In this document: positions 1-64,000 of the stretch, piece by piece
Layout: every line of letters starts with the position of its first letter
How positions within the stretch are numbered: position 1 is the first letter of the stretch
Assembly: GCF_002198655.1 (NCBI RefSeq)
Contig: NZ_MWLN01000199.1
Location: 1 to 64,000, forward strand
Direction: 5' to 3'
From: Kineosporia sp. A_224
GTDB taxonomy: Bacteria > Actinomycetota > Actinomycetes > Actinomycetales > Kineosporiaceae
Length of the DNA stretch: 64,000 nucleotides
Made by a program: the position numbers and the translations under genes
Notes under the pieces: generated by a model
Told to the model about the DNA's origin: nothing
Seen by the model: the letters and a program-made list of their open reading frames with translations, nothing else
The model's database searches: none

Positions 1-68
1 ACCCGCCCCACAGCCCACTCCAGCCCGCTCACGTCCGGGTTCGCCACCCGGTGACATCGGATCGTCGG

Positions 69-809
69 TCAGGTGCGCAGGTCTGCCGGGCGACGCAGCC
101 CGAGACGCAGGGCGAGCAGTTGGGTGGCGACGACCACGGCGACGGTCTCGGCGGCGAGCAGCCCGACGAGGACCAGCAGCTGGACCTTGCCCGCCTCGAG
201 CGGGGTCGCGCCGCCCAGCAGCAGCCCGACGTAGGCGCCCGGCAGGGTGACCAGCCCGACGGTGCGGGTCTGGTCGAGAGCGGGTGCCAGCGCGCGGGCC
301 GCGGCCCGGGTCCCCATCGACCGGACGGCGCGCGCCGGACGGGCTCCGAGCGCGAGCCAGCCCTCGACCTCGTCCCAGCCGGCAGCCACGTCGTCCCGGA
401 ACCGTTGCCCCGACAAGGTCGTCGCGGTCATCGACCCGCCGACGAGCTGCGCGACGAACGGGACCCCGGTGGCGGCCCGCCAGGGCAGGGCACCTGTCGT
501 GAACACGACCAGCGCCGCGACGCCGGCGCCCGCCGCGATCGAGGCACCGGCGACGAGCACGTCCCGGCGCGTGCCGCCGATCCGCCGCCCGGACGTCCAG
601 GACGCCGCACCCAGCACGACCGTGAGGTACAGCGGCGCCAGGGTCGGCGTCCGGAACACGGCCGCGATGACGACCCCGACGACGGCGAGCTGGACCGCGG
701 CGCGGACGACCGCGACGAGCAGTGCACGCACCTGACCCAGCCCGGCCGCGGCGGACACCGCCACCGCGGCCCCGGTGAGCGCGGTGACGGCGATCGCGAG
801 GGTGAGCAC
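69..809 (-). CDS. fetB: FetB/YbbM-type ABC transporter permease (UPF0014)
   Basis: Integral membrane permease of the UPF0014/FetB family, whose E. coli member works with the ATPase FetA in iron export. The 246-residue protein has about six to seven hydrophobic segments and the family signature near residues 180-210 (VGLVTLPGAYVG followed by GGATPLEA). The GTG start gives an N-terminus that goes straight into the first membrane helix. No ATP-binding partner is visible; upstream on this strand the divergent dprE1 begins, so a FetA gene could only lie beyond the left edge. Family assignment is firm; iron as substrate is inferred. Confidence 0.82.
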   Translation of the reverse strand: MLTLAIAVTALTGAAVAVSAAAGLGQVRALLVAVVRAAVQLAVVGVVIAAVFRTPTLAPLYLTVVLGAASWTSGRRIGGTRRDVLVAGASIAAGAGVAALVVFTTGALPWRAATGVPFVAQLVGGSMTATTLSGQRFRDDVAAGWDEVEGWLALGARPARAVRSMGTRAAARALAPALDQTRTVGLVTLPGAYVGLLLGGATPLEAGKVQLLVLVGLLAAETVAVVVATQLLALRLGLRRPADLRT

Positions 810-849
810 GGCCCCTGCTTACACCTCGGCCGACGCGTGCGGGGCACTG

Positions 850-865
850 GTCCGGATGACCGGAC
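850..865. promoter_or_regulatory. Short inverted repeat between fetB and dprE1
   Basis: GTCCGG-ATGA-CCGGAC, six-base arms around four bases, in the roughly 105-bp gap between the divergent fetB and dprE1 starts. It could be an operator, but in DNA this GC-rich such a repeat may arise by chance. No convincing -35/-10 pair was seen here. Confidence 0.2.
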
Positions 866-915
866 GCTGACCGATCTCCCAGCGCACTCCCAGGACTGAG
901 GCGCCTCGTGGACCC

Positions 916-2430
916 ATGACGACCCAGCTTCCGGCCCGGGCGGCCGCCGCCCAGGTACGGCCGCCGGCGACAGCGACCGCGGCCGCCACCCCTTCACGGC
1001 CCGCACCCAGCGCCGCGCGGCTCTCGTCCGGTCCGTTGCTGACCGGCTGGGGACGCTCCACGAGCTCGCGTGCCGCCGCCGTGGTGGTTCCTCGGACGGT
1101 GTCCGAGCTTGCCGATGCGTTGCGATCGGCCGACGGCCGGGCCGTCCTGGCGCGCGGCGCGGGCCGTAGCTACGGCGACGCGGCCCTGTGCGCGGACGGC
1201 CTGGTGGTCGACATGACGTCCCTCGAGCCGCAGGTGTCCCTGGACAGCCGCAGCGGGCTGCTGGTCGCTGCGGCCGGGACGACGTTCGGCGACGTCCTGC
1301 GGGTCAGCCTCCCGCAGGGCTGGGTGCCCCCGGTGATCCCGGGCACGTCCGCTGTCACGCTGGGCGGAGCGGTCGCTGCCGACGTCCACGGCAAGAACCA
1401 CCCGACGGCCGGCTCGTTCGGCCACCACGTCAGGTGGCTGGTGCTCCTGGACGCCGCCGGCACCAGGAGCGTGCTGACGCCCGACGGGACGCCGGAACGG
1501 TTCTGGGCGACGACGGGTGGCCTGGGTCTGACCGGCATCGTCGTCACCGTGGCCCTCCAGCTCCGGCCGATCACGTCGGCCGGTGCGCTGACGCGGCAGA
1601 CCAGCGGGCGCGACCTGGGGCACGTCCTCGGTCTGCTCGACGACGCGTTCGCCGACAGCGCTGCCGCTGACGCACCCGACCCCGGTGACGCAGGTGCGGC
1701 CCGTGACGCCGGTGTGCACGCCGTCGCGTGGCTGGACGGCCGCGCCCGGGGACGCGGGATCGGACGCGGCATCGTCCAGGTCACCCGACCGGGCGGGGGA
1801 CCGACCGGCCTGCGAGCCGCTCGCGCGCAGCGAGCGCGCAGGAACTGCAGGAGCCTGCCCGGGCCGGGCGTGGTCAACCGCGCGAGCATCGAGGCCGCGA
1901 ACCTCGGCCGGTGGCTGTCCCGCCGGGACGGGCGGGAACGCTGGACCGACCTCAGGACGGCGCTGCTGCCCCTGGACCGGGGCGACGCGTGGCCGGCGGC
2001 CTTCGGGCGCGCAGGGCTGCTGCAGTACCAGTTCGCCGTCCCGCACCAGCGCACGGACGTGCTGCGCAGCGCGCTGCTCGTGCTGCAGGACGCCGGCGCC
2101 CCGCCCGCGCTGGCCGTCCTGAAGAAGCTGGGGCCCGGGAACGCCGCGCCGTTGTCGTTCCCCGGCCCGGGCTGGACCCTTGCCCTGGACCTGCCTGCAC
2201 GGTGGCGGCACCTGGGTCCCCTGCTCGAGCGCCTCGACGGGATCGTGGCCGGCGCGGGCGGACGGGTCTACCTGGTCAAGGACTCACGCCTGAGGCCGCA
2301 CACCGTCGCGGCCATGTACCCGGAGCTGCCCGCGTGGGCCGCCACCCGCGAGCTCATGGACCCCGGCCGGGTGTTCGCCTCCGACCTGGGCCGTCGGCTC
2401 GGCCTCGTCCCGCCGGTGGGGTCACGGTGA
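916..2430 (+). CDS. dprE1: DprE1-like decaprenylphosphoryl-ribose 2-oxidase (FAD)
   Basis: FAD-dependent oxidase that, with DprE2, epimerises polyprenyl-phosphoryl-ribose to the arabinose form used as arabinosyl donor in wall synthesis. Family features: FAD-binding GAGRSYGDAAL near residue 80, GKNHPTAGSFG at about 159 (His162 matches mycobacterial His132), GPGNAAPLSFP near 410, and a C-terminal KDSR...MYPE...DPGRVFASDL block. Residue 423, in WTLALD, is Ala where M. tuberculosis DprE1 has Cys387. The protein is 504 residues, slightly longer than usual owing to an Ala/Gly/Asp-rich stretch around 240-260. It overlaps the next gene by GTGA, showing translational coupling. Confidence 0.87.
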   Translation: MTTQLPARAAAAQVRPPATATAAATPSRPAPSAARLSSGPLLTGWGRSTSSRAAAVVVPRTVSELADALRSADGRAVLARGAGRSYGDAALCADGLVVDMTSLEPQVSLDSRSGLLVAAAGTTFGDVLRVSLPQGWVPPVIPGTSAVTLGGAVAADVHGKNHPTAGSFGHHVRWLVLLDAAGTRSVLTPDGTPERFWATTGGLGLTGIVVTVALQLRPITSAGALTRQTSGRDLGHVLGLLDDAFADSAAADAPDPGDAGAARDAGVHAVAWLDGRARGRGIGRGIVQVTRPGGGPTGLRAARAQRARRNCRSLPGPGVVNRASIEAANLGRWLSRRDGRERWTDLRTALLPLDRGDAWPAAFGRAGLLQYQFAVPHQRTDVLRSALLVLQDAGAPPALAVLKKLGPGNAAPLSFPGPGWTLALDLPARWRHLGPLLERLDGIVAGAGGRVYLVKDSRLRPHTVAAMYPELPAWAATRELMDPGRVFASDLGRRLGLVPPVGSR

Positions 2431-3194
2431 GCGCCGCGCCGGGCCGGGCCATCGGCGTGGACCAGGACGTGCCGGGGATCCTCCTCGTCGGTGGCGCCTC
2501 CGAGATCGGCCTCGCGATCGTGCGGAACCTGCTCGGCGACGGCACCGGGCGGGTCGTCCTCGCCGGCCGGCCGTCGCACCGCCTCGACGTGGCGCGCGAC
2601 GGGCTCGCCCTCCTCGGCCACGACGTGACCTGCCTGCCGTACACCGTCGGGGAGCCCACCGGTCAGGTGCAGCGGCTGCTGCGGGACACGGCCCGGCACT
2701 GCGGCGTGGTGGACGTCGTCGTCATCGCCGTGGGCACCCTCGACGCAGGCGAGCACGCCGGTGTCGAGGCGCTGCTGGAGACCAACGTCGTCGGCCCGGC
2801 GACCGTGGCCGAGGCCGCCGTCGAGGCCTTGTGCGCCCAGGGGCACGGACGGCTCGTCGTCCTCACCTCGGTGGCGGCTGCGCTGCCCCGCGACGAGATC
2901 CTCGCCTACTCCGCCGCCAAGCAGGCGCTCGACACCTACGTCCGCGGTCTCGACCGGGCCGCCCGCTCCAGGGGTGTGCGCTGCATGGTGGTCCGCCCGG
3001 GGCGCGTCCGGACCCGCATGATCGACGGGCTGCCGCCGGCGCCGCTGACCCGCGACCCCGACGACGTCGCCCGCAGCGTCCGGCGGGCCCTGCGCACGGG
3101 CCGTCGCGTCGTCTGGGTCCCCGCCGTCCTCGGGCCGGTCGCGGCAGTGCTGCGGCTGGTCCCGACGTCCCTGCGCCCGAGGAGACTGCGATGA
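2427..3194 (+). CDS. dprE2: DprE2-like short-chain dehydrogenase
   Basis: NAD(P)-dependent SDR reductase expected to reduce the 2-keto intermediate made by DprE1, completing ribose-to-arabinose epimerisation. The 255-residue protein has the Rossmann motif LVGGASEIGLAIVR near residue 20, TSVAA in the Ser position, and the catalytic YSAAK with Tyr161/Lys165. The GTG start overlaps the dprE1 stop (GTGA), and its own stop overlaps the next ATG (ATGA), so four genes read as one operon. The DprE2 name rests on SDR features plus position after dprE1; sequence alone supports only SDR. Confidence 0.8.
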   Translation: MSAAPGRAIGVDQDVPGILLVGGASEIGLAIVRNLLGDGTGRVVLAGRPSHRLDVARDGLALLGHDVTCLPYTVGEPTGQVQRLLRDTARHCGVVDVVVIAVGTLDAGEHAGVEALLETNVVGPATVAEAAVEALCAQGHGRLVVLTSVAAALPRDEILAYSAAKQALDTYVRGLDRAARSRGVRCMVVRPGRVRTRMIDGLPPAPLTRDPDDVARSVRRALRTGRRVVWVPAVLGPVAAVLRLVPTSLRPRRLR

Positions 3195-4405
3195 CTCAGC
3201 TGGGTCAGCAGCGGCCGCCCTTCACCGTCCCGCGGCCGGCTCCGCGCCGTCCGGGTCGGCCGCGCCGTCCGCGCCGCCGTCGACTGCGCCTGGCCGCGAT
3301 CGTCGCGCTGCTGCTCCTCACCGTCCCGGCGGTCTCCCTGACCCGCGCGCTCACCTACCCGGGCAGCGCACCGGCGTCCGTCCGCGTCGTGGAATGGGTC
3401 CGCGACAACGGCGGCGCCGGGACCGTCGACGCCCTGGAGAACTGGTGGTACACAAGGCATCCGCCACCCGCCACCGGTACCGCCACCGACCCGCTCGCAC
3501 CCCAGGTGCACACAGCTGCACCTGCCGCACCCGCCGCGGCCGCCGCGCAGCTGCCGAGGGTGCGGCTGCTGCCCCTCACCCGCGCTCTCGCGGGTGAGGG
3601 GAGGTGGCGCGTCGCCGCCTCCGCCCCGGCCGGCAGCGCGCACCCCGGGCGACCGACCCTGTTCACCACGTGGTTCCGGCCCGACGCACGGCACGCCACG
3701 GTCGTCGTCGCCGGCGCCCTGCTGCCCCGCGGGGCCACCGCCCTCCACCTCGTCGCGGGCACTCGTGAACCGGTCCCCGGACTGCACTCGCCCGAGGGCT
3801 TCCGGGTGCCGACCGCGCAACGCGGCGCCCTCGTGGCCGTCTTCAACGCAGGCTTCAAGACCCAGGACTCCAGGGGCGGCTGGTACGCCCACGGACGCGC
3901 CGTCGTCCCGCTGGTCAAGGATGCGGCCTCGCTGGTCATCGCGGACGACGGGACCGCGACCGTCCGGGCGTGGACCGGAGCGTCCCGGTCGGTCCCTGCC
4001 GGGGTGAGCGCCGTCCGGCAGAACCTCGCGCTCGTCGTCGACCACGGCGCCGTGGTCCCCGGTCTGACCAGCAACACCGGCCAGCACTGGGGGAGCAGCC
4101 ACAACCAGTTCCAGTACACCTGGCGCTCCGGTGTCGGCACCGACGCCGCGGGCAACCTGCTCTACGTCGCAGGCCGCGGGCTGACCCTCCCCACGTTGGC
4201 GGCAGCGCTCGTGGATGCCGGTGCGGTCACCGGGATGGAGCTCGACATCCACACCGGGATGGTCGCGTTCACCGCCTTCCCGCATGCGGCACCGACCGGC
4301 TCGAAGGGGTACACCACCATGAAGCTGCTCACCACGATGCCCCAGCCACGCGACCGCTACCTCGTCGCCGACCAGCGCGACTTCTTCTACGTGACGGCGC
4401 GGTAG
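3191..4405 (+). CDS. Membrane-anchored phosphodiester glycosidase (NAGPA-like)
   Basis: 404-residue protein with an Arg-rich cytoplasmic N-terminus (residues 17-31), one membrane helix (about 32-52), an Ala/Pro-rich linker (about 105-130) and an extracellular domain resembling phosphodiester glycosidase/NAGPA proteins (VAVFNAGFKTQDSRGGWY near 215-235, later ELDIHTGMVAF). Such domains uncover or trim sugar-phosphodiester linkages; the substrate here is unknown. Coupling to dprE2 (ATGA) and to the UbiA gene 4 bp downstream suggests a role with the arabinose-lipid pathway or a wall polymer that uses it. This gene is not part of the classical mycobacterial dprE1-dprE2-ubiA set as I know it. Confidence 0.72.
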   Translation: MTQLGQQRPPFTVPRPAPRRPGRPRRPRRRRLRLAAIVALLLLTVPAVSLTRALTYPGSAPASVRVVEWVRDNGGAGTVDALENWWYTRHPPPATGTATDPLAPQVHTAAPAAPAAAAAQLPRVRLLPLTRALAGEGRWRVAASAPAGSAHPGRPTLFTTWFRPDARHATVVVAGALLPRGATALHLVAGTREPVPGLHSPEGFRVPTAQRGALVAVFNAGFKTQDSRGGWYAHGRAVVPLVKDAASLVIADDGTATVRAWTGASRSVPAGVSAVRQNLALVVDHGAVVPGLTSNTGQHWGSSHNQFQYTWRSGVGTDAAGNLLYVAGRGLTLPTLAAALVDAGAVTGMELDIHTGMVAFTAFPHAAPTGSKGYTTMKLLTTMPQPRDRYLVADQRDFFYVTAR

Positions 4406-4409
4406 AGCG

Positions 4410-5378
4410 ATGACCGCCCCCACCGCACGCACTGCGGTCGCGGCCCCGCAGCCGTCGTCGCGCACGGCCGCAGGAGGTTCCCGTGATCGGTCCGTCGGAC
4501 GCGCACTCCTGGACCTCGCCCGGCCGGGGCAATGGCACAAGAACGTGCTCGTGCTGGGAGCACCGGTCGCCGGCGGGCTGCTGCGGGACCCGGCCGCCAT
4601 GGGCCGCGCCGCAGTGATGGTGGCCGCCTTCGTCGCCGCCTCCGTCGCCGTCTACGCCACCAACGACGTGCGGGACGCGGACCTCGACCGGCTGCACCCC
4701 AGGAAGCGGCACCGTCCGGTCGCGAGCGGACGCCTCCGGTCCCGCTGGGCGATCACCCTGTCGGTGACCGCGGCGGCGGTGGCGCTCGGCCTGTCCGGTC
4801 TGCTCGGCGCCCCGAGCGTGCTCGTGGTGGCCGCCTACCTCGCGTCGTCGCTGGCCTACGCGTTCTGGTTCAAGCACGTCGCCGTCCTCGACATCGTCCT
4901 GGTCGCCGGCGGGTTCGCCCTGCGAGCGCTGGGCGGCGCCGCCGCGACGCACCTGGCCGTCTCCAACTGGTTCCTGCTCGTCACGCTCTTCGGCTCCCTG
5001 TGCCTGGTCGCCGGCAAGCGCTCCGCAGAGGGCCGAGGAGCCGACGCCGCGCCGGGGCACCCGGCCGCGGCCGCGGTCACCCGCCCGGTCCTCGCCCAGT
5101 ACCCCACCGCGTGGCTGCAGCAGGTCCTCACCCTCGCCCTGACGGGCTGCTTCGTCGCCTACGCCATGTGGGCCTTCCAGTACGTCGGGACCGACGTCTT
5201 CCATCCGTTGCTCGCCGCGTCCGTCGTGCCCTTCCTCATCGGCGTCCTGCGGTACGGGCTCCTCGTCAGCCAGGGGGACGGGGAGGAGCCCGAACGCGTG
5301 GTGCTGCGCGACCGAACCCTCCTGGCGGCCGGCGCGGTCTGGGCCGGCACCGTCGTCATCAGCCTCTACCTCACATGA
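4410..5378 (+). CDS. UbiA-family decaprenyl-phosphate phosphoribosyltransferase
   Basis: Membrane prenyltransferase-fold enzyme like Rv3806c (DPPR synthase), which joins PRPP and decaprenyl phosphate in the step before dephosphorylation and DprE1. Evidence: N-terminal LARPGQWHKNVLV, the metal/substrate motif NDVRDADLDR followed by HPRKRHRPVASG near residues 85-110, and the second loop SLAYAFWFKHVAVLDI. About eight membrane segments in 322 residues. It directly follows the glycosidase gene and ends the operon. The DPPR phosphatase and the arabinosyltransferases that would use the product are not in the window. Confidence 0.85.
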   Translation: MTAPTARTAVAAPQPSSRTAAGGSRDRSVGRALLDLARPGQWHKNVLVLGAPVAGGLLRDPAAMGRAAVMVAAFVAASVAVYATNDVRDADLDRLHPRKRHRPVASGRLRSRWAITLSVTAAAVALGLSGLLGAPSVLVVAAYLASSLAYAFWFKHVAVLDIVLVAGGFALRALGGAAATHLAVSNWFLLVTLFGSLCLVAGKRSAEGRGADAAPGHPAAAAVTRPVLAQYPTAWLQQVLTLALTGCFVAYAMWAFQYVGTDVFHPLLAASVVPFLIGVLRYGLLVSQGDGEEPERVVLRDRTLLAAGAVWAGTVVISLYLT

Positions 5379-5595
5379 CGGACCGTCGTCCCAGCGAGCC
5401 GGCGGACGCCGTCCAGCCGCAGGGCCGCCCGTGAACGGACTCCTGGACCAGCTGCTCGACGCACCGACCTGGGTGGCCGACCGCGGATGCCCGGGCCGCC
5501 AGGACCTCGCGAGCACGCAGCGGCTGCGGCTCGTCTACTCCTGGTGCCGGACGGGTTGCCGCATCTCGGTCAGGGCCGTTCGCCGCGAGCGGTAG
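5375..5595 (+). other. Chain of two tiny overlapping frames after the UbiA gene
   Basis: An ATG at 5375 overlaps the UbiA stop (ATGA) and opens a 19-codon frame ending at 5434; a GTG at 5431 overlaps that stop (GTGA) and opens a 54-codon frame ending at 5595, which runs into the antisense SHOCT gene. No family is recognisable. The overlaps mimic the operon's own style, so this may be the stub of a fifth gene cut off by rearrangement, or chance. Confidence 0.2.
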
Positions 5596-5858
5596 GTGGC
5601 CTCGTCGAGCTCACCGGTGGCGAACAGCCGGTCGAGCATCTCCTCCGGAGGCTCTGTCGCCTGCGCCGCGCGTCCGCGGCCCGTCGGGGCGACGGCCCCT
5701 CCGGTGCGCAGCAGCCGTCCGACGAGGAGTGCGGCGAGCACCAGGAGCAGGGTCGCCACGACGAAGAACGCGACCAGCCACGGCGACCAGGCGGAGCCGT
5801 TGTCGCCCATCATGTTGCCGTTCCAGCCGTTCCTCATGTGATCGCCGTCGCCGGGCAT
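5535..5858 (-). CDS. Small membrane protein with C-terminal SHOCT domain
   Basis: 107-residue protein with a short polar N-terminus, one membrane helix (about residues 24-46) and a C-terminal SHOCT motif (LDRLFATGELDEATYRSRR, about 74-92). SHOCT is a short oligomerisation module common in actinobacterial membrane proteins; no reaction is known. A later ATG at 5837 (MRNGW) is an alternative start. Gene is convergent with the arabinose-lipid operon. Confidence 0.75.
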   Translation of the reverse strand: MPGDGDHMRNGWNGNMMGDNGSAWSPWLVAFFVVATLLLVLAALLVGRLLRTGGAVAPTGRGRAAQATEPPEEMLDRLFATGELDEATYRSRRTALTEMRQPVRHQE

Positions 5859-6004
5859 CGCACGTGCCTTCCCACCGGGGGCGTCCGCTTCCGGCCACCG
5901 CGATGACGGCCATGACGTGTCCGGCAGCTGATGGTAGGGACGATGCAGCCGTCCGGACGCTGGACCAACGTCCGGCGGACCGGCCGGGCTGGGCCGATCG
6001 GCTC

Positions 6005-6198
6005 ATGTGCCGGGACCAGCGGGTCCGCTACCCACGACAGGTGACGCAGGCAGCACGGTGCCCGGTGTGCGGGGGCAGGTCCGGGACCTCGGGCTGCAGC
6101 AGGTCGGTGGGTACCGCGAGCCGTCGTTCGTCCGGCGCCGCGAGTGCGTGGACTGCGACTGGGTCAGCGTCGAGACCGTGCGGGGGCCGTCCGAGTAG
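6005..6198 (+). pseudogene. Small zinc-ribbon protein (NrdR-ribbon-like), frame broken
   Basis: Two adjacent frames carry the two halves of one zinc ribbon. From ATG 6005 the first frame reads ARCPVCGG; about 25 codons later the neighbouring frame reads SFVRRRECVDCDWVSVETV and stops at 6198. Together this is the CPxC...RRRxCxxC...TxE layout of the NrdR-type N-terminal ribbon. The frames would join if the five-G run at 6071-6075 held one more G, so the break is a one-base loss, either real or a homopolymer sequencing error. The joined product would be about 65 residues with no ATP-cone domain, hence not NrdR itself. Confidence 0.6.
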
Positions 6199-6219
6199 CC
6201 GACGGGCGCGGGCCCGGAC

Positions 6220-6654
6220 TCAGCGGGCGCCGCCCCAGACGAGGATCGCGAACTCGGCGGCCACACCCAGCGCGACCAGGACCGGGATGCCGGCGAGGTG
6301 GGTCAGGGCCAGCGGGATCCGGGACCTGTCCGCGTCGTGCGGGTCGTCGGGGTCGTAGTAGATGCGGATCTGCCGGCCGGGCTGCGGCGGGATCGTGCTC
6401 CAGGTGCGGAGCCGGACGTCCTCGAGCGTCGTGCCGTGCACGGTGGTGAACTGCACGACCGTCCAGTCGTGGACGGTGACGTCGCCGTCGACCTGCTCGG
6501 GGACGGTCCGCACGACGGTGGCGAGCGCCGTCCGGCCGCCCAGGCGCAGCCGAAGGTGCCTCGCGGCGCTCGTCGCCAGGGCGGCGCTGATCGCCACGAC
6601 GAGCAGCCCGAGGCACACGGCGATCGTCAGTCGCACCAACGAGTCCCGGTCCAC
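6220..6654 (-). CDS. DUF3592-like membrane protein
   Basis: 144 residues with a membrane helix near the N-terminus (about 8-30), a soluble beta-rich middle containing PGRQIRIYYDPDDP, and a second helix at the end (about 120-142). The middle motif, with its conserved YYDPxDP, is typical of DUF3592 proteins, whose function is unknown. It stands alone, with TPR and SHOCT genes on the same strand but not tightly linked. Confidence 0.7.
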   Translation of the reverse strand: MDRDSLVRLTIAVCLGLLVVAISAALATSAARHLRLRLGGRTALATVVRTVPEQVDGDVTVHDWTVVQFTTVHGTTLEDVRLRTWSTIPPQPGRQIRIYYDPDDPHDADRSRIPLALTHLAGIPVLVALGVAAEFAILVWGGAR

Positions 6655-6754
6655 GAGTGAAGCGTCGTCCGGCCAGGCGACGGGACGGCGAACGCAGGGT
6701 GAAGAAGGACGCTGCTCGCACGGTTTCGTCCTGCGTCGGGACGACGACCGGGAC

Positions 6755-7327
6755 CTAGGACTCAGGGCCGGTCTGGAGGCCGGCCAGCCGTTGCGCGACG
6801 ACGTGGGCGATCGCGGGGTCGGAGAGGTCGCTGTCGGGGAGGGCGGCGGCCAGCAGGTAGACCTGCTCGTAGGCCAGGCGGGCTCCTGCCGTGTCCTGGA
6901 CGTCCTCGAGGACCTGGGCGAGGTTCATCGTGGCGGCCAGGTTGACCCAGGCCGGGCCGCCCGCCGCGATCGCCTCACGGTAGGCGGCGGCGGCCCCGAC
7001 CGGGTCGCGGTGGTGCCAGTGCAGCTGTGCACCGAGGTGCCACCAGCCCTGCGACCTGGTCTCCGGGTCGTCCGAGACGAGGTCTGCCGCCAGGCGCATC
7101 CGCAGGTTCGCCAGGTCAGCCTCCTGCAACGCCTGACGCGCGTCGTCGGGGCGGCCGCGGTCGTCGAGCAGGTCCGCGAGATCCGTTGCCGCGCAGAGGA
7201 TGGCCTCGTGGTCCCCGCTGTCGCGTGCCTGCGTCAGGCGGCGCGTGGCGGCGTCGAGCGCCGCGTCGCCGACCTCGGCCGTGTCGTCGGGCCCAGGAGC
7301 GCTCGACGGGGACTGTGTCGGATCCAC
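6755..7327 (-). CDS. TPR-repeat protein
   Basis: 190-residue, cytoplasmic, helical protein. Residues about 20-180 read as degenerate tetratricopeptide repeats (for example AILCAATDLADLLDDRGRPDDARQAL, AAAAYREAIAAGGPAWVNLA and TAGARLAYEQVYLLAAAL). No enzymatic motif and no signal peptide. GTG start. TPRs mediate protein contacts; the partner is not suggested by the neighbours. It lies about 95 bp downstream of the phoD gene on the same strand. Confidence 0.65.
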   Translation of the reverse strand: MDPTQSPSSAPGPDDTAEVGDAALDAATRRLTQARDSGDHEAILCAATDLADLLDDRGRPDDARQALQEADLANLRMRLAADLVSDDPETRSQGWWHLGAQLHWHHRDPVGAAAAYREAIAAGGPAWVNLAATMNLAQVLEDVQDTAGARLAYEQVYLLAAALPDSDLSDPAIAHVVAQRLAGLQTGPES

Positions 7328-7421
7328 GCGCCGATCGTGTCGTCGCAGAGCGGCCGGACGACCACCACGACGTGAACGACGGGAGGCGTCGGCCGGAAGT
7401 TGCCCGGACGAGCCGCGCGGG

Positions 7422-9044
7422 TCAGGCCGGGACGATCCCCGGTGTCCCGGCGGCGACGGCGAAGGCCGCGGTGGTGGCCACGGTCGCCGTCCTCGCGGCG
7501 ATGGTGTCGACGGTGCGGGCCTGCGCGAGCCAGCGTTCGCGGTCGACGTCCATGAGGAGGTAGCCGCGCTGCGAACCGTCGAAGTACCTGGTGCGCGGGT
7601 TGTCGCGGGGGAGCAGGGCCTTGATCGGGGCGTCGAACGCGGCGGGGAAGTCGCTGGAGATGCTCGTGGAGACGAACTCCGAGGCGACGACGGGGGCGTG
7701 CGGGTCGTCCGGGTCGACGACGAGGTCGTTGAACCAGGTCGAGTGGATGTCGCCGCCGAGCACGACGGGGTTCGCCACGCCGCGCGCGGCGATCGTCCCG
7801 AGCAGCCGCGCGCGCTGCGCGGCGTAGCCGTCCCACTGGTCGAGGTTGGTGAGGAACGGCAGCGGGAGAGTGGGGAAGAACGGGTTCGGGAAGCGGGTGC
7901 GGCCCATCATCACCTGCTGCGCCACGACGTTCCAGCGGGCGGACGTCGAGGTGAGCCGGTCGACGAGCCACGCCTCCTGCTCGGCACCGGTGAGCGAGCC
8001 GGCGACGTTCGCCAGGCCGGCGGCCTCGGGCCCGAAGTCGTTCGGGACGCCGCCGGGCTGGTCGGTGCGGTACTGCCGGGTGTCGAGCACGGAGAACCGC
8101 ACCAGGTCGCCGTAGTCGAACCCCCGGTAGAGCTTCAGGTCCGGCGAGCCCGGGACGGCGCGCGGCCGGATCGGCAGGTGCTCCCAGTACGCCTGGTAGC
8201 CGGCGGCGCGCTGCGCGGCGAACGCGGCCGGGTCCTGCCGGGCGTCGCCGGTGTCGTCGATCTCGTCGACGAGGGTCGCGTAGTTGTTCTCGACCTCGTG
8301 GTCGTCCCACGTGACGACCCAGGGCGCTGCCGCGTGGGCGGCCTGCAGGGCCGGGTCGAGCTTGTACTGGGCGTGCCGGGCCCGGTAGTCGGCGAGCGTC
8401 CGGAGCTGGTCGAGGCCGGCGGTCTGCGGCGTGGTGTGCCGGCGGTCGGCGAACGCGCTCGAGGGGTCGTACTCGTAGATGTAGTCGCCCAGGTGCAGCA
8501 CGAGGTCGATGTCCTCGTCGGCCATGGCGGTGTAGGCGGGCCAGTAGCCGTTCTGGAGGTCCTGGCAGTTGGCGATCGCGAACCGCACCCGCGCCGGGTG
8601 CGCGCCCGCTGCCGGCGCCGTCCTCGTCCGGGCGGACGGCGAGACGTACCCGCGGGTGCGGAACCGGTACCAGTACTCGGTGTCCGGGGCCAGGCCGCGC
8701 ACGTCGACGTGCACCGAGTGCGCGAACCGGGCCCGCGCGAGCGCCTGGCCCCAGCGCACGACCCGCCGGAACCGGGGGTCGGCCGCGACCTCGTACTTCA
8801 CCTCGACGTCCCGCCCGCCCATCGAGGTCGCGTCGAACGGGTCCTTGACGAGGCGGGTCCACAGGACCACCGCGGTCGGCAGCGGGTCGCCGGACGCGAC
8901 GCCGAGCGCGAACGGGTCGGTGCGGACGGCGGCGGCGTGCGCCGGGTGCACGTCCCGCCCCGTGAGGACGGCGGCCCCGGACAGGGCTGCACCGGCGCCG
9001 AGAACGGTGCGACGGCTGGGGAGCGGCATGCGCGTGGCGGACAT
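7422..9044 (-). CDS. phoD: Tat-exported PhoD-like alkaline phosphatase
   Basis: Secreted phosphodiesterase/alkaline phosphatase releasing phosphate from organic esters outside the cell. The 540-residue protein begins with a twin-arginine signal (SRRTVLGAGAALSGAAVL, residues 10-27) followed by the PhoD N-terminal Ig-like domain (PFALGVASGDPLPTAVVLWTRL). Metal-site motifs follow: NCQD, LGDYIYEY, TWDDHEVENNY and GGDIHSTW. Length fits the family. A second ATG six codons in (MPLPSRR) could be the true start. No Pho box was recognised upstream. Confidence 0.88.
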   Translation of the reverse strand: MSATRMPLPSRRTVLGAGAALSGAAVLTGRDVHPAHAAAVRTDPFALGVASGDPLPTAVVLWTRLVKDPFDATSMGGRDVEVKYEVAADPRFRRVVRWGQALARARFAHSVHVDVRGLAPDTEYWYRFRTRGYVSPSARTRTAPAAGAHPARVRFAIANCQDLQNGYWPAYTAMADEDIDLVLHLGDYIYEYDPSSAFADRRHTTPQTAGLDQLRTLADYRARHAQYKLDPALQAAHAAAPWVVTWDDHEVENNYATLVDEIDDTGDARQDPAAFAAQRAAGYQAYWEHLPIRPRAVPGSPDLKLYRGFDYGDLVRFSVLDTRQYRTDQPGGVPNDFGPEAAGLANVAGSLTGAEQEAWLVDRLTSTSARWNVVAQQVMMGRTRFPNPFFPTLPLPFLTNLDQWDGYAAQRARLLGTIAARGVANPVVLGGDIHSTWFNDLVVDPDDPHAPVVASEFVSTSISSDFPAAFDAPIKALLPRDNPRTRYFDGSQRGYLLMDVDRERWLAQARTVDTIAARTATVATTAAFAVAAGTPGIVPA

Positions 9045-9134
9045 GGGCGCAGCGAACCACCGTGACGGTCCGCCGGATAAGGGGTGCGGGGTGAACGCCG
9101 GACGGCACGATGGTGCGGCGACGACGGCGCGGTC

Positions 9135-10199
9135 CTACAACCAGCCGTTGCGTCTGAACCCGCGGTACAGGCCGCCGCAGATCGCGGCCATCCCGGTGAG
9201 GACGGCGGGGTAGCCCCAGGTCTGGCCGAGCTCGGGCATGTGGGCGAAGTTCATCCCGTAGATCCCGGCGATCATCGTCGGGACGGCGGCGATCGCGACC
9301 CAGGCGGAGATCTTGCGCATGTCCTCGCTCTCCGAGACCGACAGCCGGGCGAGCCCGGCCTGCAGGATCGAGGACAGCAGCTCGTCGAAGGTCGCGACGT
9401 GCTCGCGGACCCGGTCGAGGTGGTCGGCGACGTCCCGGAAGTACTCCTGGATCTCCGGGTGCACCAGCCGGTTGGGGCGGGTCGCGAGCTCGCGGATCGG
9501 CCCCGACAGCGCGGTGACGGTGCGCTTCATCTCGATGACGTCGCGCTTGAGCTGGTAGATGCGTTCGATGTCGGACGGGGTGCGGCTGGCGAAGACGTTG
9601 TTCTCGATCTCCTCGATGTCCTCGTTGACCGCGTCGACGACGGCGAGGTAGTCGTCGACGATCTTGTCGGCGACGGCGTGGAGCACCGCGGACGGCCCGA
9701 GCGCGAGCTGTTCGGGGTCTGCCTCGAGCTGTCGGCGCAGGTCGCTCATCGAGGCGTGCCTGCCGTGCCGGACGGTCAGGGCGAAGTCCTCGCCGACGAA
9801 GATCATGACGGTGCCGGTCTCGACGACGTCGCCGCCGTCCTCGCGGGCATCGCGCTCGACGTAGGCCAGGGTCCGTAGCGACAGGGCGAGGATGCCGTCG
9901 TACCGTTCGAGCTTCGGGCGCTGCATGAGGTTCGCGGCGTCCTCGACGGCCAGGGCGTGCAGGTCGAAGATCTCCCCGAGCTGGGTCAGCTGCCGCATGT
10001 TCGGTGCCTGGGCGCCGAGCCAGAGGAACCCGTCGCCCGAGCGTGCGACGGCCAGGGCCTCGTCGAAGCGGGCATCGTCGCACCGCGTTCCGTCGATGTA
10101 CCGTCCCCAGCCGACCACCGTGTCCAGCAGACCCGGGGCGAGGCCCTCGCGGGCGACCGGAAGCCGGCGCAACGCGAACCGGGGCAGCGGCCGCTCCAT
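9135..10199 (-). CDS. corA: CorA-family magnesium/cobalt transporter
   Basis: Inner-membrane divalent cation channel. The 354-residue protein has a long acidic cytoplasmic domain and two C-terminal helices; the first ends in the hallmark YGMNF (about residues 314-318) with the HMPEL loop. The start chosen is MERPLPRF at 10199, preceded on the minus strand by GGAGG; an open frame extends further upstream but crosses the hairpin 10242-10284. No Mg-sensing leader was recognised. Confidence 0.9.
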   Translation of the reverse strand: MERPLPRFALRRLPVAREGLAPGLLDTVVGWGRYIDGTRCDDARFDEALAVARSGDGFLWLGAQAPNMRQLTQLGEIFDLHALAVEDAANLMQRPKLERYDGILALSLRTLAYVERDAREDGGDVVETGTVMIFVGEDFALTVRHGRHASMSDLRRQLEADPEQLALGPSAVLHAVADKIVDDYLAVVDAVNEDIEEIENNVFASRTPSDIERIYQLKRDVIEMKRTVTALSGPIRELATRPNRLVHPEIQEYFRDVADHLDRVREHVATFDELLSSILQAGLARLSVSESEDMRKISAWVAIAAVPTMIAGIYGMNFAHMPELGQTWGYPAVLTGMAAICGGLYRGFRRNGWL

Positions 10200-10241
10200 G
10201 GTCACCTCCTCCGGCGAGAGTAGCCCGCCGCCGACCGCCGC

Positions 10242-10284
10242 TCCGAGGAGCGACGGCCGGCAGCGAAGGCCGTCGCTCCTCGGA
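10242..10284 (-). terminator. Strong hairpin between RTX gene and corA
   Basis: Perfect 17-bp stem (arm begins TCCGAGGAGCGAC) with a nine-base loop, 40 bp beyond the RTX gene stop and 43 bp before corA. Placed to terminate RTX transcription and insulate corA. No T-run follows, as is usual in GC-rich actinobacteria. Confidence 0.75.
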
Positions 10285-10323
10285 CGTCCTGCAGAGTGAA
10301 CGGTGGCAGCGGCCGCTTCCTTG

Positions 10324-11712
10324 TCAGTCGCCGCTGTCGCCGCCGTCCTCCGGGTCGTCGTCGGTGGACTCGTTGCGGGAGTCGCCCTCGTCCTCGTTCT
10401 CGACGCTGTCGTCGGCACCGACGTCGAGGTGGTCGTCGCCGCCCCCGCCGTCGTCGACGTCCGTGCCCCGGCCGCCGTCCAGCCAGTCGTCGCCGACGTC
10501 GCCGGAGAGGTGGTCGTCGCCGTCGTCGCCCTGCAGCGTGTCGTCACCCTCGCCGCCGTCGAGGCTGTCGTCGCCGTCGCCGCCGCCCACGGCGTCGTTG
10601 CCGCCGTCGCCGAAGAGGGCGTCCGCGCCGAGCCCACCGGTGAGGACGTCGTCCGCGTCGCCGCCGTGCTCGGTGTCGTCACCGGCCTCGCCGTCGATCG
10701 TGTCCGCGTCGGCGCCGCCGCTCAGGTCGTCGTCGCCCTCGCCGCCCGCGACGTCGTCCGCCCCGGCGCCGCCGTCGACGACGTCGTGGCCGGCGTCGCC
10801 CGTGATGGTGTCGAGCCCGTCGCCGCCGGTCAGGTCGTCGTTGCCGTCGCCGCCGGTGAGGGAGTCGTCGCCGAGACCGCCGTCCTCGGTGTCGGCGCCG
10901 GCACCGCCGTCGGCGACGTCGTTCCCGGCGCCCCCGGTCAGGGTGTCGAGGCCGGTGCCGCCGTCGAGGTCGTCGTCGCCGTCCTGGCCGTTCAGGTGGT
11001 CGTCGCCGTCGCCGCCGGACACGGCGTCCGCGCCGGCCCCGCCGGACTCCGTGTCGTTCCCGGCACCGCCGGAGAGCGCGTCGCTGCCGGCGCCCCCGGT
11101 CAACCGGTCGTCGCCCAGACCGCCGGAAACGGTGTCGTTGCCGGCTGCCCCGGACAGCGCGTCGTTCCCCGCGCCGCCGTTGACGTGGTCGTTGCCGTCG
11201 CCGCCGTCCTCGGTGTCCGCCCCGGCGTCGCCCCCGATGGTGTCGGCCCCGGCGTCGCCGTGGACGCTGTCGTTGCCGTCGCCTCCGGCCGCGGTGTCCG
11301 CGCCCGCGTCGCCGTGGAGGACGTCGGCCCCCGCACCACCGGTGAGGTGGTCGTTGCCCAGGCCGCCCGACACGTGGTCCCGGCCGAGGCCGCCGGACCC
11401 GGTGTCGTTGCCCGCCCCGGCGAGGATCGTGTCGTCCCCGGCGTCGCCGGTCACGGTGTCCGCACCGGCGGAGCCGCACACGAGGTCGTTGCCGCCACCG
11501 GCGTGCACGACGTGGCCGCCGGCCCGGATCACGATGACGTCGGCGCGAGCGGTCCCGTTGACGACGTGCGGGCTGCGTGCGGTGACGACCTTCGTCGCGG
11601 CCCGGCCGTTGCAGGTCGCGCCGGTGGCGGCGGACGCCGCGACCGGGTGAGCCGCGAACAAGGCGATCGGGGCGGCGCACGCCAGGCCCAGGTACCGGCG
11701 CGAAAGGCGCAT
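10324..11712 (-). CDS. Secreted RTX (GGxGxD) calcium-binding repeat protein
   Basis: 462-residue protein with a Sec signal peptide (residues 1-29, AASAAT at the cleavage region), a short Cys-containing N-terminal domain, then roughly forty nonapeptide RTX repeats of GGxGxDxLx type from about residue 75 to 430, and a very acidic tail. RTX repeats fold as calcium-loaded beta rolls outside the cell. No catalytic domain is present and no type I secretion genes are nearby; the signal peptide implies Sec export. The start at 11712 is fixed by GGAGG six bases upstream. Possibly a surface or matrix component linked to the pilus locus that follows divergently. Confidence 0.82.
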
Positions 11713-12124
11713 GGAGATCCTCCGTCGAACACTGCAAGTGACGTCCTGTCGCAATCAGTATTCGAGGAGAGGCGGTCGAGGGATACGGCCGAAGGCTTCC
11801 ACGGCCCGTGCGTCACCCGACCGGCACAGCCCGCCGCACCCGTTCGGCGGCGCCGGTCAGGTCCGTTCGGGGGGCCCGGCCGGCCGAGCGCGCGACGAGC
11901 CGCGCCGCGAACGGGACGGCGGTCACCGCCCGTCGGGGGATCGCGCAGAGTGCCCGGTCCGTGGCTGCCTGCTGACAACACGTGACCGCTGTGTCCGGAG
12001 AGTGAGCCTCCCCGGGGCGAACGGGGGATAACGCCGGATCCACGGTGATCCAGATGAACGGCGTGTGAAACTGGCGACGTCGTCTCGGGGGCACGGGGCG
12101 AGACGGGCGAGCTGGAGCTGGATC
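11713..12124. other. Intergenic region between RTX gene and pilB
   Basis: 412 bp between divergent genes. Besides the RTX ribosome-binding site at its left edge I see no convincing open frame, riboswitch or terminator. Promoters for both directions must lie here, but no clear -35/-10 pair stood out. A small GGATC/GATCC stem occurs near 12037-12052. Confidence 0.5.
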
Positions 12125-13939
12125 ATGAGGTTCGGACGGTCCACCGCGGGCAGGGCCGCGGGCGACGGCCCCGGGCGGGTCGACGCGGTCCCGCCGCAGG
12201 GGCGTGGCGCGGAGGCGGCTCGGGGCACCCTCGTCGCCGAGGGGGCGCCGGTCGCCCAGTTCGGCATCCTGCTCGGCGAGCTGTTCGTCCGCAACGCTGT
12301 CATCAGCCCGGCGGTGCTCGACGACGCCCTCATGCGCCAGACCGGCTCCGGCCGGCGCATCGGCAGCATCCTCGTCGAGCTCGGCGTCATCGACGAGCGC
12401 GACCTCGCGCACGGTCTGGCCCAGCAGGTCGGTCTGCAGGCCGTCGACCTGAGCCGGACGACGCCCGACCCGGTCGCCGCCGAGATGCTCGGCGAGAGCA
12501 AGGCCCGGGGGCTGCAGGCCATCCCGATGGGGATCACCGAGGACGGCACGGTCCACGTCGCGCTCGCCGACCCGTCGCCGGACGTCGCCGAGGAGGTCCT
12601 GCGCTCCCTGGACCGGCCCGCCGCGCTCTACGTCGCGACGGAGAGCGAGGTCCGCCGGGCGATCGACTCGACGTTCAGGGCGCTCACCGGCGTCGAGGAC
12701 CAGGTCGCGGCCTTCACGGCGACCACCGACGTCCGGACGACGGTCAACCGCAGCGACGTCGAGGACCAGGCGGACGACGCGCCCGTCGTCCGCGTCGTCA
12801 ACCTCGTCATCACGCAGGCGTTGCGGGACAGGGCGTCCGACGTCCACATCGAGCCGCAGGACGGCCGCGTGCGGGTCCGGTACCGCATCGACGGCGCGCT
12901 CCACGACGTCCTCACGCTGCCGGCCGAGATGGGCCCGGCGGTCGCGAGCCGGCTCAAGATCATGGCCGGGATGAACATCGTCGAGCGGCGCCGTCCGCAG
13001 GACGGTCAGATCGCCACCTCGATCGAGGGCCGGGACATCGACATCCGGGTCGCCACGATGGGCAACGTGTGGGGCGAGAAGGTCGTGCTGCGGATCCTCG
13101 ACAAGAGCCGCTCGCTCTTCCGGCTGCGGGACCTCGGCATGCCGCCGGTGACGCACGAGACGTTCGCGAAGATGATCCGCTCGCCGTACGGCATGGTCAT
13201 CTGCGCCGGTCCCACCGGTTCGGGCAAGACGACGACGCTCTACGCGTCGCTCTCCGAGGTCAACACGGTCGACAAGAACATCACGACGATCGAGGACCCG
13301 GTCGAGTACGTCTTCCCGTCGATCAACCAGATCCAGATCAACGAGCAGGCCGGCGTCACGTTCGCCACGGGGCTGAAGTCGATCCTGCGGCAGGACCCGG
13401 ACATGATCCTCGTCGGGGAGATGCGGGACGTCGAGACCGCGCGGATCGCCGTCCAGTCGGCGCTGACGGGGCACTTCGTGCTCTCGTCGCTGCACGCGAC
13501 GGACGCGGTGTCGGCGCTCTACCGCTTCCTCGACATGGGGATCGAGTCGTTCCTCGTGGCGTCGTCCGTCATCGGCGTCGTCGGCCAGCGGCTCGTCCGC
13601 AAGATGTGCACCTACTGCCGCGTCCAGTACCAGCCGACACCCGAGGAGTACGCCTTCTACGTGGAGGCCGGCGGTGTCGAGAAGCACCGGTTCTACGTCG
13701 GCGAGGGCTGCAACTACTGCTCGAAGACCGGCTACTCGGACCGGGTCGGCGTCTACGAGCTGCTCAGCGTCACCGAGGAGATGCGCGAGATGATCGTGCA
13801 CCCCAACCCCTCGCACGACGACATGCGCCGGCTCGCGGTCGCGCAGGGCCTCGTGCCGCTGCGCCACGGGGGCGTCCGGCTCGTCGAGCAGGACGTGACG
13901 ACGATCAGCGAGATCGTCCGCTCCATCTACATGCTCTAG
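12125..13939 (+). CDS. pilB: Type IV pilus assembly ATPase PilB
   Basis: Cytoplasmic hexameric ATPase powering pilus extension. Domains: N-terminal MshEN domain (about residues 35-150, two tandem motifs, LLGELFVRNAVIS and RIGSILVELGVIDERDL), a type associated with c-di-GMP binding; then the core with Walker A GPTGSGKTT (about 362), Asp-box and ILVGEMRD (about 426); and a zinc tetracysteine CTYC/CNYC (about 493 and 528). The ATG at 12125 (MRFGRS) is preferred to an upstream in-frame start at 12065 because GGAGCTGG precedes it. 604 residues, normal for the family. First gene of the pilus operon. Confidence 0.93.
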   Translation: MRFGRSTAGRAAGDGPGRVDAVPPQGRGAEAARGTLVAEGAPVAQFGILLGELFVRNAVISPAVLDDALMRQTGSGRRIGSILVELGVIDERDLAHGLAQQVGLQAVDLSRTTPDPVAAEMLGESKARGLQAIPMGITEDGTVHVALADPSPDVAEEVLRSLDRPAALYVATESEVRRAIDSTFRALTGVEDQVAAFTATTDVRTTVNRSDVEDQADDAPVVRVVNLVITQALRDRASDVHIEPQDGRVRVRYRIDGALHDVLTLPAEMGPAVASRLKIMAGMNIVERRRPQDGQIATSIEGRDIDIRVATMGNVWGEKVVLRILDKSRSLFRLRDLGMPPVTHETFAKMIRSPYGMVICAGPTGSGKTTTLYASLSEVNTVDKNITTIEDPVEYVFPSINQIQINEQAGVTFATGLKSILRQDPDMILVGEMRDVETARIAVQSALTGHFVLSSLHATDAVSALYRFLDMGIESFLVASSVIGVVGQRLVRKMCTYCRVQYQPTPEEYAFYVEAGGVEKHRFYVGEGCNYCSKTGYSDRVGVYELLSVTEEMREMIVHPNPSHDDMRRLAVAQGLVPLRHGGVRLVEQDVTTISEIVRSIYML

Positions 13940-14129
13940 CGCCGGCAGGGTCGGTGGCCGCGAGGTCGCCGGTCCCGTCCGGCATGTATCGATCTGGCAA
14001 CACACCGCAGTTGAGGCTTGACGTCCTGTGATCTTGGGCTCGCACGAACGGTTGATAAGCGCCGTGAGGCGTAACGCGCGATCCGGGCGGCCGATGTCCG
14101 TACGGGGCATGAGAGAGGACGGCAGGGGC

Positions 14130-15338
14130 ATGCCGAAGTTCGCCTACGTGGCGCTCGCACCGAACGGGGTGCAGGCGACCGGGGTCCAGGACGCGCCGAC
14201 GATCGCGGCCGCCCGGATGGCGCTCGTGCAGCAGAGCCTTCGGGTCCAGAAGATCGAGCCGAAGAAGTCCTGGACGCAGATCGAGCTGACGCCGAAGCGG
14301 ATCAAACCGGCCGACCTCATGCACTTCAGCCGCCAGATGTCGGCCTTCCTGCGCGCAGGAATTCCCATCCTCGACGCGATCCAGGTCCTGGGCGAGGAGA
14401 ACGACAAGCCAGCGGTCCGTCGTGTCCTCGCGGCGGTGTCCGAGGACCTTCGGTCCGGGCGCACCCTGTCGGAGGCGATCGACAGGCACCCGTCGGACTT
14501 CCCCGACTGGTACCGGGGGATCCTGCGTTCGGCTGAGCTCACGGGCAGGCTCGACGACGTGCTCGACCAGCTGTCGCAGTACATCGAGCGTGATGTCGAG
14601 GCGCGCCGCAAGATCAAGGCTGCCATGACGTACCCCGCCGTGGTCTTCGTCATGGCGATCGGGACGATCGTCATCCTCAGCGTGTTCGTCCTGCCGAAGT
14701 TCGAGGACTTCTTCTCCAGCCTGGACGCACAGCTTCCGGTCACGACCCGCATCCTGCTGGCGACGACGCGATTCCTCGGCGACTGGTGGTGGCTCGTCGT
14801 CGCGGTCCTCGGTGCCGTGGTCCTGGGCGGCTGGGCCGCGACGTTGACCAGGACGGGGAGATACACGTGGCATGCGTTCCTGCTGCGGATCCCGGTGGTC
14901 GGAGAAGCGATCCGCTACAGCAAGGTCGAGCGTTTCACCCGGATGCTCGCGTCGATGGTCTCTGCCGGCGTACCGCTGCCGCGTGCGCTCGAGGTCGCGA
15001 CGAGCAGTCTGAACCACCTCGTCTTCGAGCGTGCGCTGAACGGCGTGCGCCACGCCATGCTGCGTGGCGGAGGGCTCGCCCAGCCCATCGCCGCGACCCG
15101 GCTCTTCCCCGGGGTAGCCGCCCAGATGATTCGGGTGGGGGAGGACACGGGCACCTTGGACAGCCAGCTCGAGGTGGCCGCAACCTTCTACGAGCGTGAG
15201 CTCGACTACAAGATCAAGAAGGTCACGACGATCATCGAACCCGTCGTCATCATCGTCATGGGCGGACTGGTGGGCTTCGTCGCCATCGCGCTCGTCTCGG
15301 CGATGTACGGGATCTTCCGCACGGCCAACCTCGGATGA
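14130..15338 (+). CDS. pilC: Type IV pilus inner-membrane platform protein PilC
   Basis: Polytopic platform of the pilus machine, contacted by PilB/PilT. 402 residues with two GspF domains: first around residues 70-190 (LMHFSRQMSAFLRAGIPILDAIQVL), then membrane helices at about 170 and 220, second domain from about 270 (RFTRMLASMVSAGVPLPRALEV) and a final helix before the C-terminus. Start chosen at MPKFAYVAL, preceded by GGACGGCAGGGGC; a longer frame upstream lacks family similarity. The last codons overlap the next start (ATGA), coupling it to the prepilins. Confidence 0.93.
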   Translation: MPKFAYVALAPNGVQATGVQDAPTIAAARMALVQQSLRVQKIEPKKSWTQIELTPKRIKPADLMHFSRQMSAFLRAGIPILDAIQVLGEENDKPAVRRVLAAVSEDLRSGRTLSEAIDRHPSDFPDWYRGILRSAELTGRLDDVLDQLSQYIERDVEARRKIKAAMTYPAVVFVMAIGTIVILSVFVLPKFEDFFSSLDAQLPVTTRILLATTRFLGDWWWLVVAVLGAVVLGGWAATLTRTGRYTWHAFLLRIPVVGEAIRYSKVERFTRMLASMVSAGVPLPRALEVATSSLNHLVFERALNGVRHAMLRGGGLAQPIAATRLFPGVAAQMIRVGEDTGTLDSQLEVAATFYERELDYKIKKVTTIIEPVVIIVMGGLVGFVAIALVSAMYGIFRTANLG

Positions 15339-15814
15339 CGCCTCACATGCCGGCAGAGCACCGCCGCGAGGACAGGGGAGAGAGCCTGATCGAGCTGCTC
15401 GTGTCGGTGGCCATCCTGGGCATCACGGCCTCCTCCATCCTCGGCGCCGTCATGCTCGCGTCGTCCTCGTCCACGCTGGACAGGCGCGCGGTCCAGTCGC
15501 AGAGCCTGCTGAAGTCCTGGGGCGAGTACGTCGTCGACCAGGCGAGCGCCGCGTACACCGCCTGCATGGCTGCCTCGTCGTCGACCCTCTCGTACGCGGC
15601 GCCGCCGCTCCAGGCCCTGCCGACGGGCTTCACGCCGTCGGTCGTGTCGGTGGAGTACTGGAACGGCACGACCTTCGTCAGCGGGAGCTGCACGACCACG
15701 GACGACGCCGGGGCGCAGCGGGTCAGACTGCGGATGACGGTCGCGGCTGGCGCGTACCCCGGCGTCGTGAACGACTACTGGGTCACCGTGCGAAAGCCGT
15801 GCACGACATGTTGA
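15335..15814 (+). CDS. Minor type IV prepilin
   Basis: 159-residue prepilin-like protein. The class III signal sits at residues 14-36: basic leader, RG|ESLIELLVSVAILG, with cleavage expected after Gly and Glu at mature position 5. The extracellular part contains several Cys, including a C-terminal CTTC that could form a disulfide. It overlaps pilC by ATGA and the next prepilin by 7 bp, so it is part of one translated chain. Probably a priming or tip pilin; the name is not assignable from sequence. Confidence 0.82.
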   Translation: MTPHMPAEHRREDRGESLIELLVSVAILGITASSILGAVMLASSSSTLDRRAVQSQSLLKSWGEYVVDQASAAYTACMAASSSTLSYAAPPLQALPTGFTPSVVSVEYWNGTTFVSGSCTTTDDAGAQRVRLRMTVAAGAYPGVVNDYWVTVRKPCTTC

Positions 15815-16380
15815 GCCAGCAGCGGCGGCCGCTGGACGACGGGTTCACGCTCATCGAGCTGATCGTCGCCATCGCCATCCTCGGTGTGGTCGTCGTGTCG
15901 ATCACGGGAGTCCTGTTCTCGGCGATCACGGCGAACAACTCGACCCGCGACAGGCTGGACTCCACCCGCAGCGAGCAGTTCACGGCGACGTACTTCGCGG
16001 ACGACGTCCAGTCCGCCGACGCTTCAGGCGTCGTCACGAGCGGTGCCGCGCAGTGCGGGACCTCGCCGCTCTTCGTCGAGTTCCGCGGGTCCAGCTACGT
16101 GCCCTCGAGCCCGACCACGTCGCGGACCGTCGTGACCACCTACGTCCTCCGGTCGACGACGGTGAACGGCGTGGCGGCCAGGGAGCTCCACCGGCTCTCC
16201 TGCGAGGCGAACGCCGGAGCGCTCACTCCGCTCACCCCGGCCCGGGACGTGGTCGTCGCCCGAGCGCTCGCGGACAGCACCCCGGCCTCTCCGACCGTGT
16301 CGGGTTCGAGGGTCTCCGTGGCGCTGACCCGGCTCGACGGCAGCACCTTCACGTTGGTCGGAGAGAGGCGGACGACGTGA
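15808..16380 (+). CDS. Minor type IV prepilin (PilW/PulJ-like)
   Basis: 190-residue prepilin with a canonical class III signal, DDG|FTLIELIVAIAILG, at about residues 10-24, with Glu5 present. The C-terminal domain has two spaced Cys (AAQCGTS and LSCEAN). Start taken at the ATG at 15808, inside the end of the previous gene; a GTG three codons upstream is possible. Stop overlaps the following GTG (GTGA). Expected to join the initiating minor-pilin complex. Confidence 0.82.
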   Translation: MLSQQRRPLDDGFTLIELIVAIAILGVVVVSITGVLFSAITANNSTRDRLDSTRSEQFTATYFADDVQSADASGVVTSGAAQCGTSPLFVEFRGSSYVPSSPTTSRTVVTTYVLRSTTVNGVAARELHRLSCEANAGALTPLTPARDVVVARALADSTPASPTVSGSRVSVALTRLDGSTFTLVGERRTT

Positions 16381-17951
16381 CCGGGATGGCGCGCAGGCGG
16401 CGCCGGGACGACGACGGGGCCTCCCTGATCCTCGTCATGATGTTCGTCATCGGCGTGGGACTCGTCGTCGGATCCCTCCTCGCCTACACGAGCGTGGGGA
16501 TCACGTCCGCGACCAAGACCCTGGCCGCCAACCAGAGCTCGGCAGACGTCGCAGGTGCACTCCAGCTCGCGGTGAACGACGTCCGGCAGAGCGGCTACTT
16601 CAACGACCCGACTTACAACGCCAAGTGCTTCGAGTCGGGAGCCCACGACGGCGCAGGGACGAGCAAGATGTACCCCGCGCCGTCCGGCGGCGTCGTCCAG
16701 GTGAAGTGCTCGCCGGACCCGGCCGGCGGCTCGAGCGGAAGCCTCGTGGAGTCCACGACCACGGTGCAGTCGCAGCAGGCCCTGCTGACCCTGGCCACCG
16801 CACAGACAGGCATCGTCGACAGCGGTAACAACCCGTTGCGCATCAACGGTTCTGTGTACTCCAACTCGGGGATCAGCGTGCCCACCGGGAGCAACTGCCC
16901 GGAGGCCTGGCCGCCGCCGTCCGCGACGACCAACTGCAACGGGTTCTACGTGGGTGGCGCCACCAGCACCATCACTGCTGAAGGCTCGTGCGCCGGCACG
17001 GTCTACCCGCAGGCGGGAGTGGCCGTCGCACGTTCGTGCAACGCGACATCGCAGACCGTCGGTACCGATCCCGGTCTCGTCCACCCGGCCGAGTTCCAGG
17101 CGCCGACCGCACCGACCGCCGCCCCCTCGCCCGCGGCGCCGACCAGCTGCAGCGGATCGGTGGTGCACTTCTACCCGGGGCTCTACACCTCCGCGACGGC
17201 GCTCAACAACATCACCGCGTCCAACAGCTGCAAGAACAAGGTGTTCTGGTTCCATCAGGGCGTCTACGCGTTCGACTTCCAGGACAGCCCGGCGTCCAAG
17301 CGTGTCTGGAAGCTCGCCGTCCCGAGCACGTTGGTGGCCGGAGCAGCGACGACCCCGTCGAGCGCTGTGCCCGGTCAGTGCGTGGCGCCGCAGACCGGTG
17401 GTTCGACCTCGGGCGCCCAGTTCATCTTCCAGGGGACCAGCCAGTTGGAGATCTCCGACGGCGGATTCGAGATCTGCGCGCCGTACTCCGCGTCGACGGT
17501 GCCACTCAAGGTGCCCATCGCGTTCTTCGGGGGCGGGGGTGCTCCCGGGCCGGTGGTGAGCGTGACGTCGACCGCCGCCGTGAACCCCACGGTCTTCGTC
17601 CAGGGGTGGACCTACATGCCGGCGGCCTCGGTGTCGGTCAACCTCAAGAAGGCCACCAACACGGTGTTCAAGTACCCGGTGGTCGTCAGCACGATCGACC
17701 TGAAGATCAGTCCCAACAGTGCGACGTCACTCCCGGTCATCGACCTCGGGACGCCGGCCACGCGTCTGGTGGTCGCACCGACGACGGTCTTCCTCACCGC
17801 CTGGTCCTGCGCCTCGCCCACCGACGCGCCGACGACGGCGACGTGCTCAGTCCTGGGGCGGGCCAAGGTCCGCTACACCGACAACTGCCTGACCCCGTGC
17901 CCGGCCGGGCAGCGCTCGGTCAGTGTCCTCGGTTGGAAGCTCGAGCGGTGA
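16377..17951 (+). CDS. PilX-like pilus-associated protein
   Basis: 524 residues. The N-terminus has an acidic-flanked Gly followed by a hydrophobic helix (DDDGASLILVMMFVIGVG), as in PilX proteins, but lacks the Glu5 of true pilins. The large C-terminal part (about residues 60-524) is Ser/Thr/Ala-rich, with many Cys and a beta-helix look. Position after two minor prepilins, coupled by GTGA, argues for a tip or adhesin subunit. An ATG three codons downstream (MARRRR) may be the start. No specific domain recognised in the C-terminus. Confidence 0.6.
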   Translation: MTGMARRRRRDDDGASLILVMMFVIGVGLVVGSLLAYTSVGITSATKTLAANQSSADVAGALQLAVNDVRQSGYFNDPTYNAKCFESGAHDGAGTSKMYPAPSGGVVQVKCSPDPAGGSSGSLVESTTTVQSQQALLTLATAQTGIVDSGNNPLRINGSVYSNSGISVPTGSNCPEAWPPPSATTNCNGFYVGGATSTITAEGSCAGTVYPQAGVAVARSCNATSQTVGTDPGLVHPAEFQAPTAPTAAPSPAAPTSCSGSVVHFYPGLYTSATALNNITASNSCKNKVFWFHQGVYAFDFQDSPASKRVWKLAVPSTLVAGAATTPSSAVPGQCVAPQTGGSTSGAQFIFQGTSQLEISDGGFEICAPYSASTVPLKVPIAFFGGGGAPGPVVSVTSTAAVNPTVFVQGWTYMPAASVSVNLKKATNTVFKYPVVVSTIDLKISPNSATSLPVIDLGTPATRLVVAPTTVFLTAWSCASPTDAPTTATCSVLGRAKVRYTDNCLTPCPAGQRSVSVLGWKLER

Positions 17952-17963
17952 CCGACACATAAC
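17933..17963 (+). promoter_or_regulatory. Possible internal promoter for the major pilin
   Basis: TTGGAA at 17933-17938 and CATAAC at 17958-17963, 19 bp apart, lying at the end of the PilX-like gene about 120 bp upstream of the major pilin ATG. Spacing is slightly long; weak evidence by eye only. Confidence 0.3.
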
Positions 17964-17967
17964 GCTT

Positions 17968-18004
17968 CCCGTCCGCTCTCGGCCCCGGTCGAGCCGCGGA
18001 CGGG
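17968..18004 (+). other. Hairpin in the gap before the major pilin gene
   Basis: Nine-base arms (CCCGTCCGC ... GCGGACGGG) enclose a second small stem (CTCG/CGAG), in the 130-bp gap between the PilX-like gene and the pilin gene. It may terminate or stabilise the upstream message or protect the 5' end of the pilin mRNA. A further small palindrome lies near 18013-18027. Confidence 0.45.
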
Positions 18005-18081
18005 GCAGGGACCTCGACGCCGTCGAGCCCGGATCCACCAACAGCACGTCCCGTACGAGTCAGAGAGAGCAGGAACCTTTC

Positions 18082-18438
18082 ATGCTGCGTCACAAGATCC
18101 GCGAGGCCCGCCAGGAGGGGTTCACCCTCATCGAGCTCCTCATCGTCATCGTCGTGCTCGGCATCCTCGCGGGCATCGTCGTCTTCGGCGTGAGCACCTT
18201 CCGTGCGGACGCGCAGACGGCGGCCTGCAGCGCCGACCAGAAGACCGTCCAGGTCGCGTCCGACGCGTACAACGCTGCCAAGGGAGGGTTCGCGAGCGCG
18301 ATCGGGACCGGCACGTACAACGGCACTCCCGCCGGCACGACGCTCGTCAGCCAGGGGTACCTCAAGGCCGCGCCCACGGGGACCACGCTCGGCTACGCAG
18401 CGGGGACCGGGGCGGTCACCATCACCTCGTGCCCGTGA
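18082..18438 (+). CDS. pilA: Major type IV pilin
   Basis: 118-residue prepilin with a short basic leader and textbook class III signal EG|FTLIELLIVIVVLGILAGIVVFG, Glu at mature position 5, followed by a compact C-terminal domain with two Cys (TAACSAD and ITSCP) suitable for a disulfide. Good Shine-Dalgarno (AGGA) before ATG 18082. Short length, Gly/Ala/Thr-rich body, separate leader and strong terminator fit the abundant fibre subunit. Requires a prepilin peptidase not present in the window. Confidence 0.85.
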   Translation: MLRHKIREARQEGFTLIELLIVIVVLGILAGIVVFGVSTFRADAQTAACSADQKTVQVASDAYNAAKGGFASAIGTGTYNGTPAGTTLVSQGYLKAAPTGTTLGYAAGTGAVTITSCP

Positions 18439-18448
18439 TCTGAGCCCG

Positions 18449-18492
18449 GTCGAAGGGTCCGGAGGGGCTGCGCCTCCTCCGGACCCTTCGAC
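18449..18492 (+). terminator. Terminator after the major pilin
   Basis: Perfect 17-bp stem (arm GTCGAAGGGTCCGGAGG) with a ten-base loop, 10 bp beyond the pilin stop. Only a short T pair follows. It should end the pilB-to-pilin unit. Confidence 0.85.
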
Positions 18493-18767
18493 GTTCCACG
18501 GTCCAGAGTCGTTGTTCGGCAACGGGGCTCGGCGAGGTGCGATGGGCGCGTGCACCCGTCGGCGAAGGGCTGATCGTGCTGACACGCGCTTGCCACGTGG
18601 TGGACACGCCGTACCTGGGGTGACTTGCATCAGCGCACACGGCTAACATCGCCGCCCAGCCACGACCCGCGCGAGAGCCCGGTGACTGCCCGTTCCCAGT
18701 CCTCGGAGGGGCGTGGCCGACCGTGTCGGGCTCGGGGGAGCCCCGAGCCGACAGGGGAACCTCCAGC

Positions 18768-21686
18768 ATGCTGCGTCGCGCCCTCACGAGGGTTACCGGT
18801 CCGGGCATCGCCGCGACAGTGCTCGCGGCGGCGGTCGTCCTGGCAGGTCCCGCCGGCGCAGGCAGGGCCGACGACGCTCCGCTCGTCGTGACGGTGCCGC
18901 GCCTGCCCGCGGGGGGCGTCGAGATCGACCTGGTCGCCGCCTCCGCGCAGATGGCAGTGCTGCGCCGGTGGGACGTCAGCCGCTGGGAGCTCGTGGGCGG
19001 TTCCGGTGGTCAGCTCGGCCCCGTGCTGCAGGGCGAGGCCGCCGACGTGTACCCGGCACCGACCATGGTCGGGACCCGTTTCCACCGCGTCGTCGGCGAC
19101 GACCTCGTGGTGACCGACCTGGCAGGCGGGCAGACGGTCCGGCACCCGCTCGAGCAACGGCGCTTCCTCGGCGCGACCGAGGCCGGCTGGCTCACCTGGT
19201 CGCAGGACGACGGCGGAGTGCTGCTCCACGACGCGAGCGGTGGCACGCGCACGGTGCTCGCGGCGCCCGTCTTCGCGCCGGACGTCCATGTCGGCGGCCG
19301 GTGGCTGCTCGCGACGCGCGCCTCCGGCAGCGGCACCCCGTCCGATCCGCTCGTCGTCGACCTGCTGCTCGTCGACGTCGTCCGCGGCACCTCCGAGACG
19401 CTCGCCTCGGGCGACGACCTCGGGGCGGCGGCGGGGGTCTCCGCGGACGTCGTGACCTGGGTCAGCGGCTCGGTCGTCGACTGGTGGGGCAACCAGACCG
19501 GTACGCCCGTGGTGAACGTCAGGCGCACGGCCGGCGGCCCGGTCGAGACCTTCCCGATGCCGACGGCTCTGCGCGACCTCGTCGCCTTCGACGGCGGCGT
19601 CGCGTACGTCGTCGGCCCCGACCAGCGGCTCGTCGTCCGACCGTCGTCCGGCCGCCCCGTCGACACGGGCCTGTCCGGAGTGAGCGGGCTGACGGGTGCC
19701 GGGCCGGGGCTGCGGGCGGTCGTCTCCGGCGCCACCAGCAAGGCCGGTGTCTGGGCCGTCACCGCGACCGGCGGGGCCGCGCGGGTCGCCCGGGTCGCAC
19801 CGACGACGAAAGGCTGGGGCGCGGTCGATCTCAACGCCGGGGACCTGTTCGCCGCGGCGGCGGACCCAGCGACAGGGACGCAGTCGTACCGGATGCACCT
19901 CGGCGGCACCCCTGGCGCGGTCGTCGTGGGGCGCGCGCAGCGGGTGCGCGCGGCGGCGGGCGTCGCCGGCAGGTCCGGCGGCCGCTCGCTCGTGGCCCGC
20001 CCGACCTCGTACTGGCGCAGCGGCTACTCGGTCTTCGCCGACCGGGGGCAGGCCGGGGACGTCGTCGCCGTCCCCGGTGACTACCCCGGGGCGTCGCTGT
20101 CGGGCCCGTACGCGTGGTCGGCCGCGGGTGTCACCCGGGCCGACGGCCAGCGGATCGGCGGCTCCCGGGCCTGGCCCGACGAGCAGGTCGGCCCACTCGT
20201 CGGCCACCTCGCCCTGAACTCCACGTGGCGGCAGCCCGGCGAGGTGCGCGTGCGGGACCTGCGCACCCCTGACGCGCCGCCGCAGCGGGTGTGGCTCGAC
20301 TGCCCGGTGACGCACCCCTACTGCGCCACCGGCGTCGTCCTCACCGGGGACCACCTCGTGTGGGCCCGCGGCGACGACCTCGTCGTCCGGGACATGCGGA
20401 CCCGGACCCGGCGGGTGCTCCCCGGGGTCAGGGCGTCCGGCCTGCTGGGCGACGCCGGCACCGTCGTCTGGACGCAGGACGGCGACGACCCGCAGAGCCT
20501 CACGTACTACGCCCTCGACCTCACCGACCCGGCAGCGGCACCGGTCAGGCTCGCGAGCACGCGTCGCTCGATCTTCGGGTCGTCCGCCGCTGCGCTGGAG
20601 GACGGCGTGCTGGCCTGGATCGACGGTGCAGGGGACCTGCGCGTGCTCAGGCTGCCGTTCACGCCCCGCGGGCCCCGGCTGCTCGGAGCGCTCGGCGACA
20701 CGTTCTCGCCGGACGGGGACGGGCAGGACGACGCGTGGCGCCCCGAACTCGACCTCACCCGGCCCGTCGCTCGCGTGCGGGTCTCGGTGCGCCGCGGTCC
20801 CGATCTGGTGCGGGTGCTCGAGGGCACCGCCCCCGACGGCAGCGTCCGCGACGTCCGGTGGGACGGCCTCGACGCACGGGGCATGCCCGCCGCGGACGGC
20901 GAGTACACGTGGACGCTCGACGACCTCGGTGACGGCACCGGGGCTGCCCGCCCGGTGCCGGACGTCGACGGTGCCGGCCCGGCGGCCGGTACGGTGACCC
21001 TCGCGCGTTCGGTGCTGCCGACGACCGTCCGGGTGCCGGTGACCTCGGCCGCCGTGTCGACGTCCGCCGGCATCCCGGTGCGCTGGGGACCGGCGTCGCC
21101 CTCGGCGCAGGACGGGATCGTGCGGTACGACGTCCGGGCGCGGACGGTCCGGGGGCTCGGCACCCCGCCGGCGGAGTTCGGCCCACCGACGGTCTGGCTC
21201 AGCGGGACGACGGACCGCTCCGCCGTGTACGGCGCCGCCCCCGGTGACGTCGTCCAGTTCTCCGCCCGTGGCATCGGCGCGGACGGCGTCGCCGGGACCT
21301 GGTCGCCGTGGACCGGCTCCGGGGCCTCGCTCGACGACCGCGCGCTGTCCGGTGCGTACGACGCCTGGACCCGGGTCGCGTCCGACGACGCCTACCTCGG
21401 CACGCTCACCGTCACACGGAAGGCCGGGGCGACGCTGACGACGCAGGCGACGACGTCCCGGGTCACGGTCGTCGGCGAGCGCTGCCCCGCGTGCGGGCGG
21501 CTGACGGTGCAGGTCGACGGCGTGACGGTCGCGACCGTGGACACGTACGCGCCGAAGGTCGTGCCGCGGGCCATGCTGCTCGACCGTCGGGTCGCGAACT
21601 GGCCGCACACCGTGAGCCTCGTGGCCGCGCCGGCTGCGGGTCGCCCGGAGGTGCGGGTGGACGCGGTCGGGTTCGTGACCCGGTAG
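18768..21686 (+). CDS. Large secreted beta-propeller / FlgD-Ig protein
   Basis: 972-residue exported protein with a Sec signal peptide (about residues 1-36). Residues about 40-640 are repetitive beta-strand sequence resembling a beta-propeller of the TolB type. A FlgD-like Ig domain starts with FSPDGDGQDD near 645 and ends in DGEYTW. A likely FN3 domain follows (about 760-850), then a C-terminal module with CPAC and VDGVTVATVD that resembles domains at the ends of actinobacterial surface proteins. No catalytic motif seen. It lies 275 bp after the pilin terminator and ends convergently with pilT; a role in adhesion is inference. Confidence 0.7.
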   Translation: MLRRALTRVTGPGIAATVLAAAVVLAGPAGAGRADDAPLVVTVPRLPAGGVEIDLVAASAQMAVLRRWDVSRWELVGGSGGQLGPVLQGEAADVYPAPTMVGTRFHRVVGDDLVVTDLAGGQTVRHPLEQRRFLGATEAGWLTWSQDDGGVLLHDASGGTRTVLAAPVFAPDVHVGGRWLLATRASGSGTPSDPLVVDLLLVDVVRGTSETLASGDDLGAAAGVSADVVTWVSGSVVDWWGNQTGTPVVNVRRTAGGPVETFPMPTALRDLVAFDGGVAYVVGPDQRLVVRPSSGRPVDTGLSGVSGLTGAGPGLRAVVSGATSKAGVWAVTATGGAARVARVAPTTKGWGAVDLNAGDLFAAAADPATGTQSYRMHLGGTPGAVVVGRAQRVRAAAGVAGRSGGRSLVARPTSYWRSGYSVFADRGQAGDVVAVPGDYPGASLSGPYAWSAAGVTRADGQRIGGSRAWPDEQVGPLVGHLALNSTWRQPGEVRVRDLRTPDAPPQRVWLDCPVTHPYCATGVVLTGDHLVWARGDDLVVRDMRTRTRRVLPGVRASGLLGDAGTVVWTQDGDDPQSLTYYALDLTDPAAAPVRLASTRRSIFGSSAAALEDGVLAWIDGAGDLRVLRLPFTPRGPRLLGALGDTFSPDGDGQDDAWRPELDLTRPVARVRVSVRRGPDLVRVLEGTAPDGSVRDVRWDGLDARGMPAADGEYTWTLDDLGDGTGAARPVPDVDGAGPAAGTVTLARSVLPTTVRVPVTSAAVSTSAGIPVRWGPASPSAQDGIVRYDVRARTVRGLGTPPAEFGPPTVWLSGTTDRSAVYGAAPGDVVQFSARGIGADGVAGTWSPWTGSGASLDDRALSGAYDAWTRVASDDAYLGTLTVTRKAGATLTTQATTSRVTVVGERCPACGRLTVQVDGVTVATVDTYAPKVVPRAMLLDRRVANWPHTVSLVAAPAAGRPEVRVDAVGFVTR

Positions 21687-21716
21687 GCACAGCAGAGGGC
21701 ACAGCCCGTTCGGCCG

Positions 21717-22853
21717 TCAGTACGTGCGCACCTGCTGCGGAGCCTGGGCGCCCGGCGCCATGCCTTGGGCACCGACTGATGCGACCATCGGTCGCTCGAT
21801 CTCGGCCGGGAACGACGACCTCGCGACCGCCTCCTCGTAGGCCACGAGACCCGTGCGCACGAGCTCGTCGAGCGACTGCTCGAGCGTCTGCATGCCGACG
21901 TTCATCCCCGTGACGAGCTGGTTGCGCAGCTGGTTCGTCTTGCCCTCCTTGACGAGGTTGCGCACCGGGCCGTTCGCGACGAGCACCTCATGGGCGGCGA
22001 CCATCCCGCCGCCGAGGCGGGGGACGAGCCGCTGGTAGACGACGCCGGTCAGCGTGCTCGCGAGCTGCACGCGGATCTGCGGCTGCTGGTCGGCGGGGAA
22101 GACGTCGACGAGGCGGTCGACGGCCTGCGCGGTGTCGTTCGTGTGCAGGGTCGCGAAGACGAGGTGACCGGTCTCGGCGAGGGTCAGGGCGAAGCGGATG
22201 GACTCGAGGTCGCGCATCTCGCCGACGAGGATGACGTCGGGGTCCTCGCGGAGCGCGCTGCGCAGCGCGTGGGCGAAGGACTCGGTGTCCTCGCCGACCT
22301 CGCGCTGGCTCACCGCGGCCCGCTTGTGCTCGTGGACGTATTCGATGGGGTCCTCGATCGTGAGGATGTGGACCGCGCGGTTCTCGTTGACGACGTTGAT
22401 GATCGAGGCGAGCGTCGTCGACTTGCCGGAGCCCGTCGGGCCGGTGACGAAGACGAGCCCCTGCTTCAACGCGGCGAACCGGCGGACGGCGGCCGGGACC
22501 CGGATGTCGTCGAAGCCGGGGATCTGCCGGGGGATGATCCGCAGGGCGATGGCGACGTCGCCGCGCTGCCGGTACGCGTTGCCGCGGATCCGCGCGGTGC
22601 CGCGCCACGAGAACGAGAAGTCCACCTCGGAGCCGGCCGCGAACTGGTCACGCTGCTTCTCGCCGAGCAGGAGGTCCACCGCCTGGGCGGTGTCGAGGCC
22701 GGTGAGCACCGCGGTCTCGCGCACCGGGTGCAGGTCGCCGTCCACCCGGATCAGCGGCGGCGCCCCGGCGGTGAGCAGCAGGTCGGTGCCCCGGGCCTGC
22801 CAGAGGGTGGCGATGAGGCTGTCGATGCCTGGGGGGAGGGTCGCGTCGGCCAC
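21717..22853 (-). CDS. pilT: Type IV pilus retraction ATPase PilT
   Basis: Hexameric motor for pilus retraction (twitching). 378 residues: N-terminal PAS-like part (TDLLLTAGAPPLIRVDGDL), Walker A GPTGSGKST (about residue 137), Asp-box TIEDPIEYVH, Walker B ILVGEMRD, His-box TGHLVFATLHTND, and a PilT-specific C-terminal region. It is on the opposite strand from pilB-pilC and convergent with the FlgD-Ig gene, so it is expressed separately. Its presence argues that the pilus is retractile. Confidence 0.92.
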   Translation of the reverse strand: MADATLPPGIDSLIATLWQARGTDLLLTAGAPPLIRVDGDLHPVRETAVLTGLDTAQAVDLLLGEKQRDQFAAGSEVDFSFSWRGTARIRGNAYRQRGDVAIALRIIPRQIPGFDDIRVPAAVRRFAALKQGLVFVTGPTGSGKSTTLASIINVVNENRAVHILTIEDPIEYVHEHKRAAVSQREVGEDTESFAHALRSALREDPDVILVGEMRDLESIRFALTLAETGHLVFATLHTNDTAQAVDRLVDVFPADQQPQIRVQLASTLTGVVYQRLVPRLGGGMVAAHEVLVANGPVRNLVKEGKTNQLRNQLVTGMNVGMQTLEQSLDELVRTGLVAYEEAVARSSFPAEIERPMVASVGAQGMAPGAQAPQQVRTY

Positions 22854-23000
22854 CTCCCGAGACTAGCCAGGCGGCCCGCGGGAGGGGCCCGAACGCCTCC
22901 CGCCCGCCCGAACGGCCCACCCGGGAGGCGCCCTGCGCCGTCCGGGTGAAGCGTCGGCACCGGGCTCCTCGCCGGGACGGCAGCGGCCGACGGGTCGTCC

Positions 23001-24791
23001 GTGCGAGCCCGCCGTAACCTCACTGCTGCTGTCGCGGCCGCCGTCGTCGCGGGCGTGGCGCTGCTCCCGACGGCCGGTCCGGCTGCGGCGCACCAGGTCT
23101 CGCGGGCCTCGGTGGAGTCCGACGCGGGGGACGGCATCGTCGCGCTGCAGAGCGAGGTGCTCGCGCTCGTCGCCCTCGGCGTGTGGCCGGACCCCGTGCC
23201 GCAACGGCTCCAGGACGTCCACGACGAGTACGCGTCCTACGTCGACGGTCTCGACCGGCGGGCGCTCGTCGCCTGGGTGCTGTCGGCGGACGCCGACGGC
23301 GCACGGGTCCTCGAGCGGCTCCGGGCCGGCGGCGGGCGGACGAGCCCGGCGGAGGTGGCCGCGCTCGGGCCGCTGCGGGCGCAGGACCGGACGGCGCTGC
23401 GCGAGGGCCGCCCGCCGGCGCTGCTCCCCGAGGACTACGTGCGCGCGCTGGACGAGCTCGAGGACGCCGCGTCCGGCGTGGAGCCGGCGCCGGCCGGGAC
23501 GCAGGAGCCCGGAACGCCCGGGCCCGCCGGGCTCGCGGTGACGGCCTCGACGTCCGCACCGGCCACCACACCGGCCACCACACCGGCGAGTGCACCGGCG
23601 AGCTCACCGACAGCGGCACCGGCCACGCCCGCGGGCACCGAGCGGCCCGGCACCGGTCTGCCGGTCGCGGCCCTCGGGCCGGCCGCAGCCCTCGCCCTCG
23701 TGGCGGCGTCCGCCGTGGCCCTGCGCCGACGTCGCCGCCCGGCCGGCACCGTGCTCTCCGCCCGCCACGTCGTCGGCCTGCTCGACGCCGGTCGCCTCCT
23801 CGGTGACGCCCGGGACGTCGCCGGGGTGGCGCAGGTCGCGGTCGCCGAGCTCGCGAAGCTGCTGCGCGTCGAGGCCGCCGTGCTGCTGGCCGCGGACGGC
23901 CGCGGCGGTGGCCGCCGGCAGGTGCTGGCCGATCCCCGGGGGTGCCTCGACGGGGTGCCGGAGCCGGTGACCGGGTTGCTCGCCCGGGTCGCTGCCACCG
24001 GGCAGGCGAGCCTGGAGGTGCTCGACGACGACCCGTGCCTCGGGGACCGCGCCGTCCTCGCGGTGCCGGTGCTCGCCGGCGGCGAGGTCGTCGCCGTGCT
24101 CGCCGCCGTCCGCCCGGCCGGGCAGCCGTTCGGCGTCCACGAGCTCCGGGTGGCGACCGAGCTCGCACCGCTCGTCGCGTCCGCGCTGCACGGCGCCGCC
24201 GCCCTGGAGACCGTGCGCACGCAGGCGACCCGCGACGCGCTGACCGGGCTGCCGAACCGGCGCAGTCTCGACCTCGACCTGCGCGCCGAGGTGGAGCTGC
24301 ACGCGGGGCGCACCACGGCCGTCGTCATGGTGGACGTCGACCACTTCAAGAAGTTCAACGACCGCGAGGGGCACGCCGCCGGTGACGCGGCCCTGCAGGC
24401 GGTCGCCCGGGTGCTGGCGGCCGCCGTCCGCGACCAGGACGGTGCGTACCGGTACGGCGGGGAGGAGTTCTGCCTGCTCGTCCGGCAGGTCACCGAGGCC
24501 GAGGTACGGGCCCTGCTCGACCGGGTGCTCGACGCCGTCCGCGCCGTGGACGTCCCGGGGGCGGCCGCCCAGCCTGCCGGCCACCTGTCGGTGTCGGCGG
24601 GGGTCGCCCTCGTCGAGACCGAGGACGCCGCCGTCGCCGTCCTGCGGGCCGACGAGGCGCTGTACCGGGCCAAGGAGCTGGGTCGGGACCGCTACGCGGT
24701 CGCCCCGCCGCTCGCCGGGCCGGCCGGCGCCCGGCCGCCCGCCGCGGACCCGGCCGAGCCCGACCCGTCGGACCGGCACGACCGGGTCTGA
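23001..24791 (+). CDS. Membrane GAF-GGDEF diguanylate cyclase
   Basis: Makes the second messenger c-di-GMP. 596 residues: signal peptide (about 1-34), extracellular helical part (to about 150), low-complexity Thr/Ala/Pro linker (about 170-210), a membrane helix (about 217-236) followed by RRRRR, a GAF domain (about 250-400), and a GGDEF domain (about 405-570). The active site reads GGEEF (about 486), and RDQD exactly five residues upstream is an inhibitory I-site, so the enzyme looks active and feedback controlled. GTG start. It follows divergently from pilT and may set c-di-GMP for the MshEN domain of PilB (inference). Confidence 0.88.
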   Translation: MRARRNLTAAVAAAVVAGVALLPTAGPAAAHQVSRASVESDAGDGIVALQSEVLALVALGVWPDPVPQRLQDVHDEYASYVDGLDRRALVAWVLSADADGARVLERLRAGGGRTSPAEVAALGPLRAQDRTALREGRPPALLPEDYVRALDELEDAASGVEPAPAGTQEPGTPGPAGLAVTASTSAPATTPATTPASAPASSPTAAPATPAGTERPGTGLPVAALGPAAALALVAASAVALRRRRRPAGTVLSARHVVGLLDAGRLLGDARDVAGVAQVAVAELAKLLRVEAAVLLAADGRGGGRRQVLADPRGCLDGVPEPVTGLLARVAATGQASLEVLDDDPCLGDRAVLAVPVLAGGEVVAVLAAVRPAGQPFGVHELRVATELAPLVASALHGAAALETVRTQATRDALTGLPNRRSLDLDLRAEVELHAGRTTAVVMVDVDHFKKFNDREGHAAGDAALQAVARVLAAAVRDQDGAYRYGGEEFCLLVRQVTEAEVRALLDRVLDAVRAVDVPGAAAQPAGHLSVSAGVALVETEDAAVAVLRADEALYRAKELGRDRYAVAPPLAGPAGARPPAADPAEPDPSDRHDRV

Positions 24792-24804
24792 GCCCGGTGC
24801 ACGG

Positions 24805-25698
24805 TCAGGGCCGGGTGGCCCGGACGAAGGCGCTCGCGACCGCGCCGTCGAGCGCGTCGAGGAGCTGCTTCGCCTCGGCGCCGGCGGGCAGCAGGTCGGC
24901 GGGCAGCGTCGCGGCGAGGTCGAGGACGTCCTGCCGGGAGTACGTCCGGGTCACCTCGACGCTCGCGCCGACGAAGCCGGCGGCGGTGAGCCGCGCGACG
25001 TAGTCGGTGTCGCGCAGGGCGCCGGCGATGCAGCCGGTCCAGAGCTGCATCAGGTGCTTCGCGGCGTCCGGGAGGGGCTTGAGCAGGACGACGTCGGAGA
25101 CGGCGAACCGGCCGCCGGGGCGCAGCAGCCGGGCCGCCTCGACGAGGACGGCGTCCTTGTCGGCGGCGAGGTTGATGACGCAGTTGGAGATGACGACGTC
25201 CACGGACGCATCGGGCAGCGGTACGGCCTCGATCGTCCCGAGCAGGAAGCGCGCGTTCTCGACACCGGCCTCGGCCTGGTTGCGCCGCGCGAGGTCGAGC
25301 ATCTCCGGGGTCATGTCCACGCCGTAGGCCGTCCCGCCGGGGGAGACCCGCCGCGCGGAGAGCAGGACGTCGAGCCCGCCGCCGGAGCCGAGGTCGAGGA
25401 CGTCCTCGCCGGGGCGCAGGTCGGCGAGGGCCGTCGGGTTGCCGCAGCCCAGGGACGCCGCGAGCGCGGCCCCGGAGGTCTGCGCCGCTTCGTCGTCGTA
25501 CAGGTCGCGCGTGATCGCGTCCTTGCCGCCGCCGACCGCGCCGCCGACCGTGCCGTCGGCGTCGCCGCAGCAGGACGGCGCGCAGCAACCCGTACCGTCG
25601 CCGTCCTGACCGGACGCCGCACGGGCCGCCGCGGCGTAGCGCTCACGGACGGCGGCGCGCAGCTCGTCGGCGTCCTGCGGGACCTGGGTGGCGCTCAT
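24805..25698 (-). CDS. arsM: Arsenite S-adenosylmethionine methyltransferase ArsM
   Basis: Methylates arsenite using SAM. 297 residues with a Cys-rich N-terminus (GCCAPSCCGD, about 36-45), SAM motif VLDLGSGGGLD (about 100), and the family's conserved Cys in SLGCGNP, VISNCVINL and LWTGCIAGAL. Divergent from arsR with two palindromic sites between them, so arsenite-responsive control is expected. No arsenite pump or arsenate reductase is present here. Confidence 0.9.
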   Translation of the reverse strand: MSATQVPQDADELRAAVRERYAAAARAASGQDGDGTGCCAPSCCGDADGTVGGAVGGGKDAITRDLYDDEAAQTSGAALAASLGCGNPTALADLRPGEDVLDLGSGGGLDVLLSARRVSPGGTAYGVDMTPEMLDLARRNQAEAGVENARFLLGTIEAVPLPDASVDVVISNCVINLAADKDAVLVEAARLLRPGGRFAVSDVVLLKPLPDAAKHLMQLWTGCIAGALRDTDYVARLTAAGFVGASVEVTRTYSRQDVLDLAATLPADLLPAGAEAKQLLDALDGAVASAFVRATRP

Positions 25699-25722
25699 GA
25701 CGTCTCCTGACGACGGAGTTCA

Positions 25723-25742
25723 ATATCGACGAACGTCGATAT
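25723..25742. promoter_or_regulatory. ArsR-type operator, site 1
   Basis: Perfect palindrome ATATCGAC-GAAC-GTCGATAT, eight-base arms, in the divergent arsM-arsR gap. It lies just downstream of a possible arsM promoter (minus strand TTGACC at 25770-25775), well placed for repression. Confidence 0.75.
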
Positions 25743-25776
25743 CTCCATCCTCGTCCGCGCGGCGCCCCTGGTCAAC

Positions 25777-25794
25777 CATCGACAATCGTCGATG
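25777..25794. promoter_or_regulatory. ArsR-type operator, site 2
   Basis: CATCGAC-AATC-GTCGATG, sharing the core ATCGAC-N4-GTCGAT with site 1. It ends 18 bp before the arsR ATG at 25813. Two sites of one core flanking the shared promoters suggest ArsR represses both genes. Confidence 0.75.
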
Positions 25795-25812
25795 TCGTGC
25801 GACGATGGCCGC

Positions 25813-26166
25813 ATGGCCAAGCCGCTGCCCGTCCTCGAGCCACCGGCGGTCGACTGCTGCGCCCCGCTCACCGAGGCGCCGCTGACCCCCGAGCAGGCCG
25901 ACGTCCTCGCCCGCCGGCTCAAGGCCCTCGCCGACCCGGTGCGGCTGCGGCTCGTCTCGATCCTGCTCGCGAGCCCCGGGCAGGAGGCCTGTACGTGCGA
26001 CCTCGTCGGCCCGCTCGGCCTGGCCCAGCCGACGGTCTCGCATCATCTGAAGAAGCTCGCCGAGGCCGGCATCGTCACCGGCGACCGGCGCGGCGTCTGG
26101 ACGCACTACCGGGTCTCCACCGAGGCGATCACGGCCCTGCTCGCGATGCTCAGCCCGCTGAGGTAG
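25813..26166 (+). CDS. arsR: ArsR-family metalloregulator
   Basis: Winged-helix repressor released by As(III). 117 residues from ATG 25813; an earlier in-frame ATG at 25792 would sit in operator site 2 and is less likely. Features: winged helix (LKALADPVRLRLVSILL), metal-binding CTCDL before the recognition helix (QPTVSHHLKKL), plus a CC pair in the N-terminal arm (VDCCAPL). Divergent from arsM. Confidence 0.9.
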   Translation: MAKPLPVLEPPAVDCCAPLTEAPLTPEQADVLARRLKALADPVRLRLVSILLASPGQEACTCDLVGPLGLAQPTVSHHLKKLAEAGIVTGDRRGVWTHYRVSTEAITALLAMLSPLR

Positions 26167-26218
26167 GCGCACGGCGGGACACCGACCAGGGCGGCGCGCG
26201 GCTGGCTACCCTCCTCGC

Positions 26219-26563
26219 ATGGCCGACGTCGAGGACTACCTCGCCACCCTGGGCGCGGACGACCGGGCGGCCTTCGCGCGCGTCGTCGCCGTCGCGCGCG
26301 AGCTCGCACCGGACGCCGAGGAGGGCACGAGCTACGGCATGGCGGCGCTGCGCTGGAACGGCAAGCCCTTGCTCGGGCTGCGCGCCGCGGCCAAGCACCT
26401 CAGCGTCTTCCCGTTCAGCCCGCAGGCCGTCGAGGCGGCGAGCGACCTGCTCGACGGCTGCGCGCTCTCGAAGGGCACCGTGCGGTTCACGGCCGCGAAA
26501 CCGTTGTCGGACGAGGCGGTCCGGGCGCTCGTGCGGTTCCGGATGCGCGAGATCGTCGGCTGA
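26219..26563 (+). CDS. DUF1801 / YdhG-like protein
   Basis: 114-residue protein: VEDYLATLGADDRAAF at the start, a central GTSYGMAALRWNGKPLLGLRAAAKHLSVFPF and KPLSDEAVRALVRFRMREI at the end. This layout matches the DUF1801/YdhG iron-chaperone-like fold. Soluble, no enzyme motif. Stands alone between arsR and the convergent Excalibur gene; function unknown. Confidence 0.75.
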   Translation: MADVEDYLATLGADDRAAFARVVAVARELAPDAEEGTSYGMAALRWNGKPLLGLRAAAKHLSVFPFSPQAVEAASDLLDGCALSKGTVRFTAAKPLSDEAVRALVRFRMREIVG

Positions 26564-26573
26564 CCCTTGCCGG

Positions 26574-27377
26574 TCAGCGCTTCTCGCAGGCGATCCCGTC
26601 GTCGTCCCCATCGCGTGCGACGTTCGCGTTGTAGAGACCGGCGTTCACGACGAACGTCGTGACCGGCTTGCCGGACGTGCTGTCCTTGGCGCCTGGACGG
26701 CCGACTCCGTGGGCGTAGTCGACATTCATCGCGTCACAGTTCGGGTACCGCCTGTACGCCGTCGTCGACGACGTGGCCTTCGGTCTGGTCGATGTGCTCG
26801 TCCTGGGCTTCGTCGTCGATGCCTTCGGCTTCGTGCTCGTCTTCGGCCTGGCGCTCGCCGTCGTCGCCTTCGTGCTGGTCGTGGTCTTAGAGGTCCTCTT
26901 CGCCGCAGCTTTGGTCGTCGTCTGCGACGTCGCCGTCGCGGCCGGCGTCGCGGCCTTCGCCTTCGTCGTCTGCGTCGGGACGGCGGCCAGCGGCTGGATG
27001 CTGTCGGTCGTCCCGGAGGCGGTCGGGGTCGACGGCCCGCCGCCGAGCGAGGCGGCCAGTGCGACGACGACCGCGACCGCGCCGGCGGCGAGCAGTGCCG
27101 GGAGCGCCTTGCTGCGTGGGGCCTTCTGCCCGGCGCCGCCGGACCGGGTGTGGCCCGGGACGCCGGCTGCGCGTCCCGGCGAGCGGGGCAGCAGGTCGGC
27201 GAACGGCTCCTGCCCGAACGTCTGCTCCGGGACGACGGGCGCCACCGGCGCGAGCGGGTCGCGGGCCTGGACCCCGTGCCGGCTCACGTGCTCGGTCCAC
27301 GCCGTCCCGTCCCAGAACCTCAGCTCGTAGCGCCCGTACGGGTCCGCCGCCCACTGCGGACCGGAGACCTGTGTCAT
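26574..27377 (-). CDS. DUF2510-TM-Excalibur calcium-binding surface protein
   Basis: 267 residues: N-terminal DUF2510 motif (WAADPYGRYELRFWDGTAWTEHV, about residues 9-31) on the cytoplasmic side, a membrane helix (about 93-112), a Thr/Lys/Ala/Ser-rich low-complexity linker (about 130-205), and a C-terminal Excalibur domain ending in DGDDDGIACEKR with paired Cys (YPNCDAMN and ACEK). Excalibur domains bind calcium outside the cell. Typical actinobacterial surface architecture; role unknown. Confidence 0.82.
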   Translation of the reverse strand: MTQVSGPQWAADPYGRYELRFWDGTAWTEHVSRHGVQARDPLAPVAPVVPEQTFGQEPFADLLPRSPGRAAGVPGHTRSGGAGQKAPRSKALPALLAAGAVAVVVALAASLGGGPSTPTASGTTDSIQPLAAVPTQTTKAKAATPAATATSQTTTKAAAKRTSKTTTSTKATTASARPKTSTKPKASTTKPRTSTSTRPKATSSTTAYRRYPNCDAMNVDYAHGVGRPGAKDSTSGKPVTTFVVNAGLYNANVARDGDDDGIACEKR

Positions 27378-27548
27378 GCCTGCCTCGCCTCGTCATCCCT
27401 CGTGCCGGCGGACCTCGTCGTCCGACCGTGACGACGCTGCCACGCGCGGTGAGGCCCCGGGGGCGGGCCCGGAAAGGATGTCCGAATGGGGGAGACTCTC
27501 CGCCGAGGGCACGCCGGGCCCCCGGCAGCAGCGACCGACAGGAGAGAC

Positions 27549-29204
27549 ATGGACGCCGACGCCGTCGTCGTGGGAGCCGGGCTCGCCGGGCTCGTCGCGG
27601 CCGCCGAGCTGGCCGACGCCGGCCGGCGGGTGCTGCTGCTCGACCAGGAGCCGGAGCAGAACCTCGGCGGGCAGGCGTTCTGGTCGCTCGGCGGGCTCTT
27701 CCTCGTGGACTCCCCGGAGCAGCGCCGGATGGGCGTCAAGGACTCGGTCGAGCTGGCCCTGCAGGACTGGGCGGGCTCCGCGCAGTTCGACCGCCCCGAG
27801 GACCACTGGCCACGGCAGTGGGCGACCGCCTACGTGCACTTCGCCGCCGGTGAGAAGCGGGCCTGGCTCCGGCAGATGGGCCACCGGATCTTCCCCGTCG
27901 TCGGCTGGGCCGAGCGCGGCGACGGCCGCGCGGACGGGCACGGCAACTCGGTGCCCCGCTTCCACATCACGTGGGGGACCGGCCCCGGGGTCGTCGCACC
28001 GTTCGAGCGGCGGGTCCGCGAGCACGCGGCGACCGGGCGGATCCGCTTCTGCTTCCGGCACCGGGTCGACGGGCTCGTCACGTCCGGCGGTGCCGTGACC
28101 GGCGTCCGGGGTGCGCTCCTCGAGCCGTCGGACGCCGCCCGCGGCACGGCGTCGTCCCGCACCGAGGTCGGCACGTTCGAGCACTCGGCGCAGGCCGTCC
28201 TCGTGACGTCCGGCGGGATCGGCGGCAACCACGACCTCGTCCGCGCGGCCTGGCCGGAGCGCCTCGGGACGCCCCCGCGCCGGATGGTCGCCGGCGTCCC
28301 CGCGCACGTCGACGGCCGGATGATCGCCATCAGCACCGCGGCCGGCGGCACGGTCGTCAACCCGGACCGGATGTGGCACTACGTCGAGGGTCTGCGGAAC
28401 TGGGACCCGATCTGGGACAACCACGGGATCCGGATCCTGCCCGGCCCGTCGTCGCTGTGGCTCGACGCCGCGGGCCACCGCCTGCCCGCGCCGTTCTTCC
28501 CGGGGTTCGACACCCTCGGCACGCTGAGGCACCTGCGCTCCACGGGCTACGACTACTCGTGGTTCGTCCTCACGCAGAAGATCATCGAGAAGGAGTTCGC
28601 ACTCTCCGGCTCCGAGCAGAACCCCGACCTCACCGGCAAGGACGTCCGGCTGCTGCTCTCCCGGGTGCGCCCCGGTGCGCCGGGCCCCGTCGAGGCGTTC
28701 AAGCAGCACGGCGAGGACTTCGTCGTCGCAGGTTCGTTCGCCGACCTCGTCCGGGGGATGAACGCGATCGCCGATCCCGACGTGCCCGCGATCGACGAGG
28801 CCGCCCTCCGCGCGCTCGTGGAGGGCCGCGACCGCGAGATCGCGAACGCCTTCAGCAAGGACGCGCAGGTGACGGCCATCCGCGGGGCGCGCGCCTACCG
28901 CGGGGACCGGCTCGTCCGGGTCGCGACACCGCACCGGCTGCTCGACCCGAAGGCCGGCCCGCTCATCGCCGTCCGGCTCAACGTGCTGACCCGCAAGACG
29001 CTGGGCGGTCTGCACACCGACCTCGACGGTCGCGTGCTCGGGGCGGACGGAATCCCGGTGCCCGGGCTCTACGCCGCGGGCGAGGTCAGCGGGTTCGGCG
29101 GGGGCGGGATGCACGGCTACAACGCGCTCGAAGGCACGTTCCTCGGCGGGTGCCTGTTCTCCGGCCGGACGGCGGGCCGCGCCGCGGCGGCGCAGGTCGG
29201 CTGA
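27549..29204 (+). CDS. FAD-binding dehydrogenase (KSTD/fumarate-reductase-like)
   Basis: 551-residue flavoprotein. N-terminal FAD motif VVGAGLAGLVAAAEL, then NLGGQAFWSLGGLFLVDSPEQR, which is characteristic of the actinobacterial FAD-binding dehydrogenase family distantly related to 3-ketosteroid dehydrogenases. The C-terminus closes the FAD fold with GLYAAGEVSGFGGGGMHGYNALEG. Start at ATG 27549 with GGAGAGAC upstream. No steroid genes are nearby, so the substrate is unknown; oxidation or reduction of a C-C bond is inferred from the family. Confidence 0.78.
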   Translation: MDADAVVVGAGLAGLVAAAELADAGRRVLLLDQEPEQNLGGQAFWSLGGLFLVDSPEQRRMGVKDSVELALQDWAGSAQFDRPEDHWPRQWATAYVHFAAGEKRAWLRQMGHRIFPVVGWAERGDGRADGHGNSVPRFHITWGTGPGVVAPFERRVREHAATGRIRFCFRHRVDGLVTSGGAVTGVRGALLEPSDAARGTASSRTEVGTFEHSAQAVLVTSGGIGGNHDLVRAAWPERLGTPPRRMVAGVPAHVDGRMIAISTAAGGTVVNPDRMWHYVEGLRNWDPIWDNHGIRILPGPSSLWLDAAGHRLPAPFFPGFDTLGTLRHLRSTGYDYSWFVLTQKIIEKEFALSGSEQNPDLTGKDVRLLLSRVRPGAPGPVEAFKQHGEDFVVAGSFADLVRGMNAIADPDVPAIDEAALRALVEGRDREIANAFSKDAQVTAIRGARAYRGDRLVRVATPHRLLDPKAGPLIAVRLNVLTRKTLGGLHTDLDGRVLGADGIPVPGLYAAGEVSGFGGGGMHGYNALEGTFLGGCLFSGRTAGRAAAAQVG

Positions 29205-29216
29205 CCGGCCGGTCGG

Positions 29217-30389
29217 CTACCGGAGCGAGCCGGCGTCGACCTCGACCTTGGCCGCGGCGGTGTCGTGCGACTGCTGCGGAAGCGGTGCGTGCGGCGCGGA
29301 GGTGGTGAGCCGTCGACGGGCCCAGTCCCGCACGGGCGCCTCGAGGTAGCGGTTCGAGAGGGCGGCCGCGCCGACGGTCAGCGGCAGCCAGACGACCAGC
29401 TGGGAGAGCGTCCCGGCGTCGAGGTAGTGGTCGGCCAGCTTGAGGATCGGCGACTGGAAGAGGTAGATGCCGTAGGAGACCGTGCCCAACCAGGCGAGCG
29501 GCGCCCACTCCAGCGCACGGACCAGCGCGGACCCCTGGGCGAGGTAGACACCGAGCACGAGCAGGCACGACGTCAGTCCCGCGGCCAGGAGCTGGAGCGT
29601 GAAGCCCTCGCTGCGGGGGACCGCACCGGCGTAGACCATGACCGCGCCGAGCCCGAGCAGGCCGAGCGGGGCGAGTGCCGGTGCCACCGGGCGGAGGACG
29701 CCGCCGACGCGACCACCGACGAGCCGGTCGAGCTGACGCCCGGGACCGTGGCCCGCGCGGGAGAACACGAGGGCGGCGGCGGCCGCCCCGAGGAGGAGCT
29801 CGAACATCCGGGTGTGCGGCGCGAAGTACGCGACCGGTGTGCCCTTGTCGAAGACGGTGCGCCCGGAGCCGAACGCGGTCGCGAGGAAGGACAGGGTCGC
29901 TCCGCCGAGCGCGGCCGCGAGCACGAACCGTCGCCGGCCACGGAGGAGGACGACGACGATCGGCCACAGCAGGTAGAAGTGCTCCTCGACGGCGAGGCTC
30001 CACGTGTGGGTGAAGCGGCCGTACGCGTGCCCCGACAGGTAGATCGCGATGTCCGAGAGGTAGGTCAGGGTGACCGCCGCGGTGACGACGTACCCCTCCG
30101 CCTGGCTCTTGTAGCCGAGGTACGCGGCGAACGGGAGGCAGGCGACGACCATGACGAGCAGCGCCGGGTAGAGGCGCGCGAACCGCCGGACGTAGAAGTC
30201 GGCGAGGGCGATGCGGCGGTTTCGGGCGTGCTCGCGCAGGAGCAGCGTCGTGATGAGGAACCCCGACAGCACGAAGAACAGGTCGACGCCGATCCAGCCG
30301 CCGCCGGCGATGCCACGGTCGACGTGGAAGAGCATGACGGCCAGGACGGCGATGGCGCGGAGACCGTCGAAACCCTTGACGCGTGCCAC
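29217..30389 (-). CDS. Acyltransferase 3 (OafA/YrhL-like) membrane protein
   Basis: 390-residue polytopic O-acyltransferase, about ten membrane segments. Diagnostic features: N-terminal FDGLRAIAVLAVMLFHVD with the catalytic His, RRFARLYPALL, and SLAVEEHFYLLWPI. These enzymes acetylate or acylate surface polysaccharides or lipids; the acceptor cannot be told from sequence. Lacks the extra SGNH domain. Followed on the same strand by no close partner. Confidence 0.87.
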   Translation of the reverse strand: MARVKGFDGLRAIAVLAVMLFHVDRGIAGGGWIGVDLFFVLSGFLITTLLLREHARNRRIALADFYVRRFARLYPALLVMVVACLPFAAYLGYKSQAEGYVVTAAVTLTYLSDIAIYLSGHAYGRFTHTWSLAVEEHFYLLWPIVVVLLRGRRRFVLAAALGGATLSFLATAFGSGRTVFDKGTPVAYFAPHTRMFELLLGAAAAALVFSRAGHGPGRQLDRLVGGRVGGVLRPVAPALAPLGLLGLGAVMVYAGAVPRSEGFTLQLLAAGLTSCLLVLGVYLAQGSALVRALEWAPLAWLGTVSYGIYLFQSPILKLADHYLDAGTLSQLVVWLPLTVGAAALSNRYLEAPVRDWARRRLTTSAPHAPLPQQSHDTAAAKVEVDAGSLR

Positions 30390-30470
30390 GCAGCTCCCTC
30401 GTCCGTCGCGGCCTGCGACGGCCGACCCTGCGAATCGTCTGGAAGGTTACTGAAGGTGGGCCGTCGGCCT

Positions 30471-30484
30471 CGCCCGATCGGGCG
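30471..30484. repeat. 14-bp perfect palindrome
   Basis: CGCCCGATCGGGCG in the 159-bp gap between the REC-EAL stop and the acyltransferase start. It could be an operator or a small hairpin terminator for the EAL gene. Confidence 0.3.
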
Positions 30485-30548
30485 TAAAGGCACCTCCGAT
30501 GTGACCTGTCCAACACGGACCGCGACAGAGCGGGCGCGGCGCGCGGCG

Positions 30549-31742
30549 TCAGTGCCAGGTGGAGGCCGGCGCCGGCCGGCCGAGCAGCCAGCCCTGGCCC
30601 CACCGGACGCCGAGGCCCGCGAGCGCCTCGGCCTGCGCCGGCGTCTCGACGCCCTCGGCGACGACCTGGGCGCCGATGTCGTCGGCGAACGCGACCAGCG
30701 CCGCGGCGAGCGCCCGGCGGGCCGGGTCGGCGTCGATCCCGGCCACGAGGGAGATGTCGAGCTTGATGATGTCCGGGTGCAGGTGGAGCAGGTGCCGCAG
30801 CCCGGCGAACCCGGCGCCCGTGTCGTCGAGCGCGAGCAGCGCGCCCACCTCGCGCAGCGGCGCGAAGGCGGCGGCGAGCGCGTCGTAGTCCGACACGGGC
30901 ACGTGCTCGGTGAGCTCCACGACGACCGGCGCACCGCGCAGCGTGCCGGGATCGAGGGCGACCTCGCGGAGCCGGCCGCCGACGAGGGTCGCGGGGGAGA
31001 CGTTGAGCGCGACGAACCCCCGCTGCGGCAGGTGCGGTGTCTGCGAGACGGCGTGGTGCGCGGCGACGAGCTCGAGGTCGGTGGCGAGCCCGACGCCCTC
31101 GGCCTGCGAGAACCACGTCGCGGTGTCGGGTGTGCCGGGGGCGAAGCGGGACAGTGCCTCGTAGCCGACAACAGTGCTGTCGGCGAGGCCGACGACCGGC
31201 TGGAAGACCGTGCTCAGGTCGCCGCCCGACAGCACGGCACCGATCCGCTCCCGGGTGTCGACGTCGCTGCCCGGGCCGCCCCCGCGCCCGCCGACCTCGC
31301 GCTCGAGGTCGGCGTCGGCGTCGGCGAGGTGCCGGTGCAGCGTGCGGTGCAGCTCCCCGGTCTCGAGCAGGTTGCGGACCCGCAGCGTGATCTCGGTGCC
31401 GTTGAGCGGCTTCGTGACGAAGTCCGTCGCGCCCCGGGCCAGGGCGGCGCCCAGGGCGGGCGCCGTCAGGTCCGACGTGAGGACGACGACGGGCAGGTAG
31501 GTGCCGCCCGCCCACCGGCGCAGCGCGTCGAGGACGGCGAGGCTGTCGACGCAGGGCATCTCGAGGTCGAGGAGCACGAGGTCCGGTGCGAGGGCGTCGA
31601 GCCGGCACAGCGCCCGGCGGGCGTCCTGCTCGAGGTGGAGGTTGTGCAGCCCGTCCCCGGCGAGGAGCCGTCCGAGCCGTGCGAGGTCGGCCGGCTCGTC
31701 GTCGACGACGAGCACGGACGCGGCCGCGAAGTCCTGCAGCAT
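30549..31742 (-). CDS. REC-EAL response regulator, c-di-GMP phosphodiesterase
   Basis: 397 residues: receiver domain (about 10-125) with acidic pocket VVDDEP, phospho-acceptor Asp in LVLLDLEMP and Lys in VTKPL; then an EAL domain (about 150-397). Catalytic residues are all present: YEALSRF, LNVSP, VVELTE, LALDDTGAG, IKLDISL, EGVET and WGQGWLLGRP, so c-di-GMP hydrolysis is likely. Start at MLQDF (31742) because AGGAG lies eight bases upstream; a frame extends 31 codons further without similarity. No adjacent histidine kinase. May counter the GGDEF protein at 23001. Confidence 0.87.
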   Translation of the reverse strand: MLQDFAAASVLVVDDEPADLARLGRLLAGDGLHNLHLEQDARRALCRLDALAPDLVLLDLEMPCVDSLAVLDALRRWAGGTYLPVVVLTSDLTAPALGAALARGATDFVTKPLNGTEITLRVRNLLETGELHRTLHRHLADADADLEREVGGRGGGPGSDVDTRERIGAVLSGGDLSTVFQPVVGLADSTVVGYEALSRFAPGTPDTATWFSQAEGVGLATDLELVAAHHAVSQTPHLPQRGFVALNVSPATLVGGRLREVALDPGTLRGAPVVVELTEHVPVSDYDALAAAFAPLREVGALLALDDTGAGFAGLRHLLHLHPDIIKLDISLVAGIDADPARRALAAALVAFADDIGAQVVAEGVETPAQAEALAGLGVRWGQGWLLGRPAPASTWH

Positions 31743-31896
31743 GGCGGCGCTCCTGACCGGGGCCGGGGCGCCTGCGGTGACCGACGGCTGCTCGACGGTT
31801 CTTCGACGACCCTGCCCGATGAGTTCGGTAGGCACTTTTCAGCATGGTCGAAGAACGGGTCCGGCGCCAGGATTGCGTGGGTTTGTTGCGGAGTTC

Positions 31897-32193
31897 TCAC
31901 ACTGCGGGCGGGGTGCCGTCCCCGGAGCCGGAGGCCCGACCCGGGCCGGTCGCCCCCGGTCGCCCCGGCAGGCTGCCCCAGTAGGCGAGGAGCGGGCCGC
32001 CGATGCACAGCCAGGTGAGCAGCGTCCAGTCCTCGCCGAGGAGGCGACCGAGCGCGTAGCCGCCGACCCCGAGCCCGAACAGCGCGTACCCGCCGCCGCT
32101 CGCCCGCTCGGCGGGCCCGCGCAGCGCGACGCGCACGCCGTACCCGACGACCGCGAGCCCGGCGACGACGAGGACCACCCAGAGCACCGTCAC
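31897..32193 (-). CDS. Small two- to three-TM membrane protein
   Basis: 98 residues: hydrophobic helix at 1-22, a second around 33-52, a third around 55-75, then a Gly/Pro-rich tail. No known family recognised. It lies between the methyltransferase and REC-EAL genes on the same strand; start taken at 32193 (GTG), with GGAGGTGG just upstream. Confidence 0.5.
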   Translation of the reverse strand: MTVLWVVLVVAGLAVVGYGVRVALRGPAERASGGGYALFGLGVGGYALGRLLGEDWTLLTWLCIGGPLLAYWGSLPGRPGATGPGRASGSGDGTPPAV

Positions 32194-32242
32194 GACCCAC
32201 CTCCGCCGGCGAGCCTAACGACCGGACGGCGCGGTCGGCGCG

Positions 32243-33085
32243 TCAGGCCGCGGGAGAGCGGGCCCCGGCCACGAGCAGGTGGAACGGCACGGACCGGCCG
32301 GCCGCGCCGCCGAGGGCGTCGACGACCTGCTCGACGACGTCGTGGACGGCCTCGTCGCCTGCACCGCGGAAGGCCGCGGCCATCGGGGTCGAGGCGAGGT
32401 GCCGGGGCACGAACGTCGTGAGCTCGCCGAGGGTCACGTCGAGGGTGACGTTCTCCACCGCGATGTCCTCGAAGCCGCCGGCGCGCAGGGCGCCCCACAG
32501 CTCCGGGGCGGTGCCGAGCGTGCAGGCCGACGTGAGGTGGGTCGCGACCTGCGGACCCATCGTGCGGTCGATCGCGTGCGCGAGGGCGTCGAAGTACGGG
32601 TTCTCCTCGATCGAGGCCCACGTCCCGACGGCGGCCCGGCCGCCGGGGACGAGCACCCGGACCATCTGCGCGCAGGCACGGGCCCGCTCCGGCACGAACT
32701 GCAGCGTGTTCGCGCACACGACGACGTCGACGCCGTGGTCGCGCAGCGGCAGCTGGCGGGCGTCCCCCTCGCGCAGGTCCACCGGCGCCGCGCCCTCGTG
32801 CGGACCGAGCACCTCGCGGGCGACGTCGAGCATGTACCGGTTGACGTCGACCGCGACGACCCGGCCGCCGGGGCCGAGCCGCTCGCGGGCGGCCGCCGCC
32901 GCCGCGCCCGTGCCGCAGCCGACGTCGAGCACCGTCTCCGAGCCGCTCGGGGCGGCCCGCTCGACGACGGCCTGGGCGGCCGGTCCGAGGTAGGCCGGGA
33001 CGAGCACCTGCGCGTAGTGCCGCGCGGCGTCCCGGGCGAGCTGCCACTGGAGTGCGGTCATGGCGCTCTTCGACGACGTCGTCAC
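32243..33085 (-). CDS. Class I SAM-dependent methyltransferase
   Basis: 280 residues with SAM motif I VLDVGCGTGAAAAAA (about residue 50), acidic VVAVDVNRYML, motif VDVVVCANTLQFV and a following VLVPGGRAAVGTW, as in UbiE/methyltransferase-11 proteins. Acceptor unknown. GTG start at 33085 (VTTSSKSAMTAL) has GGGGGTGG upstream; an ATG eight codons later is the alternative. The perfect palindromic repeat 33185-33235 stands 100 bp upstream. Confidence 0.8.
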   Translation of the reverse strand: MTTSSKSAMTALQWQLARDAARHYAQVLVPAYLGPAAQAVVERAAPSGSETVLDVGCGTGAAAAAARERLGPGGRVVAVDVNRYMLDVAREVLGPHEGAAPVDLREGDARQLPLRDHGVDVVVCANTLQFVPERARACAQMVRVLVPGGRAAVGTWASIEENPYFDALAHAIDRTMGPQVATHLTSACTLGTAPELWGALRAGGFEDIAVENVTLDVTLGELTTFVPRHLASTPMAAAFRGAGDEAVHDVVEQVVDALGGAAGRSVPFHLLVAGARSPAA

Positions 33086-33184
33086 GAGGCCACCCCCTTC
33101 GTGCGGGTCCGGTGCCGCGACGCTACCGCCGCCGGCGACCCGCGCGAGAGGACCCTTCGTACCTCGTTCGTCACACCTCGACAC

Positions 33185-33235
33185 GAGTTACTAGCGCGTA
33201 TGACCCACCTACGGGGTCATACGCGCTAGTAACTC
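33185..33235. repeat. Palindromic repeat element, copy 1 (perfect hairpin)
   Basis: 22-bp perfect stem (arm starts GAGTTACTAGCGCG and ends ATGACCC), seven-base loop, in the gap between the NCS1 permease stop and the methyltransferase start. A G-rich tract follows at 33238-33257. The same hairpin plus G-tract occurs at 61168-61240 inside ureC. May also terminate the permease transcript. Confidence 0.9.
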
Positions 33236-33255
33236 CAGCGGGCGGGGGTGTGGGG

Positions 33256-33283
33256 GAAAGAGAAGGAGAAGGAGAAGGAGAGG
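33256..33283. repeat. Purine GGAGAA hexamer tract
   Basis: Tandem GGAGAA/GAGAAG units, three full copies plus partials, immediately after the permease stop and adjoining the G-rich tail of repeat copy 1. On the transcribed (minus) strand it is a pyrimidine run before the hairpin. Confidence 0.7.
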
Positions 33284-33285
33284 CG

Positions 33286-34758
33286 TCAGGCGGTCTGCTC
33301 CTGGCGGCGGACGGCGGCGGACGACAGCGCGGCGTACCCGGCCGCGCCGAGGACGATCGCGACGAGGACGCCGACGTTCGCGAACGCCCAGGCGCCGTCG
33401 GCCTTCGAGCCGAGCCCGAGCGGCTCGAGCAGGTAGCCCTGCCAGCCGAGCCAGCCGGCGTACGTGTTCGTCACGAGGCCCCAGCCGACGACCGTCGCCA
33501 CGACCATGGTCGCCACGGCCGGCGCGTTCACCGCGCCGTAGCGGCCCCGCGGCTCGAACAGCTCGGCCTCCGCGTAGTCCCGGCGGCGCAGGAAGAGGTC
33601 GGCGAGGAAGATCCCGCACCAGGCGGCGATCGGCACCCCGAGCGTGATGAGGAAGCCCTGGAACGGGAAGAAGAAGCTGTCGGCGACCCAGACGAAGTAG
33701 ACGGTCCCGAGGACCATGATCACACCGTCGATGCCGGCGGCCGTCCAGCGCGGGACCTTGAGCCCCAGCGTGAGCAGGGCGAGGCCCGAGGAGTAGATGT
33801 CGAGGACGGCGCCGCCGATGAGGCCGCCGATGGCGACGAGGGCGAACGGCACGAGGTACCAGGTCGGCAGGATCGTCGTGAGGCCGCCGACCGGGTCGCT
33901 GCCGATGGCCTTCGCCAGCTCCGGGTCGCTGCCCGCGAGGAGCAGCCCGTAGAGGACGAGGACGAGCGGGGCGATGCTCGCACCGACCGTCGTCCACGCG
34001 ACGACGCCGCGGCTCGACGCCTCGCGCGGCAGGTAGCGCGAGTAGTCGCCGCCGGAGTTCACCCAGCCGAGCCCGAACCCGGTCATGACGAAGACGAGGG
34101 CGCCGACGAACGTCTGCGTCGAGCCGTTCGGGATGGCGCTCACCGTGGACCACTCGACGTGGTCGAGGGTGAGGACGACGTACCCGACGGTGAGGACGGC
34201 GAGCGCGACGGTGAGGATCGTCTGCAGCCGCATGATGACGTCGAAGCCGAAGACGCCGGCGAACACGATGACCGCCGCGACGACGAGGAAGGCGAGCACC
34301 TTCGTCAGGTTGCCGTCGCCCCAGCCGAGCCGGCCGAAGACCGTGGCGGTCGCGAGCGTCGCGAGCGCGCAGAGCACGGTCTCCCAGCCGACGAGGAGCA
34401 GGTAGGAGACGGCTGCGGGCAGCGAGTTGCCGCGGACCCCGAAGGCCGCACGCGAGGTGATCATCGTCGGGGCGGAGCCGCGCTTGCCGGACAGGGAGAC
34501 GAGCCCGACGAGCAGGAACGACACGACGATCCCGACGAGCCCGGCGACGAGGGCCTGCGCGAACGAGACGCCGAAGCCGAGGATGTACGTGCCGTAGCCG
34601 ATGCCGAGCACCGAGATGTTCGCGGCGCACCACGGCCAGAAGAGGTCGCGCGGTGCGCCCTTGCGCTCGGACTCCGCGATGACGTTGATGCCGTTCTGCT
34701 CGACGCCGCCCGCCGCGGTCACGGTCGGGCCGGCGGCGACGCTGCCGGGTTCGGTCAT
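33286..34758 (-). CDS. NCS1 family cytosine/purine permease
   Basis: 490-residue nucleobase:cation symporter with about twelve membrane segments. Family features: N-terminal GINVIAESERKGAPRDLFWPW, then ISVLGIGYGTYILGFG, and GWVNSGGDYSRYLPR in the middle (NCS1 cytosine permease type). The start overlaps the upstream phosphorylase stop (ATGA), so nucleobase import and nucleoside phosphorolysis are one salvage operon. Exact substrate (cytosine, purine or allantoin class) cannot be settled by eye. Confidence 0.85.
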   Translation of the reverse strand: MTEPGSVAAGPTVTAAGGVEQNGINVIAESERKGAPRDLFWPWCAANISVLGIGYGTYILGFGVSFAQALVAGLVGIVVSFLLVGLVSLSGKRGSAPTMITSRAAFGVRGNSLPAAVSYLLLVGWETVLCALATLATATVFGRLGWGDGNLTKVLAFLVVAAVIVFAGVFGFDVIMRLQTILTVALAVLTVGYVVLTLDHVEWSTVSAIPNGSTQTFVGALVFVMTGFGLGWVNSGGDYSRYLPREASSRGVVAWTTVGASIAPLVLVLYGLLLAGSDPELAKAIGSDPVGGLTTILPTWYLVPFALVAIGGLIGGAVLDIYSSGLALLTLGLKVPRWTAAGIDGVIMVLGTVYFVWVADSFFFPFQGFLITLGVPIAAWCGIFLADLFLRRRDYAEAELFEPRGRYGAVNAPAVATMVVATVVGWGLVTNTYAGWLGWQGYLLEPLGLGSKADGAWAFANVGVLVAIVLGAAGYAALSSAAVRRQEQTA

Positions 34759-35627
34759 GGCGTGCTCTCCCTCCCGGCCGTGCTGCCGGCCGGCGTCAGG
34801 TCGGTCGCCCCGGTGAGCACCGTGGCGATGACACCCCCCATCCGGGTGGCGGCGGCTGCCGCGACCCGGACGACCTCCTCGCCGTCGATGACCTCACCGG
34901 TCGCCTCGACGGTCGTCACGACGGACAGCCCGAGCAGCTCCATGCCGGCCTCCCGGGCGGCGATCGCCTCGGGCACCGTCGACATGCCGACGACGTCCGC
35001 CCCGAGCGTGCGGAGCATGAGCGCCTCGGCGACGGTCTCGTAGTGCGGGCCGCGGAGCATCGCGTACACGCCCTCGACGAGGTCGGGGCCCGCCGCGAGC
35101 GCCCGCCGGCGCCAGTGCGGGGACCACGCGTCGGTGAGGTCGACGAAGCGCGGCCCGACGAGCGGCGTCGCGTCGGCGAGGTTCAGGTGGTCGCGCAGGA
35201 CGACGCCGGTGCCGGTGCCCCACTCCGGGCGCAACGAGCCGTTCGCGTTCGTCAGGACGGCGAGCCGGCAGCCCGCGGCCGCCGCGGTGCGGACGGCGTG
35301 CACGACCTGCGCGGCACCCCGCCCCTCGTAGAGGTGGGTGCGGCCGAGGAACGTCAGCACCCGCAGGCCGCCGAGCGCGGTCGACCGGACCCGCCCGACG
35401 TGGCCCTCGGCGACGACCGGCACGAAGCCCGGCAGGTCGGTGACGTCGACCTCGACGGGCGTGCTGCCCGGGTCGGCGAGGGCGTCGGCCGCGCCGGCCC
35501 AGCCGGAGCCGAGGACGACGACGACGTCGTGCCGTTCGACCCCGGTCGCGGCGGCGAGGGCGCGCGCGGCGTCGTGCGCGGCGCCGTAGGGGTCGGCGGC
35601 CACGGCGGGGGACGGACCGGCGGGCAC
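34755..35627 (-). CDS. Purine-nucleoside phosphorylase
   Basis: Cleaves purine nucleosides with phosphate to base and ribose-1-phosphate. 290 residues, trimeric PNP family: VVVLGSGWAGAADAL (phosphate loop, about 38-52), FLGRTHLYEGRGAAQVVHAVR, TNANGSLRPEWGTG, GPHYETVAEALMLRTLGADVVGMSTVPEAIAAREAGM and a C-terminal segment typical of the family. Coupled by ATGA to the NCS1 permease. Confidence 0.9.
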   Translation of the reverse strand: MPAGPSPAVAADPYGAAHDAARALAAATGVERHDVVVVLGSGWAGAADALADPGSTPVEVDVTDLPGFVPVVAEGHVGRVRSTALGGLRVLTFLGRTHLYEGRGAAQVVHAVRTAAAAGCRLAVLTNANGSLRPEWGTGTGVVLRDHLNLADATPLVGPRFVDLTDAWSPHWRRRALAAGPDLVEGVYAMLRGPHYETVAEALMLRTLGADVVGMSTVPEAIAAREAGMELLGLSVVTTVEATGEVIDGEEVVRVAAAAATRMGGVIATVLTGATDLTPAGSTAGRESTP

Positions 35628-35678
35628 GGCGTGAACGTAGCAGCGCGCACCGACGAGGACGAGACCTGCCGATGGCCG

Positions 35679-35726
35679 GCCGACGAGCCTGCCGACGAGC
35701 GGGCCGACGAGCGGGCCGACGAGCGG
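35679..35726. repeat. Four tandem 12-bp repeats
   Basis: Four copies of GCCGACGAGCNN (last three end GG), in the gap between the phosphorylase start and the pfkB-type stop. Slippage-prone; no coding on either strand is likely. Confidence 0.75.
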
Positions 35727-35732
35727 GTTCGG

Positions 35733-36722
35733 TCAGGCGCCTGCGTGCGGGGCCGGCCGGACGGTCAGGTCGGCGTCGGTCGGGCCGCTGTTCGCCCCCG
35801 GCCGCGTGATGCTGACCGCCGCGGCGGCGTTGGCGAGCGCCGCCGCGGCCGGCAGCGCGAGCCCTCGGGACAGCCCGGCGAGCAGGGCGCCGGTGTGGAC
35901 GTCCCCCGCGCCGTTCGTGTCGACGACCGGCCCGGGGGCCGGGACGCCGGGCACCGTGACGACGGGCCCGCCCGGGAGCCGGACCCGGGCGCCCTGCGCC
36001 CCGGCCCGGAGCACGACGGCCGCCCCGGCGGGCAGCCAGGGCGCGTGCAGGTCGTCGTCCAGGCCGAGCACCTCGGCCTCGGCGCGGGAGAGCGTGACGA
36101 GGTCGGTCCGGGCGAGGACCGCGGCCAGCAGGGCGGCCGGCACGTCGGCGACGAGCGGACCGGGGTCGAGGACGACGAGCGGCCCGCCCGCGGGGCCGGC
36201 GGGCGGCAGCCCGGCGACGAACGCCGCGACCGCCGGGCCGGCCTGCGGGTAGGCGAGGTCGTACCCGGAGACGTAGAGCGCGTCCCGGTCACCCGGCCGC
36301 AGCGCCGCGAGCCGGTCGCCGCGCTGCCGGGCCTCCGCACCGGGCACGGTGACGAACGTGCGCTCGCCGTCCGGCTCGACCATCGCGAGGCACCAGCCGG
36401 TGTCCGCCACGGGCTCCGGCGCCAGGAGCGGCTCCACGCGGTCCGCGGCGAGGGCTGCCCGCACGGTGTCGCCGTTCGGGCCGGTGCCGTGCGGCCCCGC
36501 GTACGCGGCGGGCAGCCGCAGCCGGGCCGCGGCGGCGAGGGCGTTGAGACCGCCGCCCGCAGCCCGGCCCGCGTCGTCCGCGACGACGTCGCCGCCGCGC
36601 GCGGGCAGCGCGGGGAGCCGGACCGCGACGTCCACGAGGATGCTCGCGAGGCCGACGAGGCGGGCCGGGGGCAGCAGCGGGGTGCCGGCCGCGGTCCACG
36701 CCACCGGTGCACCGCCGCTCAT
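35733..36722 (-). CDS. PfkB-family carbohydrate/nucleoside kinase
   Basis: 329-residue ribokinase-like sugar kinase. Evidence: N-terminal GLASILVDVAVRLPALPARGGDVVADD, the GGGLNALAAAARL substrate loop, and the C-terminal anion hole/catalytic DTNGAGDVHTGALLAG (about 270). Start at 36722 (MSGGAP) overlaps the stop of the ADP-ribosylglycohydrolase gene (ATGA). The pairing suggests phosphorylation of a ribosyl product released by that enzyme, but the sugar is not identified. Confidence 0.82.
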   Translation of the reverse strand: MSGGAPVAWTAAGTPLLPPARLVGLASILVDVAVRLPALPARGGDVVADDAGRAAGGGLNALAAAARLRLPAAYAGPHGTGPNGDTVRAALAADRVEPLLAPEPVADTGWCLAMVEPDGERTFVTVPGAEARQRGDRLAALRPGDRDALYVSGYDLAYPQAGPAVAAFVAGLPPAGPAGGPLVVLDPGPLVADVPAALLAAVLARTDLVTLSRAEAEVLGLDDDLHAPWLPAGAAVVLRAGAQGARVRLPGGPVVTVPGVPAPGPVVDTNGAGDVHTGALLAGLSRGLALPAAAALANAAAAVSITRPGANSGPTDADLTVRPAPHAGA

Positions 36723-37753
36723 CGCGCCGCCCGCAGGGCGAGCAGCCCCTCGACGAGCGGGGCGAGGTCGAGCGTGTTGACCGCGACGACCTGCGCGACG
36801 ACGTCGGGCGGCAGGGCCGCCGTCCCGGTGCAGGCCGCGACGCACGCCCCGGCCATCGCGGCGACCGTGTCGGCGTCACCGCCGAGCCGGGCCCCGAACC
36901 AGGCGGCCCGCCACGGGTCGCCGTCCGCGAGCGCCGCGACGGCGAACGCGGCGGGCACCGACTCGTGGGTGGCGAGCGTCGTCCCGACCCGGGTCGCGAC
37001 GGCGTCGAGGAGCGCGCTCCCGCCGTCCGCCGCCGACCGGCCGCTGCCCCGGGCGCCGGACCGGACCAGGGCGAGCGCGGCCTCGATCCGCCCGGCCACG
37101 TCCTGGTCGTCCGGCCGCGCGCCGCGCCGGCCGGCCTCGCGGGCCGCCCGGACGGCGAGCGGCAGCGCCGCGTCGAACGCGGCGCCGTCCACCCCGGCCG
37201 CCACGACGGCGGCGACCGCGGCCGCGCCGGCGTGCGCCGTCCCGGTGTCGTGCGTGACCTGCCCGGCCGCGACGACGGCGTCGACGAGCCCGGCGAGCGG
37301 CTCCGGCGGGGTCGCGACCCCGACCGGCGCGACCCGCATCGCCGCGCCGTTGGTCGTCCCGCCGCGCCCCGTCGTCGCCGGGTCGGCGCCGCCGCGGACG
37401 GCGAGCAGCGCGGCCTTCGTCGAGGGGCCGAGCAGGTCGAGCGAGCCGCGGGCGGCCATCGCGTCCTCCCAGCCGAGGAGCCGGTCGGCGAGGTCGTGGG
37501 GGTCGATCCGGCCGTGGCCGTCGACGAGGAGCCGGCCGAGCAGGAGCGCCTGCGCGGTGTCGTCGGTGACGGACCCCGCGGCCAGGCCCGGGCAGACCGG
37601 GTTGTCGGGCGGGCCGTCCAGCAGGACCGGGCCCGCACCGAGCAGCTGCTCGGCACGGGCCCGGGACAGCTCCTGCGTCGGCATCCCGAGGGCGTCACCG
37701 ACCGCGAGGCCGAGGAGCGCGGCGAGGCTGCGGTCGTGCCGGGAGGCGTCCAC
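36719..37753 (-). CDS. ADP-ribosylglycohydrolase (DraG-like)
   Basis: 344-residue all-helical Mg-dependent hydrolase that removes ADP-ribose or cleaves related ribosides. Metal ligands are seen in SVTDDTAQALLL (about 65) and GGDADTVAAMAGA (about 300), with the N-terminal GLAVGDALGMPTQ. The GTG at 37753 (VDASRHDRSL) is taken as start since similarity begins there. Coupled to the PfkB kinase. Target protein or metabolite unknown. Confidence 0.82.
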   Translation of the reverse strand: MDASRHDRSLAALLGLAVGDALGMPTQELSRARAEQLLGAGPVLLDGPPDNPVCPGLAAGSVTDDTAQALLLGRLLVDGHGRIDPHDLADRLLGWEDAMAARGSLDLLGPSTKAALLAVRGGADPATTGRGGTTNGAAMRVAPVGVATPPEPLAGLVDAVVAAGQVTHDTGTAHAGAAAVAAVVAAGVDGAAFDAALPLAVRAAREAGRRGARPDDQDVAGRIEAALALVRSGARGSGRSAADGGSALLDAVATRVGTTLATHESVPAAFAVAALADGDPWRAAWFGARLGGDADTVAAMAGACVAACTGTAALPPDVVAQVVAVNTLDLAPLVEGLLALRAAR

Positions 37754-37780
37754 GGGCGGCAGTGTGGCAGGCCGTGCGCG

Positions 37781-37817
37781 GACGGGCCGCCGCACCCCGG
37801 GGGTGCGGCGGCCCGTC
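37781..37817 (-). terminator. Terminator after the BNR-repeat protein gene
   Basis: Near-perfect 17-18 bp GC stem (arm GACGGGCCGCCGCACCCC) with a minimal loop, 33 bp beyond the stop of the gene ending at 37851 and before the glycohydrolase start. Confidence 0.8.
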
Positions 37818-37850
37818 GTCACCGGACGCGGCAGCAGGTGCCGCGCCGCC

Positions 37851-39518
37851 TCAGCGCTTCGCGAAGAAGACGTCCGGGTCGTGGCGCCCGGCCGGCCACA
37901 GCGAGTTCTTCACGATGTCGCGGTTGTCACCCCAGGCGAGGTACAGGCCGCCGTCGGTCGCGACGTTCGCGATGTAGTCACCCATGTACCCCGTCGCGAT
38001 GACCGGGTCGAACTGCGGGTTGTTGAAGACCCCGGGGAACGCCTTCGTCGTGACGCGCTTCGTCGTCCACGCCGTGCCGTTCTTCGAGTCGGACAGGAGC
38101 ACGTCGACCGTCAGGTCCGGGTTCTTGTGGTACGCGGCCAGGTGCAGGCCGGCGGCGTCCGCCGAGAGCGCCGGCTGGAAGTCCTCGCCGGCGGGCGAGG
38201 GCACCGGCACCGTGGCGCTCCAGGTCGCCCCGCCGTCCTTCGACGCCGACCACAGCGTGTGCATCGCGCCCTGGGGACCCTCGTTCCACGCCGTGACGAG
38301 CGTGCTGCCGAGGCGGGTCACGGTCGGCAGCGGCAGGTTGCGCGCCACCTGGCCGGGGCCGAGGTCGATGGAGGCGAAGTCGCCCACGGTGGCGACGACG
38401 ACGGGCTTGGTGAAGGTCACGCCGCCGTCCTTCGAGGTGACCGAGACGATGTCGAAGGCCTCGGTGCCGCCCTCGCACGTGGGGTCGTCCACGGCGATGC
38501 GGACCGAGACGACCGTGAGGTCGCCGGTGGCCGGGTCGACGCTCGGCTGCGAGCCGATGTACTGGCCGAAGCTGCAGCTCGACGGGTCGCTCGTGATCTT
38601 GTCCGCGTACGCCAGCTGGAACGTCCGGCCGCCGTCCTGCGACCGGGCGACGGGCAGGCCCGCGAAGAAACCGCCCTGGCCGTCGTCGACGAAGTCGTCC
38701 CACGCGACGTACACGGTGTCCTTGGCCGCGGAGGCCTTGGACCGGCCGACCGTGAGCGCCTCCTTGTCACCGGAGTAGAAGAGCGCCGGGTCGTTCGGCG
38801 AGGCGTACGTCGGCACCGTCCACCGGGCGCCGTCCTTCGACGTCGAGACGCCGATCTCGAGGCCGCCCGACTCGCCGCTGATGACGAGCTCGGAGTAGTA
38901 GAAGACGCCCTTGCGGTCGACGCCGAGCCACGGGTCGCCGAGGTTGATCTGACCGGGGCCCTGGGGCAGGGTGCCGGCGTCGGTGAAGGTCTTGCCGCCG
39001 TCGGCGGAGTACGCGACGCCGGTGAGGTTCGCCGCCGCCGTGAGGAAGCCGCCGGGGTAGACCTGCTGGGAGTCGTTGAACCCGACGACGACCCGCTTGC
39101 CCTTCACGGCGATCGCCGTCTCGCTCTGGGTCGTCTGCTCCAGCGTCCGGTCGGCCCGCGGGTCGTTGACGCGGACGTTCTTCAGGCCCGCCGACGCGAC
39201 GGCGGCCCCGGCGGCCCGGTTGGTCGCCGCGCCGGCCCGGCCGGCCGCGGGCTCGTCGCCCTCGCCGACGAGGCCGCCGGGGCGGTTCTTCCCGGCGAGG
39301 AAGCGGAGCCCGGCGAGCGCGCCGGGGGAGAGGTACTCGCCGCGGCGCGCGAGCAGCGTCTCGGCGACCTGCTCCCGGGTCAGCTTCGGCGTCCCCGTCG
39401 CGGCGGTCGTCGGTGAGAGCTGCGTCGCGAGCACGCCGCCCGCGACGAGGACCGACGCCGTCGCCGCGGCGCCGACGCGGACCGACCTACGGGCATGGAA
39501 AGGTGCACGTCCGGACAT
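37851..39518 (-). CDS. Secreted BNR/sialidase-fold protein
   Basis: 555-residue exported protein: Arg-rich N-terminus and signal/anchor helix (about 13-35, ATASVLVAGGVLATQL), then a six-bladed propeller with at least five Asp-box motifs (YSADGGKTF, TSKDGARWT, RSQDGGRTF, TSKDGGVTF, ASKDGGATW). The catalytic Arg triad of true sialidases was not confirmed, so glycosidase activity is uncertain. Start at 39518 has GGGGGAA upstream. Last residues read DPDVFFAKR. Stands alone between two terminators. Confidence 0.72.
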   Translation of the reverse strand: MSGRAPFHARRSVRVGAAATASVLVAGGVLATQLSPTTAATGTPKLTREQVAETLLARRGEYLSPGALAGLRFLAGKNRPGGLVGEGDEPAAGRAGAATNRAAGAAVASAGLKNVRVNDPRADRTLEQTTQSETAIAVKGKRVVVGFNDSQQVYPGGFLTAAANLTGVAYSADGGKTFTDAGTLPQGPGQINLGDPWLGVDRKGVFYYSELVISGESGGLEIGVSTSKDGARWTVPTYASPNDPALFYSGDKEALTVGRSKASAAKDTVYVAWDDFVDDGQGGFFAGLPVARSQDGGRTFQLAYADKITSDPSSCSFGQYIGSQPSVDPATGDLTVVSVRIAVDDPTCEGGTEAFDIVSVTSKDGGVTFTKPVVVATVGDFASIDLGPGQVARNLPLPTVTRLGSTLVTAWNEGPQGAMHTLWSASKDGGATWSATVPVPSPAGEDFQPALSADAAGLHLAAYHKNPDLTVDVLLSDSKNGTAWTTKRVTTKAFPGVFNNPQFDPVIATGYMGDYIANVATDGGLYLAWGDNRDIVKNSLWPAGRHDPDVFFAKR

Positions 39519-39722
39519 GTGGTTCCCCCAAGCCGCCCGGGCCCCCCGGGCGTCGACGGCGCCCGGTTCCCGACCGGACGTCCGTGGACGAACACGGTGG
39601 CCCGCGCGATCTTGTTCCGCAAGGAACGTCACGGACAGTTCTCGTGTGATCGTTACCGGATCGCCGGGCGGGCAAGGATGCGGGCGGTGCGTTCCGGGAC
39701 CCTCGTCCCGGGGCGGACGACG

Positions 39723-39757
39723 GACGCCGCCGGTCGCTGTGCGCGACCGGCGGCGTC
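39723..39757 (-). terminator. Terminator after the MBL hydrolase gene
   Basis: Perfect 15-bp stem (arm GACGCCGCCGGTCGC), five-base loop, 32 bp beyond the MBL gene stop at 39790. Confidence 0.8.
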
Positions 39758-39789
39758 CTCAGGGGTTCGTGCGGGACTCCCCGCGAGGG

Positions 39790-40422
39790 TCAGTGCCCGC
39801 GGGCCACCCACGCGTCGTAGTCGCCGGCCTCGGCGCCGATCGTCGTCGAGTCGCCGTGCCCGGTGAGCACGGTGGTCGTCGGTGCGAGCGTGAGGAGCCG
39901 GGTCCGGATCGACTCCAGGATCGTCGGGAAGCTCGAGAAGGACCGGCCCGTCGCGCCCGGACCGCCCTTGAACAGGGTGTCGCCGGAGAAGAGGACCTCG
40001 AGGTCCGGGACGTGCAGGCACACCGCGCCGGGGGAGTGCCCCGGGGTGTGGAGCACCCGCAGCGTCGTCCCGCCGACCTCGACCACGTCTCCGTCGGCGA
40101 GGTACCCGGGCTCGCGGTCGGGGTGGACGACGTCCCAGAGCATCCGGTCCTCGGGGTGCAGGAGGATCGGGGCACCCGTGGCGTCGGCGACCTCGCCCGC
40201 GGCGTTCACGTGGTCGTTGTGGCCGTGGGTCGACACGATCGCGACGACCTTGCGGCCGCCGACCGCGTCGAGGATCTTGGCCGCCTCGTGCGAGGCGTCG
40301 ACGACGACGACCTCGTCGGCGTCCCCGATGAGCCACACGTTGTTGTCGACGTCGAAGTCCTGCCCGTCGAGGCTGAAGACCCCGCTCGTGACGACGTTCT
40401 CGATGCGTGCCCGGCTGCTCAA
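39790..40422 (-). CDS. MBL-fold hydrolase paired with MscR
   Basis: 210-residue metallo-beta-lactamase-fold hydrolase with zinc motif STHGHNDHV (about 75), later [16 protein letters not shown] and LTGHGDST. The likely start is TTG at 40422, overlapping the mscR stop by two bases, so translation is coupled to it. In actinobacteria a gene of this type follows the mycothiol-dependent formaldehyde dehydrogenase, making it a candidate S-formylmycothiol hydrolase (inference from position). Confidence 0.8.
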
Positions 40423-41504
40423 AGGACCACCACCGACCGGAGGACCTCGCCGTGGTGCATCTTCGCGAACGCCGCTTCGACGTCCCCGAGGCCCACGGTC
40501 TCGCTGACGAACTTGTCGAGCGGGAGCCGGCCCTGCAGGTACAGCTCGATGAGCGTCGGGAAGTCGCGCGAGGGCAGGCAGTCGCCGTACCAGGACGACT
40601 TCAGCGAGCCGCCCCGGCCGAAGACGTCGATGAGCGGCAGCTCGAGCGTCATCGTCGGGTTCGGCACGCCGACGAGGACGACGGTGCCGGCGAGGTCGCG
40701 GCCGTAGAAGGCCTGCTTCCACGTCTCGGGGCGGCCGACGGCGTCGATGACGACGTCCGCGCCGAAGCCGTCCGTCGCGGCCTGGATCGCCTCGACGGCG
40801 TCCTGCGACGAGGAGTTCACCGTGTGGGTGGCGCCGAAGTCCTTGGCCCACTCGAGCTTCTTGTCGTCGATGTCGACGGCGATGATCCGGCGGGCGCCGA
40901 CGAGCCTGGCACCGGCGATCGCCGCGTTGCCGACGCCGCCGCAGCCGATGACGGCCACGGTGTCGTCGCGCTGCACGTTGCCGGTGTTGATCGCCGCGCC
41001 GAGGCCGGCCATGACGCCGCAGCCGAGCAGGCCGGCGACGGCCGGGGCGGCGGCCGGGTCGACCTTCGTGCACTGGCCGGCGGCGACGAGGGTCTTCTCG
41101 ACGAAGGCGCCGATGCCGAGCGCGGGGGACAGCACGGTGCCGTCCTCGAGGGTCATCTTCTGCGTGGCGTTGTGGGTGGCGAAGCAGTACTGCGGGCGGC
41201 CGCGCCGGCACGAGCGGCACTGGCCGCACACCGCACGCCAGTTGAGGACGACGTAGTCACCGGGCGCGACGTCCGTGACGCCGGCGCCGACCGCCTCGAC
41301 GACGCCCGCCGCCTCGTGGCCGAGGAGGAACGGGAAGTCGTCGTTGATGCCGCCCTCGCGGTAGTGCAGGTCGGTGTGGCAGACGCCGCAGGCCTGCACC
41401 TTCACGACCGCCTCGCCGGGACCGGGGTCCGGGACGACGACCGTCTCGACCGTGACGGGGGCACCCTTGCCCCGCGCGACGACGCCCTGCACCTTCTGCG
41501 ACAT
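40419..41504 (-). CDS. mscR: S-(hydroxymethyl)mycothiol dehydrogenase
   Basis: Zinc-dependent medium-chain alcohol dehydrogenase of formaldehyde and nitrosothiol detoxification using mycothiol. 361 residues: catalytic zinc motif [27 protein letters not shown], structural zinc [15 protein letters not shown] (four Cys), NAD motif [14 protein letters not shown] and [21 protein letters not shown]. Start [17 protein letters not shown] matches the mycothiol subfamily. Operon with the MBL hydrolase. Confidence 0.9.
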
Positions 41505-41533
41505 GTCTCGCCAGCCCTTTCCGACCGGGAAGT

Positions 41534-41552
41534 CGGGTCAGCCTCTGACCCG
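41534..41552. terminator. Small hairpin upstream of mscR
   Basis: CGGGTCAG-CCT-CTGACCCG, eight-base arms, just upstream of the mscR start and downstream of no stop on the plus strand. Could be a leader hairpin or operator for mscR. Confidence 0.3.
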
Positions 41553-41649
41553 GCCACCCGGCAGGTGCCGGTGGCGCTCCGACCCTACTGGCGCGACCTG
41601 GGACGCGCGTGGCCGACCGGTGATCGCCGTCGCCGCGGTGGTCGCGCGG

Positions 41650-42075
41650 TCAGAACCGGAACGGCCGCGGCGGTGCCGCCAGGGCGGCCCGCGGGCAGTC
41701 GGCGAGGGTGAGGTCCCCGAAGCCCAGTGCCTCGTCGCACAGCGTCTCCACGGTGAAGCCGAGGGCGGAGCCGAGCCTGGAGATCATGACGCGGTAGATG
41801 GTGATCTCGTACTTCGTCGGGGTGCCGTAGGCGATCTGCAGGCTGCCGACGAGACCGGTGGCGTCCTCGGGGCGCTCCCCGGGCCAGGGCTGCTCGTACC
41901 GGGTCCAGCGGCTCGGCTCGGCGAGCCAGAGCCCGTCGGCGTGCACCGAGTTCAGCGAGAGCTCGACGAGGATCGCCCGGGCGGCCTCCTCCGGGACGAT
42001 CGCGGCAGGACGGATCACCTCGGTGACGACACCTTCGTCGTACGCCTCGTCCAGGCCGATCGGCTCCTGGTTCAC
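41650..42075 (-). CDS. Conserved-looking protein of unknown function
   Basis: 141 residues, soluble, mixed alpha/beta, no recognised domain. Readable segments: VNQEPIGLDEAYDEGVVTEVIRP at the start, a centre with LVGSLQIAYGTPTKYEITIYRVMISRLGSALGF, and a C-terminal RPFRF. The GTG start at 42075 is supported by GGGAGGTGGC immediately upstream. Divergent from the DUF3145 gene across 247 bp. Possibly a stress or nucleotide-binding accessory, but nothing in the sequence decides. Confidence 0.6.
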   Translation of the reverse strand: MNQEPIGLDEAYDEGVVTEVIRPAAIVPEEAARAILVELSLNSVHADGLWLAEPSRWTRYEQPWPGERPEDATGLVGSLQIAYGTPTKYEITIYRVMISRLGSALGFTVETLCDEALGFGDLTLADCPRAALAAPPRPFRF

Positions 42076-42322
42076 GCCACCTCCCAGTCGTGCCTCCTGG
42101 TACGTCTCGGCGTGTCGCGGTCGGATCTTCACTCCGTGGTCGATGGAATACGGAACGTAGTTGTCGTTCTACCCAGAGTTTCGATGAGAAAGGTGGTGCG
42201 GGTGTGATCCGTGGTGCAGAATGGCCGGGGACAGGCGCCAGCATCACGCCCCTGCCAGCAAGGCTGCTCATCGGACGAGGTCGTTGGGGAAGACGCACCT
42301 CAACCCGGTGAAGGAGGCCCCC

Positions 42323-42826
42323 ATGGCCGGTGCGACGACGCGAGGCGTCCTGTTCGTGCACTCCGCGCCGCGTGCGCTGTGCCCACACGTCGAGTGGGCC
42401 GCCGGCGGCGTCCTCGACGTGCGCCTGTCGCTGGACTGGATCCCGCAGCCGGCGGCGGCGGGGCTCTACCGCACCGAGCTCTCCTGGCAGGCCGAGCAGG
42501 GGACCGGGGCGCTGCTGGCGTCCGCCCTGCGGGGCTGGGCGCACCTGCGGTACGAGGTGACCGAGGAGCCGAGCCCCGGTGTCGACGGCGGGCGGTGGAT
42601 GCACAGCCCCGAGCTGGGCATCTTCCACGCCGTGACCGACGTGCACGGCAACATCCTCGTCCCCGAGGACCGGGTGCGGCACGCCCTCGAGAGCGGGCAC
42701 GGCGACCCGGCGACGATCGTCGCGCAGCTCGACCTCGCCCTCGGCAGCGCGTGGGACGACGAGCTCGAGCCGTTCCGGCACGCCGGGGACGGCGCCCCGG
42801 TGCGCTGGCTCCACCGGGTCGGCTGA
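42323..42826 (+). CDS. DUF3145 family protein
   Basis: 167-residue actinobacterial protein; RGVLFVHSAPRALCPHVEWAAGGVL at the N-terminus is the family signature. Function unknown, but the gene commonly accompanies the fabD-fabH-acpP-fabF cluster. Here it is on the opposite strand and separated from fabF by a TetR/efflux pair. Start at ATG 42323 with AAGGAGG upstream. Confidence 0.85.
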   Translation: MAGATTRGVLFVHSAPRALCPHVEWAAGGVLDVRLSLDWIPQPAAAGLYRTELSWQAEQGTGALLASALRGWAHLRYEVTEEPSPGVDGGRWMHSPELGIFHAVTDVHGNILVPEDRVRHALESGHGDPATIVAQLDLALGSAWDDELEPFRHAGDGAPVRWLHRVG

Positions 42827-42853
42827 CCCGGGCCGCACCGCCCGCAGCACGCG

Positions 42854-42887
42854 CGAAGGGCCCCGACCGGACGGTCGGGGCCCTTCG
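42854..42887. terminator. Bidirectional terminator
   Basis: Perfect 16-bp stem (arm CGAAGGGCCCCGACCG) with a tiny loop, between the convergent DUF3145 and DHA2 transporter genes; serves both. Confidence 0.85.
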
Positions 42888-42897
42888 ACGTCCGGGC

Positions 42898-44526
42898 TCA
42901 GTGCATCGTCACCTGGACCTGGTCGCTCGCCAGGTCCTCGTGCCGGACCCGGAGGAACGCCACGACGAGCAGCCCCGCGCCGAGGATCATCCCGGCGGCG
43001 ACGACGAAGGCCGCCGTCGCGCCGGAGGTGAACGCCTCGACCTGGACGAGCGCCTTGAGCTGCGCCAGCTGGTCGGCCGGCAGGCCCGCGGCCGCCTTGG
43101 CCTGGAGGTCGGCCGCGAGCTCCGCCGCCTTGTCCGCGGACGACCGGGACGCCACGGTGCTCAGGGTCGCCAGGCCGATCGCGCCACCGATCTGCTGCAT
43201 CGTGTTGAGGACGGCGGAGGCGACCCCGGAGTCCCGCTTCTCGACGCCGGCGACGGCGGTGAGCGTCAGCGGCACGAAGATCAGGCCGAGGCCGAACGCC
43301 ATCGTCACCATCGGGCCGAGCAGCCCCGTGAGGTACTCCGTCTGCGGGGTGATCTGGGCCATCCACAGCATGCCCGCCGCCGCGATGAGCGCACCGGGGC
43401 CGGAGATCCACCGGGCGTCGACGCGGCTCACGAGGAACGAGCCGAGCTGGGCCGCGGCGATGATGCCCGCGCTGAACGGCAGGAACGAGACACCCGCGCG
43501 GACCGGCGAGTACCCGAGCACCGTCTGGATGTAGATGCCGAGGAAGTAGAAGAGGGCGAACATCCCGGCGCCGACCACGAGCATCGCGAGGTAGGACGCC
43601 GCCCGGTCCCGCTGGGCCAGCACCCGGAACGGCATGAGGGCGTGCGCCGAGCGCGACTCGATGAGGAGGAACGCGACGATGAGCGCCACCCCGACGGACA
43701 GGTACACGAGCGTGGCGGTCGTGCCCCAGCCCTTCTCGGCGGCCTGGGTGAGGCCGTAGACGAGGCTGACGAGACCGGCCGTCGCGGTGACCGCGCCCGG
43801 CAGGTCGAACCGGCCGCGCTGGCGGGCCGACTCCGGCAGCACCATGGGCGCCAGGATGATGACGGCGATGCCGATCGGCACGTTGACGAAGAACGTCCAG
43901 CGCCAGTCGATCTCGGTGAGCAGCCCGCCGAGGATGAGCCCGATGGCCGCGCCCGCGCCGGACATCGCGGCGTAGATCGCGAACGCCCGGTTTCGGGCGG
44001 GGCCGGCCGGGAAGGTCGTCGTCACGAGGGAGAGCGCCGTCGGGGACGCGATGGCGGCGCCGAGGCCCTGGAGGATGCGCGCGCCGATGAGCTGGCCCTC
44101 GGACTGCGCGACCCCGCCGAGGAACGACGCGAGCGCGAAGACGCCGACGCCGACCATGAACGTCTTGCGGCGCCCGAGCAGGTCGCCCGCCCGGCCGCCG
44201 AGCAGGAGCAGGCCGCCGAAGGCGAGCGTGTACGCGTTGACGACCCACGACAGGTTCGCCTGCGAGAAGCCGAGGTCCGTGCCGAGCGTCGGGAGTGCGA
44301 TGTTCACGATCGTCGCGTCGAGGACGACCATGAGCTGCGCCGTGCTGATGACGGCGAGCGCGAGGCCGAGGGCCCGGCGGCGGGCGGGCGCGATCCCGGC
44401 CGTGCCGTCGGTGGCGGCGTCGAGCTCGGCGTCGAGCTCCGGGTCGAGGGCCGGGTCGAGCAGCGGGTCGTCGGCGCGGGCGGGACCGTCGCCGTCGTGC
44501 CCGCCGGTGGTGGCGGAGGTGGACAT
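42898..44526 (-). CDS. DHA2-family MFS drug efflux transporter
   Basis: 542-residue, about 14 membrane helices. Family motifs: QLMVVLDATIVNIALPTLGTDLG in the first helix (motif D1), GGRAGDLLGRRKTF (motif A) and GPALGGLLT-like GLILGGLLTEIDWRWTFFVNVP (motif C region). An acidic N-terminal tail of about 50 residues precedes helix 1. Start MSTSATTGG has GAGGAG upstream. 74 bp downstream of the TetR gene, so probably regulated by it. Confidence 0.88.
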   Translation of the reverse strand: MSTSATTGGHDGDGPARADDPLLDPALDPELDAELDAATDGTAGIAPARRRALGLALAVISTAQLMVVLDATIVNIALPTLGTDLGFSQANLSWVVNAYTLAFGGLLLLGGRAGDLLGRRKTFMVGVGVFALASFLGGVAQSEGQLIGARILQGLGAAIASPTALSLVTTTFPAGPARNRAFAIYAAMSGAGAAIGLILGGLLTEIDWRWTFFVNVPIGIAVIILAPMVLPESARQRGRFDLPGAVTATAGLVSLVYGLTQAAEKGWGTTATLVYLSVGVALIVAFLLIESRSAHALMPFRVLAQRDRAASYLAMLVVGAGMFALFYFLGIYIQTVLGYSPVRAGVSFLPFSAGIIAAAQLGSFLVSRVDARWISGPGALIAAAGMLWMAQITPQTEYLTGLLGPMVTMAFGLGLIFVPLTLTAVAGVEKRDSGVASAVLNTMQQIGGAIGLATLSTVASRSSADKAAELAADLQAKAAAGLPADQLAQLKALVQVEAFTSGATAAFVVAAGMILGAGLLVVAFLRVRHEDLASDQVQVTMH

Positions 44527-44600
44527 GGTGCTCCTCGGTCGGTGCGGGCGTGCGGGAGGGACGTCCGGACCTCGATGTCCGGACGCGGGTGGACGGTGAC

Positions 44601-45239
44601 TCAGCCGCGGGCCCCCCGGACCGCGGGCAGGACGACCTGGTCGACGATGCGCTCGACGAGGGCCGCGAAGGGCTCGTCGGGGGCGCCGAAGGACAGGCGG
44701 AACATGACGACGGCCGGGACGAGCTGGCCGATGAGCTCGAGGTCGACGTCCGCGGCGATCTCGCCCCGGTCGCGGGCCCGTTCGAGCATGGTCAGCACGG
44801 TTTGCCGGCGCGGCTCGAGGAACCTGTCCCGCAGGGCGGCGCCGAGCGCCTGGTCGCGGTACATCGCCGTCGACAGACCGCACACGAGGTCCATCTGGCC
44901 GGCGTCGAGGATGCCGCACTTGTCGTCGGTCAGCGCGAGCAGGTCCCCCCGGAGGGTGCCGGTGTCCGGCACGGCCGGTGCACCGCCGTCGAGGTGGCTC
45001 ATCGCGTCGGCGACGAGCTCGGCCTTCGTGGTCCAGCGGCGGTAGAGCGTCGCCTTGCTCGCCCGGGCCCGGGCGGCGACGGTGTCGATGGTCAGCTTGT
45101 CGTAGCCGACCTCGCGGAGGACCTCGACGGCGGCGTCGAGGATCTCCTGCTCGCGGTCCCCGCTGACCCGGGGGCGCGGTCGCGTCGCGGCGGGCTGCAC
45201 GGCGGTGGGCTGCACGGCGGCGTCGTCCGTCGTCGTCAC
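44601..45239 (-). CDS. TetR-family repressor of the efflux pump
   Basis: 212 residues. HTH region: REQEILDAAVEVLREVGYDKLTIDTVAARARASKATLYRRWTTKAELV (about 28-75), followed by a TetR C-terminal domain. GTG start with GGAGGG upstream. The 20-bp perfect palindrome immediately upstream is its likely operator, implying autorepression and control of the MFS gene. Confidence 0.87.
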   Translation of the reverse strand: MTTTDDAAVQPTAVQPAATRPRPRVSGDREQEILDAAVEVLREVGYDKLTIDTVAARARASKATLYRRWTTKAELVADAMSHLDGGAPAVPDTGTLRGDLLALTDDKCGILDAGQMDLVCGLSTAMYRDQALGAALRDRFLEPRRQTVLTMLERARDRGEIAADVDLELIGQLVPAVVMFRLSFGAPDEPFAALVERIVDQVVLPAVRGARG

Positions 45240-45267
45240 GAGCCCTCCCTCCGCAGTCCGGTCGGAC

Positions 45268-45320
45268 GAAACGAAACCGTTCCGTACCGTCGAGAGGACA
45301 GTACGGAACGGTTTCGTTTC
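45268..45320. promoter_or_regulatory. TetR operator: 20-bp perfect inverted repeat
   Basis: Arms of 20 bases (left arm begins GAAACGAAACCG and ends TCCGTAC) around 13 bases, between the TetR start and the fabF stop. No coding. Arm length and position mark it as the repressor's binding site; two dimers could bind. Confidence 0.85.
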
Positions 45321-45356
45321 ATGCAACCCGAACCGCTCGGACAGGCGAGCGACCGG

Positions 45357-46607
45357 TCAGACGCTGCGGAACGCCACTGCCACGTTGTGGCCGCCGAAGC
45401 CGAACGAGTTGTTCAGCGCGACGATGTCGCCGGCGGGCAGCGGCCGCGGGTCCTTGCGGACGACGTCGAGGTCGACCGCCGGGTCCGGGTCGTCGAGGTT
45501 GATCGTCGGCGGGGCGAGCCGGTGGTGCAGCGCGAGGACGCAGAAGATGCCCTCGAGGGCACCGGCGGCGCCGAGCAGGTGCCCGGTCATCGACTTCGTC
45601 GCGGAGATCGCCACGTGGTCGGCGTCCTTGCCCAGGGCGCCGCGGATCGCGTTGAGCTCCGCGAGGTCGCCGACCGGGGTCGACGTCGCGTGCGCGTTGA
45701 GGTGCACGACGTCCGCCGGCGACAGCCCGCCGGACTCCAGCGCGAAGAGCATCGCGCGCGAGGCGCCCGAGCCCTCCGGGTCCGGGGCGGCGATGTGGTG
45801 GGCGTCGGACGTCAGCCCGGCCGACACGAGCTCGGCGTAGATCCGCGCGCCGCGGGCCTTCGCGTGCTCCTCGGACTCGATGACGACGATGCCCGCGCCC
45901 TCGCCGAGGACGAAGCCGTCGCGGCCGGCGTCGTACGGCCGCGAGGCCGCTGCCGGGTCGTCGTTGCGCGTCGAGAGCGCCTGCATCGCCGCGAAGCCGG
46001 CGATCGGCAGCGGGTGGATCGCCGCCTCGGTGCCGCCGCACACGACGATGTCGGCCCGGCCGTTGCGGATCATGTCCATGCCGTACGCCATCGCCTCGGC
46101 GCCGGACGCGCACGCCGACACCGGGGTGTGGGTGCCGGCCCGGGCGCCGAGCTCGAGGCTGATCGCCGCGGCCGGGCCGTTCGGCATGAGCATGGGGACG
46201 GTCAGCGGGAAGACCCGGCGCGGGCCCTTCTCCTTGAGCACGTCGTAGGAGTTGAGGAGGGTCCAGACCCCGCCGATGCCGGACGCGACGACCGCGCCGA
46301 GGCGCAGCGGGTCCACCTCGGGGGAGCCGGCGTCCTTCCAGGCCTCACGCGCGGCGGCGAGGGCGTACTGGCCGGACGGGTCGAGGCGGCGGGTCTCCAC
46401 CTTGGCGAGCTGGTCCTCGGGCCGGACGGCGACCTCGGCGGCGAACGTCACGGGGATCTCGTAGCGCGCGACCCACTCGTGCTCGAGCGTGCGCGCGCCC
46501 GACCGGCCCTCGAGGGCCGCCTGCCAGGTGGTGGGCACGTCCCCGCCGAGGGGCGTGGTCGCGCCGAGACCGGTCACGACGACCTTGGTCCGATTCTCGG
46601 TGGCCAT
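45357..46607 (-). CDS. fabF: Beta-ketoacyl-ACP synthase II
   Basis: Elongating condensing enzyme of fatty acid synthesis. 416 residues with catalytic Cys166 in VSACASGA and the two His in NAHATSTPVGD and KSMTGHLLGAAG. Last gene of fabD-fabH-acpP-fabF. Set off from acpP by a 95-bp gap holding a hairpin, so its level may differ from acpP. Confidence 0.95.
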   Translation of the reverse strand: MATENRTKVVVTGLGATTPLGGDVPTTWQAALEGRSGARTLEHEWVARYEIPVTFAAEVAVRPEDQLAKVETRRLDPSGQYALAAAREAWKDAGSPEVDPLRLGAVVASGIGGVWTLLNSYDVLKEKGPRRVFPLTVPMLMPNGPAAAISLELGARAGTHTPVSACASGAEAMAYGMDMIRNGRADIVVCGGTEAAIHPLPIAGFAAMQALSTRNDDPAAASRPYDAGRDGFVLGEGAGIVVIESEEHAKARGARIYAELVSAGLTSDAHHIAAPDPEGSGASRAMLFALESGGLSPADVVHLNAHATSTPVGDLAELNAIRGALGKDADHVAISATKSMTGHLLGAAGALEGIFCVLALHHRLAPPTINLDDPDPAVDLDVVRKDPRPLPAGDIVALNNSFGFGGHNVAVAFRSV

Positions 46608-46663
46608 GTGGAGTCCTTCGCTGCTGTTCGGGCCGGATGGGGTCGGCGGCTCAGGGGGTGGCC

Positions 46664-46695
46664 GCGCGCCCGCCGGACGTCACCGGCGGGCGCGC
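46664..46695 (-). other. Hairpin between acpP and fabF
   Basis: Perfect 13-bp stem (arm GCGCGCCCGCCGG), six-base loop, in the gap after the acpP stop and before fabF. Likely an attenuator or 3' stabiliser giving acpP more transcript than fabF. Confidence 0.7.
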
Positions 46696-46702
46696 GGGCC
46701 GG

Positions 46703-46951
46703 TCAGCCCTGGGCGGACTGGATGTAGGAGACGGCGTCGCCCACGGTCTGCAGGTTCTTGACGTCCTCGTCGGGGATCCGGACGCCGAACTTCTCCTCCG
46801 CGTTGACGACGATCGTCATCATCGACAGCGAGTCGATGTCGAGGTCGTCCGTGAAGTTCTTGTCGGGCTGGACGGCGTCCGCCGCGAGACCGGTCTCCTC
46901 GTTCACGATCTCGGCGAGACCCGCGAGGATCTCCTGCTCGCTCAGTGCCAT
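46703..46951 (-). CDS. acpP: Acyl carrier protein
   Basis: 82-residue acidic carrier of acyl chains; phosphopantetheine Ser41 in DIDSLSMM. Start at ATG 46951 with GGAGCAAC upstream. Lies between fabH and fabF and is bracketed by hairpins on both sides. Confidence 0.95.
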   Translation of the reverse strand: MALSEQEILAGLAEIVNEETGLAADAVQPDKNFTDDLDIDSLSMMTIVVNAEEKFGVRIPDEDVKNLQTVGDAVSYIQSAQG

Positions 46952-46975
46952 GGGATGTTGCTCCTTCGTCGACGT

Positions 46976-46995
46976 CCCGCCGCGGGTGCGGCGGG
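46976..46995 (-). other. Hairpin upstream of acpP (first)
   Basis: CCCGCCGC-GGGT-GCGGCGGG, eight-base perfect arms, in the 125-bp gap between fabH and acpP, about 25 bp before the acpP start. Confidence 0.5.
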
Positions 46996-47032
46996 TGGTG
47001 GCGGTTCGTATCGTGCCGGTCCGTGGTGCGGT

Positions 47033-47051
47033 CCGCCGCGCAACGCGGCGG
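47033..47051 (-). other. Hairpin upstream of acpP (second)
   Basis: CCGCCGCG-CAA-CGCGGCGG, eight-base perfect arms, just beyond the fabH stop in the same gap. Confidence 0.5.
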
Positions 47052-47076
47052 GGTTCTGTGGGGGATCCTGCCGTGC

Positions 47077-48105
47077 TCAGGGCAGCTCGACGACCTGCGC
47101 CGCGTAGGCCAGGCCGGCGCCGAAGCCGATGAGGAGCGCCAGGTCGCCGCTCTTCGCCTCGCCCTCGGCGAGCATCCGGTCCATCGCCAGCGGGACGGAG
47201 GCGGCCGAGGTGTTGCCGCTGGTGGCGATGTCGCGGGAGACCGGGACGTGCTCGGGCAGGCCCATCTGCTTGACCATCGCGTCGATGATCCGGACGTTCG
47301 CCTGGTGCGGGATGAACGCGCCGAGGTCGCCGATCGCGACCCCCGCGGCGTCGAGCGCCTTCTGCGCGACCGGTGACATCTGCCACACGGCCCAGCGGAA
47401 GACGGTCTGGCCGGCCATCTTCAGCGCGGGCCACTCCTCGTGGCCGCTGTCGCGGTACTCGACCCAGGACTGCTTGTTGACGATGGCGTCCCACTGCGCG
47501 CCGTCCGAGCCCCAGACCGTCGGGCCGATGCCCGGGGTGTCGCTCGGGCCGACGACGACCGCGCCCGCGCCGTCGCCGAAGATGAACGCCGAGCCGCGGT
47601 CGTCGAGGTCGAGGAAGTCCGTGAGCTTCTCGACGCCGACGAGCAGGACGTGCCGGGCGGTGCCCGCGCGGATCATGTCGTTCGCCAGCGCCACGCCGTA
47701 GCAGAAGCCGGCGCAGGCGGCGGAGATGTCGAAGGCGGCGGCCGGGGTGGCGCCGAGCTTGTGCGCGAGCAGTGTCGCCGCCGAGGGCGTCTGGTACGGG
47801 TGGGTCACCGTCGCCACGAGGACGACGTCGATGTCGGCACCGGTCAGACCGGCCCGCTCCAGGGCGACCCGGGAGGCCGCCTCCGCCATGTCGACGACGG
47901 ACTCGTCGGGGCGGGCGAAGCGGCGGCTCTCGATGCCGGAGCGCTCGCGGATCCACTGGTCGGAGGAGTCGATCCGGTCGACGATCTCCGAGTTCGGGAC
48001 GACCCGCTCGGGGCGGTAGCTGCCGGTCGACAGGAAGCGGGCGTAGCCGGTCACGGGCGGGGCCGTGAGGCGGTGCCCGGCCGCCGGGACGGTGGTGTCG
48101 CTCAT
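47077..48105 (-). CDS. fabH: Beta-ketoacyl-ACP synthase III
   Basis: Initiates fatty acid synthesis from acyl-CoA and malonyl-ACP. 342 residues with catalytic Cys131 in AACAGFCYG, His in FIPHQANVRI and Asn in SGNTSAAS. The start at 48105 overlaps the fabD stop (ATGA). Confidence 0.95.
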   Translation of the reverse strand: MSDTTVPAAGHRLTAPPVTGYARFLSTGSYRPERVVPNSEIVDRIDSSDQWIRERSGIESRRFARPDESVVDMAEAASRVALERAGLTGADIDVVLVATVTHPYQTPSAATLLAHKLGATPAAAFDISAACAGFCYGVALANDMIRAGTARHVLLVGVEKLTDFLDLDDRGSAFIFGDGAGAVVVGPSDTPGIGPTVWGSDGAQWDAIVNKQSWVEYRDSGHEEWPALKMAGQTVFRWAVWQMSPVAQKALDAAGVAIGDLGAFIPHQANVRIIDAMVKQMGLPEHVPVSRDIATSGNTSAASVPLAMDRMLAEGEAKSGDLALLIGFGAGLAYAAQVVELP

Positions 48106-49061
48106 GCGGTGCCTCCGTGGTTCGCGACGAGGGTGCGGGCGGCGTCGAGGTCGTCCGGCGTCTTCAGCGCGACGATCTCGATGCCCTTGAGCGCGCGCTT
48201 CGCCAGCCCGGCGAGGGTGCCGGCCGGCGGCAGCTCGAGCAGCGCGGTGACGCCGAGGCCGGCGAGGGTGGCCGTGCACAGGTCCCATCGGACCGGGTTG
48301 CTCACCTGCGCGACGAGCCGGGCGAGGGCCTGCGCACCGTCGGCGACGGCCGCGCCGTCCGCGTTGGAGAGCAGTGTCACGGACGGCGCCCCCGGGGTGA
48401 TCCCGGCCGCGAGCGCGGCGAGGGTGTCGACGGCCGGTGCCATGTGGTGGGTGTGGAACGCCCCGGCGACCTGCAGCGGGACGACCCGGGCCCGGGCGGG
48501 CGGCTCGGCGCCGAACGCCGCGAGCTGCTCGAGCGTGCCGGCGGCGACGACCTGGCCGCCGCCGTTGTTGTTCGCCGGAGTGAGGCCGTGCTTGTCGAGC
48601 GCGGCCGCGACCTCGTCCGGGTCGCCGCCGAGGACGGCGCTCATGCCGGTCGGGGTGACGGCGCTCGCCGCGGCCATCGCCCGGCCGCGCTCACGGACGA
48701 AGGTCAGCGCCTGCGCCTGGGTGAGGACGCCGGCCGCGGCGGCCGCGGTGATCTCGCCGACGGAGTGCCCGGCGACGACGCCGGTGCCGGCGGGAAGGCC
48801 GGTCGCGGTGCCGGGGGCGGTCGCACCGGCCGGGTCGGCGAGCGCGGCGAGCCCGAGCAGGCCGGCGGCGACGATGAGGGGCTGGGCGACCGCCGTGTCC
48901 CGGATCGTCTCCGCGTCGGACGTCGTGCCGTGCGCCACGAGGTCGAGCCCGGTCACCTCCGAGCAGACGGCGAGCCGGTCGGCGAGGCCAGGGACCTCGA
49001 GCCACGGGGCGAGGAAGCCGGGGGTCTGGGAGCCCTGTCCCGGGCAGACGATGGCGAGCAC
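48102..49061 (-). CDS. fabD: Malonyl-CoA:ACP transacylase
   Basis: Loads malonate onto ACP. 319 residues; oxyanion-hole PGQGSQTPG near the start, nucleophile Ser100 in GHSVGE, and the catalytic His in AFHTHHM. First gene of the fab operon; about 100 bp separate it from fasR, with a palindrome between. Confidence 0.95.
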   Translation of the reverse strand: MLAIVCPGQGSQTPGFLAPWLEVPGLADRLAVCSEVTGLDLVAHGTTSDAETIRDTAVAQPLIVAAGLLGLAALADPAGATAPGTATGLPAGTGVVAGHSVGEITAAAAAGVLTQAQALTFVRERGRAMAAASAVTPTGMSAVLGGDPDEVAAALDKHGLTPANNNGGGQVVAAGTLEQLAAFGAEPPARARVVPLQVAGAFHTHHMAPAVDTLAALAAGITPGAPSVTLLSNADGAAVADGAQALARLVAQVSNPVRWDLCTATLAGLGVTALLELPPAGTLAGLAKRALKGIEIVALKTPDDLDAARTLVANHGGTA

Positions 49062-49128
49062 GTCTCAAGAGTTGCCGCTGGAGGCCTTGATCAGGCGCTC
49101 CGGCGGCGACGAACCTCCGGCAGCCGGT

Positions 49129-49145
49129 TTGGAGGTTTCCTACAA
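49129..49145 (-). promoter_or_regulatory. Candidate FasR operator before fabD
   Basis: On the minus strand TTGTAGG-AAA-CCTCCAA, seven-base arms matching at six positions, in the gap between fasR and fabD. Streptomyces FasR is known to activate the fabD promoter; this repeat is the only obvious candidate site here. Confidence 0.45.
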
Positions 49146-49162
49146 GCCAGGGGTGGACGGCG

Positions 49163-50344
49163 TCAGCGCGGCGGACCGTCGGCCAGCCGACCTGCGGCGA
49201 TGGCGACCTGGAGCACGAAACCCTCTCTCGGGTCGGCCGGGTCCCAGCCGGTGATCTCGCACACACGGCGCAGGCGGTACCGCACGGTGTTCGGGTGGAC
49301 GAACAGGGCGCGGGCGGCGCCCTCGATCGACCGGCCGAGGTCGAGGTAGGCGGCGACGGTGTCGAGCAGGGGGGAGTCCTCGTCGTCCGTGAGGCGCCTG
49401 TAGGCGCGGTCGACGAGGGCGCGGCGGGCGGTGACGTCCCCGGACAGGACGCGCTCGGGGAGCAGCTCGTCGGCGGCGACCGGCCGCGGGGCACCGGGCC
49501 AGGCACGGGCCGCGACGAGCCCGGCGAGCGCCGCTCGCGCCGACCGGCTCGCCTCGGCGAGCGTGGCCATCACGGGGCCGGTGACGACCGGGCCGGGGCC
49601 GAACCGCTCGGCGAGCGCGCCGGCCGCGGCGAGCGGGTCGTCGGCCCGGCCGAGGACGACGACGACCCGGTCGCCCTGGACGCCGACGAGGGCGTCCGCG
49701 CCGAGGTGCCGGGCCGCCCGGCGCAGGTCGTCGACGACGTTCTCGACGCGGCCCTGCGGCGTGGAGCCCACGACCACGGCGACCTTCTCGGTCTCGTTCC
49801 AGCCCAGTGCCGCCGCCCGGGAGCGCAGCCCGTCGTCCGCCTCGCCGCGCACGAGCGCGTCGACGACGAGGGCCTCGAGGCGGGCGTCCCAGGCGCCGCG
49901 GGCCTCGGCGGCCCGGGCGTAGATCTCGGCCGCCGCGAAGGCGACCTCGCGGGAGTAGCGCAGGACCGACTCGCGCATCCGCTGCTGCGGCGCACCCGGG
50001 GCCTCGAGCGCGACGCCCTGGTCCTCGACGACGTCGACGACGACGCGCATGAGCTCGAGGGTCTGCTGGAGCGAGATGGACCGGGTGAGCTCGCGCGGTG
50101 CGGTGCCGAAGACGTCCGCGGTGATCTCGAGCTCGCGACCGGGGTTGCCGTACCAGGTGACGAACGCGCCGATGCCGGCCTGGGCGACGAGCCCGACCCA
50201 GGACCGCTCCTCGGCGGGCATCGCGCTGTACCAGGGCAGGCGCTCGTCCATCCGCTGCAGCGCGGCCGTCGCGAGGGTCCCCGCGGCCCGGCGCAGCCGC
50301 GTCAGGGACGGGTCGGACGCACTGACGGACACGTCGCTGCTCAC
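49163..50344 (-). CDS. fasR: PucR-type regulator of fatty acid synthesis
   Basis: 393 residues; the C-terminal PucR helix-turn-helix (SPLLDTVAAYLDLGRSIEGAARALFVHPNTVRYRLRRVCEITGWD, about 325-370) plus a preceding GGDEF-like/CdaR middle domain. Position directly upstream of fabD matches Streptomyces FasR and Mycobacterium Rv2242, activators of this operon. Acyl products are the likely signal, by analogy. Confidence 0.9.
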   Translation of the reverse strand: MSSDVSVSASDPSLTRLRRAAGTLATAALQRMDERLPWYSAMPAEERSWVGLVAQAGIGAFVTWYGNPGRELEITADVFGTAPRELTRSISLQQTLELMRVVVDVVEDQGVALEAPGAPQQRMRESVLRYSREVAFAAAEIYARAAEARGAWDARLEALVVDALVRGEADDGLRSRAAALGWNETEKVAVVVGSTPQGRVENVVDDLRRAARHLGADALVGVQGDRVVVVLGRADDPLAAAGALAERFGPGPVVTGPVMATLAEASRSARAALAGLVAARAWPGAPRPVAADELLPERVLSGDVTARRALVDRAYRRLTDDEDSPLLDTVAAYLDLGRSIEGAARALFVHPNTVRYRLRRVCEITGWDPADPREGFVLQVAIAAGRLADGPPR

Positions 50345-50462
50345 GGGTGGACTGTAGCCGCGCGCGGGCCCGCGCCGTCAGCGCGTCTTTGTGCCGATGT
50401 GACAACGGGCACACCCGAGAGGTCGGCCGGCGGATCCCTCGGCGGGGCGGTCGGGCGGCCCG

Positions 50463-51317
50463 TCAGCCCTGCTTGGCGATGAGTGAGGCGGCGTGGTCGG
50501 GGACGCTGCGGAACAGCTCCCGCGGCGGCCGCTCGTAGTCCTTGGCCGGCGGGCGCGGCGGGAGCTTGACGACCGGGACCTCGACCTTCTGCCAGGGCAG
50601 GATGCCGAGGAAGTGCTTGATCATGTTCAGCCGGGCGTGCCGCTTGATCTCGGCCTCGACGACGTACCAGGGGGCCTCGGGCAGGTCGGTGTGGACGAAC
50701 ATCTCGTCCTTGGCCCGGGAGAACTCGACCCACTTGTCGCGGGTCAGCAGGTCGTTGGGGGAGAACTTCCACTGCCGCAGCGGGTCCTCCAGGCGGGAGC
50801 GGAAGCGGCGCTCCTGCTCCTCGTCGCTCACCGAGAACCAGTACTTCACGAGGTGGATGCCGTCCTCGACGAGCATCCGCTCGAACGTCGGGCACTGGTG
50901 GAGGAAGCGGCGGTACTCCTCGACCGTGCAGTAGCCCATGACGCGCTCGACCCCGGCGCGGTTGTACCAGGAGCGGTCGAACAGGACGATCTCACCGGCC
51001 GCGGGCAGGTGCGGGATGTAGCGCTGGAAGTACCACTGGCTCTTCTCGCGCTCGGTCGGCGTCGGGAGCGCGACGATCCGGGCGACGCGGGGGTTGAGGT
51101 ACTCGGTGACGCGCTTGATCGTGCTGCCCTTGCCGGCGGCGTCCCGGCCCTCGAAGACGACGACGACCCGCTGGCCCGTCGTCTTGACCCACTCCTGGAG
51201 CGCGACGAGGTCGGCCTGGAGCGTGATGAGCTCGGCCTCGTACGCGTCCTTGGAGAGCTTCGCGACGCCCTTCAGCCGTCGTCCGTCGTCCTCGCGGTCG
51301 CCCTTGGTCTTCGCCAC
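50463..51317 (-). CDS. ppk2: PPK2-family polyphosphate kinase
   Basis: Transfers phosphate between polyphosphate and nucleotides. 284 residues; Walker A GRDAAGKGSTIKRV (about 55), lid/Walker B FDRSWYNRAGVERVMGY (about 110), and KYWFSVSDEEQERRFRSRLEDPLRQWKFS, all diagnostic of PPK2. Start GTG 51317 (VAKTKGD) preferred for GGGAGGGGC upstream; ATG 51377 also in frame. Between fasR and a divergent TPR gene. Confidence 0.9.
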   Translation of the reverse strand: MAKTKGDREDDGRRLKGVAKLSKDAYEAELITLQADLVALQEWVKTTGQRVVVVFEGRDAAGKGSTIKRVTEYLNPRVARIVALPTPTEREKSQWYFQRYIPHLPAAGEIVLFDRSWYNRAGVERVMGYCTVEEYRRFLHQCPTFERMLVEDGIHLVKYWFSVSDEEQERRFRSRLEDPLRQWKFSPNDLLTRDKWVEFSRAKDEMFVHTDLPEAPWYVVEAEIKRHARLNMIKHFLGILPWQKVEVPVVKLPPRPPAKDYERPPRELFRSVPDHAASLIAKQG

Positions 51318-51614
51318 GCCTGCCCCTCCCGTGCCGTCGGCCGCACGGTGCGCGCGCGGTCCCTCGTCGAACCTCATCGTGCAGGCCTGCCGGGCGCAAG
51401 GCCCGGACGTCGGTCCCGGGCGCGCCGGGCCCGCCCGGCCCCTTCGGTGCGCCGGACGGGGCAACGTCGGCGGTCCGGCGCGCGTCACCCGATCGGGCGA
51501 CGTCGTTCGCTCCTGTCGGGACCCGGGACTAGGGTCGGGAAAAGGACGGAACCGGACGAGTCGCTCGAACAGCGGGGCGACGGCCTCGGGGGGCCGCTTC
51601 TTGGAAGGAACGAC

Positions 51615-52490
51615 ATGAAGGCTTTCGACCGTTTGAGAACGCTCTTCGCAGGGCGCACGACAGACCCGGCCGAGGTCCCCGCGGCGGCGGCGACGACCCC
51701 GTTCGCGGAGCCGCTGCCCGTCGACGCGGCCGAGGAGAACCGGCTCTGGGCCGTCCTGCGGGAGGACCCGAACGACGTCGTCGCGTTCGCGCAGCTCGCC
51801 GAGGTGGTCCGGCAGAACGCCGCCGAGGGGCACCCGGTCAACGAGCGCGTCCGGTCGGCGGACGACGCCGTCTGGTCGCTCGCGGAGGAGCTCGCCCACT
51901 CGCCGCGGGCCTGGTTCCCGCTCGTCGAGCTCGCCCGGCTCTCGATCCACGACGACCGCGAGCAGGCGCTGCGCCGGCTCGCCACGGCCGCCGAGCGCGA
52001 CCCCTCGGGCGACGCCCTCGCGACCGGGCTGCTCATGCTCCGGGACGCCGGCCTGCCCGGTGACGCGCTGAACCTCGGCGTCGGCCACTGGCGCCCCCGC
52101 GAGCACGACCTCGAGGCCGGCCGCCAGCTCGTCGAGGCCGCCGTCGAGGCGGGCCGGGTCGGCGAGGCCCGCCGCCACCTCCAGGCGCTCGGCCAGCACC
52201 CGGACGCGCACGGTGCCGCCGTCCTGCGCAGCGAGCTCGAGCGGCTCATCGCGACCCGCTCCGGCGATCCCGAGCCGCCGGCCGCGGCACCGGCGACGCC
52301 GCCGCCCACGGACCTCTCCCTCCAGGACACCCCCGGGCCCGGCTACGGCAGCGGCCCGGCGACCGGCCCGATCCGGCTCGGCCCGGCCGAGGGGGCGCTG
52401 GACGTCCGCGAGCAGGTCGAGGAGGTCGTCGACCTCACGATGACCGACACGCAGTCCACCGAGCAGCGCCGGTTCTTCCGCCGGACCTGA
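51615..52490 (+). CDS. TPR-like conserved actinobacterial protein
   Basis: 291 residues: short N-terminus (MKAFDRLRTLFAGR), then alpha-alpha repeats (VVAFAQLAEVVRQNAAEG, SPRAWFPLVELARLSIHDDREQALRRLATAAERD, VGEARRHLQALGQHP) ending near 215, and a Pro/Gly-rich tail. TPR-like scaffold with no enzyme motif. Start has GGAAGGAACGAC upstream. Divergent from ppk2, convergent with aceE; role unknown. Confidence 0.7.
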   Translation: MKAFDRLRTLFAGRTTDPAEVPAAAATTPFAEPLPVDAAEENRLWAVLREDPNDVVAFAQLAEVVRQNAAEGHPVNERVRSADDAVWSLAEELAHSPRAWFPLVELARLSIHDDREQALRRLATAAERDPSGDALATGLLMLRDAGLPGDALNLGVGHWRPREHDLEAGRQLVEAAVEAGRVGEARRHLQALGQHPDAHGAAVLRSELERLIATRSGDPEPPAAAPATPPPTDLSLQDTPGPGYGSGPATGPIRLGPAEGALDVREQVEEVVDLTMTDTQSTEQRRFFRRT

Positions 52491-52512
52491 CCGGTCTCTC
52501 AGCATGGCCACA

Positions 52513-52555
52513 CAGACCCGCCCCCGCCCCGGAAGGGGACGAGGGCGGGCCTGCG
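52513..52555. terminator. Terminator between convergent genes
   Basis: Stem of roughly 18 bp with one bulge (core ACCCGCCC ... GGGCGGGC), four-base loop, between the TPR-like gene and aceE; serves both. Confidence 0.7.
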
Positions 52556-52571
52556 TGCGTGGTCGCTCCGG

Positions 52572-55319
52572 TCAGGCGTCGCCGCCCGAGGAGCCGGTGG
52601 TCCCGGCGGTGACGTCGAGCAGCCGGTAGCGCTCGATCGCCTGACCCGGCAGCGAGGGGTCGACCTCGCCGCGGGCGGCGAGCTGCTGGAGCACCTTGGT
52701 GACGATCGACGGGCCGTCGACGAGGAAGAACCGGCGCGCCGCCGGGCGGGTGTCGGAGAAGCCGAACCCGTCCGTGCCCAGCGAGCTGAAGTCCTGTGGC
52801 ACCCACTGCCGGATCGCGTCGGGCACCTGGCGCATGTAGTCGCTCACCGCGACGACCGGGCCGGGTGCGCCGGCCAGCCGCTGGGTCACGAACGGCATCG
52901 GCGCCTGCTCGCCGGGGCGGGTGAACGCCTGCTCGTCGCAGCGCATCCCGTCCCGGCGCAGCTCGGTCCAGCTCGTGACGCTCCAGACGTCGGCCGCGAC
53001 GCCCCAGTCGTCGAGGAGCAGCTGCTGCGCCTCGAGCGCCCACGGCACCGCCACGCCGCTCGCGAGCACCTGTGCCCGGGGACGCTGCTCGCCCTCGGGG
53101 ACGTCTGCGGCCCGCAGCCGGTAGATGCCCCTGAGCACGCCCTCGACGTCGAGGTCCGCCGGCTCGGCGGGCTGGACGAGCGGCTCGTTGTAGACGGTGA
53201 GGTAGTAGTAGATGTCCTCCGGCGACTCGCCGTACATCCGGCGCAGGCCGTCGCGCATGATGTGGCCGATCTCGTACCCGTACGCGGGGTCGTAGGAGAC
53301 GACCGCGGGGTTCGTCGCGGCGAGGACCGGCGAGTGCCCGTCGGCGTGCTGCAGGCCCTCGCCGGTGAGCGTCGTCCGGCCCGCCGTGGCGCCGATGACG
53401 AAACCCCGGCACATCTGGTCGGCGGACGCCCACAGCGCGTCCGCCGTCCGCTGGAAGCCGAACATCGAGTAGAAGATGTAGATCGGCACCATCGGCTCGC
53501 CGTGCGTCGCGTAGGACGAGCCGACCGCGGTGAACGCCGCCGCCGAGCCGGCCTCGTTGATCCCCAGGTGCAGGATCTGGCCGGACTCCGACTCCTTGTA
53601 GGCGAGCATGAGGTCGCGGTCGACCGAGATGTAGCGCTGGCCGTGCGGGTTGTAGATCTTCGCCGTCGGGAAGAACGAGTCCATCCCGAACGTGCGGGCC
53701 TCGTCGGGGATGATCGGGACGACCCGCGGGCCGAACTCCTTGTCCCGCATGAGGTCCTTGAGGATCCGGACGAACGCCATCGTCGTGGCGATCTGCTGCT
53801 TGCCCGAGCCTCGGCGGGCGCCCTCGTAGGCGGAGTCGTCCGGGAGCTTGAGCGTCGAGCCGGTGACCCGGCGCTGCGGCAGCGCGCCGCCGAGCCGCGT
53901 CCGCACCTCGCGCAGGTGCTGGATGACCGGGTCGGAGTCACCCGGGTTGTAGTACGGCGGCAGGTACGGGTCGGCCTCGAGCTGCTCGTCGGTGAACGGG
54001 ATCCGCAGCCGGTCGCGCAGGAGCTTGAGGTCGTCGAGGCTGAACTTCTTCATCTGGTGCGTCGCGTTGCGCCCCGCGAAGTGCGGGCCGAGCGTCCAGC
54101 CCTTGATGGTCTTGGCGAGGATGACGGTCGGCTGGCCCCGGTGCTCGCTCGCGAGCTTGTACGCCGCGAAGACCTTGCGGTAGTCGTGACCGCCACGGCG
54201 CAGCGACCAGATCTGGTCGTCCGTCATGCCCTCGACGAGCCGGCGGGTCCGCGGGTCGCGCCCGAAGAAGTTCTCCCGGATGAAGCCGCCGTCCTCGGTC
54301 CGGAACGTCTGGTAGTCGCCGTCCGGGGTGGCGTTCATGAGGTTGACCAGGGCGTGGTCGCGGTCGCCGGCGAGCAGCGGGTCCCACTCGCGGCCCCACA
54401 CCACCTTGACGACGTTCCAGCCGGCGCCCCGGAAGTACGACTCCAGCTCCTGGATGATCTTGCCGTTGCCGCGGACCGGCCCGTCGAGCCGCTGCAGGTT
54501 GCAGTTGACGACGAACGTGAGGTTGTCGAGCTCCTCGTACGCCGCGATCTGCAGCGCGCCGCGGCTCTCGACCTCGTCCATCTCGCCGTCGCCGAGGAAC
54601 GCCCACACGTGCTGCTGGCTGGTGTCCTTGACGCCGCGGGCCTGCAGGTACTTGTTGAACTGGGCCTGGTAGATCGCGTTGATCGGGCCGAGGCCCATCG
54701 ACACGGTGGGGAACTCCCAGAAGTCCGGCATGAGCCGCGGGTGCGGGTAGGACGGCAGCCCGCCGGTCGGGTGCGACTTCTCCTGCCGGAAGCCGTCGAG
54801 CTGCTGCTCGCTGAGCCGGCCCTCGAGGAAGGCCCGGGCGTAGACGCCGGGGGAGGCGTGGCCCTGGATGAAGACCTGGTCGCCGCCGCCGGGGTGGTCC
54901 TTGCCGCGGAAGAAGTGGTTGAAGCCGACCTCGTAGAGGGTCGCGGACGACGCGTACGTCGAGATGTGGCCGCCGACGCCGATGTTCGCGCGCTGGGCGC
55001 GGTGCACCATGACCGCGGCGTTCCAGCGGATCCAGCGGCGGTAGGCGCGCTCGGCGTCCTCGTCACCGGGGAACCAGGGCTCGTGCTCCGGCGGGATCGT
55101 GTTGATGTAGTCGGTCGAGGCCAGGCTCGGCACCCCGACGCCCTGCTCCCGGGCGCGCTGGAGCAGCGCGAGCATGAGGTAGCGGGCCCGGTCCCGGCCG
55201 CGCTCGTCCACCGCGCCGTCGAGCGAGGCGAGCCACTCGGCCGTCTCCTCCGGGTCGATGTCCGGGAGCTGGCTCGGGAGCCCGTTGAGGATCGGTCCGG
55301 CGTCCTCGCGTGCAGCCAC
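52572..55319 (-). CDS. aceE: Pyruvate dehydrogenase E1 component
   Basis: Homodimeric, thiamine-diphosphate-dependent decarboxylase of the pyruvate dehydrogenase complex. 915 residues, full length. N-terminal [16 protein letters not shown], ThDP motif [12 protein letters not shown]...NLTFVVNCN (about 240-275), catalytic-loop region [22 protein letters not shown] (about 405), and C-terminal domain with [12 protein letters not shown]. Single gene; E2/E3 are not adjacent, as is usual in actinobacteria. Confidence 0.95.
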
Positions 55320-55675
55320 GTCTTCTCCTTGTCAGAGGTCCTCGTCGGGTGGGGCCGGGCCTCGTGAGCAGCACCTCACCTCAGGGTCTTGCACCCCATC
55401 CTCGTCCCCTGCCCGTCGATCGTCACATCTACCCCCCGGTAGCCCGATGGGTGGGACGCCGTCCCGCACCGTGACGTACCCGTGACGCACCTTCCCCGTG
55501 CTCGGCGGGAACCCCGGGCGGGGTCGTGATCGATAACGATCCGGGCCGTCCGACCCGGTCAATACCCGCGAATCGGCGTCAAACACTGCGGTCGGAGCCG
55601 CGACGCGCCGATGATCGCCCTGCGGGCGGTTGCGCTCGGCAGGGGGAGTGCAGTGCACTAGCGTGACGAATCGAC
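55320..55675. other. Divergent aceE / DUF3052 intergenic region
   Basis: 356 bp without coding. It contains the palindrome GATCGATAACGATC (55528-55541) and a direct repeat GTGACGTACC/GTGACGCACC (55471-55480 and 55482-55491). Both are plausible binding sites for regulators of aceE or the ureohydrolase operon, but no regulator is identified and no clear promoter pair seen. Confidence 0.5.
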
Positions 55676-56143
55676 ATGGTGTTCGACCGGTCGAAGGAGG
55701 AGGAGGTCATCGAGGTGGGCACGACCGCGGAGTCCGCGGCGGATCAGTCCATGGCAGGTCGCCTGGGCTTCCGCCCTGGACAGGTGGTCCAGGAGTTCGG
55801 CTACGACGACGACGTGGACGACGAGCTCCGGCTCGCCGTCGAGGACCTGACCGGCAACGAGATGGTCGACGAGGAGAACCAGGAGGTCGTGGACGCCGCC
55901 GTCTACTGGTGGCGCGACGGCGACGGGGATCTCGTCGACTCCCTCATGGACGCTCTGACGAACCTCGCCGAGGGCGGGGTCGTCTGGCTGCTCACTCCCA
56001 AGTCCGGGCGGCCCGGGCACGTCGAGCCCGCGGAGATCGAGGACGCCGCCCCGACCGCAGGGCTGCACGCGACGAGCACGATCAGCGCCTGCAGCGACTG
56101 GACGGGCACCCGCCTGGCCAGCCCTCGCAACGGGCGCAAGTGA
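55676..56143 (+). CDS. DUF3052 family protein
   Basis: 155-residue acidic actinobacterial protein: [35 protein letters not shown] and [19 protein letters not shown] are family signatures (as in Rv2239c, near aceE in mycobacteria). Unknown role. ATG 55676 chosen; later starts possible. Overlaps the ureohydrolase start by GTGA, so it heads a three-gene unit. Confidence 0.87.
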
Positions 56144-57096
56144 CGGCAGAGCCGCCCGTCGGACCGCCCTCAGGTCTGGAACGTCCCCGGTTCGCCGGGC
56201 CCGACACGTTCGCCCGCCTGCCCCGCCTCGACGAGGTGGGCCGGGCGGGTGTCGCGGTTCTCGGCGTCCCCTTCGACTCTGGGGTCTCCTACCGGCCGGG
56301 CGCCCGGTTCGGGCCGGCCGCGGTCCGCGCGGGCTCGAAGCTGCTGCGGCCCTACCACCCGTACCTCGACGTCCACCCGTGGGACGTCCACCAGGTCGCG
56401 GACGCGGGGGACCTCGCCGTCAACCCGTTCGACCTCACTGCCGCGATCGAGCAGGTCGAGCGCGGGGCGCGCGAGGTGCTCGAGGTCGCCGGCGCCCTCG
56501 TCACGGTCGGCGGCGACCACACGATCGCCCTGCCGCTCCTGCGCGTCCTCGCGCAGCGGCACGGCCCGGTCGCGCTCGTGCACTTCGACGCCCACCTCGA
56601 CACGTGGGACACCTACTTCGGTGCGCCGTACACGCACGGGACGCCGTTCCGGCGCGCGGTCGAGGAGGGCCTGCTCGACCTCGGGACGAGCGCCCACGTC
56701 GGCATCCGCGGCCCGCTGTACTCCGCCGCCGACCTGACCGCCGACCGTGAGCTGGGCTTCGCCGTCGTCTCCACGATGGACGTCGCCCGGCGCGGTGTCG
56801 ACGCGTGCATCGACCAGGTGCGTGAACGGGTCGGCGGCCGGCCGGTCTACGTGAGCATCGACATCGACGTCCTCGACCCGGCGCACGCGCCCGGCACCGG
56901 CACCCCGGAGCCCGGTGGCCTGACGACCCGCGAGCTCCAGATGATCCTGCGCGGCTTCGACGGCCTCGACATCGTCGGGGCGGACGTCGTCGAGGTCGCC
57001 CCCGCGTACGACCACGCCGAGCTCACGACGATCGCCGCGGCGAACGTGGTCTACGAGCTGCTCGGGCTGCTCGCGCTGCGCGCCGGACGGCGGTGA
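56140..57096 (+). CDS. Agmatinase/guanidinobutyrase-family ureohydrolase
   Basis: Manganese ureohydrolase releasing urea from a guanidino compound. 318 residues; metal-binding GGDHTIALP (about 127), [10 protein letters not shown] (about 148) and [22 protein letters not shown] (about 246). GTG start coupled to DUF3052; its stop overlaps the amidase start. The overlap with an amidase favours 4-guanidinobutyrate over agmatine as substrate (inference). Confidence 0.88.
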
Positions 57097-58604
57097 CCGG
57101 GCCGGTCGGCGGCACGGCCCGGGCCGTCGCCGACCGCGTCGTCACCGCCCGCGCCTGCGTCGAGGAGTCGCTGCGCCGGATCGCCGCGGCCACCGGCCTC
57201 GGGGCCGTCGTTGCGCTGCGGGCCGACGAGGCGCTCGCCGAGGCGGACGCGCTCGACGCCGAGGTCGAGGCCGAGCACCGGCGGCACCGCGCCCGGGCGG
57301 ACGCCGTCGCCGCGGTGCTCGCGCGGCGGCCGCTGGTCGGCGTCCCCGTGCTCGTCAAGGACCTCGAGGACGTCGCGGGCCTGCCGACCCGGCGTGGCTC
57401 GCGGGTCTTCGCGGCGGCCCCGGCGGCCGTCGCGGACGAGGTGGTCCCGGCGCGGTACCGGGCGGCGGGCGGGGTCGTCGTCGGCAAGACCGCGCTGCCC
57501 GAGCTCGCGATCGAGGGCTTCACCGCGTCGTCCGCGCACGGGGTGACCCGCAACCCGTGGAACCCCGAGCGGTCGCCGGGCGGCTCGAGCGGCGGCTCGG
57601 GCGCGGCGCTGGCGGCGGGCCTGGCACCGGTCGCGACGGCGACGGACGGCGGTGGCTCGGTGCGCATCCCCGCGGCGTTCTGCGGGCTGCTCGGCCTCAA
57701 GCCGACTCACGGTCTCGTCGGCCGCTGGCCGGTCGCGGACTGGGTCGACCTGTCGACGTACGGCCCGCTGGCCCAGGACGCGAGCGACCTGCGGCTGCTG
57801 CTCTCGCTCATGGCGGGCGTCGTCCCCGGCGACCCGGACAGCGCCCCGGCGCCGCCCGACGTCGCCGACCCGTACCGCCGCGGCCACGACGGGCCGCCGG
57901 TCCGCCGGGTCGTCGTGGCGGACCGGACGTCTCCGCTCGGGCCGCTGCCGGACGGTGTCGCGGACCGGCTGCGGACCGGCGCCGACGCACTGGTCGCCGT
58001 CCTGGCCGCGGGCGGCCCGCCGCCCGCTGTCGAGCGGCTCGACCCGTCGTCGCTGTTCGCCGGCGTCGGCGACCCCGACCTCGACTGGTTCGTCCTCGCA
58101 CCCGCCGAGCACGTCGCCGCGCTCGCCGCGCTGCTCGGCGGCCGGGACGCCGTCGCCCGCCTCGTCGAGGGCGGCGACCTGCTCGACCCCTCGACCCGGC
58201 AGTTCCTCGCCGACGGGCTCGCCGTCGACGTCGACCGGTACCTGGCCGCGCGGCGGCGGCGGACGGCGTACACCCGGGCCCTCGACGTGCTGCTCGGCGA
58301 CGACGGCGTGCTCGTCACCCCGACCGTCGCCGTCGACGCGTGGATCGCGGACGGCCGGCTCGTCCGGGAGGCCGGCCCCGGGCTGCTCCCGCCCGAGGTC
58401 TTCTCGACGGCGGTGCAGAACGTCACCGGGCACCCCGCGGTCAGCCTGCCGTGGGGGCTCGACGCCCACGGGGTGCCGTCCGGGCTGCAGGTCACCGCGC
58501 CGCGCTGGCGGGACGGCGTCCTGCTCGACCTCGCGGAGCGCTGGCAGTCGGCCCGTCCGTGGCCCGCCGCCGCGCCGGGGTACGTGCCCTGGCCGACCTG
58601 GTGA
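57093..58604 (+). CDS. Amidase-signature family amidohydrolase
   Basis: 503 residues with the Ser-cisSer-Lys triad region: [11 protein letters not shown] (Lys, about 87) and [17 protein letters not shown] (Ser pair, about 165) plus [10 protein letters not shown]. Hydrolyses a carboxamide to acid and ammonia. GTG start overlaps the ureohydrolase gene. A match for 4-guanidinobutyramide amidohydrolase in the arginine-oxygenase route is possible, but not provable from sequence. Confidence 0.85.
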
Positions 58605-58623
58605 GCCGCACCGGGCGAGAGGC

Positions 58624-58652
58624 TTGACGGGAGAATAGTAAGCGCGCATAGT
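58624..58652 (+). promoter_or_regulatory. Promoter of the SRPBCC gene (leaderless)
   Basis: TTGACG (58624-58629), 17-bp spacer, CATAGT (58647-58652). A start site about seven bases downstream falls on the ATG at 58660, so the mRNA would be leaderless; no Shine-Dalgarno is present before that ATG. Confidence 0.6.
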
Positions 58653-58659
58653 GCTCTGC

Positions 58660-59094
58660 ATGACGACTCTCAGCACCGCTGCCGTGCGCTCCACCGCCCC
58701 CGCCGCCGCCTTCTTCGAGCGCTGGGCCGACATGGCCACCTGGCCGCAGTGGAACCTCGACACCGAGTGGGTGCGCCTCGACGGCGCGTTCGCCGAGGGG
58801 GCCACCGGCGTCCTCAAGCCGAAGGGCGGCCCGAAGGTGCGGTTCACCGTCGAGCGCCTGGTCCCCGGCCGGGTGTTCGTCGACGTCTCGCACCTGCTCG
58901 GGGCCCGCCTCGTGTTCGACCACGCGGTGACCCCGCTCGACGACGGCGGGTGCACCGTCGAGGTGACGGCGACGATCTCGGGTCCGCTGCGGCTGCTCTG
59001 GACGGCGATCCTCGGCGCCGGCATCCGGGCGTCGGCGCAGGCCGACCTCGAGCGCCTCGCCGCGGTCGCCGAGGGCCGGCAGGTCCTCGCCTGA
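58660..59094 (+). CDS. SRPBCC-family ligand-binding protein
   Basis: 144 residues, START/polyketide-cyclase-like fold: STAPAAAFFERWADMATWPQWN at the N-terminus, GRVFVDVSHLLGARLVFDHAVTPLDDGGCTVEVT in the middle and a long C-terminal helix. Binds hydrophobic ligands in the family; ligand unknown. The stop overlaps the next start (TGATG). ATG 58660 chosen because it coincides with the expected transcription start. Confidence 0.8.
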   Translation: MTTLSTAAVRSTAPAAAFFERWADMATWPQWNLDTEWVRLDGAFAEGATGVLKPKGGPKVRFTVERLVPGRVFVDVSHLLGARLVFDHAVTPLDDGGCTVEVTATISGPLRLLWTAILGAGIRASAQADLERLAAVAEGRQVLA

Positions 59095-59588
59095 TGGCCG
59101 GCTGGCTCGGGGTCGTCCAGGCCGAGCACGTCGCCCGCGCGCTCGTGCTCGGCATCGCCCAGGTCAACCACGGCAAGCGGTCCGGGCTGGCCCGGATGCG
59201 TGCGGGGGACTGGATCGTCTACTACTCCCCGCACCACCGGCTCGGCGAGCACAGCCCCCTCCGGGCGTTCACCGCGGTCGGCCGGCTGCCGGACGACGAG
59301 ATCTGGCAGGCCGACGAGGGCACCTTCCGGCCGTTCCGCCGGCGGGCGGTCTACCGCACCGACGCGCGGCACGCCCCGCTCACGGACCTGCGCGACCGGC
59401 TCGACCTCACCGCCGACCCGCACTGGGGGTACCTGCTGCGCCGCGGGCTCGTCCCGCTCACCGACCACGACCTGGCGCTCGTGCACGAGGCGATGACCGG
59501 GGAGCCGTTGCCGGGCGGTCCGCCGTCCGCGCCCGCCGCGCCGGCCGGCCGGGTGGCCGCAGCGCCGCCACCTGCGGCACTGTGGTGA
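59094..59588 (+). CDS. EVE-domain (UPF0310) protein
   Basis: 164 residues. EVE/PUA-like fold: GWLGVVQAEHVARALVLGIAQVNHGKRSGLARMRAGDWIVYYSP, LRAFTAVGRLPDDEI and FRPFRRRAVY. EVE domains read modified bases in DNA or RNA. An Ala/Pro-rich tail follows residue 140. Coupled to SRPBCC and to the MarR gene (GTGA). Confidence 0.83.
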   Translation: MAGWLGVVQAEHVARALVLGIAQVNHGKRSGLARMRAGDWIVYYSPHHRLGEHSPLRAFTAVGRLPDDEIWQADEGTFRPFRRRAVYRTDARHAPLTDLRDRLDLTADPHWGYLLRRGLVPLTDHDLALVHEAMTGEPLPGGPPSAPAAPAGRVAAAPPPAALW

Positions 59589-60049
59589 GCGTGACCGAAC
59601 CCCGCAGCGGGCTGGCGACCGAGTTCGGCAGCGCCCAGGACAGCCCGGGCCTCGGCCTGTGGCAGGTGACGAACCGCTGGCAGGCCGCGCAGCGCGCGGC
59701 GCTCAAGCCGCTCGGGCTGACCCATGTGCAGTTCGTGCTCCTCGCGTCCCTGACCTACCTGGACGACGCGGGCCCGGTCACGCAGAAGCAGCTCGCCGAC
59801 CACACGGCGTGCGACGTCATGATGACCTCGCAGGTGCTGCGAACCCTCGAGGAGCGCGGGCTCGTGACCCGCGAGCCGCACCCGTCCGACCGCCGTGCCC
59901 GGGCCCTCGTCGCGACGCCGGACGGCCGCGCCCTCGCGAACCGGGCTGTCGCCGTCGTCGAGGCGTGCGACCGGGCGTTCTTCGCGCCGCTGGGGGCCGA
60001 CGTCCCCGGCTTCAACGCGCTGCTGCGCCGGCTCGTCGCCCAGGGCTGA
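59585..60049 (+). CDS. MarR-family transcriptional regulator
   Basis: 154 residues; winged helix: LTHVQFVLLASLTYLDDAGPVTQKQLADHTACDVMMTSQVLRTLEERGLVTREPHPSDRRARAL, with the DRRA wing. GTG 59585 overlaps the EVE stop; 59591 is an alternative start. Possibly controls the SRPBCC-EVE-MarR unit; no palindrome found. Confidence 0.85.
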   Translation: MSVTEPRSGLATEFGSAQDSPGLGLWQVTNRWQAAQRAALKPLGLTHVQFVLLASLTYLDDAGPVTQKQLADHTACDVMMTSQVLRTLEERGLVTREPHPSDRRARALVATPDGRALANRAVAVVEACDRAFFAPLGADVPGFNALLRRLVAQG

Positions 60050-60064
60050 CGCGGGCCGGGCGCC

Positions 60065-60604
60065 TCAGCCCGTGGGCCCCGGCCGGGTGTGCCGGGCCTC
60101 GGCGAACCGGACGAGGCCGGAGCGCTCGTAGTTCGCGAGCGCGCGCGGGTGGTCCAGCGAGCACGTGTGCAGCCAGACCCGGCGGGTGCCGGGCAGCGCC
60201 CAGGCCGCCGTGAGCGCGGAGTGCAGGAACCAGCCGCCCCAGCCGCGGCCGATCGCCGTCGGGGCGAGCCCGAAGTACGCGACCTCGACGCTGCCGGGGA
60301 CGCCGCCGTCGGAGTCGGCGTCGAGCTCGAAGTAGCCCGCGGGAACGCCTTCGTGCCACGCGGTGACGAGGCGGTGGCCCGGCCGGTCGACCCAGCCGGT
60401 CCACTGCTGCGGCGTCCAGCCGAGCCGGTCGGTCCAGCCCCAGCCGGCGCCGACGAGCGTGTAGAAGAACCGCGAGAGCTCCGGCGCGGGGTGCCGGGCC
60501 GCCAGCAGGAGCGGGGCGTCGTCCGGCGCCGGCACCGGGACGAGCGAGGCCGGGCCGGTCATCTCGAGCGACCATGTGACGACCTCGACGTGCGCCGCGC
60601 CCAT
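60065..60604 (-). CDS. GNAT-family N-acetyltransferase
   Basis: 179 residues with the GNAT acetyl-CoA region FGLAPTAIGRGWGGWFLHSALTAAW (about 115-140) and C-terminal LDHPRALANYERSGLVRF. Substrate unknown. Lies downstream of ureC on the same strand, 32 bp away, so may be cotranscribed with urease. Confidence 0.82.
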   Translation of the reverse strand: MGAAHVEVVTWSLEMTGPASLVPVPAPDDAPLLLAARHPAPELSRFFYTLVGAGWGWTDRLGWTPQQWTGWVDRPGHRLVTAWHEGVPAGYFELDADSDGGVPGSVEVAYFGLAPTAIGRGWGGWFLHSALTAAWALPGTRRVWLHTCSLDHPRALANYERSGLVRFAEARHTRPGPTG

Positions 60605-60636
60605 GTCCGGAGCTCCTGTCCCGCAACGGTCCTGTG

Positions 60637-62388
60637 TCAGATGAGGTACAGCCGCGACAGGCTGACCCGGTCCTGGGCCGAGGATGTCACGACGTCACCG
60701 TCGAGCCGGACCTGCGCCGTCCGCGGGTCGACGGTCACGGTCCCGGTGCGGCCGTGGTGCGCCATGTCCGCCAGCCCGACGTCCCGGCAGCCGCGGACGG
60801 CGACCCGGCGGCGGCGGGTCGGCAGCCGGTCCTCGCCGGCGTCCGCGCAGGCCTGCGAGACGAAGAGCACCGACAGGTCGGCCGCCGCGCCGCCGTGCCC
60901 GCCGAACTGCGGGCCGAGGACGAGCGGCTCGGCGGCGTCGATCGTCGCGTTCGGGTCGCCGGTGACGCCCCACGCCGGCACTCCCGCCTTGAGGACGACC
61001 TGCGGCTTGACCCCGAAGAACGCCGGGTGCCACAGCACGACGTCCGCGAGCCGCCCGGGCGCGAGCGACCCCACCTCGTGCGCGAACCCGTGCGCGAGCG
61101 CCGGGTTGAGCGTGAGCTTGGCGAGGTACCGCAGCACCCGGAAGTTGTCCGCCAGCCCCATCCCCGCAGTTACCAGCGCGTATGACCCATCTATCGGGTC
61201 AGACGCGCCAGTAACTCGGGGGGAGGGTGGGGGGAGGGGGCCGAACTGGGCCTTCATCGCGCCGGCCAGGGCGAAGGTGCGGGCCCAGGTCTCGCCGGCG
61301 CGGCCCATGCCCTGGGCGTCGGACGACGTGATCGGGACGACGCCGAGGTCGTGGAGGACGCCCTCGGCGGCCATCGTCGCGGCCCGGACCCGGTCCCGGG
61401 CCAGGGCGTCCTCGCCCGGCAGGTCGGTGCGCAGGCCGTGCGCCGAGACGATCATCGCGTAGTGCTCGGCGGTCGCGTCGCGGCCGAAGGGCAGGGTCGG
61501 GTTCGTGCTCGACCCGATGACGTTCGGCACCCCGGCGAGCGAGAGGACGTCGTGGTGCCCGCCGCCGCAGCCCTCGACGTGGAACGCGTGGACGGCGCGG
61601 CCGGCGACGACGGCGAGGGTGTCGGCGACGCTCATCGCCTCGTTGAGGCCGTCGGTGTGCAGCGCCACCTGGACGTCGTGCTCGTCGGCGACGCGCAACG
61701 CGGTGTCGAGCGCGCGGTGGTGGGCGCCGGTGTCCTCGTGCACCTTGAAGCCGCAGACCCCGGCCCGGACGAGCGCCTCCTCGAGCGGTCCGGGGCGCGA
61801 CGACGAGCCGCGGCCAAGCCAGCCGACGTTGACCGGCCACGCGTCGAACGCGGCGATCCCGGCCCGGACGCCGTGCGCGTCGTTGACGCCGACGCCCCAC
61901 AGCGGCCCGTACTCCTGCCCGAGCACCGTGGTCATCCCCGACGACAGCTCGGCCTCCATGACGCGCGGGGAGAGCATGTGGACGTGGGTGTCGATGCCGC
62001 CCGGCGTCGCGATGAGTCCCTCGCCGTTGACGATCGCCGTGCCGGTGCCGACGACGACGTCGACGCCGTCGAGGGTGTCCGGGTTGCCGGCCCGGCCGAT
62101 GGCGGCGACCCGGCCGTCGCGGATGCCGATGCTCGTCTTGCGGATGCCGAGCACCGGGTCGAGCAGGAGGCAGCCGGTGACGACGAGGTCGCACGACTGC
62201 GACGGCGGCACGGCCTGCAGGTGCATCCCGTCGCGGGCGGTCTTGCCGTAGCCGATGAGCAGCTCGTCGCCGCGGCGGGCGTCGTCGACCGGGACCTCGA
62301 CGACGAGGCCGGTGTCGCCGAGGCGCACCCGGTCCCCGGTCGTCGGGCCGTAGACGCTCGCGTACGTGGCGCGGTCCATGCCGGTCAC
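60637..62388 (-). CDS. ureC: Divergent urease alpha subunit with in-frame palindromic insertion
   Basis: Nickel enzyme hydrolysing urea. 583 residues, from SVYGPTTGDRVRLGDT to the C-terminal SRLYLI. Nickel ligands look intact: IDTHVHM, carbamate Lys215 in GFKVHED, LHTDGLNE, AFHVEGCGGGHH and ITSSDAQGMG. The mobile-flap motif, normally CHH, reads SAHG. Residues about 383-407 (PPPSPRVTGASDPIDGSYALVT) are extra relative to ordinary UreC and are encoded by the palindromic repeat copy 2 plus its G-rich tail. GTG start coupled to ureAB (GTGA). Confidence 0.85.
   Translation of the reverse strand: MTGMDRATYASVYGPTTGDRVRLGDTGLVVEVPVDDARRGDELLIGYGKTARDGMHLQAVPPSQSCDLVVTGCLLLDPVLGIRKTSIGIRDGRVAAIGRAGNPDTLDGVDVVVGTGTAIVNGEGLIATPGGIDTHVHMLSPRVMEAELSSGMTTVLGQEYGPLWGVGVNDAHGVRAGIAAFDAWPVNVGWLGRGSSSRPGPLEEALVRAGVCGFKVHEDTGAHHRALDTALRVADEHDVQVALHTDGLNEAMSVADTLAVVAGRAVHAFHVEGCGGGHHDVLSLAGVPNVIGSSTNPTLPFGRDATAEHYAMIVSAHGLRTDLPGEDALARDRVRAATMAAEGVLHDLGVVPITSSDAQGMGRAGETWARTFALAGAMKAQFGPLPPPSPRVTGASDPIDGSYALVTAGMGLADNFRVLRYLAKLTLNPALAHGFAHEVGSLAPGRLADVVLWHPAFFGVKPQVVLKAGVPAWGVTGDPNATIDAAEPLVLGPQFGGHGGAAADLSVLFVSQACADAGEDRLPTRRRRVAVRGCRDVGLADMAHHGRTGTVTVDPRTAQVRLDGDVVTSSAQDRVSLSRLYLI
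61168..61216. repeat. Palindromic repeat element, copy 2 (inside ureC)
   Basis: 21-base arms (left AGTTACCAGCGCG...ATGACCC), seven-base loop, 18 of 21 pairs kept, followed by a G-rich tract at 61218-61240. Sequence-related to 33185-33235. Translates in the ureC frame without stop codons, adding residues about 391-407. Confidence 0.9.
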
Positions 62389-63107
62389 CGGCCCTCCCCG
62401 TCGGAGTCGTCCGGGGCACCCGCGCCGAGGTAGCCGAACTCCCGGGCCCGTTCCAGGGCGGCCTCCCGGGCGCCGTCGGCGTCGAGCGGGCCGTCGACGA
62501 GGCCGGCGAACCCGACGGCGACCCGGGCGCCGCCGATCGGCACGAGCGCCACGGTCGTCGGCGCGCCCGGGTCGAAGCGGACGGCGGACCCGGCCGGGAC
62601 GTCGAGCCGGCGGCCGTACGCGGCGGCCCGGTCGAACCGCAGCCGTGGGTTGGCCTCGAAGAAGTGCCAGTGCGAGGTCACCGTGACCGGCAGCGTCGCG
62701 GTGTTCGTCACCTCGACCTCCACGACGTCGCGACCTGCTGGGGGAGAGGCGGTCTCGTCGGCACCAGGCAGGACGGCGCCCGGGGCGCCGGCCCCGAGGT
62801 GCCCGCCGCCGACCGGGTCCGGGACCACGACGAGCCGGGTGCTGTCGTCGAAGACCGCCTCGACCCGGACCTCGGTGACGACGTCCGCGACCCCCGGCAG
62901 GACGTCGTCCGGCCCGAGCAGCGCCCGGGCGGCCTCGACCGCCTCGGCGAGCCGGAGCCCGTCGCGGGCCGCCTCGACGGCGGCGTCCGCGACGAGCGCG
63001 ACCGTCTCGGGCACGTTGAGCCGCAGGCCCCGCTCGCGCCGCCGCCGGGCCACGGCGGCGGCGCCCGCGAGCAGGAGCCGGTCGCGCTCGGCGGGGGTCA
63101 GCCGCAT
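62385..63107 (-). CDS. ureAB: Fused urease gamma-beta subunit
   Basis: 240 residues: UreA domain (about 1-100; LTPAERDRLLL, RGLRLNVPETVALVADA) joined to a UreB domain (about 110-230; SHWHFFEANPRLRFDRAAAYGRRLDVPAGSAVRFDPG), as in Helicobacter UreA-type fusions. Structural partner of UreC. Stop overlaps the ureC start. No ureD/E/F/G seen in the window. Confidence 0.9.
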   Translation of the reverse strand: MRLTPAERDRLLLAGAAAVARRRRERGLRLNVPETVALVADAAVEAARDGLRLAEAVEAARALLGPDDVLPGVADVVTEVRVEAVFDDSTRLVVVPDPVGGGHLGAGAPGAVLPGADETASPPAGRDVVEVEVTNTATLPVTVTSHWHFFEANPRLRFDRAAAYGRRLDVPAGSAVRFDPGAPTTVALVPIGGARVAVGFAGLVDGPLDADGAREAALERAREFGYLGAGAPDDSDGEGR

Positions 63108-63143
63108 GTCACTCGGATCACCTGCACGCGGCCATGGTGCCCG

Positions 63144-64000
63144 TCACTGCCCGGTCGCCGCGTGGACGACGCGCCCGGCCGCGACGGTGAGCACCACGGA
63201 CGCGTCGGCGACCGGAACGTACCCGTTGCGCGAGAACGACTCCGCGAAGACGTCCGTGTCGAGCACCGCGAGGTCCGCGCGGGCGCCGACCTCGACCCGC
63301 CCCGCGTCGTCGTCGTGGTTGACGTACGCCGACCCCGCGGTGAACGCGTCGACGGCGACCTGCAGCGGCAGCTTCTCCGACGGCAGGAACGCCGGGACGT
63401 CGCGCGCCCACGACGCGGCCCGGTTCACCGCGACCTCGATCTGCTCGAGCGGGTCGGCGCTGCTCACCGACCAGTCGCTGCCCATCGCGAGGCGGGCGCC
63501 GGCGGCCCGGATGCTCTCGAACGGGTACTGGAAGCCGCCGCGGTCCGGGCCGAGGAACGGCATGGTCAGCTCGTCCATCTGCGCGTCGCTCTGCGCCCAG
63601 AGCGCCTGGCAGTTCGCGACCGCGCCGAGCGCCGCGAACCGCGGCACGTCGTCCGGGTGCACGACCTGGACGTGCGCGACGTGGTGGCGCCGGTCGCCGG
63701 CCCCGTTGGCGCGCAGCGCGGCCTCGACGGCGTCGAGGCTGTTGCGGACGGCGCGGTCGCCGATCGCGTGCATGTGCACCTGGAAGCCGTGCCGGTCGAG
63801 GGTGCTGACGGCCTCGACGAGCAGGTCGTGCTCGACGTACGCGAGCCCGTGGTTGCCGGTGTGCCCGCCGCAGCCGTCGCAGTAGGACTCGAGCAGCGCA
63901 CCGGTGTAGTTCTCCAGCACGCCGTCCGTCATGATCTTGACCGTCGTCGGGTGGAAGCCGGGCACCGGGGCACCGGCCTTCGCGGCGACGTCCAGGGCGT
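63144..64000 (-). CDS. Amidohydrolase (YtcJ-like), cut by window edge
   Basis: C-terminal part of a metal-dependent amidohydrolase; the frame is open through 64000, so the gene starts beyond it. Visible motifs: VHMHAIGDRAVRNSLDAVE, HHVAHVQVVHPDD, LAMGSDWSVSSADPLEQIEVAVNR, and the C-terminal GARADLAVLD of the composite domain. Thirty-six bp before ureAB, so probably first in the urease operon. Substrate unknown. Confidence 0.85.
   Translation of the reverse strand, partial: ALDVAAKAGAPVPGFHPTTVKIMTDGVLENYTGALLESYCDGCGGHTGNHGLAYVEHDLLVEAVSTLDRHGFQVHMHAIGDRAVRNSLDAVEAALRANGAGDRRHHVAHVQVVHPDDVPRFAALGAVANCQALWAQSDAQMDELTMPFLGPDRGGFQYPFESIRAAGARLAMGSDWSVSSADPLEQIEVAVNRAASWARDVPAFLPSEKLPLQVAVDAFTAGSAYVNHDDDAGRVEVGARADLAVLDTDVFAESFSRNGYVPVADASVVLTVAAGRVVHAATGQ

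Follow-up and report, generated by a model that had tools for sequence, protein, structure and literature searches.

Palindromic repeats in bacterial genomes are usually attributed to RAYT transposases. REPs are defined by their palindromy, copy number and extragenic location (PMC12306157); REPs and REPINs occur with RAYT (TnpA-REP), the GTAG- and CGTC-tagged families included (PMC3733652, PMC3116915), the GTAG or CGTC tag lying at the end of the repeat (PMC3733652), and some REPs are nested inside other palindromes, as are GTAG-23 of T. roseum and GTAG-15 of A. variabilis (PMC3733652). MITEs, among them RUP and the terminator-like SPRITE, are small, non-autonomous, intergenic inverted-repeat elements (reviewed in PMC10969869), and the Rickettsia palindromic elements (RPEs) are about 150 bp long and characteristically intragenic (PMC10969869). 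A literature search for REP or RAYT in Actinobacteria gave no result. The palindromic element described here, from Kineosporia sp. A_224, is here called REP/MITE-like rather than a member of either class: the REP tag and transposase are missing, and no parent element, as a MITE would have, turned up at up to three mismatches to the arm.

The window, i.e. the whole stretch of 64,000 nucleotides analysed (contig NZ_MWLN01000199.1, positions 1 to 64,000), contains a hairpin at 33185–33235 with 22-bp arms that are 100% complementary, as the initial annotation had described it. The left arm GAGTTACTAGCGCGTATGACCC (33185–33206), located by arm search and pairing, and the right arm GGGTCATACGCGCTAGTAACTC (33214–33235), its perfect reverse complement, enclose the 7-nt loop ACCTACG (33207–33213), which differs from copy to copy. 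A G-rich tract, CAGCGGGCGGGGGTGTGGGGG (33236–33256), follows and is adjoined by a GAAGGA-type purine microsatellite (33257–33283) that neither sister species has; no strand is assigned to any of these features. To the right, a cytosine/purine permease gene (PF02133; 33286–34758, minus strand) has its 3′ end towards the hairpin, and to the left the hairpin is upstream of the start of a methyltransferase gene (PF08241; 32243–33061, minus strand). The hairpin has an RNA folding energy of −52.3 kcal/mol (z = −7.6), well below that of shuffled sequence. A simple terminator scan found no terminator-like site at the hairpin, because it is followed by the G-rich tract and not by a T-run or U-tract, and a known RNA family was rejected, as no Rfam match reached its gathering score and the two weak ones obtained, both to miRNAs, fell far short of theirs.

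The arm is highly repeated. With up to three mismatches, the count proposed in the initial annotation, there are 36 forward and 35 reverse matches in the 7.2-Mb genome and none to a reversed-pattern control; four of the matches lie in the window, where none are expected from shuffles, and correspond to the hairpin at 33185 and to a second one within ureC. Searching with a covariance model trained on 47 copies yields 38 copies in the A_224 genome and none in ten genomes from other Kineosporiaceae genera, while its two near relatives, Kineosporia sp. R_H_3 and a groundwater MAG, contain about 9 and 12; the possibility that the hairpin is unique to two sites and absent from sister genomes is thus not borne out. 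A degenerate version of the inner pattern, scanned against 84,980 species genomes (among which the A_224 genome itself may be left out), matched two genomes only, Kineosporia sp. R_H_3 and a single groundwater actinomycete MAG, and the further matches among 198 genomes of the same order are weak and resemble unrelated terminators. Viral, plasmid and phage collections contain no match to the element, and an origin from any of these was rejected. Eight of 37 hairpins sit at the ends of contigs (C117, C122, C99, C175, C43, C223, C136 and C75) in an assembly of 242 contigs, so perfect palindromes are likely to interrupt the assembly, and the true copy number may be higher.

Comparison with related genomes shows many of these copies to be insertions between intact flanks. 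Orthologous flanks in two sisters (G001 and G002) were found by DNA search and fetched, and the junctions compared, with only one flank used for copies at contig ends. There are 22 copies, including those at 33185 and in ureC, that are missing at every sister locus found, the flanks being mostly 90–98% identical; 11 are shared with the sisters, one more occurs in just one of the two sisters, and four were not placed. At 33185 the inserted segment is 58 bp (33178–33235, no strand), consisting of TCGACAC plus the palindrome, at a point where the sister sequence runs from CACACC directly into CAGCGGG; the loci in G002 (L151) and G001 (L159) are both empty, with flanks 95–97% identical. The net gain per insertion, from arithmetic on the alignments, is usually 57–72 bp, the outliers being the 33185 locus, with its microsatellite, and sites with other changes. 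Old shared copies in the sisters decay in place by substitution with their length unchanged (G001 L171), with no precise loss, and the empty sites are short and retain no trace of a hairpin; for these reasons the empty sites read as never filled, and loss appears less likely than gain, although the three genomes do not strictly polarise gain versus loss for all sites. The copy number and the empty orthologous sites in sister species rule out a lone terminator and bear out the earlier suggestion of a REP/MITE-like mobile repeat. The element does resemble intrinsic terminators as a stable hairpin that follows stop codons, often between convergent genes, but departs from them in having sequence-identical arms at 38 sites, no U-tract and a recent insertion.

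There is a clear target preference. Of the 36 complete copies, 29 have a coding stop, positioned by a crude gene call from codon composition, no more than about 50 bp away (mostly 6–50 bp), and nine of these are flanked by stops on both sides. At several sites the empty site of the sister is itself a small C-rich/G-rich palindrome with the hairpin placed at its centre (L072 versus L165; L090 versus L153). At one locus (L062, 3900–4010) the insertion replaced the stop of a gene, and the new frame ends at a TAG within the hairpin arm (PTPPPSY*).

The second copy in the window (61161–61223, no strand) is the only intragenic copy recognised, and is an in-frame insertion of net 57 bp that adds 19 codons to ureC (60637–62388) relative to the ureC genes of both sister species, which are without it. 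Its hairpin (61169–61215) is decayed, with three unpaired stem positions, but its loop is still 7 nt long and a G-rich tract comes after it, in agreement with the initial annotation. The consensus palindrome is open in the frame of ureC, so no special mutation was needed for this insertion. An in-frame palindromic insertion in a protein gene recalls the RPEs; those, however, are about 150 bp and intragenic, whereas the element described here has this single recognised intragenic copy.

There are several features common to the copies. First, the inner 20 bp are perfectly paired in most of the 36 complete copies, so the perfect stem at 33185 does not mark it as the master-like copy that it had been taken for. 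The inner 20-nt arm is almost invariant over copies, and where the stem does change the change can be compensated, e.g. GCGC to GCCC, which four copies match with GGGC on the other arm; double changes at stem pairs number 15, as compared with 4–8 in slid controls. Second, the loop is variable in sequence and 7 nt long in every copy; it is A+T-rich, while the window is about 26% A+T, and it fits the pattern RNYNRNY in 27 of 36 copies. There are 27 distinct loop sequences in 36 copies, against 33.7 expected from independent draws, and since identical loops are thus commoner than chance, some have probably been inherited along with the copy. We rejected the loop as a copied lineage marker: within the GCCCG subfamily the loops are barely more alike than chance (P = 0.08). 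Third, both ends are symmetric, reading (C/G)(C/G)A-GTTACTAG in nearly all copies, and beyond the A-T pair come two bases that are nearly always G or C. Finally, most copies are bordered by C-rich sequence on the left and G-rich sequence on the right, the C fraction of the C-rich border being 0.66 compared to 0.41 in the 20 nt after stops without a hairpin. The G-rich tail, which had been seen as one unit with the hairpin, is therefore half of a symmetric two-sided border, and the one at 33185 predates the insertion: the tract after 33235 is homologous to one that G002 has in its empty site, and so did not travel with the hairpin there. At two other loci (L075 and L080) the C-rich border is new.

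Arms and loops differ greatly in their rates of change. Among the new copies, arms differ pairwise by 3.4% and depart from the consensus by 1.9%, while loops differ pairwise by 43%; third codon positions differ by about 10% between the species, and the loop would therefore be changing faster than neutral drift if the new copies post-date the species split. At shared sites the loops differ by 29–37% and the arms by 11–15%, with nearly all of the change on the sisters' side. The arms at old shared sites depart from the consensus by 3% here and by 14–15% in the sisters, although the consensus derives mostly from the A_224 genome and carries some bias; such consensus arms could reflect selection on the site rather than recency. 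This raises an alternative, in which the hairpin is a vertically inherited functional site, putatively the operator of a dimeric DNA-binding protein or an RNA 3′-end element, with purifying selection acting on the arms and the spacer free apart from its flexibility. The arms that are near-invariant here while those of the sisters drift, the fixed AT-rich 7-bp spacer with its RNYNRNY pattern, and the 11 sites common to the species are all in keeping with such a site. However, a regulator or terminator site leaves unexplained the 22 sites filled in one species only with their flanks intact, one of them inside ureC, and the arms of the sisters evolve at an approximately neutral rate; we consider a selected site to be an unlikely explanation.

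The spacer of exactly 7 bp in all copies would also suit the core site of a putative tyrosine-type site-specific recombinase, in which inverted binding arms would flank a 7-bp crossover region and recombination would spread the site, occasionally mobilising gene cassettes. A 324-aa DUF559 (nuclease-like) gene lies between two hairpins (L065, 3940–5140; G000:C237) and is missing there in G001, and a hairpin junction is common to C111:164k, C136 and C529 of G002; both suggest that hairpins also join rearrangements, and both could be counted in favour of a recombinase. Most insertions are, however, solitary hairpins without cargo, nearly all copies differ in the loop whereas crossover regions usually need to match, and ordinary homologous recombination is enough to explain the C111:164k/C136/C529 junction. 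Several ordinary paralogues of the DUF559 gene occur in each of the three genomes, and the bracketed gene was rejected as a driver. A recombinase core site is accordingly very improbable.

What might move the element is constrained by several searches. The Y1 HUH transposase (PF01797; RAYT/IS200) has no match in the A_224 genome, which is scored 100% complete, although the same search works in control genomes; the RAYT-type transposase that the initial annotation proposed to look for is therefore not present, and RAYT/IS200 was rejected as the mobiliser. The element has the general character of REPs, being short, palindromic, highly similar between copies, multicopy and mainly extragenic, and like REPs and REPINs shows a species-specific expansion and is at times nested in other palindromes. 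However, its stem is longer, perfect and without a bulge, its symmetric ends carry neither GTAG nor CGTC, its units are solitary, its host genome lacks a Y1 transposase, and its loop is hypervariable at a fixed length. Like MITEs, it occupies sites that are empty in relatives and would be non-autonomous, and its small size, inverted-repeat structure and intergenic spread would fit a palindromic MITE in which the arm is the terminal inverted repeat of an internally deleted DDE transposon. Against this, there is no unpaired arm at up to three mismatches in the 7.2 Mb (242 contigs, with eight copies at contig ends), contig-end and decayed copies aside, and thus, at that threshold, no parent transposon whose terminal repeat is the arm. 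Nor is any target-site duplication readable at the junctions, because the borders are runs of C and G. An interior of 7 nt, the entire centre of this element, is in addition too short for normal transpososome geometry. Descent from a DDE transposon is the least probable of the alternatives considered here.

We therefore favor the interpretation, to which we assign a probability of about 0.72, that the hairpin represents a single copy of a palindromic mobile element, non-autonomous and about 60–65 bp long, restricted to one genus of the Kineosporiaceae and recently amplified in the species of A_224. The unit is a 21–23-bp inverted repeat with a 7-nt centre and, usually, C-rich and G-rich ends; it inserts mainly just after stop codons and often into the tip of a terminator palindrome that was there before, which lengthens the stem of the terminator. 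A recombinase other than a Y1 transposase, encoded by the host or by the element, may recognise its folded or palindromic form in trans. The target sites point to recognition of terminators that are folded or palindromic. The loop would be either copied unfaithfully or hypermutable during hairpin extrusion, and it is a clue to the mechanism that the arms are frozen while a loop of fixed length changes fast. Insertions may be tolerated because a bidirectional 3′-end hairpin would be left intact or strengthened; by inserting at the tips of terminators, the element would also reshape the 3′ ends of dozens of genes. The expansion is recent and well resolved, and because the sister sites are empty and the genome is without a RAYT enzyme, it makes the question of how solitary palindromes move testable.

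The three congeneric genomes also contain a second palindrome family built to the same plan. Its arm GCTCATGCTCGCGCCGNGTACCG has 15, 33 and 14 forward matches in the three congeners and, across 195 further genomes of the order, just two isolated single matches, and its loci (L211–L230) have a fixed span of 72 bp, a variable 28-nt centre, and C-rich and G-rich borders. At the C117 site (L063; sister loci L198 and L208) a palindrome of the second family is present in both sisters and one of the first family in A_224. Together the two families suggest a local class of terminator-seeking palindromes, and since they share the plan, it is the plan, rather than one sequence, that may be novel. More tentatively, and with somewhat less than an even chance of being correct, they could represent an undescribed actinobacterial class comprising at least two unrelated families built on one plan (invariant arms, a fixed-length variable centre, and C-rich and G-rich borders), with an enzyme unlike RAYT and a loop diversified at or after insertion. 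The window contains one other strong palindrome, at 45266–45322 with GAAACGAAACCGTTCCGTAC arms, which is present in a single copy, and once in G001 as well; it looks like an operator and not a repeat, and serves as a negative control.
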